This document shows, one piece after another, positions 1 to 46,122 of a DNA stretch of 46,122 nucleotides. Source of the DNA: Desulfobacterales bacterium (GTDB lineage Bacteria > Desulfobacterota > Desulfobacteria > Desulfobacterales > Desulfatibacillaceae). The stretch covers positions 1-46,122 of the forward strand of contig JAGVGH010000085.1 of assembly GCA_020057225.1 (NCBI GenBank). The letters are read 5' to 3'. Position numbers and translations under genes: made by a program. Each line of letters starts with the position of its first letter. Within the stretch, counting starts at the first letter, position 1. The notes beneath the pieces were generated by a model. It ran no database searches and had not been told where the DNA came from. It saw only the letters and a program-made list of their open reading frames with translations.

Positions 1-102
1 AACGGCCGTCACATAACCGTAGGGGCGCACGGCGTGCGCCCGCGATGAAAAAGTGCCCCTAAAATCCTCCTCAGCAGTATTTAGGGATAAGCACTAAGTA
101 TC
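1..102. repeat. Left arm of 102-bp inverted repeat flanking the giant gene (may continue beyond window edge)
   Basis: aacggccgtcacataaccg...gcactaagtatc is the reverse complement of 13337-13438 with two mismatches seen by eye. Confidence 0.95.
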
Positions 103-3100
103 AGGACCGCTTCCGGCCCCGCCCGCGCGCAAGCGCCCCCAGGCCCAGCATCATGCCCAAAGCCGCGCATCCCCACGCTCCGCTTCCCGCAGCCGCCGCC
201 TCCACAAAGCACCCTCCGCTCCCTCCCGCCGCCTCCGTGCCAATGGACGCCGACGACGCGCCCGGATTCGATCCCCCGGAACCCGGAGGCGCTGGCGGGC
301 GGCCCGCATTGTCCGCAAACACCACATCCGCCGCCAAATCCCCGGCCTTCCGCATGAGCCGCGCAAAGAACGTCGTTTTTTGCCCTGTCTCCATAACCCA
401 CCTCGCCGTGTACGGAATCCTGAGCGTCACCGCGCTGTCCGCGCCATTGTAAACCCAGTACGCGGCGAACGGCTCCATAACCGCAGTCTCGTAGTACCCG
501 TCCCCGGCAGGATCGTCCATGGCCCGCTGATCCGTGGGGTCATAGTAGAGCACGCCCTCGCCCTGAAGCGGATTGTACGGATCCAGGCTCCCCTGGGCAT
601 AAGTGACGCCGTTGAGCACTGTCTCCACCCCGGCCCAGTCCACCGGGAAGTTGTACGGGTTCCCCAGCATGTTCCAGCCCGGCATGAGCGCCGTGTAGAA
701 ATCCTCGTTCGCCGGATGCTCGATGCCCGGTATGGTCACATTGGCGCTGTTCCCTGTGATGAGCCAGAAGCCCTGGCCCGGACGCATGGGATACGCCAAC
801 CCGAACCCGCTCTCGTCGCCTTCCCTGTAATACGTGTTGGGATTCCCTGTGCCCTGCTCCAGAGGATTGAACGCGAAAAGCCTCCAGTACCTGTCGTCAT
901 AAGGGGACAGATTCCCGCCTGTTCCCAAAAGCCGCACAATGTCCGCCACAGCCCCGGGATACGCGGGCCACGCGACCATCCGGTACGCTTCAACCGTCCT
1001 GCCGCCCACCGTTGTCTTTGCAAACACGCTGGGCGCGGCGATGGTGTGCAAGGAGAGGTTTTTTGTCTCAAAGAGCACACTGTCCGCGACATATCCGGCG
1101 GTGTTCTCATACTCCCAGTGCCCCGAGAACATGCAGTAGCGGTATCCTTCAAGCTCGCTCAAAAGCGCGGCGCCCGAATACGGCATGGCAATGGCTATCG
1201 GCCCGGAAAACGCCATGCCAAACGGCTCGAACAAGAGCACATCCCCCCTGTCCTCGGCCATGGCGGGCTGCCCCGCTTCAACCTTGGAAACCGTGATGGT
1301 GAGGGGAACATCCCCGGCGTTCACTGTGCCCGCCGGAACCGTCACGGTCAATCCCGCGAGGTCTCCGCTGCCTATGGAATAGAGGTTGTCAACATCAGGG
1401 TTGTTGATGACGCAGGTGAGCCGCGGCGTCGCGTACAAGCGGTGCAGCATGAAGCCCTGGGACAGGAACACCTTGCCGGATGAATCCGCCACCCGCACCC
1501 GGACCGCGGTTTTTCCAAAGCTCTGGTTATCGCCCAGCGGCCTAAGAATGAAAGCCCGCATGGAGTTGTCGGCATGGACAATTTCCGCCCTGCCGGCAAA
1601 CGGGCTTTCCACCGTCACGGTGAACGGCGGCAGACCGCCCACAATGGCGCAGACAACATCCCTGGGCTGTCCGTTCACGTTAATCCCCGCCCCGCCGTTG
1701 GGCAGAATGCTCAACGGCTCTGGAGGCGCGCCGCCGGGAAGCTCATACGCGCCCATGTCAAAGGCCGCGCCCTGGGGCCGCCCAACCCCTGGCAAATCCA
1801 CGTCCGGAGCCGCCGGGGGGAGCGTGGCGATCGCTATCGGCACAGCGTCCACCGCGGGCGATGTCCCCTGGAGCGTGAAGTCATAGGCCCCTGCAAACAA
1901 GGGATCATCCTGGATGTCGTTCACGCCCGGTGTCACATCCCCGTAATTCGAGGTTGCCGGAGCCGCCCCGTTTTCCGCCACGCAGTTGTAATCCAGGACA
2001 GGCGCCGGGGCATTCTCCCCCATCATAAAACCATTGCTTGTGTTAAACGCGATGATGTTGTAGCGCGCCACCAGCGGGGAGGCGTACACTTCAACGCCGT
2101 TGGTGTTGTAGGCAATCGTGCTGTTAAGAAGCACCACGTCCGCTGTCCGCGCCGCTCCAGGAGCGATATACACGCCGTTGCTGTTCCGCTGGGAGAGGCA
2201 GTTGACAATGGCGACCTCGCCCTGGCCCATGACCGCGATGCCCGGGCCGGTAAGATTGGCGACCTGGCAGCGTTCGATCCGCGCGCCCGCCACGTCCCCG
2301 TTAAGCACAATGCCCTGGGCGCCTGAATTCACGACCAGGCCCGAGATATGCACATTGGTTGCCCCGTTGATGGTAACCGCCGCGTTCGGGGCGGAACCCG
2401 TGATGTAGGCGTTGTGGCCGGCGATGGTCACTCCGGACTTGGCGGGGTTGAAAACCAACGGCCCGGCGTAGCTTCCTGGCGCTATCTCGATGGTGTCGCC
2501 CGGCTGGGCCGCTGTTATAGCGTCCTGAACCGTCGCGTACTGCGCCGGCACATACAGGGTCTGCGGCACCAGTTCCACCGTGAACGTTGCCTCAAGGGGC
2601 GCCGACTCATTGCCGTCCCCGTCCGCAACGGTCACTGAGTAGGTGTGGACCGAACCCGAGGCAAACGTGGGGGGTGTGTATGTGATATCCACACTCATTC
2701 CCAAGTTGTACGTAGTGATATCCAACGCGTTGTTGGCGATTCTCTGGCCGTCCAGCCAGAACTGCGCGCTGGCCGCGTCAATCCCCGGATTTTCGTCATG
2801 GAACTGCGTCCATATCTGCGTGTCCATGAACACGCCGGCGGCGCCATCACCCGGGTGATGGTCCAACAAAACCGGGGGATTCATGTCATGGAACTCGTAG
2901 GCCCCGATGTCATACCCCAGGTTTTGCGGACGCTGTCTGCCCTCGTTGTCAATCAGAGGCGGACTCGGGTAGCCCTCCGCCGTGTCAATGGCGGGGGATG
3001 CCGCTGTCAAATGGTAGTTGTTGGCCCCGGTGTCCGCCAGCAAGGGATTGACCTCCCGGTCATTGACCCCGGGGGCGAGGCCAAGGAAGTTGGCCGTCCC

Positions 3101-6100
3101 ATGCCCATATACAATGTTGTAATCCTCGTCCATCCCAAGGCCGCCGTTCTCGAACCGGAGGCCGTATGCCCCGTTTTGATACAAAATATTGTGGTAAATG
3201 AGCGCGTAGATGTCTCCGTCCACCAGCACGCCGACATTGGAGTTGTTGGCAAGGGTGTTGTTGATAAGCTGCGCTGAGACCTGGATGGCGTCAAGCCCGG
3301 GATCGCTCACCCGGACACCGCCCTGGCCGTTGCCGTACAGCACGTTGTTTATAAGAAGAACACCGCCCTCGGCGTTCCCGTTCACCCCATACCCGGAATT
3401 GCCGTAAATCCGGCATTCCGTGATTTCAAGCGAGTGGACATGGTTGGTCACCAGCACACCGTCCGAGCCGCCGGTAATGGCGAAGCCCTGGACAAGGGCG
3501 TTGTGCGCCTGGTCCACGGTTATTCCCGGAATACCGGCCACGCTGTGAATCACCGGTTTGTTCACCAAATCCAGCGCCACCAGCATGACACCTGAATGCC
3601 GCGCGTCCAGGATAAGAGCGCCCGCATAGTTGCCCGGCGCCACCGCCACGGTGTCGCCGCCCGCCGCGGCGTCCAAGCCCGCCTGGATGTTGGCGTAATC
3701 CGCTGGCACGTTGAGGGTTATGGGATCACGCACACGGAAGCTCCAGGAAGGCGCATTGAAGACGTTGTCCACATTGTCCGCAACGCTCAGCGAAACCGTG
3801 ACCCAGGCTCCGGCATAGTACGGCAGGGCCGGGTCAAACCGCACATCCACATAGGGATGCGCCACAGTGATGGTCAAAGTTGCCGGGTCTGTCACCTGAA
3901 CGCCGTTTACGCGCAACGCAAGGGTATCAACATTCACCCCGCTTCCGGTGTCTGCCAGCCGGAACTGGATGGGCGTCCGGGGGTTGACATTTTCCACCTG
4001 GTCCCCTGGGGAGACAGTCACCAGCGTGGGCGGCTCCGCGTCGCTCTTCGCCGCCGTCCAATCGGTCGCGGCAAAGCCCCATCCGCCGGACGGCTCGTCC
4101 ACAGAGTGGAAGGCGAGCACCCGGTATTCGATCACAGGAGGCGGCGCCGCTCCAAAGGTGTCCGGAGGCAGCTCGGAGGTATAGGTCGAAACCGGGACAT
4201 CAGGAAGGAAGAACGCCCTCGCCACCCTTTCCGGATGGGCGGGATCCCTTGCCTCCACCCGGTACACCGAGGCCCCTGCCACATCGTCCCAGGATATCTC
4301 AAAGGGCCACCCTTCCACGTGGTTCGCTGTCAGCGCGCCGGACGGGAACACCCACACCGGGTGCAAATAAGTCACCTGATGGCCCGCCGAGTCCTCCGTC
4401 GTGACAGTCAGCATACAGGCCCCCTCCGCTGTCTCGTCCGGATAGCTTTCCAAATTCAGTTCAATCCCCCAGCCCAGACCGCCGGCTGTCGAGAAGAATC
4501 CGGAATATCCGCCGAATTCCGCCATAACATTCAGACCGCCGTTCCCTGTCCCGACATCCACAGCGTTTCTGTCGTTCACCAGGACTGTGGCGTCAAGCGT
4601 TAGAACACCGTCAGCGTTCCTGCTGACCGCGGGATACTGGGGCAGTCTGTCCACCACGCTCCAGAGCATGGGCGCGGAGTTGCCATGGGTGGCGGTGAAG
4701 CGGAAGGGAATCTCCAAAGGCACTCCCGGGGCCGCTCCCTGGACCGGCTGGCCCAGAAGGTCTGTCACGCTGTTGGTAATGCAGACCTTGTAGATTTTGC
4801 CGTAATCAAAGGGAATGAACCCGCGGGCGGGAGACGGATAGAGCCGGATTCCCTGGGACGCCTTGTAATATTCCACGTCAAAGGCCCCGGCGAGAACATT
4901 TCCTCCCTGGTCTTTCACGTAAATGTTCGCCGAAGTCACCGTTGCGGGGTCAAGCTCCTTAAGGCAATAGAGCACCAGGGAATTGCTCCACGGGTCCGCG
5001 TCCTCCGCGCTCCCGGGAAGCGGCGCCACCATAGGCGCGGGCTCCGCGCCGGAGCCTGTCCGGAAGTCCCAGGTCACGGGAGTGCCCATGGGGTTTCCTG
5101 AGAGATCCTGGATGGAGCCTGAAAGCGTCACCCTGTACCAGGTCGTCGGCAGAAGGGGCGCCGCGGGCCGCACATGCACCATGCTCCCCGCCCATTCCAC
5201 GGCATGGGGCACGTTGGCCGCCACGCTTCCGGAAATATCTGTTATCTGCTGGAAGGCGACCAAAGAGGGTGCCTGGGGCGGCACGCATTCGGAAAGCTGG
5301 GCCGCGATGAACGGCGAGCCAGGACCGCGCCGGGAAACCAAAGGCGCGTCGGTCTGCCCGTAGTGCGGCGTATGCGCCATTTCCTTCGGAGGCACGATGT
5401 CGCCCGGCGCGGGCCGGGTCATAAAGGTCCACCTGGTGGTCCCCGGGTCATATAAGATCCTCTGGCCGCTCCAGGCCCAGCCGCTTACATACACGGTGTA
5501 GGCTGTGCCCGGCAGGAAATCCTCCCACGGATCAAAGGTGAGCGACAGATTGTCCGGTGTCCAGGCCACATCCCCCCCGGCAATGCCCCGGTCCGTGTCC
5601 GCCACCGCGTTGCCCCAGCAATCGTAAATAGCAAGCCGCAGGGTGTCCGGATTCATGGGCCGCGTAAAGCCTATCTCCACGGTTGCATCTGGATAAACTC
5701 CTGTAACTCCCTGCGCGGGCGCTTGCCAGTCCACCTCGGGATGGACCCCGGCAGGCTCAAACACCACGGACTCCATCACCACCGCCGTAGTCTCGCGCCG
5801 CGTGGCATCATCCACCTTCCAATCCACCTCGTTGGCCGGGGTGATTTCCACCGTGCCCACAAGCGGATCGGTAACAAACAGGGATCCCGTGTTCGCCCAG
5901 GCGTTTGCAAGGGCCGACGGCGCGCTCACAGCCCGCGCCGAGCAGCGCGGCTTGTGGTACACAGTGCTGATATTGTTCTGCACCCAGACCGTGAGTTTTT
6001 TCTTGTAGAAATAGGTCTTCCCGACAACAGGCTTTTCAATGGTCCGGGTGAAAGCCCGGTCGTTGAGGGTCAAATCCTCGTTGTCAACCGTGGTCTCGCC

Positions 6101-9100
6101 GTTCACCGGATCTTCCATCAGCCCGGAATCCGGCGCGAACCCGGACTGGGTGATTCCTGTCTGGCCGGTGTGGATGTCAAGATACAACACATCCACCAAA
6201 GGATCATGCACCACCGCCTCAACGGTCACCCATTGGTCAAATGCGGCGGCGCTGTTGTCCACGTCCACGGTGCGGGTGAGGCTTACGGGAGAACCCGCCG
6301 ATATTGTCTGTGAGTCCGCGGCGCCCAGAACAATCCCGCCGCGCATATCCTGGGAATGGAAGTCCGGAAGCCCATACCAGGCGTAATACGGGGCCGGGGT
6401 ATTGATGGCCGACGCCGCGTCCGGCAGGAGAAACTCATCATCGTCCCATCCGTTCCATTGCGCTTTCAGCGCGACATTCTCCACGGCCCTGCCTGGTGTG
6501 TAGGACACATAGGGAGAGAGCATCATGACGGTTTTTTCAGGGTCCATCCTCACAATGAGCTGGTTTTCCTCGTGGAGCGTGTAGCCCGCAAAGTCCGCCG
6601 GGACCAGCACATCCTTGCCCACGCTGTGAAGGAGGCGCTCGGTGTTGATGTCAAAATTCAGGGGGTCTTTGTACAAGAGATATAAATTGTCCACCTGGCC
6701 GTTCACCCCGGACACCGCCGTGTATTCCCGCGTGGAGACATCGGCGAGCTGCGGCAGGTTTGGATGCCAGGCGGTGAAGGTGTAAATAACGCCGCCCGGG
6801 GAGGCCGGAAGATTATACAGGGTGTAATCGCCGTTGGCGTCGGAGGTTGCGTAGGCCGCAAGCTCCCCGCCAGGGCCGGTGACAAGGACTGTGGCGCCGG
6901 CCGCGGGGGTTTGGTTGTCGGTGACAACCCTGCCCTGGACCACAGGGCTGTTGTCGGGTCCAAGCCAGAACGTGGCGCCGGAAACCGCGGGCGGCAACAC
7001 AGCCGCCACATCCTTTTGCGCCCCTAAAACCACACCGGACCCGTTGCCGTTCGCGTCATGTCTCTCCCACACCACAGCCAGCGTGTTGGGCCCCGGAGGC
7101 AGCGGTCCAAAGTTGAATGGAGAGCCAAGGGCCGGCACATAACAAGAGTTGATGACACCCAGACGCGCGAAATTCCAAATCTCCATGGGAGTGACCAAGT
7201 ACGCTTCAGGCACCGCCAAAAGCCTCAAGGTTCCCGGCGCGCCATGGCTGCTCCACGCGCCCTCCACCACGGTCACATCCAGGCTTCCGCCCGTTGCCTG
7301 GTCAAAAACCACCATGTCCGGCGCGGCAATGGTGTTTCCGTAGCCCGCGTCGTAAGAATCCACCGTGATGGCAACAGGGCTTGCCGCCATGGGCATCGCG
7401 GACGCGGACTCGAACTCCTCAAGGAAAATCAAATGGCCGCCCGCCGGGAGAAGCAGCTCGTAGGTTCCCCCGCACACATCCGCCTCGGAGCTGAAATCCA
7501 GACCTCCCGCCCATACCGACCCGATGCTCACCGGCGTGTTGTCCGGATGCTTCACAGCGCCCTGGACCCGGGCGCCATAGAGCATGGTCAAATCATTATC
7601 AAGAACCATCCATCCGCCAGGGCCGGGCGTAACAAGCCCGATGGGCGCGCCGGGCACAAGGTTGTCATCCGCCGGTCTTTGGGTGGACAGCTCAACGTAT
7701 CCGGCAGGCACATAGCACAGGGTGAACCAGCCCATGGTGTCGGAAACCGCGGTCGCCTCGACCAGTCCGCCCGCGGCCTCCGCCTCCACAGTGATTCCGT
7801 CGAGTGGAGTCCCGTACGCGTCCATGACCCGGCCGACGATGCACACGCCTTCCTGCATCTCGAAGTTAACGCCTGCCATGTCGCCCGCAACGCTTATGAC
7901 AGCGGATTTGTCAGCGAGGTTCCAGTCCCGCTTCTGAACATGCGCCTCGCCCTGGCCGGGCGGGGCATTGGTGAGTGTGTAATTGCCCCACGCGTCCGTG
8001 ACGGTGAAGCCAACAGGCCCTGTTTCCAGGGAATCATACCAAACCACGGCATTCTCCGCCGGACCGCCATACGCCTCAACCCTGCCCTGGATAATGGAGC
8101 CGTCTCCTTCCAGCGCAAAGTCCACAGGGGTTCCCCCCTCTGTCGCCCCACGGGTGTGGACCCACGGGGCGAACGGAACGGCGAAACGGCCGGAGTCCCA
8201 GGGCGGCAAAGCCTGGACCCGGTAGCACCCTGGCAGCACATCCAGGGTGTAGGAGCCGTCCGGTCCGCTCGACGCGCGCCCGGTCCAGTCCACGGATTCG
8301 CCTTTTGCTGTGACAGCCGTGCCCATGACCGGCTGGCCGTCCGCCTGCTTTTCAACCATGCCGTGAATCTGATGGGTAAGGCCCGCCTCCTCCGCGATTT
8401 GCTCCCGGGTGAGCGCGCCCGCAAAGATTTTCACTTCGTCCAGGGCGCCCTTATAGTATTCCGCGCCGTATCCCACCGTCACCGGCGAGGCGCCCTTGTG
8501 GATCGGCCCGGCGAACGGCACAGGCCCGGCCGCCGGCATGCCGTTGAGATACAAGAACATGTCCGCGCCGTCCCAAACGCCCGCCACGTGGACCCACTCG
8601 CCCGCGTTCAAGACCTCCGGCGAGGCCACATAGACCTCGCCCAGGCCGAAGCCGTCCCCCGAGCCGTCCGAGGAAAGGGTGAACTTGATTTCCCCTCCGT
8701 ATTGAACCAACGCGTAGCTGTACCCGTCTTGGTCCATCATCTTGCCAACAAGGGTCCGGAATCCGCCTATGCTGTCCGTGTCATCCGGGCGGATCCACGC
8801 CATGAGGGTGATGGGGCCTTCAATGTCCAACGATCCGCTGTCATTGGTCAGGGACTCCGCAACCCCGTCAAAATAGGCGGAGCCATTCAAGCGGCTCACA
8901 TCCAGGACGCCTGTCACATCCGTTAGCACCGCATCGTTTGAAAAGACGGAGTTGTCCGGCTCAAAGCTCCCGACACCCGAATTGTAGTCGTACCACAAAC
9001 GCAGTTCCGCAGGCTGGTTGAGCAGGAAAAAGTCTTTGTTGAATAAAAGATTGACCATTCCCCCGGGCACGGTGGAATCCTCGGCCAGCGCGAAATACTG

Positions 9101-12100
9101 ATGCGTTGTGCTTATTCCGGACGCGGCGAATTCCTGCAGCAGGCCTGATTCGGGTTTATAAACAAGCCTGTTTGCGTTGGTTGGTGTTACAAGGGCGGTG
9201 CCGTCATCGCTCACAAACTGGACCGCCAGGAAGGGTCCCCCGGCACCTGTGGAATGGAAGGCAATGGCGTACCGCGTCAGGAAGGGATCATACAGAACCT
9301 GGGGAATACCCTGGTTCTCCGGGGCGTCACTAATGACAAAGTTGTCCGTGACCGGATGGGTCTCGGCAAAGCCTTCAGGGTTGACAAACTGCCCGTAAAT
9401 ATTGCCGCCCGCGCCCCGGTCACTGGCCCAGGCCACCAGGAAATCCGTCCCGCAGCCCACTGAAAGCCCGCTCTTGGCGCTCCCTTCGCTGGAAATCACG
9501 AAATTGTCCTGGGTGGAGCTTCCAAACGGGTTCCCGTCGCCGTCCAGCACCTGCCCATAGATGTACGTGTTGGTTTGCCCGTCCCGGTTGTCTAAAAACG
9601 CTACCAGATATTTGCCCGTGTCGGCATTCCACCCCACCGCGGGCGCGTAATGGTTGGAAGGGCCGTTTGCCACCGGAATGTTGACAAGCTGGGTGGTGGA
9701 ATACAGCGACCCGTCGGATTCGACCATTTGGCCGTAAATTTTGCTGTAGGCAGGGTCCCGGTTGTCCTGCCACACCGCGAGAAAACGTCCGGTGTCGCTG
9801 GAAACCGCCAGGGCCGGCGCCTCCTGGTTGTAGAGCGCCTCGGAGACCGGGAAGTTGTCCAGGCCCGCCGCGCCGGAGCGGAGGATGGGACTCCCGTTGA
9901 TATCCACCCGCTGGGCAAAAATGTCTGTCCCCGCGTTGTTTGTCCCTGTATCGTTTCGCAGATCCGGCCATACAACAAGGTAAGATCCGCCATTTAAAGG
10001 CGAAAACGCCACCCTGGGAGACATGGGCTGGGGAGGATTGGCGTTTGCGTCTGTAAGCTCCACTTCCGGACCCATGGGCGCGCCGTCGGCGCCGTAGAGA
10101 CGCCCCAGCACGTGGACAGAATTGTCATAGATGTCCACTGCCATGTACACGGAGAAAAACCCGCCGCTTGGCGTGTATTGGGCAACGCCGGGGAAATACC
10201 GGTAATAACCGGGAGGCGGCGGGCCGTTGTGGCAGGAGGCCCAGCGGACCATCCAGTCCACATCCGGGTTCGCGGGCGCGCCTGTGGCCTCCTTGTCAAA
10301 GGAGATGAAAAACCCGTCCGCGCCTGCCGCCACTGCCACCTGGCTTTCCGGGTCCGTGGACATGGTTACAGGGAAATTGACACTGCTGGTGGTGGTAAGA
10401 AGCGCGGCCTCCGCGGACACAAGCTGGGCGTAGATGTCCGCCTCCATATCCCGGGCGTCCGTCCAGGCCGCCAAAAACTCCCCGCACTGTTCATTCCAAT
10501 CCGCCTTTGGATTGTACTGCCCCCCGGCGGCGTTGCTGATGACAAAGTTGACATTGGACGCCGGTCCGATGAGCGCGCCCCAGGAGTCCATGGTCTGGCC
10601 AAAGATGTCGGCCTCCCCGTCCCTGTTGTCGGTCCACGCCGCCAAAAGAACCGTTTCCGGCACCCCTTTGTTGACCGCAAGAACTGGCCCGGTCTGGTTC
10701 CCCGCCGCGTTGGAAATCACAAAGTTGACGTTGGTTGGCAGGTTCCAAATATTTCCTTCCATATTCACGAACTGGCCCCACACGTCATAGACACCGGGGT
10801 CCGCCTCGTGGGTAAACGCGACAAGGTAGTTCAGCATCACCTCGTCCCAAATCACCGAGGGCTGGCTCTGGTTGCCCGGCTTGTCGCTCACAGGGACGTT
10901 CGCGCCCACGGCGCTTGAATAGGGCGTGCCGTCCGCCTGAATGATCTGGCCGTAGATGTCGCCCTCTCCGTTCCGGTTGTCCTCAAACACCGCAAGCATC
11001 CATCCAAACCCGCCCCGGACGATATCCGGGCTGGTCTGGTCGCCGGGCGCGTTGCTGACCGGGAAGTTTTCCATGCCGGGCATTCCGTACGGACCGGGCT
11101 TGATGAGCCCTCCCTGGGCGTTCACAAGCTGGCCGTAAATGTCCGCTCCGGTTGTAGCCTGGTTCCGGTGGTCTTCCCAGACCACGAGAAAGCTCTCGGG
11201 ATTGCCGGCCGCATACACCGTCCTGGGGCAGGCCACGGCAGAGTCCGGGTGGGACTCGGAAATCTGAAACTCCGCCCCCAGGGGCGCGCCGTTTTTGTCC
11301 GTAAACCGGCCAAAAACAGCCCAGGAATAGGTCCCAGGCTCATAGGCAAGATACACTGCCAGATACTGGTCATTGTTGGGGTTCCAGGCCGCGTCGGAGT
11401 CCTTGCGCTGTATGGGAGGCGGCGGGTCCGGTTCATAAAGCACATGCTGCACGGACGGTGAAAGTCCGGTCTGGCCCGTGGCGTTGTCCTGCCAGTTGAT
11501 GTAGAACCGCCCTGCCCCGAAAACCGCGGAAGGCCTGGTTTCCACCCCCGCCCCGGCGATCAGGTGGTTCTCACCGGATGCTGTGGTGTAGAGCGTGGCG
11601 TCGGCGCCCACAAGCTGGGAATAGATGTTTTCGACCCCGTTGTCGCGGTAGTCCATCCATACCGCAAGAAAACGGCTGTTGGCGGGGTCAAGGACAAGTT
11701 CCACCGAATACTGGTTGTTGAACGCGTTGCTGATGACAAAGTTGTCGCTGATTCCCGAGAAATACGGGGCACCCTCCGGGGAGATGATTTGTCCGTAGAT
11801 GTTGGTTTCCGACCCGGCGCGCCAGTCCTCCCACGCCACAAGGAATTTGAGGGACGTGAAATCGTAGGCCACGGAAGGTTCATACTGGGCGGCGGCGTTG
11901 TCGCAAATGGTAAAGTTCTCTCCCGCGGGGGAGGCGTACAGGCTGCCGTCCGGGGAGACGAGGGCGCCCAGAATATCTGAGGATGCCTGATTGGTTTCCG
12001 CCTCGTACACCACCAGGAAGCGCTGGGCGGCAGGGGCAAAGGCGGTATCGGCCGGGCCGGCGTCCATGCCGGTCATGGCGTTGCCGATAAAGATGTTCTC

Positions 12101-12694
12101 GAGGGCGGTTGTGGAGTAGAGAACGCCGTCGGCCCCGGCGAGCTGGCCGTAAATCTCGTTGGCGTCGGAGGAGCGGTTGTCGGTCCAGCAGAAGAGAAAG
12201 CGGTTGTTGATGTCGTCCCATGCCGCGGACGGGCTGTGCTGGTTGTAGCCGGCCAGGGTGAGCGGGAAATTCGCGATCCCCGCGTCGCCGGAGGAGTTGA
12301 TGGGAGCGCCCGCCGCGTTCACCCTTTGGGCGTAGATGTCCTGTCCGCTTGTCATGTTGTTGCGCTGGTCCACCCAGGCCACCATATAGACGGCGGAGGT
12401 CTGGGAAAAGACGACAGCCGGGGCGTAGCCTGTGAGCGGCATAGCGGCCATATCTGACAGGGTGACCGGGGGGCCTATGGGCTGGGCGGTCTGGTCGCGC
12501 AACTGGGCCTCGACCCAGACCGCGCTCCCCGACTCGCGGACATAGACTTCGAGGGTGCGTTGCCCGACCGGGTCAAAAGCCACGGCGGGGCTGAACGCGC
12601 CATCAACGGCCATGGCCTGAACAGGCAAAAGGCAAAGGCATGCCAGGACGGCTGCGGCGCAAACGGCCAGAGCAAACGGGACTCGCGGTTTCAT
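101..12694 (-). CDS. Giant secreted/surface multidomain protein (4197 aa): signal peptide, many W-x-D-x-R repeats, LamG-like domain, carboxypeptidase-regulatory-like and Ig-like segments, two right-handed beta-helix segments, C-terminal hydrophobic plus basic sorting-like tail
   Basis: Single ORF; N-term MKPRVPFALAVCAAAVLACLCLLPVQAMA; repeated motifs such as AAWTDNRDGEADIFGQ and AVWQDNRDPAYSKIYGQ; LamG-like segment ITLMAWIRPDD...GEWVHVAGVWDG; two VPADYANIQAGLDAAAGGDTVAVAPGNY / VPAQYATVQDAITAAQPGDTIEIAPGSY beta-helix starts; C-term GGSGGCFVEAAAAGSGAWGCAALGMMLGLGALARGRGRKRS. Confidence 0.95.
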   Translation of the reverse strand: MKPRVPFALAVCAAAVLACLCLLPVQAMAVDGAFSPAVAFDPVGQRTLEVYVRESGSAVWVEAQLRDQTAQPIGPPVTLSDMAAMPLTGYAPAVVFSQTSAVYMVAWVDQRNNMTSGQDIYAQRVNAAGAPINSSGDAGIANFPLTLAGYNQHSPSAAWDDINNRFLFCWTDNRSSDANEIYGQLAGADGVLYSTTALENIFIGNAMTGMDAGPADTAFAPAAQRFLVVYEAETNQASSDILGALVSPDGSLYASPAGENFTICDNAAAQYEPSVAYDFTSLKFLVAWEDWRAGSETNIYGQIISPEGAPYFSGISDNFVISNAFNNQYSVELVLDPANSRFLAVWMDYRDNGVENIYSQLVGADATLYTTASGENHLIAGAGVETRPSAVFGAGRFYINWQDNATGQTGLSPSVQHVLYEPDPPPPIQRKDSDAAWNPNNDQYLAVYLAYEPGTYSWAVFGRFTDKNGAPLGAEFQISESHPDSAVACPRTVYAAGNPESFLVVWEDHRNQATTGADIYGQLVNAQGGLIKPGPYGMPGMENFPVSNAPGDQTSPDIVRGGFGWMLAVFEDNRNGEGDIYGQIIQADGTPYSSAVGANVPVSDKPGNQSQPSVIWDEVMLNYLVAFTHEADPGVYDVWGQFVNMEGNIWNLPTNVNFVISNAAGNQTGPVLAVNKGVPETVLLAAWTDNRDGEADIFGQTMDSWGALIGPASNVNFVISNAAGGQYNPKADWNEQCGEFLAAWTDARDMEADIYAQLVSAEAALLTTTSSVNFPVTMSTDPESQVAVAAGADGFFISFDKEATGAPANPDVDWMVRWASCHNGPPPPGYYRYFPGVAQYTPSGGFFSVYMAVDIYDNSVHVLGRLYGADGAPMGPEVELTDANANPPQPMSPRVAFSPLNGGSYLVVWPDLRNDTGTNNAGTDIFAQRVDINGSPILRSGAAGLDNFPVSEALYNQEAPALAVSSDTGRFLAVWQDNRDPAYSKIYGQMVESDGSLYSTTQLVNIPVANGPSNHYAPAVGWNADTGKYLVAFLDNRDGQTNTYIYGQVLDGDGNPFGSSTQDNFVISSEGSAKSGLSVGCGTDFLVAWASDRGAGGNIYGQFVNPEGFAETHPVTDNFVISDAPENQGIPQVLYDPFLTRYAIAFHSTGAGGPFLAVQFVSDDGTALVTPTNANRLVYKPESGLLQEFAASGISTTHQYFALAEDSTVPGGMVNLLFNKDFFLLNQPAELRLWYDYNSGVGSFEPDNSVFSNDAVLTDVTGVLDVSRLNGSAYFDGVAESLTNDSGSLDIEGPITLMAWIRPDDTDSIGGFRTLVGKMMDQDGYSYALVQYGGEIKFTLSSDGSGDGFGLGEVYVASPEVLNAGEWVHVAGVWDGADMFLYLNGMPAAGPVPFAGPIHKGASPVTVGYGAEYYKGALDEVKIFAGALTREQIAEEAGLTHQIHGMVEKQADGQPVMGTAVTAKGESVDWTGRASSGPDGSYTLDVLPGCYRVQALPPWDSGRFAVPFAPWVHTRGATEGGTPVDFALEGDGSIIQGRVEAYGGPAENAVVWYDSLETGPVGFTVTDAWGNYTLTNAPPGQGEAHVQKRDWNLADKSAVISVAGDMAGVNFEMQEGVCIVGRVMDAYGTPLDGITVEAEAAGGLVEATAVSDTMGWFTLCYVPAGYVELSTQRPADDNLVPGAPIGLVTPGPGGWMVLDNDLTMLYGARVQGAVKHPDNTPVSIGSVWAGGLDFSSEADVCGGTYELLLPAGGHLIFLEEFESASAMPMAASPVAITVDSYDAGYGNTIAAPDMVVFDQATGGSLDVTVVEGAWSSHGAPGTLRLLAVPEAYLVTPMEIWNFARLGVINSCYVPALGSPFNFGPLPPGPNTLAVVWERHDANGNGSGVVLGAQKDVAAVLPPAVSGATFWLGPDNSPVVQGRVVTDNQTPAAGATVLVTGPGGELAAYATSDANGDYTLYNLPASPGGVIYTFTAWHPNLPQLADVSTREYTAVSGVNGQVDNLYLLYKDPLNFDINTERLLHSVGKDVLVPADFAGYTLHEENQLIVRMDPEKTVMMLSPYVSYTPGRAVENVALKAQWNGWDDDEFLLPDAASAINTPAPYYAWYGLPDFHSQDMRGGIVLGAADSQTISAGSPVSLTRTVDVDNSAAAFDQWVTVEAVVHDPLVDVLYLDIHTGQTGITQSGFAPDSGLMEDPVNGETTVDNEDLTLNDRAFTRTIEKPVVGKTYFYKKKLTVWVQNNISTVYHKPRCSARAVSAPSALANAWANTGSLFVTDPLVGTVEITPANEVDWKVDDATRRETTAVVMESVVFEPAGVHPEVDWQAPAQGVTGVYPDATVEIGFTRPMNPDTLRLAIYDCWGNAVADTDRGIAGGDVAWTPDNLSLTFDPWEDFLPGTAYTVYVSGWAWSGQRILYDPGTTRWTFMTRPAPGDIVPPKEMAHTPHYGQTDAPLVSRRGPGSPFIAAQLSECVPPQAPSLVAFQQITDISGSVAANVPHAVEWAGSMVHVRPAAPLLPTTWYRVTLSGSIQDLSGNPMGTPVTWDFRTGSGAEPAPMVAPLPGSAEDADPWSNSLVLYCLKELDPATVTSANIYVKDQGGNVLAGAFDVEYYKASQGIRLYPSPARGFIPFDYGKIYKVCITNSVTDLLGQPVQGAAPGVPLEIPFRFTATHGNSAPMLWSVVDRLPQYPAVSRNADGVLTLDATVLVNDRNAVDVGTGNGGLNVMAEFGGYSGFFSTAGGLGWGIELNLESYPDETAEGACMLTVTTEDSAGHQVTYLHPVWVFPSGALTANHVEGWPFEISWDDVAGASVYRVEARDPAHPERVARAFFLPDVPVSTYTSELPPDTFGAAPPPVIEYRVLAFHSVDEPSGGWGFAATDWTAAKSDAEPPTLVTVSPGDQVENVNPRTPIQFRLADTGSGVNVDTLALRVNGVQVTDPATLTITVAHPYVDVRFDPALPYYAGAWVTVSLSVADNVDNVFNAPSWSFRVRDPITLNVPADYANIQAGLDAAAGGDTVAVAPGNYAGALILDARHSGVMLVALDLVNKPVIHSVAGIPGITVDQAHNALVQGFAITGGSDGVLVTNHVHSLEITECRIYGNSGYGVNGNAEGGVLLINNVLYGNGQGGVRVSDPGLDAIQVSAQLINNTLANNSNVGVLVDGDIYALIYHNILYQNGAYGLRFENGGLGMDEDYNIVYGHGTANFLGLAPGVNDREVNPLLADTGANNYHLTAASPAIDTAEGYPSPPLIDNEGRQRPQNLGYDIGAYEFHDMNPPVLLDHHPGDGAAGVFMDTQIWTQFHDENPGIDAASAQFWLDGQRIANNALDITTYNLGMSVDITYTPPTFASGSVHTYSVTVADGDGNESAPLEATFTVELVPQTLYVPAQYATVQDAITAAQPGDTIEIAPGSYAGPLVFNPAKSGVTIAGHNAYITGSAPNAAVTINGATNVHISGLVVNSGAQGIVLNGDVAGARIERCQVANLTGPGIAVMGQGEVAIVNCLSQRNSNGVYIAPGAARTADVVLLNSTIAYNTNGVEVYASPLVARYNIIAFNTSNGFMMGENAPAPVLDYNCVAENGAAPATSNYGDVTPGVNDIQDDPLFAGAYDFTLQGTSPAVDAVPIAIATLPPAAPDVDLPGVGRPQGAAFDMGAYELPGGAPPEPLSILPNGGAGINVNGQPRDVVCAIVGGLPPFTVTVESPFAGRAEIVHADNSMRAFILRPLGDNQSFGKTAVRVRVADSSGKVFLSQGFMLHRLYATPRLTCVINNPDVDNLYSIGSGDLAGLTVTVPAGTVNAGDVPLTITVSKVEAGQPAMAEDRGDVLLFEPFGMAFSGPIAIAMPYSGAALLSELEGYRYCMFSGHWEYENTAGYVADSVLFETKNLSLHTIAAPSVFAKTTVGGRTVEAYRMVAWPAYPGAVADIVRLLGTGGNLSPYDDRYWRLFAFNPLEQGTGNPNTYYREGDESGFGLAYPMRPGQGFWLITGNSANVTIPGIEHPANEDFYTALMPGWNMLGNPYNFPVDWAGVETVLNGVTYAQGSLDPYNPLQGEGVLYYDPTDQRAMDDPAGDGYYETAVMEPFAAYWVYNGADSAVTLRIPYTARWVMETGQKTTFFARLMRKAGDLAADVVFADNAGRPPAPPGSGGSNPGASSASIGTEAAGGSGGCFVEAAAAGSGAWGCAALGMMLGLGALARGRGRKRS

Positions 12695-12814
12695 GGCGGC
12701 TCCTCTGTGCGTGCCCGGTTACCGGGCTGCAAGACCAATGGCGCGCGGCACCCCTTTCGAGACCCGCGCGCCGGAGAGACCCGCGCGCGACACGCGCGGA
12801 ACTTTTTTTCTGTG

Positions 12815-12932
12815 TGATACCAAAATGCGGTCCACTCCGTAACGCCTGCTGAAAGCGCCCGCTCAATCTCCCTCTCCCTGCGGGAGAGGGCCGGGGTGAG
12901 GGCATACCTTGTCTGATTGCACCTTGGTATGA
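12815..12932. repeat. Dispersed MITE/REP-like repeat family 2, copy 1
   Basis: TGATACCAAAATGCGGTCC...CTCCCTCTCCCTGCGGGAGAGGGCCGGGGTGAGGGC...TTGTCTGATTGCACCTTGGTATGA; imperfect terminal inverted repeats (ATACCAA/TTGGTAT) and internal hairpin; matches 38439-38552. Confidence 0.85.
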
Positions 12933-13097
12933 GTTTGGCCTATGCGCAGAAAACGTCTTTCCATCTTTTCCCGCATGCCGGCCATGGGTGCCAAATCCAG
13001 GGCCAGCATGTTAGGACAACTCAGGCCGACAGACACCAACGCTAACGAAACAAGGGATGTTCCGCTCCAAAGGAGCGCGGCCCGGGGATTAGGTCCG

Positions 13098-13155
13098 CAA
13101 AAACGCCGCCCCGCAAGGGGCGAGGGGTTGTAGCCTGGGGCTTTAGCCCCTGGCT
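13098..13155. repeat. REP-like hairpin repeat, inverted partner of 13570-13620
   Basis: cgccccgcaaggggcgaggggttgtagcctggggctttagcccctgg vs reverse complement of gggcctgaaggcccaggctacggcctttcgccccttgcggggcgg. Confidence 0.6.
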
Positions 13156-13169
13156 TGCGGTTAAAAGGA

Positions 13170-13335
13170 TGAGGTAATTGCGAAACTCTAAGAAACGGCA
13201 CATTCGAGGCAGGCCGGGTGGTTCCGCCCGAAGGGCAGGTTCACCCAACAGATATGAATCATTTAGAAATGTTGGGTACACACGGGCCTTGCGGCCCGGA
13301 ACCACCCAACCTGCGCCTCATTTTGCAATTACCCC
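13170..13335 (-). mobile_element. MITE-like element family 1, copy A (166 bp), 3-bp target duplication GGA
   Basis: Terminal inverted repeat TGAGGTAATTGC...GCAATTACCCC; flanked by GGA (13167-13169 and 13336-13338); internal paired REP-like hairpins; inverted relative to copies B and C. Confidence 0.85.
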
Positions 13336-13336
13336 G

Positions 13337-13438
13337 GATACTTAGTGCTTATCCCTAAATACTGCCGAGGAGGATTTTAGGGGCGCTTTTTCATCGCGGG
13401 CGCACGCCGTGCGCCCCTACGGTTATGTGACGGCCGTT
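13337..13438. repeat. Right arm of 102-bp inverted repeat flanking the giant gene
   Basis: gatacttagtgcttatccctaaatactgcc...cggttatgtgacggccgtt; reverse complement of 1-102. Confidence 0.95.
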
Positions 13439-13569
13439 ATCGCTTACCACTGGGCGCTCCGAGGGCTCGGGTTCCATTGCCGTAGGGGCGCACGGCGTGC
13501 GCCCGAACAGGGGAATCCCTTGCAATAAGATTATTTATGGATAAGCTCTTATCCTGTTTCTTCACTCGT

Positions 13570-13620
13570 TTCCCGGGCCTGAAGGCCCAGGCTACGGCCT
13601 TTCGCCCCTTGCGGGGCGGC
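13570..13620. repeat. REP-like hairpin repeat, inverted partner of 13098-13155
   Basis: See 13098-13155. Confidence 0.6.
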
Positions 13621-13831
13621 GCCGAATCAGGAACAGGCATCCGGCCTCGCCCCCTCGGGGCGGGAACCCGCGAAGGTTCCGCCGGAGAGTTTGAAAACGC
13701 CCTGGATTTTCCAGCGCGGAGAGCGCGTTCCCAGGAGGGAAACGCCCTTCACTACAGACTCCGTGTTGCCCTTTTTTCAATCACCGCCAGCGGGAGCGCC
13801 CGGCTTTGCCGGGCAGGGCATGGTCCCTCCC

Positions 13832-15010
13832 CTAGCGGTTCCTAAAACCCGGCGGCCCGGGCAGCGTGCCAAGTGTCGTGCTGCTCGTTGTCGTCGTAGG
13901 GGTGGTTGTCGTGGTTGTGCTGGTCGTGGTCGTTGTTGTCGGGATGGTCGTCGTTGTCGTTGTGCTGGTTGTTGTCGGCAGCGTCGTGCTCGTTGTGGTG
14001 CTTGTGGTCGTCGTGGTCGGCAAAGTCGTTGTTGTCGTCGGCGCCGTTGTCGTTGTCGTGGGATGTGTTGTCGTTGTCGTCGGATGCGTGGTGGTCGTGC
14101 TCGGCTCCGTGGTGGTCGTGCTCGGCTCCGTGGTGGTGGGCCGGGTCGTTGTCGTCGGCTCTGTTGTCGTGGTCGTGGTCGTGGTCGTGGTGGTGGTGGT
14201 TGTCGGCGCCGTGGTGGTGCTGGTGGGCGCCGTGGTGGTCGCGCCTGTCGAGGTCGGCGCGGTGGTGGTCGCCTCGGTGCTGCTGGCCTCGGTCGAGCTC
14301 GCCTCGGTGCTGCTGGACTCGGTGGAAGTCGCCTCGGTCGAGGTCGCGGTGGTGCTTTCAATGACCGTGAACCCGCCGCCGGAGGTGAACTCCGCAAGCT
14401 CCTCCTCGGTCATGAGCACCGGCTTGTCCGGCATCTGCCCCGCCTGGATCCGGGTTTTCAAACCCTCGTTCAAAACCAGATACTGGCTGGGGTCGAGCAG
14501 GCTTTGCACCTGCACCTGGGAATCGTAGCACGCCACCACGGTGATGGTGTTGTTTTGCACCCACACCATGAACACTGTGCTCCGCACCCCGCAGATAGCG
14601 GTGGGCGTCTTGATATCAAAGCTCTTTTTCTTGAATCCCGCCAAAGTATTGGCAAACACCCGCACCTTGCCTGAAAGCATGGAGAAAAAAGCGCGGCGCT
14701 CCTGCTTTTCAGGCTCGAAGGAGTATTCGGAGAGGTCCAGGTGGGAGCTTTCATCCACGCTCACCACGGAGTTGTCCGAGAGGCGGATGCGGACCCGGGC
14801 CCCGGCCTGGGTCTTCACAACATCCTTCACGAGCAGGGGAAGGCCCACGCTCACCCGGATTTCCGTGCCGGCCCGGACAACAACCGCAGTCCCCTGGACC
14901 TTGGTGACACGGCCAATGGCGTCTGCGGCCCGGGCCTCTCCTGTCAGGAGGGCCATGGCCAGGACTATCACTATCGCGCCGGTTGCCTTGACTACGGTGG
15001 GTTTCATCAT
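13832..15010 (-). CDS. FecR-like domain secreted protein with long Thr-rich low-complexity C-terminal tail
   Basis: Start at MMKPTVVKATGAIVIVLAMALLTGEARA (signal peptide) inside the 413-aa ORF; GRVTKVQGTAVVVRAG...GLPLLVKDVVKTQAGARVRIRLSDNSVVSV...SFDIKTPTAICGVRSTVFMV is FecR-like; ~150-aa tail dominated by Thr. Confidence 0.88.
   Translation of the reverse strand: MMKPTVVKATGAIVIVLAMALLTGEARAADAIGRVTKVQGTAVVVRAGTEIRVSVGLPLLVKDVVKTQAGARVRIRLSDNSVVSVDESSHLDLSEYSFEPEKQERRAFFSMLSGKVRVFANTLAGFKKKSFDIKTPTAICGVRSTVFMVWVQNNTITVVACYDSQVQVQSLLDPSQYLVLNEGLKTRIQAGQMPDKPVLMTEEELAEFTSGGGFTVIESTTATSTEATSTESSSTEASSTEASSTEATTTAPTSTGATTTAPTSTTTAPTTTTTTTTTTTTTTEPTTTTRPTTTEPSTTTTEPSTTTTHPTTTTTHPTTTTTAPTTTTTLPTTTTTSTTTSTTLPTTTSTTTTTTIPTTTTTTSTTTTTTPTTTTSSTTLGTLPGPPGFRNR
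13860..14350. repeat. Low-complexity GTC/GTG-rich tract encoding the Thr-rich tail
   Basis: gttgtcgtcgtaggggtggttgtcgtggttg... repeated short-period tract. Confidence 0.9.
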
Positions 15011-15053
15011 CTGGACGCCCTTTGCGCTTTCCGCCGGTTGGTTGCCCTGCCGT

Positions 15054-16652
15054 CTAAAAGGCCACGTTGACAAACAGGGTGTAGATGTTGCGTTGAAAGT
15101 TGTACAGGTCCAGCATCTGGTTCCCGGAGGGAACCAGCCAGTTGCTGTCGTTGTAGGAATGGCTGTAAGTCCCCATAAGCTGGACCATGTCGTTCAGCCC
15201 CGCGGTCACCGCCGCCGTAAAGTTCTGTCCCTTGTCCCGCCGGGACTTGTGGGCCGCTGCCGGGGTGTTGTCCCCGTACAGCATCCAGAGGTAGGCATAA
15301 CTCAAGTCACCCCGGAGTTTCCACCAAATTGGAAAGTTGACCCCCAACTGGGTTTGATGGAAATGGTAGTCGGAATTGTCCGCCTCGGAGTTTTCCACCA
15401 GGAAGTTGTAGGTGCCCCGGACCGCCACGCTGGTTTTCGGCACGGTGCAGCTCTGGGTTACACCCGCCTGGAACGCCTTGGCCTCGGGGGTGTTGTCCCG
15501 GTAGTCTTTATAAAGATACAGGGTCTGAAGGTCGGTCCTCAGCCCGTAGGGTTCTTCCACGCCCAGGTTGGCGGAAACCTGGTGCAGGGCCAGCTTGTCG
15601 GTGGTGCTCGAAAAATCCAGATACCAGCCATGGTCGTGGATGTCGCGGCTGGCGCCGCCCGTGTAGTAGTAGATGAAGTCGTAGCCCGCGCGCGCGTGGA
15701 GGCGGCCTCTGTGGTACTCGCCAAAGACAAAGGGGGAATGGGACATGACGTTGCCCTGTACCAGATCCTCATACGCGATATGGTACAGGGTGTAACCAAG
15801 GCCGATCCGCTTGTCCTTCTGGTTGAGGAGCCGGTAGCCTGTGGAAACGGAAAGGGTCTGGAACGTATCCTCCTTGTTCGGGTAGAGCGCGTTCCCCGGG
15901 GGATCCAAGGGCTTGTTCACCACGTTGTCATCGTACCCCTGGGCGAGTTGCCCGTAGGCAAACCAAGGCTTCCGGTTCCACCGGGTCCGGGCCACCGCCT
16001 CCAAAGACTTCTCCGCGGCCTTGGCCACTTCCGGATAGTTGCTGCCCGCCATGGTCCGGACCTGCTCAAACCGCTTTTCCGACTCGTCGAAATTCTCCTC
16101 TTCCAGATACAAAATCCCAAGAATCTGGTCCACCGTTATGGCCAACTCCGGATTGAGGGCCTTTGCGCGCTGCAAGCGCTCCTCGGCCCCGCGGAGGTTC
16201 CCGGCGCTTTTCCACGCAACGCCCGCCTCCAGGTGCGCCCGCGCGTCCTTTGGGTCCAGGACGATGGCGCGCTCCAGCGTGGCCGCCGCCTTTTCATGTT
16301 GACTTCGGCGGGAATAAATTGCAGCACTGTCAAAAAACGCCTTGTGGTAGCCCTTGGGGTTCTTGGCCGTCAGGTTCTCGTAAATTTCCAGGGCGAGATC
16401 GTCCCGTCCCATTTTCTGATATACCAGGGCAAGATGGTAGCGGAAATCCAGGTTGGCCGGGTCGAGCTGCGCCGCCTTCTGAATGAGGATGTGCGCCTCC
16501 CCGGTGTTTCCCTTCTCCAGGGCGTCCACGCCGTCCACAAAAATATCCATGGCGTCGTCCCCGGCCGGGAGGCCCGGCGCCGGGAACACCGCAAGCGCAA
16601 AGAGAACAAACAGGACAGCCGCCGGCCTCACGTGCTTGGCGTTCATTGGCAT
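15054..16652 (-). CDS. TPR-repeat protein with C-terminal outer-membrane beta-barrel-like region
   Basis: Signal peptide; TPR repeats (FRYHLALVYQKMGRDDLALEIYENLTAKNPKG); alternating aromatic strands and C-terminal ...NIYTLFVNVAF ending in Phe. Confidence 0.85.
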   Translation of the reverse strand: MPMNAKHVRPAAVLFVLFALAVFPAPGLPAGDDAMDIFVDGVDALEKGNTGEAHILIQKAAQLDPANLDFRYHLALVYQKMGRDDLALEIYENLTAKNPKGYHKAFFDSAAIYSRRSQHEKAAATLERAIVLDPKDARAHLEAGVAWKSAGNLRGAEERLQRAKALNPELAITVDQILGILYLEEENFDESEKRFEQVRTMAGSNYPEVAKAAEKSLEAVARTRWNRKPWFAYGQLAQGYDDNVVNKPLDPPGNALYPNKEDTFQTLSVSTGYRLLNQKDKRIGLGYTLYHIAYEDLVQGNVMSHSPFVFGEYHRGRLHARAGYDFIYYYTGGASRDIHDHGWYLDFSSTTDKLALHQVSANLGVEEPYGLRTDLQTLYLYKDYRDNTPEAKAFQAGVTQSCTVPKTSVAVRGTYNFLVENSEADNSDYHFHQTQLGVNFPIWWKLRGDLSYAYLWMLYGDNTPAAAHKSRRDKGQNFTAAVTAGLNDMVQLMGTYSHSYNDSNWLVPSGNQMLDLYNFQRNIYTLFVNVAF

Positions 16653-16676
16653 AACGTCCTTGCGGGCAGGGTGTGA

Positions 16677-19403
16677 ATGGAAAGGAAATGGTTTACACGC
16701 ATGGGTAAATGTTATCTTCCTCCATTTTTAAATGTCCTTCAAACGCCTGTCAAGGTTTTTCCCTGTGTCGGGCCGCACACGCACGGAAAGACCAATTTCA
16801 ACATTTCCTTTCTGTTAGCGGACGCGGCCCTGCTTGCCGTCATGGCCGCCTTTCTTTTCGAAACCTTCAAACCCTCCTGGCTCTTTCTGCCCACAGTGTC
16901 CGCGGGCGGCGACACAGCCTCCCACTACTACACAGCCCACTTCCTGGCGGAACAGCTCCTGCCCAGGGGACGCATTTCCGGCTGGTGCCCGGGCAACTAC
17001 GCCGGATTTCCCATGCTCCAGTACTACTTTCCAGGGCCTTTTCTTCTCATGGCCGCCCTCTCCCTTTGCGTCCCCCTTGCCGTGGCCTTCAAGCTCGTGA
17101 CCACCCTGGCTGTCTTCCTGCTTCCTCCCGCAGCGTATCTCTTCTTCAAGGCCCTCCGCCAACCCTTCCCGGCGCCTGTCCTGGCCGCCGCCTTTTCCCT
17201 CGCCTTTCTCTTCTCCGAGGGCCAGACCATGTGGGGAGGCAACATCCCCTCCTCCCTGGCCGGAGAGTTCACCTACAGCTTCGGCATGGCTCTGGCCGTC
17301 GCCTGGTGCGGACTTGTGTACAGGGCTGTGGAAACCGGACGCCACATCCGCCTTGCGGCCCTTGGCCTTGCCCTCGTGGGATTCTTCCACGCCTACGCGC
17401 TCCTTTTCGCCGGGTTTTCAACTCTGGTTTTCCTGCTTATACCCGGCAAATTCCGCCAAAACGCCGCGGTCCTTGTTAAAATCCACGCCCTCGCCTTTCT
17501 CCTTCTGGGATTCTGGCTCATCCCCCTTGCGGCCTTTTTGCCCAACACCACCCGTTTCAGCATTCTCTGGATTTTCTTTTCCCTGGCCCAGGTTCAAAAG
17601 GAAGCCGCACCCCTCATCCTGCTGCCGCCCATGGCCCTCTTTGCCCTGGCCGTCCTCTTCCGCGCCGCCGGGCGGCGAATACCCCAGACCCTGCCACAGC
17701 CCCACGTTTATGTAGGCTTTCTCGCCCTCACCGGGCTCCTTCTCTACTTCGCCGGATACCGCGCCCATGTGGTGGATGTGCGCTTTCTGCCTTTCCTCCA
17801 GATTTTTCTTGTCATCGGCGGCGCCCTGGCCGTGCTCCCCCTTGCCGGTCTTGCCCGCTCCCGGCAAGGCGCCGCGGCCCTCGTCTTCCTCGCGTTCGCC
17901 CTCACCGCCGGAACCCTTGTCTGGTGCGACTCACGGGTCGCCTTTATTGACAAATGGGCGCGATCGAACCTCTTAGGCTTTGAGACCAAACCCCTGTGGC
18001 CGGAGTTCAAGGCGGTGTGCGAACACCTCAAGGCAGGGCCGCAAGACCCCAGGGCGGTGTACGAGCACTCCATGGTCCACAGCCAGGCCGGAAGCGTCCG
18101 GGCCTTTGAAAACCTCCCCTTTTTCTCGGGAAGGGGAACCCTCGAAGGCGTCTATATCCAGGCCAGCCCCACGGCGCCTTTTGTGTTCTACCTACAGTCG
18201 GAAATCTCGAAACAGGCCTCGACCCCGATTCCGGACTTCTGCTACAGCCGGTTCCGGCCGGAGCGCGCGGCGGAGCATCTGGCGCTCTTCAACGCGGACC
18301 GCGTGGTCGCCGCGGCCCCGGAAACCCGGGACGCCCTTCTGGCCCTGTCCCAATACTTCCGGGAATTTACAGCGGGGCCTTACACCGTGTTCCGCGTTTT
18401 AGGCGTTCCGGGCCGTGTCGCGGAGCCGTTGAAAAACCGCCCCGTCCTTTTACCGGAAAAAGACTGGCGGCATACAGCCTACCGGTGGTTCCGTTTGGGT
18501 GACCTTTCCCTTGTGCCCGTGTTTGTGGACAATCCCGGGGAAACGGAGCGGGCAGCGTTTGACACCCGCGCGGCTGACGGCGGAGGGGACATTCTTGCGC
18601 TTGCCCCCCGGCCCTTGCCTGAGACGGACACAGGCGGCATGACAGAGCGGGTGACAGAGGAGGAGATTCTCCTTGAAAACGCTCCGGTGGGAAGCCCCGT
18701 GCTTGTGAAGACCGCGTTTCACCCGGGATGGCGCGCCGAGGGCGCTCCCAAAATTTACCTTGCGGGGCCGGGATTCATGCTGGTGGTGCCGGACAGGCCG
18801 ACGGTCCGTCTGGTTTATGGGAAAACCCGCGCCCACACTGTGGGTTTTGCCCTTACCCTTGCGGGGCTTCTTCTGTGCGCGCTGCCCCTGGCCGCTTCCC
18901 GGGCGCCCGCGCTCCAGGCGGCGGGAGTGTTTTTAGATAGGTGGCTTTGGACAGCCGCCGCCCTTGTTCTGATCCTGACGTTTTTGGGAGGGGCTGTGTT
19001 TTTAGGCATAGGCGCCCCGGAGTTTCCGGCCACGCCCTTTAACAAGGCCATTGCCCTCTTTCGGGAAAAAGACTATTCTCGGGCTGAAACAGCTTTTCGG
19101 GACGTTCTCGCGCGGCACCCCCAAAGCCTTGTGGCCGGGGAAGCCGCGTACCATCTGGCCATGTGCCATTTCCTGAGAAAAGACTGGGACAAAGCCATTG
19201 CGGCCCTGGACTACTGCCTCAAGGAATTCCCGGACGCAAGCCGCAGGGCGGAGGTGCTCTACCACAAGGGACTGTGCCTGCGGGACTCGGGAAGACGCGA
19301 AGCCGCCGCCCGGGTGTTCGAGGCTGTCCGGCGGGAGCATCCGGCGGAGGTCTGGAGCAAATTCGCGGGAGAGAGGCTGGGGGAGATGGGGAAAAACACG
19401 TGA
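16677..19403 (+). CDS. Polytopic membrane protein, 6-pyruvoyl-tetrahydropterin-synthase-related type, with C-terminal TPR segment
   Basis: Many TM segments; WCPGNYAGFPMLQYYFPGPFLLMAAL; C-term FREKDYSRAETAFRDVLARHPQSLVAGEAAYHLAMCHF TPR-like; exact start uncertain. Confidence 0.8.
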   Translation: MERKWFTRMGKCYLPPFLNVLQTPVKVFPCVGPHTHGKTNFNISFLLADAALLAVMAAFLFETFKPSWLFLPTVSAGGDTASHYYTAHFLAEQLLPRGRISGWCPGNYAGFPMLQYYFPGPFLLMAALSLCVPLAVAFKLVTTLAVFLLPPAAYLFFKALRQPFPAPVLAAAFSLAFLFSEGQTMWGGNIPSSLAGEFTYSFGMALAVAWCGLVYRAVETGRHIRLAALGLALVGFFHAYALLFAGFSTLVFLLIPGKFRQNAAVLVKIHALAFLLLGFWLIPLAAFLPNTTRFSILWIFFSLAQVQKEAAPLILLPPMALFALAVLFRAAGRRIPQTLPQPHVYVGFLALTGLLLYFAGYRAHVVDVRFLPFLQIFLVIGGALAVLPLAGLARSRQGAAALVFLAFALTAGTLVWCDSRVAFIDKWARSNLLGFETKPLWPEFKAVCEHLKAGPQDPRAVYEHSMVHSQAGSVRAFENLPFFSGRGTLEGVYIQASPTAPFVFYLQSEISKQASTPIPDFCYSRFRPERAAEHLALFNADRVVAAAPETRDALLALSQYFREFTAGPYTVFRVLGVPGRVAEPLKNRPVLLPEKDWRHTAYRWFRLGDLSLVPVFVDNPGETERAAFDTRAADGGGDILALAPRPLPETDTGGMTERVTEEEILLENAPVGSPVLVKTAFHPGWRAEGAPKIYLAGPGFMLVVPDRPTVRLVYGKTRAHTVGFALTLAGLLLCALPLAASRAPALQAAGVFLDRWLWTAAALVLILTFLGGAVFLGIGAPEFPATPFNKAIALFREKDYSRAETAFRDVLARHPQSLVAGEAAYHLAMCHFLRKDWDKAIAALDYCLKEFPDASRRAEVLYHKGLCLRDSGRREAAARVFEAVRREHPAEVWSKFAGERLGEMGKNT

Positions 19404-20893
19404 CCGCCGACCATCAAACCCAAAGGCCCGCGTGGGAACCGGTGACCGACCTTCCGGACAACTGGAGGGAATGGGCTTCCGAAGAGGTTCACATTCTCGC
19501 CTCGGCCTGGCTCAAACACAAAATCCTCATTGCAGGCTCCCCGGAGCTTGAAAAATTCAACGCCCGGCTCAGGCGCCAGTGGGCCATCGAAACCGGGGCC
19601 ATCGAGGGTCTTTACAAGATTGACCGGGGCATAACCCTTCTGCTCATGGAACGCGGAATCCACGCGAGCCTTGTTCCGCACGGAAGCGTGGACAAACCCG
19701 TTGAAAGCGTGATGCCCCTGATTCAAGACCAGGAAAGCGCCCTGGAAGGACTTTTTGATTTTGTGGCGGGAAACCGTCCCCTTACCCCCTACTACATCAA
19801 AGAGCTGCATCAGCTTTTAACGCGCAGCCAGCCCGATGTTGTCTGCGTGAACGGCATGGGCAGGACTGTCAACATGCCGCTTGTGTCCGGAGACTGGAAA
19901 AAACTTCCCAACAATCCCTTAAGACCTGACGGCGGCCTCCATTTTTACTGCCCGCCCGAGCATACTCCCATGGAGATGGACCGCCTTGTCGCCATGCACC
20001 TTAACCATGTCGGAGCCAAAGTGCCGCCAGAGATCGAAGCCGCCTGGCTGCACCACAGGTTTACGCAAATCCACCCGTTCCAGGACGGAAACGGCAGGGT
20101 GGCGCGGGCGCTCGCCTCGCTGGTGTTTTTGCGCGCCGGGTGGTTTCCCCTGGTGGTGGTGAGCGACACCCACAGGAACGCGTACATCGCGGCGTTGGAA
20201 GAGGCCGACCAAGGAGACCTTTCCCGGCTTGTCCGCCTTTTCGCGCGCCTTGAAAAAACCGCTTTCATCCAGGCGCTGAGCCTCGCGGGAGAAGTGGAGA
20301 TCGAACAAGAATCCTATACGGCCCTCCTCAAGGCCGTTAAATCACGGCTCTCGGGTCGTCTACCGCAAGAAAACGATGAAGCGCTCCACCATCATAAGGC
20401 GCTGGAAACAGCCAGGGACTTGGGCAGGATCATTCTTGAGAAGCTGGAGGCATGGGCAGAAAAACTCCAGGCGGTTTTCGACGAACTTCCCGAAAAGGCA
20501 TCCGCAAAAGCCGAAGTTGGAACAGACATACAATCCTATTGGTATTACTCCCAGATAGTTCAGGTTGCGCGGCAGCTCGATTACTTCGCAAACACACGGA
20601 GATACCACGCATGGACCCGGCTGCAAATCCGCGAAAGGCGAAAGACATCTCTCGTCTTTTCCGTTCACTGCGTAGGAGTGACTTTTACTGGAATAATGGC
20701 TGTCTCTGCTTTCATGGAGCACCGGGACCTGTTTGCCGATTTTGGCGCCTCTGTTGAAGGCCCCATTCCGCTTTGCTCCGAGGTGTTTACTTTTACCTTC
20801 GCGGAAGCCCCCGCCAAGGTTCTGGCCCGGTTCGAGCCGTGGTTTAAAGAGGCAGTAACTAACGGAATAAGCCGCTGGCAACGGGAGCTTTGA
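19400..20893 (+). CDS. Fic-domain protein (probable AMP-transferase family) with N-terminal inhibitory-type motif
   Basis: GTG start at 19400 overlaps the upstream TGA (GTGA); Fic motif HPFQDGNGRVAR at ~20072-20107; TGAIEG matching [S/T]xxxE[G/N] at 19592-19609. Confidence 0.9.
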   Translation: MTADHQTQRPAWEPVTDLPDNWREWASEEVHILASAWLKHKILIAGSPELEKFNARLRRQWAIETGAIEGLYKIDRGITLLLMERGIHASLVPHGSVDKPVESVMPLIQDQESALEGLFDFVAGNRPLTPYYIKELHQLLTRSQPDVVCVNGMGRTVNMPLVSGDWKKLPNNPLRPDGGLHFYCPPEHTPMEMDRLVAMHLNHVGAKVPPEIEAAWLHHRFTQIHPFQDGNGRVARALASLVFLRAGWFPLVVVSDTHRNAYIAALEEADQGDLSRLVRLFARLEKTAFIQALSLAGEVEIEQESYTALLKAVKSRLSGRLPQENDEALHHHKALETARDLGRIILEKLEAWAEKLQAVFDELPEKASAKAEVGTDIQSYWYYSQIVQVARQLDYFANTRRYHAWTRLQIRERRKTSLVFSVHCVGVTFTGIMAVSAFMEHRDLFADFGASVEGPIPLCSEVFTFTFAEAPAKVLARFEPWFKEAVTNGISRWQREL

Positions 20894-20942
20894 AAAACCA
20901 TCCGGCCGGGCAGCCCGGCACAACACAAAGGATCCCCGCCTG

Positions 20943-21671
20943 TTGAAAACCCGACCCCATGGCGCCACCGTGTTCGTCCCCGTGTACAACGAGGAGGAGC
21001 TTCTCGCAACCAACACGGCAAGGCTTCTCGGATTTCTCAAAACCCGGTTCGCCGGGGTTCCGTTCGAGTTTCTCATCGGGAGCAACGGCTCGACGGACAG
21101 GACCGTGGCGCTTGCCCGGGAGATTTCGGAAAAGGATCCGCGCGTCCGCGTGTTTCACTTGCCTGAAAAAGGCGTGGGCGCGGCGTTCCGGGAAGGGGTG
21201 CGGCAAGCGCGGTATGACAGGTTTTTAACGGTGGACATGGACCTCTCCATTGATTTGGAATTCCTGCCCCAGGCATACGCGCTGCTCGCCACCTGCGACA
21301 TGGTGGTGGGGAGCAAGATAACCGGAGAGCAGAAGCGCCCGTTTTTGAGAAAATTCGTGAGCAACCTTTTTATCCGCCTCGCGCGGATTCTTTTGGGCAT
21401 TGACCAGACCGATTATTCCATTGCCGCGAAAGCCTACCGGACAGACACGGTGGAGCGGCATCTTGGGCGCGTGGACGATTTGACGTTTTACGTGGTGCAG
21501 GTGGTCTATCACCTGACCCGGGAAGGGCGGAGCGTCGTGGAGGTTCCGGTGGACTGCCACGACATGCGGGAGAGCCGTTTCAACCTGGTCCACGAGGGGT
21601 TCTATAAATTCGGCAACCTGTTTCTTTTGTGGGCAAGGCAGGCCCAGGGCAGGGCGGGGAGGGAAAGATGA
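20943..21671 (+). CDS. Glycosyltransferase family 2 (dolichyl-phosphate sugar synthase-like)
   Basis: TTG start; GATVFVPVYNEEELLATNTARLL...SNGSTDRT...TVDMDLSIDLEFL. Confidence 0.9.
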   Translation: MKTRPHGATVFVPVYNEEELLATNTARLLGFLKTRFAGVPFEFLIGSNGSTDRTVALAREISEKDPRVRVFHLPEKGVGAAFREGVRQARYDRFLTVDMDLSIDLEFLPQAYALLATCDMVVGSKITGEQKRPFLRKFVSNLFIRLARILLGIDQTDYSIAAKAYRTDTVERHLGRVDDLTFYVVQVVYHLTREGRSVVEVPVDCHDMRESRFNLVHEGFYKFGNLFLLWARQAQGRAGRER

Positions 21672-21757
21672 GCGGAACCTCCAGAACTTCCACACGTAAA
21701 AAAGCCCCCCGGCCCGCCACCTCCGGCATTACTCTCACCAGGGACGGCCCGGCCCCC

Positions 21758-23125
21758 CTACCCCAACCCATACTTCTTCATCTTCATCGAAAGCGTCTTC
21801 CGGTTAATCCCCAAAATTCCCGCCGCCTTTTGTATCCCGCCGTTCGTCTTCTGCAAAACGTGCTCGATGTACTCCTTCTCCAAATCCTTCAGGCTCACCA
21901 TCTTGTCCGCAAAACTCTTGAAATCCGGAAGGTGCTGGCGGATGTACGAGGGCACATGCTCCGGCAAAATCACGTCCGCGTCCTCCAAAATCAGCACCCG
22001 CTCGATGCTGTTCTCCAGTTCCCGGACATTGCCCGGCCATTCATAGCCCTTAAACACATCAAGGGTTTCCGGCGCGATTGAAGGCGCCGCGCGCCCTACC
22101 TTGCGGCTGATGCGCGTTACAAAATGGGTGACCAGGGCCGGAATGTCCTCCCTGCGCTCCCGCAAGGGAGGCATGTGGACCGGGATGACATGGAGCCGGT
22201 AGAAAAGGTCTTCCCGGAACCGGTTCTGGGCGACGGCCACCCGGAGATCCCGGTTGCTCGCCACCAGAACCCGGATATCCACCTTGATGCGCGCGTTGCC
22301 GCCCACCTGGGAAAACTCCCGCTCCTGGATCACCCGCAACAGCTTGGCCTGGATGTCCATGGAGAGGTTGGAAATCTCGTCAAAAAAGAAGGTGCCGTGG
22401 TTGGCAAGCTCGAACAAGCCCCGCTTGGACTGCATGGCTCCTGTGAAGCTGCCCTTGACGTGGCCGAAGAGCTCGCTTTCCAACAGGTTTTCGACCAGGG
22501 CCGAGCAGTCCACCGGCATAAACTCGTTCTCGTTCCGTTTTCCGTGGTAGTGGATGGCCCGGGCCACCAGTTCCTTGCCGGTGCCGGACTCGCCGGTTAT
22601 CAGCACGGTGGAGTCCGTGGGAGCGACCTTGAGTATCCGCTGGTACAGACGCTGCATGGGAGGACTTGTGCCGATAATCACCCGGTCCGGTCCGGCCTGG
22701 AGACCAAGGTCCGTCATCACAGGGGCCTGGGTCTTGGCCCGGTCGCGCGCCGCCTGCTGGAGGATGTTTTCGATGTCGTCCACTCCAAAAGGCTTGACCA
22801 GATAGTCAAAGGCCCCCATTTTCATGGTTTGAATGACCATGTCCGGCTCGGACACGCCGGTTATCATGACCACGTAGCTTTTAATGCCCCGCTGGCTGAT
22901 CCAGCCCAGAACCTCCATGCCCCCCATGCCCTGCATGCGGACATCCAGGAAAATCACGTCGTAGTGCCTCTCCTGGAGCCTTGCGACCGCCTCCCGCCCG
23001 TCGGCGGCTTCTTCCGCCGCCAGGCCGATGCGCTGGACAATCCTCGATATGCCCGCGCGGACCACAGCCTCGTCATCCACCACTAAAACCGTCCTGAGCG
23101 CGCCCTTTGTGTCGTGCATTCCCAT
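21758..23125 (-). CDS. Sigma-54-dependent NtrC-family response regulator
   Basis: Receiver; GESGTGKELVARAIH; ELFGHVKGSFTGA; Fis-type HTH IQKAAGILGINRKTLSMKMKKYG. Confidence 0.97.
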   Translation of the reverse strand: MGMHDTKGALRTVLVVDDEAVVRAGISRIVQRIGLAAEEAADGREAVARLQERHYDVIFLDVRMQGMGGMEVLGWISQRGIKSYVVMITGVSEPDMVIQTMKMGAFDYLVKPFGVDDIENILQQAARDRAKTQAPVMTDLGLQAGPDRVIIGTSPPMQRLYQRILKVAPTDSTVLITGESGTGKELVARAIHYHGKRNENEFMPVDCSALVENLLESELFGHVKGSFTGAMQSKRGLFELANHGTFFFDEISNLSMDIQAKLLRVIQEREFSQVGGNARIKVDIRVLVASNRDLRVAVAQNRFREDLFYRLHVIPVHMPPLRERREDIPALVTHFVTRISRKVGRAAPSIAPETLDVFKGYEWPGNVRELENSIERVLILEDADVILPEHVPSYIRQHLPDFKSFADKMVSLKDLEKEYIEHVLQKTNGGIQKAAGILGINRKTLSMKMKKYGLG

Positions 23126-23158
23126 CCCCCGGGGCGGCGGCGGCCGCCCGTTATTCTA

Positions 23159-23554
23159 TTAAACCCGGACCGCCCCGCCGCGGCCAGTGACGTTTCCCAT
23201 CACCTGGACAAGCTGGTCGGTCTGAAACGGTTTGGCGATGAAGGCCCGGGCCCCGCGCGCGGCGCATTCCTGTTCGACCTCCAGGGTGGCGTGGCCTGAA
23301 AACACCACCACCGGCAGGTCCGGGCGGCTCCGGGTAAGAATTTCCAAAACCTCCGCCCCGTGCATCCCGGGCATCCACAGGTCAAGCAGCACCGCGCCCA
23401 CCGGATGCTCCTCCAGGATCCGCAACGCCTCGGCCCCCTCCGACGCCACCAAAACGTCAAAACCAGAGGCTTCCAGCACCCTGCGGCACCCTTCCCGCAC
23501 CACCTTTTCATCGTCCACAACCAGCACGCTGGGCACAACACGCTCGTCCATCAA
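23159..23554 (-). CDS. Single-domain receiver (CheY-like) protein
   Basis: VLVVDDEKVVREG...GAVLLDLWMPGMHGAEVL...VVFSGHATLE...FIAKPF; ATGA overlap with upstream kinase gene. Confidence 0.95.
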   Translation of the reverse strand: MMDERVVPSVLVVDDEKVVREGCRRVLEASGFDVLVASEGAEALRILEEHPVGAVLLDLWMPGMHGAEVLEILTRSRPDLPVVVFSGHATLEVEQECAARGARAFIAKPFQTDQLVQVMGNVTGRGGAVRV

Positions 23555-25038
23555 GCGCCTCCTGGCTTCCCGGGAAGCTCCACCGTGAACATGGCCCCCC
23601 CGCAGGGATGATTCTCCACCGTGATGCTCCCGCCGTGGGCCTTGATGATTTCCCGGGAAATGGACAACCCCAGTCCGGTTCCGTATCCCACCGGCTTGGT
23701 GGTGTAAAAACTCTCGAATATCTTCTCGCGCTCATGCTCGGGAACTCCCGGGCCTGTGTCCCGGATCTGGATTAAAAACACCCCGCGCCCTGTGTCGCGG
23801 GAGGTCGTGATATGGATTTCTCCGCCCGACCGGGCCATGGAATCCGCCGCGTTGAGCACAAGATTGATAAACACCTGCTGAATCTGCACCCTGTCCGCCA
23901 CAATATCGGGCAGATTGTCGTCAAAGGAGCAATGGACTTCGATGTTCTGAAAACGGGACTGGGGAAGGACAATATCAAGGCACTGCCTAAAGGCCATGTT
24001 GAGGTCAAAGCCCGCCCAATCCCCCGAGGATTTTCTGGAAAAATCAAGCAGATTGCGCACAATGCTCTTGCAGCGCAGCGTCTGGTCAATGATTTCCTTC
24101 AAGTCCGCGACGCTCTCCGGGTCTCCGGCAAGCCTTTTCTGCATAATCTCCGCAAACATGACAATCCCGGACAAAGGATTATTGATTTCATGGGCCACCG
24201 AGGAGGAAAGCCTTCCCAGGGCCGCGGCCTTGTCCGCCTCCACAAGCCGCTCTTGCGCCTGGCGCAGATCCTCCTCCATGCGTTTTGTGTCCCGGAGGTC
24301 TGAGAAAACCCCCACGCTGCCGGTCTCGACCCCGCCCTCTTTGATGATGGCCGCGGAAAGGCTCACCGGTATCTTGTTGCCCTGTCTGTCCTTCAGGGTG
24401 GTGTGGTGCATCACCAGCCGCCCCGGAGGACCGTTCTCCTCCCCCCGCATGGCGGACATGTTGGCCTTGGCCGTCTCCCATCCGTAGAAGAGCTCGAGGG
24501 CGCCCGGAATGCCCACAACCTCCCCGGCCTGAAACCCGGTCATGTTCTCCATGCTCTTGTTGAAGATGAGCACCTTGCCCCGGGTGTCCATGACCATGAT
24601 GCCGTTCACCGTGCTCTCGATGGTGTTGAGCAAAAACGAATTGATGCGCCGGATGAGGTTGTCCCCCGTGTTTTGGGGCTGGGCCTCCTCCTCCTCCCTG
24701 GCGTTCACGTGGCACACGCCCCAGGCTCCGGTGGCCTTGCCGGCCTGGGTGATGGGCATGATGGTGATTTTGATGGGCGAAAGGCAGGGGTCCAGAGGCA
24801 GGGGCAGGATCCAGGAGCTTTGGCTCCGCATGTTTTCAAGGCTTTCGCGGAAAAGAAGGTCCAGGGAGGGATGGAACCGGTGTGCCGCCACCTTTTCCAC
24901 CATGGCGATGTTGTCCTCCTGATAGGTCACGCCGAGCATCTCCTCGGCGGGGATATTCCAGAAGATGATGCGGCCCGCCGGGTCCGAGAGAAAGATGGGG
25001 TCCGGATGGTGCCGGAAAAGATGAATGAAATTCTCCAT
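23551..25038 (-). CDS. PAS-domain sensor histidine kinase
   Basis: MENFIHLFRHHPDPIFLSDPAGRIIFWN (PAS); HEINNPLSGIVMFAEIM (H box); GTGLGLSISREIIKAHGGSITVEN (G box). Confidence 0.96.
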   Translation of the reverse strand: MENFIHLFRHHPDPIFLSDPAGRIIFWNIPAEEMLGVTYQEDNIAMVEKVAAHRFHPSLDLLFRESLENMRSQSSWILPLPLDPCLSPIKITIMPITQAGKATGAWGVCHVNAREEEEAQPQNTGDNLIRRINSFLLNTIESTVNGIMVMDTRGKVLIFNKSMENMTGFQAGEVVGIPGALELFYGWETAKANMSAMRGEENGPPGRLVMHHTTLKDRQGNKIPVSLSAAIIKEGGVETGSVGVFSDLRDTKRMEEDLRQAQERLVEADKAAALGRLSSSVAHEINNPLSGIVMFAEIMQKRLAGDPESVADLKEIIDQTLRCKSIVRNLLDFSRKSSGDWAGFDLNMAFRQCLDIVLPQSRFQNIEVHCSFDDNLPDIVADRVQIQQVFINLVLNAADSMARSGGEIHITTSRDTGRGVFLIQIRDTGPGVPEHEREKIFESFYTTKPVGYGTGLGLSISREIIKAHGGSITVENHPCGGAMFTVELPGKPGGA

Positions 25039-25048
25039 GCCGCTCCTG

Positions 25049-26944
25049 TCACACTGGTTGCTCCCCTGCCCTGGGCAGGGGTTTTCCGAAATCGCATTCC
25101 AAAACAACGAGGTCTCCGTCAAAGGCCGAGCGGACCTGATAGGGCAAGGACTTGAACAGGCGTATCATGGCCTTGTTTCCCGGAGTGGTGTAAGCGAACA
25201 GCCCCTGGATTCCGTTTTCCCTGGCCTGCTCCGCAAGCTTGGCGATAAGGGTTTTTCCAATGCCTTTGTTCTGCCACGGGGCCAGGACCGAGAAAGCGGC
25301 CTCCGCCATATTCCTGGCCGGGGACAACAGGTAGTTGCCGATGCCCACAGCCTCCTCGAACCCCAGGTCTCCTACCACGGCCGCCAGGGTAAAGTCATGT
25401 GTGTAATCAATGACCACCATGCCGCCCACCTCGTCCCGGACAAAACTGGTTTTCCCATGGAGGAAACGCCGGGCGGCGTCCTTTTGGTCCAGATTGTAAA
25501 AATGCTCCTGGATAAGGCGCTCGTCCGTGGGCTTGACCGGGCGGAAGAGCACGCGGCTCTGTCCCACCGCCACGGTCTCCTCGATGGCCCCCGGATAAAT
25601 CCCGTGCAGGGACTCGGTGAGGGTCCGTTCCGGTCCAAGAAGGCCCATTTCCCGTGCTTTGAGAAACAGCTCCTCGCGAAAGTCCGGGTGGGCCACGCTC
25701 ACCATGGCCATGGCGCGTTCGGCGTTGGTTTTGCCAAAAAGGTTGACCACCCCGTACTCGGTCACCACGTAATGCACGTCCGCCCTGGGCACGACCACAG
25801 GGATGTCGCTCAAAAGAGGGACAATCCGGCTGCGTTTGCCGTCCATGCTGGTGCTGGGCAGCATGAGGATTGCCTTGCCGTCCCGGGCCTGGGCGGCGCC
25901 CCGGAGAAAATCGGGCATGCCGGAAACGCCGCAAAAGTTGTTGTACATGAGCGCGTCCGCGGCCACCTGGCCTGTGAGGTCCATGGTGGTGGCAAGCTGC
26001 ACCGAGACCATCTTGTTGTGCCGGGAGATGACCGAGGGGTCGTTGACGTAGTCGCTCGGGTGGAACTCGATGGAGGGGTTGTCGTGGAGGTAGTCGTACA
26101 GGTTCCGGGCGCCTATTGCCGAGGAGGCCACGAGCTTGCCCGCGTTGTAGCCTTTTTTGCGGTTGGTGATGACACCCCGGGACACGAGCTCCATGATGCC
26201 GTCGGTAAGGAACTGGGAATGGACGCCGATGTCGTTTTTTCCGGAAAGGGCCATGAGGATGGCCTGGGGCGTGGCGCCCAGGGAGACCTGGATGGTGGAG
26301 CCGTCGTCAACGAGTCCGGCGACGTGCCGGGCGATTTGGTGGGCCGCGGCGAACTCGGCGGGCTGGGGCGCGGCGAGAAGCTCTTCCTCGTGCTCCACCA
26401 CAAGGCTCACGTCATTGACGTGGAGAAAGCTCCGGCCCAGAACCCGGGGCATTTTCGGATTGACCTGGGCGATGACGATGTCGGCGGAAAGCGCAGCGGC
26501 CATGGTCACATCCACGGAAATGCCTAAGCTCATCCAGCCGAAGTCGTCCGGGGGCGAGACCTGGACCAGGGCCGCGTGGAGGGGGATACGGTGGGCGGAA
26601 AAGAGCCTGGGCACGGCGGAAAGGTTGATGGGTGTGTGGAAGCGGTGGCTTTCCGCAAGCCCCTTGCGGACCCCTGAGCCCAGATAAAAGGAGCGGATGT
26701 TGAAATTGTCGGAGCGGCCCTGTTCCGCGATGAGAGTGAGGGGCGCGCTTTCCAGGGACAGGAGCCGGACGATTTCAAGGTCGGTGAAGCGTCCGGACTG
26801 GGCCGCGAGCTCCTTGACAAGGCGCTGGGGTTCCCCGCACGCGGAGCCGATAAAGACGCGCTTGCCGGAACGGACGCGGGCAATGGCGTCCTTGGCGCTT
26901 GTCCGCTTGGCGACATAGGCGTCGGGCCAGTAACCCTGGGCCAT
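25049..26944 (-). CDS. Acetyl-CoA hydrolase/CoA-transferase family protein fused to C-terminal GNAT acetyltransferase domain
   Basis: CoA-transferase-like region incl. VQVSPPDDFGWMSLGISVD and HYVVTEYGVVNLFGK; C-term GNAT AFSVLAPWQNKGIGKTLIAKLAEQARENG. Confidence 0.93.
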   Translation of the reverse strand: MAQGYWPDAYVAKRTSAKDAIARVRSGKRVFIGSACGEPQRLVKELAAQSGRFTDLEIVRLLSLESAPLTLIAEQGRSDNFNIRSFYLGSGVRKGLAESHRFHTPINLSAVPRLFSAHRIPLHAALVQVSPPDDFGWMSLGISVDVTMAAALSADIVIAQVNPKMPRVLGRSFLHVNDVSLVVEHEEELLAAPQPAEFAAAHQIARHVAGLVDDGSTIQVSLGATPQAILMALSGKNDIGVHSQFLTDGIMELVSRGVITNRKKGYNAGKLVASSAIGARNLYDYLHDNPSIEFHPSDYVNDPSVISRHNKMVSVQLATTMDLTGQVAADALMYNNFCGVSGMPDFLRGAAQARDGKAILMLPSTSMDGKRSRIVPLLSDIPVVVPRADVHYVVTEYGVVNLFGKTNAERAMAMVSVAHPDFREELFLKAREMGLLGPERTLTESLHGIYPGAIEETVAVGQSRVLFRPVKPTDERLIQEHFYNLDQKDAARRFLHGKTSFVRDEVGGMVVIDYTHDFTLAAVVGDLGFEEAVGIGNYLLSPARNMAEAAFSVLAPWQNKGIGKTLIAKLAEQARENGIQGLFAYTTPGNKAMIRLFKSLPYQVRSAFDGDLVVLECDFGKPLPRAGEQPV

Positions 26945-27134
26945 TAGATACTCCCGGTGCCGTGGCGGTTCCGGGGCGGTTGCCGGGCAAAGGCCCGGTT
27001 TGCCCCGGTTCGCGGTTTCCGCAGGGAAGAGGTTTTGGCGCCTGGAGGATGCTCCGGAGAAGTGCGCGAACCCGTCGGGGGTGTTGGAATTAGAACCTGG
27101 ATGGTGCCTGGGAATGGAAGGGGATGAGAAAAAT

Positions 27135-27210
27135 TGGTAGTCCCAACGGGACTCGAACCCGTGTCTCCGCCGTGAGAGGGCGACATCCTAGACCGCTAGA
27201 CGATGGGACC
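27135..27210 (-). tRNA. tRNA-Glu (CTC), CCA encoded
   Basis: Reverse strand GGTCCCATCGTCTAGCGGTCTAGGATGTCGCCCTCTCACGGCGGAGACACGGGTTCGAGTCCCGTTGGGACTACCA; loop CTCTCAC. Confidence 0.95.
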
Positions 27211-27307
27211 GCTCAATTTTTTATCCGCGCTTCAAAACCGTCCTGCGCGGAATTCTCCCTCTAACCCATTTTCCGGTTCCCTGTCAAGCCCTTTTTACCG
27301 GCATCCG

Positions 27308-28585
27308 TTATTTCCCAAAAGCCCCCCCGGCCCGGTACACCTCCATCAGCTCCCTCGAAAGCGCCTTGTGGTCAAACTCCCGCGCCACCTTCTCCTTGCC
27401 CTTTTGTATCACCCGCTCCCGAAGCTCCGGATCCAAAAGCAGGCGCTCCATGGCGTTGGCCAGAGCCTCCGGGTCCTCGGGGGGCGCCAACAGTCCTGTC
27501 TCGCCGTTGACAATCAACTCGGGAATAGCCGACACCCGGGTCGCCGCCACCGGAACCCCCATGGCAAGACTCTCCACCAGCACGTTGGGAATCCCGTCCC
27601 TGTCCCCGTTTCGCGCAATCTGGCAGCCCAGAACAAAGAGATCGCTTTTCTCATACTCCTGGATGACCTCCTCATGGGGCCGGGTTCCCAGAAAGCGCGT
27701 CCTGTCCGCAAGTCCCAAAACAATGGAAAGCGCCCGCATGGACTCCTTGAGTTCTCCCGAGCCAATGAGGGTATAGATAAAATCCATCCCCCGCTCTTCC
27801 AGGATTTTCAAAGCCCGGAACACCGTGGGCAGCCCCTTTTTCTCGACCATGCGCGCCACGGAAAAAATCCGGTACGGCGGTTTGGGGTTAAGCCTTTGGC
27901 CGGACTTGGGATCAAACAACGAAAGATCAATGCCGTGATACACCTTGCGGACAGGCGTTGAAAAGCGCCCCGCGAGCTTTTTCAAATATTCCTGGTTATA
28001 TCCGGTGCAAGTGGCCACAAACCGCGCCTTCGTGATTTTTTCTTTAAGCTGCGCCGGGTCTGTGGTGTAGATGTCCTTGGCGTGGGCGAAAAAGCTGAAA
28101 GGAAGGCCCGAGAGCGCGCTTGCGAACATGGCGACGGAAGTGGGGGAATGGGCGAAGTGGGCGTGCAGGTGGCAGACGCCTGAGCCGGGCAAAAGGGCGT
28201 GGACCAGGTAGCCCGCCTGAAGCAGGTGCTTGATTGTGGCGCTTTTCCGGCTCCGGGCAAACCTCCGCCCGGTCAGGGCCAGGGCCTTTTGATACCGCCT
28301 GGGGGCCTTGAGCCACAGCAACGCGTTATGCCTGAGAAACAGCGGCAAGGGTTCCAAGAGGGTCTCGGGCAGGTAGTCCACCCGGGCCCGGATTGCCTGG
28401 ACGCTCTTGTGGGTAAAACGCTCCCTCGGCTCCCGCATGGAAAAAATGTGGACCTTTTGCCCCATCCGCTCCAGGGAGAGTATTTCGTTTGAAATAAAGG
28501 TTTCCGAAATCCTCGGGTATCCCTTGAGCACCATGCCCAACACAGGCCGCGTGTCCTTCCCCATCCTCTGTCCTTCCTGTTTCAC
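27308..28585 (-). CDS. Glycosyltransferase family 4
   Basis: FSVARMVEKKGLPTVFRALKIL...VLVESLAMGVPVAATRVSAIPELIVNGETGLLAPPEDPEALANAM. Confidence 0.95.
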   Translation of the reverse strand: MKQEGQRMGKDTRPVLGMVLKGYPRISETFISNEILSLERMGQKVHIFSMREPRERFTHKSVQAIRARVDYLPETLLEPLPLFLRHNALLWLKAPRRYQKALALTGRRFARSRKSATIKHLLQAGYLVHALLPGSGVCHLHAHFAHSPTSVAMFASALSGLPFSFFAHAKDIYTTDPAQLKEKITKARFVATCTGYNQEYLKKLAGRFSTPVRKVYHGIDLSLFDPKSGQRLNPKPPYRIFSVARMVEKKGLPTVFRALKILEERGMDFIYTLIGSGELKESMRALSIVLGLADRTRFLGTRPHEEVIQEYEKSDLFVLGCQIARNGDRDGIPNVLVESLAMGVPVAATRVSAIPELIVNGETGLLAPPEDPEALANAMERLLLDPELRERVIQKGKEKVAREFDHKALSRELMEVYRAGGAFGK

Positions 28586-29781
28586 TCCCGCCCTGTTTCA
28601 TGCCGGGCGATCCGCGCCTTCATCACATCCAGACCGGTCAGGGGAAACCCCTCCATGGCGCGGCGGTACGGTTCCGGATTTTCCAGCATGGCCGATATCC
28701 TGCCCTCAAGGTTTTCAGGGGTCAAATCCCCCCAGCGGATATGGCTCACAAGTCCCCGTCCGGACATGGCCTCCGCCCGTAGGAGCTGCTCCCGCCTGGG
28801 GGTTTCCCGGGGCACCAGAAGGGCGGGGGTCTTAAGGGACAGAAGCTCGCACACGGTGTTGTAGCCGCCCATGGAGACAACCAGGTCCGCGGCGGCGAGA
28901 AGCTCCTCCATGCCAGAGTAAAACTCGTAAAAAACCGCGCCCAGGCGCGCGGCCCTTTCCCGGGCTGCTTCCCGCGCGGCCTGGGATAAAAACGGCCCCG
29001 TCACAAGAACACTCTTGTAAGGAACAGGGCCTTGTTCGAGCAGGGCGAGAAAGGTCTCGACAACCTTGCCGCCGTCTCCGCCGCCGCCCGTGGTGACAAC
29101 AACCAGGGGCGTGCCGTTGCCCGCTCCCAGGCTTGCGCGCAGCCGGGCCGCGTTCTCCGGGGAAGGGGCGGCGCGGGGGATGTAGCCGGTGAACACCATC
29201 TTCCGCGCCACAGATTCGGGTATGGCGTATTCCTTTACCGAATCGTGGAGATCCTGGTTTCCATACACCCACACCTCGGAGTAGAGGTCTTCCAGGGCCG
29301 CGTACACTCCTTTTTCCCGCCAGTCCGCGCGCACGGTCTCCCCGTCGTCCATGATGTCGCGAAGTCCCAAAATGGTCCTGCACGCCGGCAGTTCCCTGCG
29401 CATCCACTCGAGGGCGGGAAGCGCCTCTTTTTTAAGGCCGAGAGGCTCTTTGTCCACAATGAACACGTCCGGCGCCAGGGTGTCGGCGGTGGCCATGATG
29501 ATGCTCTTGCGGATGTTCATGGCGTGCCAGGGCTGGAGCCGGATGGAGATGGGCTGGTAGTCCTCGTTGGTTTTTTTAATCATGCCCGGAATCCGGACAA
29601 AGTCCACATGGTCGGGCATGGGAAAACGTCCTGCCAGGGGCGAGCCGGTGAGGATGATGACGTTGGTGTCTTCCCCGGCAAGGTGGCGGGCGATGGAAAG
29701 GGTTCTCCGGATGTGCCCCAGGCCGTAGGTGTCATGGGAGTACATGAGGATGTTGCGCGGCGTCTTTGTTTTAAGGTCCAT
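28582..29781 (-). CDS. MurG/GT28-like predicted glycosyltransferase
   Basis: MDLKTKTPRNILMYSHDTYGLGHIRRTLSIARHL...VVSMGGYNTVCELLSLKTPALLVPRETPRREQLLRAEAM; 4-bp overlap with downstream GT4. Confidence 0.88.
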   Translation of the reverse strand: MDLKTKTPRNILMYSHDTYGLGHIRRTLSIARHLAGEDTNVIILTGSPLAGRFPMPDHVDFVRIPGMIKKTNEDYQPISIRLQPWHAMNIRKSIIMATADTLAPDVFIVDKEPLGLKKEALPALEWMRRELPACRTILGLRDIMDDGETVRADWREKGVYAALEDLYSEVWVYGNQDLHDSVKEYAIPESVARKMVFTGYIPRAAPSPENAARLRASLGAGNGTPLVVVTTGGGGDGGKVVETFLALLEQGPVPYKSVLVTGPFLSQAAREAARERAARLGAVFYEFYSGMEELLAAADLVVSMGGYNTVCELLSLKTPALLVPRETPRREQLLRAEAMSGRGLVSHIRWGDLTPENLEGRISAMLENPEPYRRAMEGFPLTGLDVMKARIARHETGRE

Positions 29782-30007
29782 GGCCGCGCGCCCCCTGCGC
29801 GCCCCTTGCCTGGTGCGGCATGGCATTTGGAATTTCCTATGCCGTGTAATTGGCGGGGCGGGCCCCCGCGCCTGCCCTGATAAGGCGCAACTTTGGAAAA
29901 TTGGGCGACCACAGGGGGTTGCCTACGGTGCCGATGGGGCGCACCGGGCGAAAAAGATGGTACGGCCTTGGGACATAGCTGTAAGAAAAAACCAATGTTC
30001 CATGATA

Positions 30008-30568
30008 TTAGTGGGTTTTCCCGAGTTTCCCGAGGATGATCCGGGAGATTTCCAGAGGGGCCAAGTCCTGGCGCTCCCCGATTTTTTTAGCGGGCGAGCC
30101 CGCCCATATCTCGTAAGGGCCGGGATTTTTGGTGAGCACGGCCCCTGCGCCCACCACCACTCCGTCAGGAATTTCCGTCACCTGGTATAAGACAAGGGCG
30201 CTGTCATGGATCCACACATCCGCGCCGATGGTTTTGTTCCGCCACAAAACCCCGTGCTCCTCCTGGACCTCCAGGAGGGGCCTGCGGCCAAAATGCGCGT
30301 GGTCATGGGTGTAAACACGGGCCCGGGCGCCGATCATGCACCAGGGCCCTATGTGGATGTCGCCGGTGCAGTCAAGAAAGGAGAACCGGCTGATACACAG
30401 GCTTGTTTCCCGGCCCGGGCTTGTGAACGCGTCCGGACGGATGACGACCTTGCCCTTGCGCACGTCCTTGTGGGGACGGCGGACCGCCTCGGCCAGGACC
30501 TGGTCGAGCTGTGCCCGTGTGAGAGTCGCGGATTCAAAGCCCACGGCGCGCCTCCTTGCCTGGTTCAT
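30008..30568 (-). CDS. Left-handed beta-helix (hexapeptide) acyltransferase
   Basis: Start at MNQARRRAVGF within longer ORF; GDIHIGPWCMIGARARVYTHDHAHFG...IGADVWIHDSALVLYQVTEIPDGVVVGAGAVLTKN. Confidence 0.85.
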   Translation of the reverse strand: MNQARRRAVGFESATLTRAQLDQVLAEAVRRPHKDVRKGKVVIRPDAFTSPGRETSLCISRFSFLDCTGDIHIGPWCMIGARARVYTHDHAHFGRRPLLEVQEEHGVLWRNKTIGADVWIHDSALVLYQVTEIPDGVVVGAGAVLTKNPGPYEIWAGSPAKKIGERQDLAPLEISRIILGKLGKTH

Positions 30569-30648
30569 GGCGGGCGTCACTATAGGGCGGGGGACCGCGC
30601 CTGTCAACGGGCTTTGAACGGAACGGACGGGAGGACAACAAGAAGTGT

Positions 30649-30822
30649 ATGGAGGCGATGAAGCAGCACGGGGTGAATGAGGAGGCCAGGTCCCGTGAAA
30701 ACCTGGCGGAGTTGGAGAAGAAATGCCGGACGGCGCACACGGAGACCGCGTGCAAACTCTATCCCAAGGGCTTGCTGGAGGAGATGGAGACCCGGCTTGC
30801 GGAATACAGGAAGACGCGGTAA
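30649..30822 (+). CDS. Small hypothetical ORF (57 aa), possible fragment
   Basis: ATG...TAA: MEAMKQHGVNEEARSRENLAELEKKCRTAHTETACKLYPKGLLEEMETRLAEYRKTR; reading frame stays open upstream of the ATG. Confidence 0.35.
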   Translation: MEAMKQHGVNEEARSRENLAELEKKCRTAHTETACKLYPKGLLEEMETRLAEYRKTR

Positions 30823-31034
30823 GGGGGCGTGCCGTTAAGGCCGGGAGGCGGGGGCGGCGTAAGCGGCGCGGAACTGTTGCCGAAAAACCCGGCCGTGTGG
30901 TAATGTGCGGGACTTGTCCTGGCGGGGAGGGCTGCGGGCTTCCGCCCGGCCAACGCGTAACGGCAGGACAGGATCTGGACAGCCACCGGCGCCGCGGTTT
31001 TGACGCGGGGGCGGAAGAGGGGGGAGTATCTGAC

Positions 31035-31967
31035 ATGAAGATTCAAAAGGTCCGGCTTAATCATTTTAAAAGGTTCCAGAAGGAAAAGGTCCTGGACTTC
31101 ACGGAGGAGGCGAGCGGGCTTGCCCGGGACCTGGTGCTGCCCATAGGAAAGAATGGTTCTGGCAAGAGCTCGGTTTTACAGGCGATAGCGGCGGTTTTAG
31201 GCGAGGCCGCCGGGAGGCTTGAAAAGGCTGCCGACTTGGACTGGCCCGGATTCAACGGGGATTTGTTAGGCGGAACCGCGGAACCGCACGAAGAGGAGCT
31301 GGAGATTGAGTTTTCGAGGGATGAAATCGAGGCTGCCAGGGAAAACGTCCGGATTTTGAACGAGGATGGCCGAAATCTCGAACCGCCGGGCGGGGATTTG
31401 TACGCGAAACTGGCGTGGAGGGACGGCAGAAGAGTTAGCGCGGAAAACCGCGCGCAGTTTTTTCAATTCAAGGGGAGGAGTTACGCGCGGCAGCTGGTTC
31501 GCTCCAAGGGGTTTTCTGTTTTCGAGAACGCCGGATCTGTTTTCTGGTATCAGGAAAACAGAACGGCGACCACTCTGACGATTGAGGATGATAGAGGCGG
31601 AAGTGAACAGAAAAAGATGGAGTTCACCTATGATATGTTGAGGGATAAACTTTCAAAATGGCAAAATTTTCACCAGAGGATAAAAGAGGGAACGGTTCAG
31701 ATAAAGCGTGCAGGACAGAAGGATATGTTTGCAGAAATAGAAAATTTGTATAAAACAATTTTTATGCTCCATAGATTTATAGGGACAGTACCAAATGATA
31801 ATCCAGAAAAAATTCTTGACGAGCCATGGTTTTTCTTGTCTGATGGGAAAAATAATTATGAAATATCTGAGATGTCTGAAGGAGAGCGCGCAATTTTACC
31901 TATATTAGTTGATTTTGATGCACATTTAGACCTAAAGCATTTAAAATCATTAATAGAAAACATGTAA
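31035..31967 (+). CDS. AAA/SMC-like ATPase, apparently C-terminally truncated
   Basis: MKIQKVRLNHFKRFQKEKVLDF; Walker A PIGKNGSGKSS; signature-like EMSEGERAILPILVDF, then stop ~16 residues later with no Walker B. Confidence 0.75.
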   Translation: MKIQKVRLNHFKRFQKEKVLDFTEEASGLARDLVLPIGKNGSGKSSVLQAIAAVLGEAAGRLEKAADLDWPGFNGDLLGGTAEPHEEELEIEFSRDEIEAARENVRILNEDGRNLEPPGGDLYAKLAWRDGRRVSAENRAQFFQFKGRSYARQLVRSKGFSVFENAGSVFWYQENRTATTLTIEDDRGGSEQKKMEFTYDMLRDKLSKWQNFHQRIKEGTVQIKRAGQKDMFAEIENLYKTIFMLHRFIGTVPNDNPEKILDEPWFFLSDGKNNYEISEMSEGERAILPILVDFDAHLDLKHLKSLIENM

Positions 31968-32006
31968 CATCGAAAAAAACACTTTCCCCTTCGCCCGGAG
32001 GAACCC

Positions 32007-34748
32007 ATGCCCGACAAACGGGACTTCACCGCCCGCATCGAAGCCGCCGGAAAAACATACACGGCCTACAGCCTTCGCCTCATCCAAGAGCGCGGCCTCG
32101 CCAACACCGGGCGCCTGCCCTACTCCATCCGCGTTCTCGCCGAAAACGTCCTCCGAAAACTGGACGGCCGGGTTGTCCGCGAAGAGGATCTTCTCGCCAT
32201 CCTCAACTGGCAAAAAACCTACGCCGCGCCCCCGGAAATCCCTTTCCGCCCCGCCCGGGTCCTCATGCAGGACTTCACCGGCGTCCCCGCCGTGGTGGAC
32301 CTCGCGGCCATGCGCGACGCCATGGCCCGGGCCGGGGGCGACCCCGCCGCGGTCAACCCCCTGGTTCCTGTCGAACTGGTGGTGGACCACTCGGTCCAGA
32401 TTGATTTTCACGGCTCCGACGCCGCCCTGTCCAAAAACGTGGACATGGAATACAAACGCAACCGGGAGCGCTACGCCCTGCTCAAATGGGCGCAAAAGAG
32501 CTTTCAAAATTTCGCTGTGGTTCCCCCCAACTCGGGCATCTGCCATCAGGTCAACCTCGAACACCTGGGCCGCGTGGTCATGGCCTCCCGGTCCGGCGGG
32601 GAGCTTCTCGCTTTTCCCGACACCCTGGTGGGCACCGATTCCCACACCACCATGATCAACGGACTGGGCGTCGTGGGCTTTGGCGTCGGCGGTATCGAGG
32701 CCGAGGCCGTCATGCTGGGACAGCCCTATTACATGACCGTCCCCGAGGTCATCGGCCTGCGCCTCGAAGGCGTCCTCCCCGCCCGATGCACGGCCACGGA
32801 CCTGGTGCTCGCCCTGACCCAGCTCCTCAGAAAGCGCGGGGTGACCGAAAAATTCGTCGAGTTCCACGGACCCGGAGTGACCGCCCTGGGCGTGGCGGAA
32901 CGGGCGACAGTGGCCAACATGGCGCCGGAGTACGGGGCAACCGTAGGCTTCTTTCCCGTGGACCAAAGGACCGCGGACTACCTCGCCGCCACCGGAAGAA
33001 GGGAGCAGGCGGAACTCGTGGCCCGGACATGCCGGGAAACAGGGCTTTGGCTGGATCCGGAACAGGAGCCCGAATACACCGAGGTGCTTGTTTTTGACCT
33101 TGGCTCCGTCGAGCCGTCCGTGGCCGGACCCGCCCGGCCCCAGGACCGCGTTCCCCTTGCGAAACTCCACAGCTCTTTTGCTGAAACCCTTGAAGGCGGA
33201 CACAAAAGGGACACCGGCAGCCGCGGCCGTGTTCACGACGAGTCCGCCGCCACGTCCGTCCGCCAGGACGCCCGCGTCCCGGCCCAGGCGCGCGCCGTGG
33301 AAATCGAAATCCACGGCCAGCCCTGCCGGATAGGGGACGGCTCCGTGGTCATCGCCTCCATCACCTCCTGCACCAACACGTCCAATCCCGCGCTTCTCAT
33401 CGGCGCCGGGCTTCTGGCGAAAAACGCGGTGGCAAGGGGTCTCAAGGTTCCTCCTTATGTCAAGACCTCTTTTGCCCCGGGATCAAAAACCGTGGCCCTG
33501 TACCTTGCGCGGGCCGGACTCACCCCGTATCTCGAGGCCCTCGGATTCCATGTCGCGGCCCACGGGTGCGCCACCTGCATCGGCAACAGCGGCCCGCTCC
33601 ATCCCGAAATCGAACGCGTGGTGAAAGAGCAGGGTCTCACGGTCGCCGCGGTGCTTTCGGGCAACCGGAATTTCGAGGCGCGCATTCACCAGACGATACG
33701 GGCCAATTACCTGGCCTCGCCGCTCCTGGTGGTGGCCTTTGCTCTCCGGGGCAGGGTGGACCTGGATATTTCCGAAGGTCCTGTGGGACTGGACCCCAAC
33801 GGGGAACCGGTGTTTTTGAAAGACATCTGGCCCGCGCCGGAGGAAATAAAGGCACTGGCCGAAAAGGTTGTGACCCCGGACCTCTTTGCCTCGGAATACG
33901 CGGCGGTTTTTTCAGGAGACCGCTTCTGGCAAGAGCTTGCCGTGGCCGAAAGTCCGGCCTTTGCCTGGGAAGAGGACTCCACCTACATCAAAAACCCCCC
34001 GTATTTCGAGGGGTTCACCCAGAACCCCGCGCCGCCGGGAGACATCCGGGAAGCGCGCGTCCTGGCGGTTTTAGGCGATTCGGTCACCACAGACCATATT
34101 TCCCCGGCAGGCGCCATTCCTAAAAACTATCCCGCCGGACACTACCTTGTCTCCAAGGGCGTGGCCCCGGAGGATTTCAACTCCTACGGAGCGCGGCGCG
34201 GAAACCACGAAGTGATGATCCGCGGGAGCTTCGCCAACATCCGCCTGAAAAACAAACTTGCCGGAAAAGAGGGAAGCTGGACCGTGCGGTTTCCTGAAGG
34301 GGTTGAGGAAACCATTTACGCGGCCTCCATGGCCTATCAGGAACAGGGAGTGCCTCTGCTGGTTCTGGGAGGCAAAGAGTACGGCGCCGGCTCTTCCCGG
34401 GACTGGGCCGCCAAAGGAACCCGGCTTTTGGGCGTCCGCATGGTCATCGCCCGTTCCTTCGAGCGCATCCACAGGAGCAATCTGGTGGGAATGGGCGTGT
34501 TGCCCGCCGTGTTCAAGGAGGGCGGGAGCGTGGAAAGTCTGGGACTCACGGGCCGCGAAGAATTCTCTGTGACAGGGATTGAAGGGATGTTCCCGCGCAA
34601 AGATCTCACGGTCCGGGCGGTGGCGGAGGACGGCAAAGAGACAGTCTTCACGGTGGCCGCGCGTCTGGACACCGAGGTGGATGTGGAGAATTTTATAAAC
34701 GGCGGAATCCTGCCCTGCGTGTTGAGAAAGATGCTGAAAAAAGGTTAG
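32007..34748 (+). CDS. acnA: Aconitate hydratase A
   Basis: VELVVDHSVQID, PPNSGICHQVNLEHLG, DSHTTMINGLGVVGFGVGGIEAEA, SITSCTNTSNP, GCATCIGNSGPL, EYGAGSSRDWAAKGT. Confidence 0.98.
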   Translation: MPDKRDFTARIEAAGKTYTAYSLRLIQERGLANTGRLPYSIRVLAENVLRKLDGRVVREEDLLAILNWQKTYAAPPEIPFRPARVLMQDFTGVPAVVDLAAMRDAMARAGGDPAAVNPLVPVELVVDHSVQIDFHGSDAALSKNVDMEYKRNRERYALLKWAQKSFQNFAVVPPNSGICHQVNLEHLGRVVMASRSGGELLAFPDTLVGTDSHTTMINGLGVVGFGVGGIEAEAVMLGQPYYMTVPEVIGLRLEGVLPARCTATDLVLALTQLLRKRGVTEKFVEFHGPGVTALGVAERATVANMAPEYGATVGFFPVDQRTADYLAATGRREQAELVARTCRETGLWLDPEQEPEYTEVLVFDLGSVEPSVAGPARPQDRVPLAKLHSSFAETLEGGHKRDTGSRGRVHDESAATSVRQDARVPAQARAVEIEIHGQPCRIGDGSVVIASITSCTNTSNPALLIGAGLLAKNAVARGLKVPPYVKTSFAPGSKTVALYLARAGLTPYLEALGFHVAAHGCATCIGNSGPLHPEIERVVKEQGLTVAAVLSGNRNFEARIHQTIRANYLASPLLVVAFALRGRVDLDISEGPVGLDPNGEPVFLKDIWPAPEEIKALAEKVVTPDLFASEYAAVFSGDRFWQELAVAESPAFAWEEDSTYIKNPPYFEGFTQNPAPPGDIREARVLAVLGDSVTTDHISPAGAIPKNYPAGHYLVSKGVAPEDFNSYGARRGNHEVMIRGSFANIRLKNKLAGKEGSWTVRFPEGVEETIYAASMAYQEQGVPLLVLGGKEYGAGSSRDWAAKGTRLLGVRMVIARSFERIHRSNLVGMGVLPAVFKEGGSVESLGLTGREEFSVTGIEGMFPRKDLTVRAVAEDGKETVFTVAARLDTEVDVENFINGGILPCVLRKMLKKG

Positions 34749-35368
34749 AGCCAGGTTTCGAGCAAGCCCGGGATTTCCGCGTGGGAAACGATGTGCCGGT
34801 CCGCCGCAAGGTTTGGCGCCTTATAGGCGGCAAAGGGCATTCCCGCGGCCCGGGCCGCCTCTGCGTCCACAGCGGAATCCCCCACGTAAACCGCGTTTCG
34901 GACCTCGACGCCCAGGGACGCCGCCGCCTTTTTGAGCATTTCCGGGTCCGGCTTGGGACGCGCCACGTCCCGGGCTGTCACCACCACGTCAAAGTACCCA
35001 AGAAGTCCGTGGTCTTCGATGACCCTTGCCATGGTGTCTGTGCGGTTGGTGCAGACCCCTGTGGCGTAGCGGGGTTTGAGGGCTGTGAGCATGGCCGTGA
35101 GCCCGGGTTCCATGCGCATTTGGGCGATGTAGGGAAGATACGTGATCCGGCGCCGGTATTCCAGCGCCCGCCGGTGCTCTTCGGGGTCCGGAAAGAGAAA
35201 GCGCAGGGTCTCGTCCGCGGTCTGCATGTGGCCGAAGACGAACTGGGCGTCGGTCATGCCCGGTTTTCCGAGATGGCGCAGGATGGAGCTGTAGTAGGCC
35301 CGGTTGGCCTCCACAGAGTCGAACATCACACCGTCGCAGTCCAGCAGCAGCGCTTTTTCCCGGCCCAT
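34745..35368 (-). CDS. HAD-superfamily hydrolase (phosphoglycolate phosphatase-like)
   Basis: LLLDCDGVMFDS...VCTNRTDTMARVIEDHGLLGYFDVVV...RPKPDPEML...VYVGDSAVDAEAA. Confidence 0.93.
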   Translation of the reverse strand: MGREKALLLDCDGVMFDSVEANRAYYSSILRHLGKPGMTDAQFVFGHMQTADETLRFLFPDPEEHRRALEYRRRITYLPYIAQMRMEPGLTAMLTALKPRYATGVCTNRTDTMARVIEDHGLLGYFDVVVTARDVARPKPDPEMLKKAAASLGVEVRNAVYVGDSAVDAEAARAAGMPFAAYKAPNLAADRHIVSHAEIPGLLETWL

Positions 35369-35452
35369 GGTCCCGGCTTTCTGTGGCATGTAACACAGCC
35401 TGCCCGGCCAAGAGGTTTTCCCGGCCGGGCCGCAAACAGGCCGTTTTCTTCA

Positions 35453-36367
35453 TTACGTGTTCTGTCGGCTTGCGGGCGCCTTGGGCGGCGCAGGCTGGAC
35501 AGGCGCAGGTCTCACCGGAGGCTGGGCCCCGGCCGGTGGCGGAAAAGGCACAGGGGTCTGGTGTTCAATAAACCGCCCCACAACCCGCACCTTCATCTCG
35601 GGCCGCGCCTTGTTGTTTGTGTTGAGCAGAACAGCCGTTGAGTACGTGCCCGGATTTTTCTCAAGATTGGTGACCCTGAGAGTCCAGGCGCCGGCGGCGG
35701 GATGGTTCTTTATCAGCTTGACTTTCAGCTTCTCCGGGTGCTCGGGCTTTGCGCCTGTTATCGAAAAAGGATACTTGGGCGCTGGGGTGATAACCACCTC
35801 CTGGCTCACCGCCTCGCCAGGCTCACCGCGCAGGTTGAGGAAATTGGGGATGACCTGGGCGAACTGTTCAACCTGGCCTGTTATGGAAAGATCGGTTTCC
35901 GGACGGTTCACCGAATTGGTGAACACCTTGACGCTTTTTGAGAGTGGCCGTCCGGCATATCCCGCGGTGTTTACCTTGACAGTTATCTTTCCCTCCGAAC
36001 CCGGAGGGATGTCCCTCGTAAACGAGGTCGCTGTGCATCCTCAGCCGGACTGGACGCGGATGATTTGAAGCGGCTGGTCTCCGATGTTTTTAACTGTGAA
36101 GTCGCGGGTGACCTCCGAGTCCTCCAGCGCGGCGCCAAAGTTGTATTGCATTTCCGGGAAAAAAGCGACAGGGCCGCCGCCGGATGCCATGGAGACGGGC
36201 GCGGCCTGGGCGGGCGCCACCGCCGGGATCGGCGCCGGGACGGGCGTCCGGGCCGGTATTTGGGCCTGGACAGGCGCCGCGGGAACCTGCGGGGCGGCAA
36301 AAGCGTGCGCGGCCATAAGACCGGCTCCCAGCAACGCGCAGCATAAGAGCAGTGTTTTAATACGCAT
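35453..36367 (-). CDS. DUF1573-like secreted protein with in-frame TGA (candidate selenocysteine, codon 109); ~304 aa if read through
   Basis: ORFs 36041..36367 and 35453..35926 share one frame separated only by TGA at 36041-36043; read-through NIGDQPLQIIRVQSG-U-GCTATSFTRDIPPGSEGKITVKVNTAGYAGRPLSKSVKVFTNSVNRPE aligns with paralogue NIGNQTLRILSVYSGCGCTAMSYTENIPPGGEGNITVTLNTMGYGGRAVEKSVTVRSSAANRPE. Confidence 0.75.
36007..36040 (-). promoter_or_regulatory. Candidate bacterial SECIS hairpin immediately downstream of the TGA
   Basis: Minus strand after TGA: GGATG-CACAGCGA-CCTC-GTTTAC-GAGG-GA-CATCC; inner CCTC/GAGG with GU-starting loop about 17 nt after TGA; outer GGATG/CATCC. Confidence 0.5.
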
Positions 36368-36517
36368 GGCGGTTTCACCTTGGTCCGAAATGGACGGGCT
36401 TAAAAATTTTGCGTTACGCCCCTGTTGGGCCTTACCCGGCAGGAAGGAACCGTCTGTCTTTTTTCAAGCGGCCAATTAGGGTGTTCCTGCTTCTCCTTTT
36501 GTAATTTTCAAAGAGTC

Positions 36518-36542
36518 GAGGCAATTGCAAAATGAGGCGCAG
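36518..36542. repeat. Truncated end of MITE-like family 1
   Basis: GAGGCAATTGCAAAATGAGGCGCAG matches the reverse complement of the right end of copy A (GGGGTAATTGCAAAATGAGGCGCAG). Confidence 0.7.
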
Positions 36543-36617
36543 ATTCTTGTCCGGATTGTCCGCGCTTTTTGCGTAGATAATGTCTGTGCCATGCTAAGTG
36601 TACAAAAATAAAACTGC

Positions 36618-36782
36618 AGAGGTAATTGCATAATTGGCGTAGATTGGGTGGTTCCGGGCCGCAAGGCCCGGGTTCACCCAACATTTCTAAATGATTTCTA
36701 TGTGTTGGATGAACCTGCCCTCCATTTGGAACCATCCGGCCTACGTTAAATTTGTCGTTTCTATGAGTTTTGCAATTGCCTC
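36618..36782 (+). mobile_element. MITE-like element family 1, copy B (165 bp), 3-bp target duplication TGC
   Basis: AGAGGTAATTGC...GCAATTGCCTC flanked by TGC (36615-36617 and 36783-36785); interior near-identical in layout to copy C. Confidence 0.85.
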
Positions 36783-36830
36783 TGCAAACTGTCGTTTTTT
36801 CTCAAAGCCAGCGGGTCCGAAGCGCCGCTT

Positions 36831-37688
36831 CTATGTTCCGGGCACCGGTCGCCGCGCGGGCGCGGCCTGGGCCGGAGGCGAGGGCTGGGGCGCGGTGAGA
36901 TGCACATGGACCCGCACCTTGAGTTCTGGCCGCTCCGGACTGTCCGTGGTCAGGATTACCCGGGAGGCGTATCTCCCAGGGTTTTTCTCAAGGTTGGTCA
37001 CCGTGAGCACATAGACAGGTTTCACCCCCTGGCTTTTGCGGATATCCGCCTTGAGCCGCTCCACAGGCTCCACAATAACGCCCGTGATTTCAAAGGGGCG
37101 CCGGGCGTTGGGATCAATGACCACTTCCTGGCCAAGCGCCTCGCCCGCCGCGCCTTTGAGATTCACCATCCCCGGGATGATTTTGGCGAACTCCTCCACC
37201 AGGCCTTTGAGTGTCAGAGTTGTCTCAGGCCGGTTGGCGGCGCTGGAGCGGACCGTCACGCTTTTTTCAACAGCCCTGCCGCCGTAACCCATGGTGTTGA
37301 GAGTAACGGTGATATTGCCTTCGCCTCCGGGCGGAATGTTTTCCGTGTACGACATGGCAGTGCATCCGCATCCGGAGTAAACGCTCAAAATCCGCAGAGT
37401 CTGGTTGCCGATGTTTTTGACAGGAAAACTGAAAACCACAGGAACCCCTTCGGGAGTGGGCGGGAAGGGGTACTCGATTACCGGAAAAAAGGCGACAGCC
37501 CCTTCTTCGAGGGTTTCTCCCTCTGTCAGGGGGGCTGGCGCCGCCTGGGCCGAGGCGGATTCAGTCGCGGGAGATTCCGCCGGAAGCGCGGTTCCGGCTG
37601 CCCAGGGCAAGAGGAGGCATGCAACAGCCAAGGCCAGGACAAGGGGTTTTCGCATACAGCGCTCCATTCCGCGGAAATGCTTTAACAC
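36831..37688 (-). CDS. DUF1573-like secreted protein (Cys-containing paralogue)
   Basis: Signal peptide; VYSGCGCTAMSYTENIPPGGEGNITVTLNTMGYGGRAVEKSVTV. Probable start is the internal MRKPLVLALAVACLLLPWAAG. Confidence 0.88.
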   Translation of the reverse strand: MLKHFRGMERCMRKPLVLALAVACLLLPWAAGTALPAESPATESASAQAAPAPLTEGETLEEGAVAFFPVIEYPFPPTPEGVPVVFSFPVKNIGNQTLRILSVYSGCGCTAMSYTENIPPGGEGNITVTLNTMGYGGRAVEKSVTVRSSAANRPETTLTLKGLVEEFAKIIPGMVNLKGAAGEALGQEVVIDPNARRPFEITGVIVEPVERLKADIRKSQGVKPVYVLTVTNLEKNPGRYASRVILTTDSPERPELKVRVHVHLTAPQPSPPAQAAPARRPVPGT

Positions 37689-37885
37689 GACGGCGCAAGT
37701 CTAATCCCCGTCACGGGCCTTGTCAAGGACGCAGCCAGGGCAAAAACCCGGGGGGACGCGCCCCATTTTAACCGCGCCCGGGGGCGCGTCTCCCGGCAGG
37801 GCCACGTCAAAGTAAGCCAACCAGGAGAAATACGAGGGCATCGGAATCCGCTGGCTTTTTCTCCGCGGACCGGGTATGTTCCCCC

Positions 37886-38441
37886 ATGAACACTTCTCCC
37901 GTCCTCCCCGCCTTTGGCGGTCCGGCCTGTCCGCGCCTTACCTCCCGCCTTAAAGAAATTCTGGATAAATTCCCAAAAAGCGCGGACAGAATACGCGCCG
38001 GGGTAATCGCGCCGGAGGAAAACCCGTCTGCGGGCGATGTCTATCCGGGATTCCCGGTACAAGTCCGCAAAGTCCGCGTGGCCTTGAAAGAGTATTGAGG
38101 TAATTGCATAATTGGCCTGGGTTGGGTGGTTCCGGGCCGCAAGGCCCGGGTTCAGTCAACATTTCTAAAATGATTTCTATGTGTTGGATGAAGCTGCCCT
38201 ACGGGCGGAACCCTCCAGCCTACATCAAATTTGTCGTTTCTATGAGTTTTGCAATTACCTCTATAATCTTGGAAAAAGCAACAGCCTGCGGATTCTTTTC
38301 ATGTATCTCCCGGACAAAAACACAGTGGCGCCGCTCCAGGTGGTCTTTAAAAAGGAGATGCGGAGTGAAAAAAACGTCCCCGCCGAAACCCCGCGGGCGC
38401 TCCGGGACATTCTGAACGCGCTTGACGAAAGCCGGTCTTGA
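37886..38441 (+). pseudogene. RelE/HigB-like toxin gene split by MITE copy C (5' part 37886-38095, 3' part 38265-38441)
   Basis: Joined product (element plus one TAT removed): ...AGDVYPGFPVQVRKVRVALKEY|NLGKSNSLRILFMYLPDKNTVAPLQVVFKKEMRSEKNVPAETPRALRDIL, resembling the RelE-superfamily pattern of K-x-R-x-A then GKSxxxR. Confidence 0.72.
38096..38261 (+). mobile_element. MITE-like element family 1, copy C (166 bp), 3-bp target duplication TAT, inserted in a RelE-like gene
   Basis: TGAGGTAATTGC...GCAATTACCTC flanked by TAT (38093-38095 and 38262-38264). Confidence 0.88.
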
Positions 38442-38552
38442 TACCAACATGCGGTCCAATCCGTACCACCTGCTGAAAGCTCCCTCTCCCTGTGGGAGAG
38501 GGCCGGGGTGAGGGGGTGAGGGCATTACTTGTCTGATTGCGCCTTGGTATGA
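38439..38552. repeat. Dispersed MITE/REP-like repeat family 2, copy 2
   Basis: TGATACCAACATGCGGTCCAATCCGTACC...CTCCCTCTCCCTGTGGGAGAGGGCCGGGGTGAGGG...TTGTCTGATTGCGCCTTGGTATGA; direct-orientation match to 12815-12932. Confidence 0.85.
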
Positions 38553-38661
38553 TACCCTGTTGGCCGCCCGAATCCGGAAAAGATACGCGGAGCGCGGCAT
38601 GGCGGCGTTGGCAGGGAGGGGGGAAGAAGAAGGCTGACTGTTGGATTACTGATGGGTGGTA

Positions 38662-38755
38662 TGGCGGAGAGAGTGGGATTCGAACCCACGGTGCCGGTTT
38701 ACCCAGCACACTCGCTTAGCAGGCGAGCACCTTCGGCCGACTCGGTCATCTCTCC
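38662..38755 (-). tRNA. tRNA-Ser (GCT)
   Basis: Reverse strand GGAGAGATGACCGAGTCGGCCGAAGGTGCTCGCCTGCTAAGCGAG...GGTTCGAATCCCACTCTCTCCGCCA. Confidence 0.95.
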
Positions 38756-38832
38756 GTATTTGTTGGCCGCGTTTTTTGAGCCGCGTTTGCGGTGTGAAAC
38801 TCGAAAGCCTGGCAAGGCAAGGAAGAACTCCC

Positions 38833-38918
38833 TGGCGGAGGGAGTAGGATTCGAACCCACGGAGCTTGCGCTCAACGGTTTTCAAGACCGCCGCCTTCGA
38901 CCGCTCGGCCATCCCTCC
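38833..38918 (-). tRNA. tRNA-Ser (TGA)
   Basis: Reverse strand GGAGGGATGGCCGAGCGGTCGAAGGCGGCGGTCTTGAAAACCG...GGTTCGAATCCTACTCCCTCCGCCA. Confidence 0.95.
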
Positions 38919-39046
38919 GCGTCGAAGTGGTTTTTATAGCATTATGCTTGCCGCAGGTCAAGGCGCGCGCGCCTTTTTTCATCTTTTTTCATAATTCCTT
39001 TCCGGTTCAATGCGTCTTGGAACAGGCATTAACCGTGCGGACATTG

Positions 39047-39118
39047 CCGTCGCCCCGGCGAAAGCCGGGGCCCAGGCTTTTTCCGGCCCTTGGACCCCGG
39101 CTTTCGCCGGGGTGACGG
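39047..39118. repeat. Palindromic dispersed repeat (CCCCGGCGAAAGCCGGGG pair)
   Basis: ccgtcgccccggcgaaagccggggcccagg...ttggaccccggctttcgccggggtgacgg; arms are inverted copies. Confidence 0.85.
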
Positions 39119-39247
39119 TTGTGCCCGCCCTTCGGACAGGGCAACCAAACCAATCGGGAGGGGATTCTGACAAGCGCTCACGCCCCCGGTTTTGTTTTTT
39201 TCCCTCAGAAAGCCTTGGGTCCGCGTCTCCGGACGCGGGCGTTGTTC

Positions 39248-40213
39248 TCAAAACCTCTTAAACGGCTGTTTGGTGTCTGTGAAATCCGGCACCGCGTTGT
39301 CCGGGGATTCCTCCAGGTCCTGGACCAACAGATGCTTGAACCCCAGGGACCGGGCCATCCCCACCGCCTCCGCGTATTCTTCGGGCAAAAGCCTCCGCGC
39401 GATTTCCGGATACTCCCCGGCTTTGTGGAGCGGCGTGTACTGGCTCATCAGGGAAAGGCCGATGCCGGTGCCCGCCTCCAGGGCCAGAAAGCACAGGGTC
39501 TCCCAGGTGCCGGAAACACCGCCGGGAAGCACCAGATGCCGCGCCCAGACTCCCCGGACCGCAAGGCCCGTTTCCGGGTCTATTTGGATGTCCCCGGCCA
39601 GTTTCCGCATCTCCAGCACAGCGTCCCGGGCCGCTGCCACATAGCCCGGGGCCTTGGAATACCGGGCCGCCATTTCCTCGTCCGCGTATTTGAGGTCCGG
39701 CATCCACACATCCACAAGCCCGTCAAGCGCCCGCAATTGCTCCAGGGAATCATAGGCCGATGTGTTGTACACAACCGGTGTTTTAAGGCCCGATTTTTTT
39801 GCGAAAACAAGGGCTTCCCTGATTTGGGGACCCTGGCAGGAGGGCGAGACAAGGCCGGTGAAACAGGCGCCCCGGGCCTGGAGAAGAAGGGCCTCCCGGG
39901 CAAAGCGCTCCTTGGTGTAGAGGGTGTCCTGCGCGCGGCCCTGGCTTATCTGGTGGTTTTGGCAATAGACACAGGCGAGGCTGCAGGAGCTGAAAAAGAA
40001 GTTGGCGACCCCGCCGGTTCCGGTAAAGCAAGGCTCCTCGCCAAAGTGCAGGCCGGCCCAGGCCACGTGAAGGCCCGCGGAAAGGCCGCAGAAGCCTGTT
40101 TCGCCTGAAAGCCGGTCCGCGCCGCAGCGTCTGGGGCAGACACGGCAGGGGGCGAGAGGGCTGTCTTCCGCCCGGGCAAGACCTTGTCTCTTGGGTTGCG
40201 AAGTGTGTTTCAC
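39248..40213 (-). CDS. Radical SAM protein, pyruvate-formate-lyase-activating-enzyme-like
   Basis: SCSLACVYCQNHQISQ (CxxxCxxC); N-term CRVCPRRCGADRLSGETGFCG. Confidence 0.93.
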   Translation of the reverse strand: MKHTSQPKRQGLARAEDSPLAPCRVCPRRCGADRLSGETGFCGLSAGLHVAWAGLHFGEEPCFTGTGGVANFFFSSCSLACVYCQNHQISQGRAQDTLYTKERFAREALLLQARGACFTGLVSPSCQGPQIREALVFAKKSGLKTPVVYNTSAYDSLEQLRALDGLVDVWMPDLKYADEEMAARYSKAPGYVAAARDAVLEMRKLAGDIQIDPETGLAVRGVWARHLVLPGGVSGTWETLCFLALEAGTGIGLSLMSQYTPLHKAGEYPEIARRLLPEEYAEAVGMARSLGFKHLLVQDLEESPDNAVPDFTDTKQPFKRF

Positions 40214-40234
40214 GCGCCGGTGTCCTTGGTCCGC

Positions 40235-43200
40235 TTACCGCGGCTCCGCCGTCCCTTCCCGGGCAGGGGAAAGGGTGAACCGTTTGGGTGCCCCGGCATC
40301 AAAGCGCTCCACATCGTCAAACGCTTCCAGGGCAAAGGGATCATTCCCCTCCGCGTAAGCGGCGCGGCGCGCGCGGACGAATTCATCTGTCCACGGGAAA
40401 CAGGGCCCGTAGTCTTTGACAGCGGAAAGCAGGGTCTTTGCCCCGTCCTGGACACGGGAGGCGGTGAACAGACGGGTGCCCATCCGGGCCTCATTGGCCC
40501 GCCCCAGGCAGAAGGGCTTTTCCAGCAGCGCGCTTGCGGATTCCGCCCGCGCGCTGTCCTGCGCCGCCAAGTCCTCGAGCTGGGAAAGGGCGCGCTGAAG
40601 AAACAACGCGTTGCCCCAGGGGGTGTCCCTGTAATATCCAATGACCTTTTCAAGCAGGGCCAAGGCCTCCCCCGGATTTCCCTTCCTCTGGCTGTAGAGC
40701 GCCCGCGCCACGTCCGCCTCGGCGGGCAGGATGTCCGCTATCTGTTGCGCAAGGGTGACAGCGGTGATTTCCCCGGCGTCGGCCAGGGCGTAAGCCGCCG
40801 CCGCGGTCAAAAGGGGAGCGCGGAGGGGGCGCTCAAGGCTGTTGATAATCCTTCGCGCGCCCGCGTAGTCCTTGGCTGTGAAAAGGTTTATGAGCCTTGG
40901 CAGGTCTTGAAGCTCCGGGGAAATCCAAGGATAGACCGGACAAATCCCATCCTCCAACAGATCTGATGCAAGCAGATACTCTTCCGCAAGGGACCAGTCC
41001 ACTGCGCCCTCCAGATTGTCTGGCGGCCAATCTCCGGTTTCGCGGGCCGTCTTATGCACATCCATTGTCTCGAACAAAACAGGCTGGCTCAGGCTGCGCG
41101 CGAAACCGAATTCTATCTGCATAATGTCGTCGGTGTTGAGCAATCCCATGGAGCGCCCTTCTTTCAAAACCGCCTTGGCGAGTTTGGGACCCGCTATCCG
41201 GTGGGCCAAAAACCCTTCCAAATCCGCCGCCCCCCAGGTGTTGACCAGCGCCTCCCGGAAAGGCGCGCGGGCAAGCGCCGTTCGAAGCCTTGTGACATCA
41301 TGGCGCGCTGAGTCCTTTCTGCATACGAGGTGCAAATCATTGGTTTTGGTGAACCATGTCTCGATTTCAGGAAAAACCTCTCCAAGAGTCGTATATACCG
41401 TCTTGACGGTCTGGGTGTCCACCTCGTAGCCTTGCAGCCATTTGGCGAAGACACCGCCGGGATTGAGACGCGCGGCGACAGACTGGTAGAATTCGAGGGA
41501 ATACAGGCTCGCGATTCCCGCTCTGTAGGGATTGGAAGGCTCCGAAATAATGATGTCGTAGGTTTCTTTGGAGCACAGAAGATACTCCCTGCCGTCCGCG
41601 ATGTGTATCCGCACTTTGGGGTTGGAGAGCACATTGCGGTTGACCGGCGTCGAGCGGCGCGCCATTTCGAGCACGGCCTCTTCGAGTTCCACAACGTCCA
41701 CCCGCTCTATTCCAGGGGCATCGGCCAACCAGCCTGCGGTGCTGCCGGTCCCAAGTCCGACAACAAGGGCGCGCCTGGGATTTGGATGCAAAACAGCGGA
41801 GATGACACCCGACATGATTTGCGTGCCCCGGTCATGAACAGCGTTGCCATCGCATTTGCCGTTGATGTAAAACGCGAGACCGTCTGTTTGCAGTATTCCG
41901 ACGCTGCTTTCAACGCCTTCCGCTTCCCACACAAGGCCGCGCCGCACAAGGCGCCTCCAGTCTTCGATGTCATTTTTGCTGTTGGCGGAAAGGCCCGCGC
42001 GGTTGGCGCCTATTCCGGAATGCCGCCACGCCGCGGTGGGACCCTGGGCCAGGATGAAGAAGAGCGTGAAAAGGAGAACAAATCCGGCGGGAACAAGCGC
42101 CGGGCCGCGGTTCTCCCTGGACCGCGCCAGCCACAGAACCCAGGCGGAAAGGGCGGCCAGAAGAAACGCCACGAGCCGCCAGCATCCAGGAGCGGAGAGC
42201 AGGGGCAGCAGGCCGAACCCTCCGGCAAGGGCGCCCGCGATCGCTCCGGCAGTGTTGGCGGCGTAGGCGAGTCCGATGTGGCGGCCCACGTTTTCCCCGC
42301 CCTTGCCCAGCAGGCTGATGAGAAGGGGGAACTGATATCCCGCGGCCAGGGCCGGGGGAAAGACCACGATGAGGGCCACCAGCATCCAGGCGAAGACCTG
42401 GGCGCCAAAGCCCGCCGCGGCGAGGGAATGAAGCAGGCCCGCCAAAACCGCCAGCCGGTCCCCCAGGGCAAAGGCCAGGGCAATCAAAAACGCCTCGGCG
42501 CCGCAGGTGAGCGCAAAGCCGTAATAGGTCGCGGGCGCGCGGCGGTCGCCCATGGCGTACATAAAGCCGCCCGCTCCGATGCCGGCAAGGGCCACGATGA
42601 GAACCATCCCGAAGGTGTAGGTGGAGCCGCCCAGAACAGGCGCGAGCATGCGATACCAGACAATCTCCATGAGGAAGAACACAAAGCCGACAAGGGCGGC
42701 GGCGGAGAGCACGAAAAGTTTCGAGGGCGGCGCTCCCGGGCCGGTGCCGGAGGCCGCGTTTTCCACACAGGGGACAGACGCGGCAGGGGCGGGCAGCTTT
42801 CGGGAAACAGGGCGCGCGGAGACACCCACAGCCAGGTTGGCGAGGGCGGCAAGCCAGATGGTGTTCCGCGTGCCGAATATCTCGAGCAGGAAAAACGTGG
42901 TCAGAGCGGCCCCGGCCACCGCTCCCAGGGTGTTGGCCGCGTAAAGGAAGGCCGGCGTGCGGCGGCCCTCGTCCGACAGGTCGAAGGCAGCCCTGGCCGC
43001 AGCGGGAAGCGTGCCTCCCATGAGAAAGACAGGTGTCCCGAGAACAGCCGCGGAGAAGAGAAGCCGGACCAGAGTGGCCAGGGTGTCTCCCATGGCCTGG
43101 GCGCCGCCGAGCGCGAGATAGGCTTGGCGGAAAAGCGCGATCAGCAAAGGCGAGGCAAGGGCCAAAAACGCCACGCCTATTTCAAGAGAGGAATACCACC

Positions 43201-43408
43201 CGAGGGGGTTTTCCTTGGTGTCCGCCTTTTTCCCAAGCACCAGGCCGCCCAGGCCAAGACCGCCCATAAAAACCGCAAGCACACAGGCCGAAGCGGCGGT
43301 GGAGGCGCCGAACACCAGCCTTAGCTCCCGGGTCCAGGCCACCTGATAAACAAGGGCGCAGGCCCCGGAAATGGAAAGCAAGAGCGGAACGCACAGCCTG
43401 TAACCCAT
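40235..43408 (-). CDS. Fused MFS-like membrane domain / spermidine-synthase-like methyltransferase-fold protein with C-terminal TPR-like region
   Basis: Multiple TM segments; RRALVVGLGTGSTAGWLADAPGIERVDVVELEEAVLEMARR...VRIHIADGREYLLCSKETYDIIISEPSNPYRAGIASLYSLEFYQ. Confidence 0.9.
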   Translation of the reverse strand: MGYRLCVPLLLSISGACALVYQVAWTRELRLVFGASTAASACVLAVFMGGLGLGGLVLGKKADTKENPLGWYSSLEIGVAFLALASPLLIALFRQAYLALGGAQAMGDTLATLVRLLFSAAVLGTPVFLMGGTLPAAARAAFDLSDEGRRTPAFLYAANTLGAVAGAALTTFFLLEIFGTRNTIWLAALANLAVGVSARPVSRKLPAPAASVPCVENAASGTGPGAPPSKLFVLSAAALVGFVFFLMEIVWYRMLAPVLGGSTYTFGMVLIVALAGIGAGGFMYAMGDRRAPATYYGFALTCGAEAFLIALAFALGDRLAVLAGLLHSLAAAGFGAQVFAWMLVALIVVFPPALAAGYQFPLLISLLGKGGENVGRHIGLAYAANTAGAIAGALAGGFGLLPLLSAPGCWRLVAFLLAALSAWVLWLARSRENRGPALVPAGFVLLFTLFFILAQGPTAAWRHSGIGANRAGLSANSKNDIEDWRRLVRRGLVWEAEGVESSVGILQTDGLAFYINGKCDGNAVHDRGTQIMSGVISAVLHPNPRRALVVGLGTGSTAGWLADAPGIERVDVVELEEAVLEMARRSTPVNRNVLSNPKVRIHIADGREYLLCSKETYDIIISEPSNPYRAGIASLYSLEFYQSVAARLNPGGVFAKWLQGYEVDTQTVKTVYTTLGEVFPEIETWFTKTNDLHLVCRKDSARHDVTRLRTALARAPFREALVNTWGAADLEGFLAHRIAGPKLAKAVLKEGRSMGLLNTDDIMQIEFGFARSLSQPVLFETMDVHKTARETGDWPPDNLEGAVDWSLAEEYLLASDLLEDGICPVYPWISPELQDLPRLINLFTAKDYAGARRIINSLERPLRAPLLTAAAAYALADAGEITAVTLAQQIADILPAEADVARALYSQRKGNPGEALALLEKVIGYYRDTPWGNALFLQRALSQLEDLAAQDSARAESASALLEKPFCLGRANEARMGTRLFTASRVQDGAKTLLSAVKDYGPCFPWTDEFVRARRAAYAEGNDPFALEAFDDVERFDAGAPKRFTLSPAREGTAEPR

Positions 43409-43480
43409 GGGCAGACCCTTTCATCCGGGGACCGTGCGGGCGGAGCGTGGCGCGGAGCGGGACGGCCCTTCCCGGCCCTG

Positions 43481-44722
43481 TCACTCGAATTGGAACCCCT
43501 TTTCCGTTACGAGGCGGACACAGGCGTCCACCGCGTCGGCGTCATACAAAATCCACCGCTTGTCGCGGATTTCCCCGATGCTTTTCTCGACTCCCAGGGC
43601 GGGCCGGTACGGACGGTGGGACATGATGGCCTCGCATACGTCCGCCACGGATAGTATTTTGGCCTCGATACGGATAGCGTCGCCGGCAAGCCCCAGGGGA
43701 TAGCCCGAGCCGTCCAGGCGCTCATGGTGCTGCAGCACGATTTCAGCGGCAGGCCAGGGAAACTCCACGGATTTCAGAATATCGTAGCCCACTTTGGCGT
43801 GGGTCTTGATAAGGGCGAACTCGATGTCGCTGATTTTTCCGGGCTTGTTCAGGATATCCAAAGGGATGGCGATTTTACCAAGGTCGTGGATCATCGCGGC
43901 CATGCGGATTCCCATGACATCCTCTTTGGGGAGGCCCATTTCCCGCGCGATGGCCGCGGCGAGTCCCGCCACCCGCCGCTGATGGCCGGATGTATAGGGG
44001 TCCCGCACCTCCATGGCCGCCACCATGGCCCGCACAATCTGCCCCATGGCCCTTTGAAGCCTTGCCAGGGATTCTGTCAGGGCGATTTCCTTGCCTTCCC
44101 TTTCAAGGATTTCCGCCTGAAGCGCCTGGGTTCTCTCCTCCACTTTCCGCTCAAGGTCTCCGGCCAGGCTTTCGAGCGCGTTCTGGGCGCGGCGAAGCTC
44201 CTTGTTCCGTAATACAGAATCCTCATAGGTGGAAATGAGAAGGCTTGCCATCTGGCACCGATTGGCGCGTATGAGGTGGCGTTTGCCCTGGTAAAAGAAC
44301 TCCGCGGGCGGTCGGGCGCCACCCTCTCCTTCCGGGCGGGGAGCGGAATCGAGAACCCATTCGAGCTTTTGGAGCAGGAAGTCCTCGGAATAGGGTTTTG
44401 TGACGTAGCAGTCAGCCATGGACTCGAGTCCGCGCACGATGTCCGCTGGATTTGCCAGGGTGGTAAGAAGAATGACCGGGATTTGTTTCAGGCCCGGGTC
44501 GCGTTTGATGGCCTCGCACATGGAAAAGCCGTCCAGCCGGGGCATGTTGACATCGCTAATAATACAGTCCGGCATGGCGGAGTGGGCTTTTTCGAGGCCG
44601 GTCTGGCCGTTGTCGGCGGTAATGACCGAGTATCCCGCGTCTTCCAGAAGGAGCCTGAGCTGCAAAATCTGGGTGGGGCTGTCCTCGACAACAAGAATAA
44701 CGGTGCTGGAATTGTCGCGCAT
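43481..44722 (-). CDS. Response regulator with HD-GYP output domain (probable c-di-GMP phosphodiesterase)
   Basis: ILVVEDSPTQILQLRLLLEDAGY...MIHDLGKIAIPLDILNKPG...HHERLDGSGYPLGLAGDAI. Confidence 0.95.
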   Translation of the reverse strand: MRDNSSTVILVVEDSPTQILQLRLLLEDAGYSVITADNGQTGLEKAHSAMPDCIISDVNMPRLDGFSMCEAIKRDPGLKQIPVILLTTLANPADIVRGLESMADCYVTKPYSEDFLLQKLEWVLDSAPRPEGEGGARPPAEFFYQGKRHLIRANRCQMASLLISTYEDSVLRNKELRRAQNALESLAGDLERKVEERTQALQAEILEREGKEIALTESLARLQRAMGQIVRAMVAAMEVRDPYTSGHQRRVAGLAAAIAREMGLPKEDVMGIRMAAMIHDLGKIAIPLDILNKPGKISDIEFALIKTHAKVGYDILKSVEFPWPAAEIVLQHHERLDGSGYPLGLAGDAIRIEAKILSVADVCEAIMSHRPYRPALGVEKSIGEIRDKRWILYDADAVDACVRLVTEKGFQFE

Positions 44723-44760
44723 ACTGTCCTGTCCCGGAAAATACAGCGGATATAGTAGCA

Positions 44761-44925
44761 TTGTCGGGTGAACCCGCGCGCGAACAGCCCTTTTGCCACA
44801 ACACATCACCCCGGCGCGCGCGGAACCACCCGGCCTACATGTAATATACTACATGTAGTACACTGGTAAAAATATGATGTAGGTCGGGTGGTTCCGCGCG
44901 AAGCGCAGGTTCACCCGACAGGGTT
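44761..44925. repeat. Inverted-repeat (REP-doublet) structure
   Basis: tgtcgggtgaacccgcgcgcg ... ggaaccacccggcctacat and atgtaggtcgggtggttccgcgcgaagcgcaggttcacccgaca are inverted arms. Confidence 0.75.
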
Positions 44926-45047
44926 ATCAATCGGAACGGATTTATGAAAATTCTCTTGTCTGCGAGGCCACATAGGAAACGCTATCGTCTGGCGGGATGC
45001 CGTTTGTCATGGGCGCAAGCCCGGGGGCGCGGGGGGAAACCGGGATG

Positions 45048-45485
45048 TCAGCCGACCTTGGGGCGGACTTTTCCCAGGCTTTTCACCTTGGTCACCAGCT
45101 CCCGTTCCCAGTTTCCGATGCCGCCGTCAAACACCGTGGGTTTCGACATGACATCCAGGGCGCCCGCCTTCATGGCCTCGAACACCACGTTCATCTCTTT
45201 GGAGTCGTAGTGGGCCGTGACGATGAGAATGGCGGTGGGATGGGTTTCCATGACCCGGCGCGTGGCCTCGAGTCCGTCCATGTCCGGCATCATCACATCC
45301 ATGATGATGAGGTCCGGGGCCAGTTCCCTGGCCATTTCCACGCCTTTTCTGCCGTCCGGGGCGTGTCCCACCACCTGGATGTCCGGCTCGTCCGCCAACA
45401 GCGCCAGGATGACCTCTCTGGCGGTGGGAGAGTCTTCGACCACAAGAACCCGGATTGGAGCGCTTCCGTTCATGTCGGTGCCCAT
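45048..45485 (-). CDS. CheB-type receiver domain protein
   Basis: IRVLVVEDSPTAREVILALLADEPDIQVVGHAPDGRKGVEMARELAPDLIIMDVMMPDMDGLEATRRVM...AGALDVMSKP. Confidence 0.93.
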   Translation of the reverse strand: MGTDMNGSAPIRVLVVEDSPTAREVILALLADEPDIQVVGHAPDGRKGVEMARELAPDLIIMDVMMPDMDGLEATRRVMETHPTAILIVTAHYDSKEMNVVFEAMKAGALDVMSKPTVFDGGIGNWERELVTKVKSLGKVRPKVG

Positions 45486-45488
45486 GGT

Positions 45489-46122
45489 TTATCCCTTTTT
45501 CACGAGAAGGCCGTGAATCCGGCCTCCAATCTGGTCAATGGGAAGGACTTCCCGCGCCCCCCCAAGTGCGATGGCTTCCTTGGGCATGCCAAAGACAACG
45601 CACGAGGCCTCGTCCTGGGCAATGGTGTGGCCGCCGGAATCCCGGACGGATTTGAGTCCCCGGGCGCCGTCCCGCCCCATGCCGGTAAGAAGCGCGGCCA
45701 GGGACGCGGGCCCGTAGTACCGGGCGACGGACTCGAAAAGAGCGGTGGCCGAAGGCAGGTGTCCGTCCATCGGCGGCGTGGCTTTGAGGTTGATTTGAAG
45801 CTCGGGAAGAACAGTCAGGTGTTTTCCGTCCGAGGCCAGATAGACGGCGCCTGGCTCCATGGCAATGTTTTTGTCGGCCACCAGGATCTTGAGGCCGGTT
45901 GTGTCCGAGAGCCATTTGGCCATGCCGCCCACAAAGCCTTTGCTGATATGCTGGACCACCACGACAGGCACGGGCAGCGGGCCTTGAAACCCGCGCAGCA
46001 CGGTTTGAAGGGCGGGCGGGCCTCCGGTGGAGGCGCCGAAGGCCACCAGCTCGATATGCTCCGGATGCTCCACATGCCGGAGCGGCGCCGACGGATACGA
46101 AGGGGAATGCGCGGGCGCCGGG
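45489..46122 (-). CDS. CheB methylesterase domain protein, 5' end outside the window
   Basis: ELVAFGASTGGPPALQTVL...VVVQHISKGFVGGMAKWL...LLTGMGRDGARGL; frame stays open to the window edge (PAPAHSPSYPSAPLRHVEHPEH). Confidence 0.92.
   Translation of the reverse strand, partial: PAPAHSPSYPSAPLRHVEHPEHIELVAFGASTGGPPALQTVLRGFQGPLPVPVVVVQHISKGFVGGMAKWLSDTTGLKILVADKNIAMEPGAVYLASDGKHLTVLPELQINLKATPPMDGHLPSATALFESVARYYGPASLAALLTGMGRDGARGLKSVRDSGGHTIAQDEASCVVFGMPKEAIALGGAREVLPIDQIGGRIHGLLVKKG

What the first reader, a model, noticed from the sequence alone, without database searches (positions are those of the whole stretch)
37886..38441. MITE insertion that splits a RelE-like toxin gene; frame restored on virtual excision
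The + strand ORF from 37886 stops at a TGA supplied by the element (...VRKVRVALKEY-TGA). Removing 38096-38264 (166-bp element plus one TAT) joins GAG TAT to AAT CTT GGA AAA AGC, giving VRKVRVALKEY-NLGKSNSLRILFMYLPDKNTVAPLQVVFKKEMRSEKNVPAETPRALRDIL, a RelE/HigB-like core. Neither half is a convincing gene alone. No antitoxin gene is visible beside it.
Basis: partly seen in the sequence, partly recalled or inferred. Interest (0 to 1): 0.72.

Follow-up and report, generated by a model that had tools for sequence, protein, structure and literature searches.

The report
Transposon-split RelE/HigB-like toxin gene relic
A short, very abundant mobile DNA element has jumped into the middle of a small RNase-toxin-like gene in a Desulfobacterales bacterium and broken it; intact relatives elsewhere are always paired with an undescribed all-helical neighbour protein, which is missing here.

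Summary
A 165-bp MITE (38097-38261) cuts one gene in two. Each half on its own hits the same uninterrupted 119-aa ORF in another Desulfobacterales genome (E 1.7e-4 and 5e-9), and on a family profile the halves cover positions 12-64 and 65-119, meeting with no gap. The element is one of at least 40 scored near-identical copies (hundreds by end count) and carries 12-bp terminal repeats and a 4-bp target duplication. Here the duplication is TATT/TATA, so one base differs. The family is RelE-superfamily: its profile hits V. cholerae HigB-2 at 2e-6, and an AlphaFold model of an intact relative matches HigB2 and RelE structures. New: in all 10 distinct relatives found, the toxin-like gene follows a conserved 125-185-aa all-helical protein with no Pfam, PDB-sequence or fold match, a candidate antitoxin. 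It is absent from the window and was not detected in the rest of this draft genome. The window copy also lacks the family's N-terminal strand, and its stop codon coincides with the start of a second high-copy repeat. I read it as a dead relic. MITE inactivation of genes is known; the partner protein is the interesting by-product.

The parts
37886..38098 (+). N-terminal part of the interrupted RelE/HigB-like gene (70 codons, ends at TGA 38096-38098); residues 19-70 match family profile positions 12-64; the first ~18 residues do not match the family
38093..38096 (.). left copy of the 4-bp target duplication, TATT
38097..38261 (.). 165-bp MITE, GAGGTAATTGCA...TGCAATTACCTC, no coding capacity assigned
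38262..38265 (.). right copy of the target duplication, TATA (one base differs from the left copy)
38265..38441 (+). C-terminal part of the gene (58 codons plus stop); matches family profile positions 65-119
38441..38550 (.). second, unrelated high-copy inverted-repeat element (ATACCAA...TTGGTAT, here 110 bp); the gene's TGA stop (38439-38441) lies at its left boundary
36619..36782 (.). second copy of the same MITE in the window, with an exact TGCA target duplication

Best explanation
A 165-bp non-autonomous transposon of a family with hundreds of copies inserted into a RelE/HigB2-superfamily gene between codons KEY and NLGKS, making a 4-bp duplication and a frameshift with an immediate TGA (shown by comparison). 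This separates the helices and strand beta-2 from the beta-3/beta-4 core with the conserved basic residues, so neither product can form the RelE fold (inferred from the predicted structure of an intact relative). In relatives the gene is the second gene of a two-gene unit behind an all-helical partner, most likely its antitoxin (inferred from constant linkage and gene overlap). In this genome the partner, and probably the toxin's N-terminal strand, are gone and a second repeat abuts its end, so the locus is a non-functional relic. The order of events is not known. The most economical order is that toxin inactivation came first or together with antitoxin loss, because losing a neutralising partner before the toxin is broken should be harmful.
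For: Each half hits the same uninterrupted ORF in G030 (20499-20648 and 20652-20813), and the halves meet exactly at profile positions 64/65. MITE copies, ends and target duplications. HigB-2 profile match 1.8e-6. Predicted fold E-HH-EEE-H with pLDDT 85 and Foldseek to HigB2 8.9e-6 and RelE 5.6e-4. Partner upstream in all 10 distinct relatives. Partner not detected in the window or the genome. No second copy of the toxin-like gene in G000. Second repeat at the stop codon.
Against: Both halves are still open and carry most family-conserved residues, so decay is not far advanced. That says little: the MITE copy differs from its consensus at 10 positions, and at such an age about one chance stop would be expected. 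The genome is a 92%-complete draft, so a partner in a gap cannot be excluded, and the partner search of G000 used a single sequence. The N-terminal part could still be expressed as a 70-aa peptide.
Confidence: 0.88

Rival explanations
1. The locus was already a dead toxin fragment (5' deleted together with the antitoxin) and the MITE simply landed in junk DNA. This is a variant of the best explanation that differs in the order of events.
For: The first 18 residues do not match the family and no partner is upstream. MITEs of this family are everywhere in the genome.
Against: The remaining ~107 residues on both sides are in frame and well conserved, so the gene was probably still largely intact when hit or soon before. 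The order cannot be dated from one genome.
Confidence: 0.35
2. Reversible switch: precise excision of the MITE turns the toxin gene back on in some cells.
For: The insertion is 169 bp including one duplication, so precise loss would keep the reading frame.
Against: The two duplications differ by one base, no mobilising transposase with these ends was found (one search found only one partial DDE_Tnp_1 match at a contig edge), the partner is absent, and the N-terminal strand looks lost.
Confidence: 0.03
3. The gene is not a toxin: the RelE-like fold serves another, phage-related role together with the helical partner.
For: Two relatives lie in viral contigs, one just upstream of a long ORF that reads like a portal protein. 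The match to HigB-2 is distant, no relative has been tested, and the partner does not resemble known antitoxins.
Against: Two-gene partner-first layout with overlapping genes, and RelE-type basic and aromatic residues (R57, R72, Y90, K92 of the relative) conserved among relatives.
Confidence: 0.15

Closest known systems
HigB2 of Vibrio cholerae (HigBA2; RelE-superfamily ribosome-dependent mRNase; PDB 5ja8, 5jaa, 8a0x)
   Same: Best profile match (1.8e-6) and best structural match to the model of an intact relative (8.9e-6); shared GD..G...RK.R / GK..G.R.IY core.
   Different: About 20% identity. In HigBA2 the toxin comes first with an HTH antitoxin (from general knowledge); here a larger all-helical protein without HTH match comes first. 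The window copy is broken and has no partner.
RelE/ParE-type toxins of the same order with ~80-aa antitoxins
   Same: Same superfamily, antitoxin-first overlapping gene pairs.
   Different: Their upstream genes are mostly ~75-105-aa proteins, several reading like Phd/YefM or RelB types. The window's clade has the LKEY signature before GKS and the larger helical partner; the window halves score 48 and 39 bits with their own clade's profile against 13 and 9 with the other.
Prokaryotic MITEs that inactivate genes (Correia, Chunjie, others; review PMC10969869)
   Same: Short, terminal inverted repeats, target duplication, high copy number, insertion into a gene.
   Different: No match to a named family was found; parent transposase not identified. 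Copy number of hundreds is at the high end, though ERIC reaches 711 in Photorhabdus luminescens (PMC10969869).

Membership tests
MITE | terminal inverted repeats | tested here: met
   12-bp GAGGTAATTGCA at both ends
MITE | fixed-length target duplication | tested here: met
   4 bp exact in 20 of 34 copies, 1% expected; 3 of 4 in the window copy
MITE | many copies, short, no transposase gene | tested here: met
   at least 40 scored copies, mostly 164-166 bp; 423 terminal 12-mers in G000 with 0 in the control
MITE | mobilised by a related full-length element | tested here: inconclusive
   one partial DDE_Tnp_1 match only, at a contig edge, without these ends nearby; other transposase families not searched
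RelE/HigB superfamily (family of the interrupted gene) | significant sequence relation to a characterised member | tested here: met
   profile of intact relatives: HigB-2 1.8e-6; window halves tied to the clade profile at 48 and 39 bits; Pfam only sub-threshold
RelE/HigB superfamily (family of the interrupted gene) | RelE fold | tested here: met
   model of an intact relative, not of the window gene: pLDDT 85, Foldseek HigB2/RelE probability 1.00
functional type II toxin-antitoxin system (window locus) | intact toxin next to an antitoxin gene | tested here: not met
   toxin-like gene interrupted; partner not detected in window or draft genome
type II toxin-antitoxin system (relatives) | two-gene unit, partner adjacent | tested here: met
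   10 of 10 distinct relatives; nearly all overlap or abut, one with a 73-nt gap
type II toxin-antitoxin system (relatives) | toxin arrests growth, partner neutralises by binding | not testable with these tools
   needs expression and binding assays

The most novel reading that the evidence does not exclude
The intact relatives form a new type II toxin-antitoxin family in Desulfobacterales, Nitrospirota and their prophages: a HigB2-like mRNase neutralised by a ~140-aa all-helical, cysteine-motif (CxxxC) protein of no known family, and the window holds a MITE-killed member.
Probability: 0.55. Interest if true: 0.55.

Novelty: new member of a known kind. Interest (0 to 1): 0.4.

Why it matters
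It is a clean, residue-exact example of a high-copy MITE breaking a toxin-like gene whose partner is also missing, relevant to how addiction modules decay. More usefully, following it up exposed a toxin-like family with an unrecognised helical partner that can be tested directly as a new antitoxin type.

Tried and rejected
Pfam, NCBIfam, PADLOC and PHROGs on the separate halves gave nothing useful (phrog_5869 of unknown function matches the intact relative at 2e-6 and the C-terminal half only at 0.07). A genome-contig scan with the C-terminal half alone found nothing. Phage records had no match, plasmids one distant RelE/ParE annotation in Pseudanabaena. PF01609 search for the parent transposase: one partial match without these ends. 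Rfam on 36000-39500: only two tRNAs, so the element is not a known RNA family. Partner fold against PDB and viral models: no significant match. Literature searches found no description of this pair or element, in open-access papers only.

Full report
Check of the observation. The + strand ORF from 37886 has 70 codons and ends at TGA 38096-38098; the reading frame resumes at 38265 and stays open to TGA at 38439-38441. Between them lies an inverted-repeat element. Taken separately, the 70-residue and the 58-residue halves each search to one and the same place in a Desulfobacterales genome, G030: N-terminal half to bases 20499-20648 (E 1.7e-4), C-terminal half to 20652-20813 (E 5e-9), inside one 130-codon open frame without stops. 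With a profile built from eight intact relatives the N-terminal half aligns to positions 12-64, ending at its last residue, and the C-terminal half to 65-119, starting at its first residue. The interruption is therefore real, and the relatives carry nothing at that point.

The element. In the window's own genome (3.5 Mb, 323 contigs, 92% complete) the search scored 40 candidates, its cap, and nearly all are copies of 138-169 bp at 87-96% identity. The terminal 12-mer GAGGTAATTGCA occurs 210 times on one strand and 213 on the other, with no hit for the backwards control. Since 44 of 68 ends in the 34 aligned copies are exact, this suggests about 300 copies; the sample is of the most similar copies and shorter hairpin forms exist, so this is an order of magnitude. 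Exact 4-bp target duplications flank 20 of 34 copies, against 1% for pairs drawn from different copies, and no copy has an exact 5-bp repeat. The window copy is 38097-38261 with TATT on the left and TATA on the right. The element folds strongly as a single strand (z -4.95) and has no Rfam match. Four of the five genera sampled in the same family contain at least partial matches, weaker and mostly to the interior outside this genome. It meets the MITE definition; its parent transposase is unknown.

The gene family. Within the order, 28 of 391 genomes match the intact relative, including a close clade at about 40% identity and a distant clade at about 30%. Both the window halves and the LKEY-x-x-GKS signature place the window gene in the close clade. 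A profile of that clade hits V. cholerae HigB-2 at E 1.8e-6 and E. coli RelE at 0.15. AlphaFold on an intact relative gives the RelE topology with mean pLDDT 85, and Foldseek returns HigB2 (8.9e-6) and RelE (5.6e-4). Pfam models reach only sub-threshold ParE_toxin scores. Membership in the RelE/HigB superfamily is thus supported through the relatives; toxicity is untested.

The missing partner. In every close relative found (G030, G128, G150, G187, G184 with its identical viral contig, G091, G322, one further viral contig, a Thermodesulfovibrio and a Nitrospirae genome: 10 distinct loci) the toxin-like gene is directly preceded on the same strand by a homologous ORF of about 125-185 aa, read from stop to stop, most ending in a WDDLxEDCxIxSDxEFRxLxxxIAE-like motif. 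It is predicted all-helical (pLDDT 78) and has no significant Pfam, PDB-sequence, PDB-fold or viral-fold match. In the distant clade the upstream gene is instead mostly a 75-105-aa protein of ordinary antitoxin size. The natural inference is that the helical protein is the antitoxin of this clade; that is not shown. The partner profile finds nothing in six frames of the window, and one partner sequence finds nothing in the draft genome.

State of the window locus. The first 18 residues of the N-terminal half do not match the family, so strand beta-1 is probably lost or replaced. The stop codon of the C-terminal half falls on the boundary of a second repeat family of about 110 bp with ATACCAA/TTGGTAT ends, also at least 40 copies. 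With partner absent, 5' end unlike the family, middle interrupted and 3' end abutted by a repeat, the locus is best read as a relic. Which event came first cannot be told from one genome: the MITE copy differs from its consensus at 10 positions, and at such an age about one chance stop codon would be expected in the remaining coding sequence, so the absence of stops is not informative (inference).

Comparison and verdict. Inactivation of genes by MITEs is established in bacteria (review PMC10969869), and RelE-superfamily toxins are common. The locus itself is a new member of known kinds. What would surprise a specialist is the partner protein, which may be an undescribed antitoxin type.

Noticed in passing
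window 38097-38261 and 36619-36782; whole genome G000: The MITE family has a copy number in the hundreds in a 3.5-Mb genome, often near contig ends, so it probably fragments the assembly; short hairpin-like forms with the two ends about 43 bp apart also occur.
   Followed up: partly
window 38441-38550 and about 12815-12932: A second, unrelated repeat of about 100-114 bp with ATACCAA/TTGGTAT ends, at least 40 copies; one copy lies at the end of a truncated DDE transposase ORF on contig C143 (L094).
   Followed up: partly
L082:2453-2953, L080:798-1319, L083:2546-3001, L079:2491-2949, L078:2432-2989, L085:2406-2921, L081:2463-2945, L084:2439-2945: Conserved all-helical partner with CxxxC and a WDDLxEDC-like C-terminal motif upstream of the RelE-like gene; no known family.
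   Followed up: yes
L021 (G322), about 1501-1854: Another relative of the toxin-like gene appears interrupted by an in-frame TAA although its partner ORF is intact.
   Followed up: no
window 35453-36367 (-): ORFs resembling the intact ORF at 36831-37688 seem to be one paralogue broken by a frameshift around 35926-36041.
   Followed up: no
window 38665-38918 (-): Two tRNA genes lie just downstream of the relic, a common neighbourhood for integrated elements.
   Followed up: no
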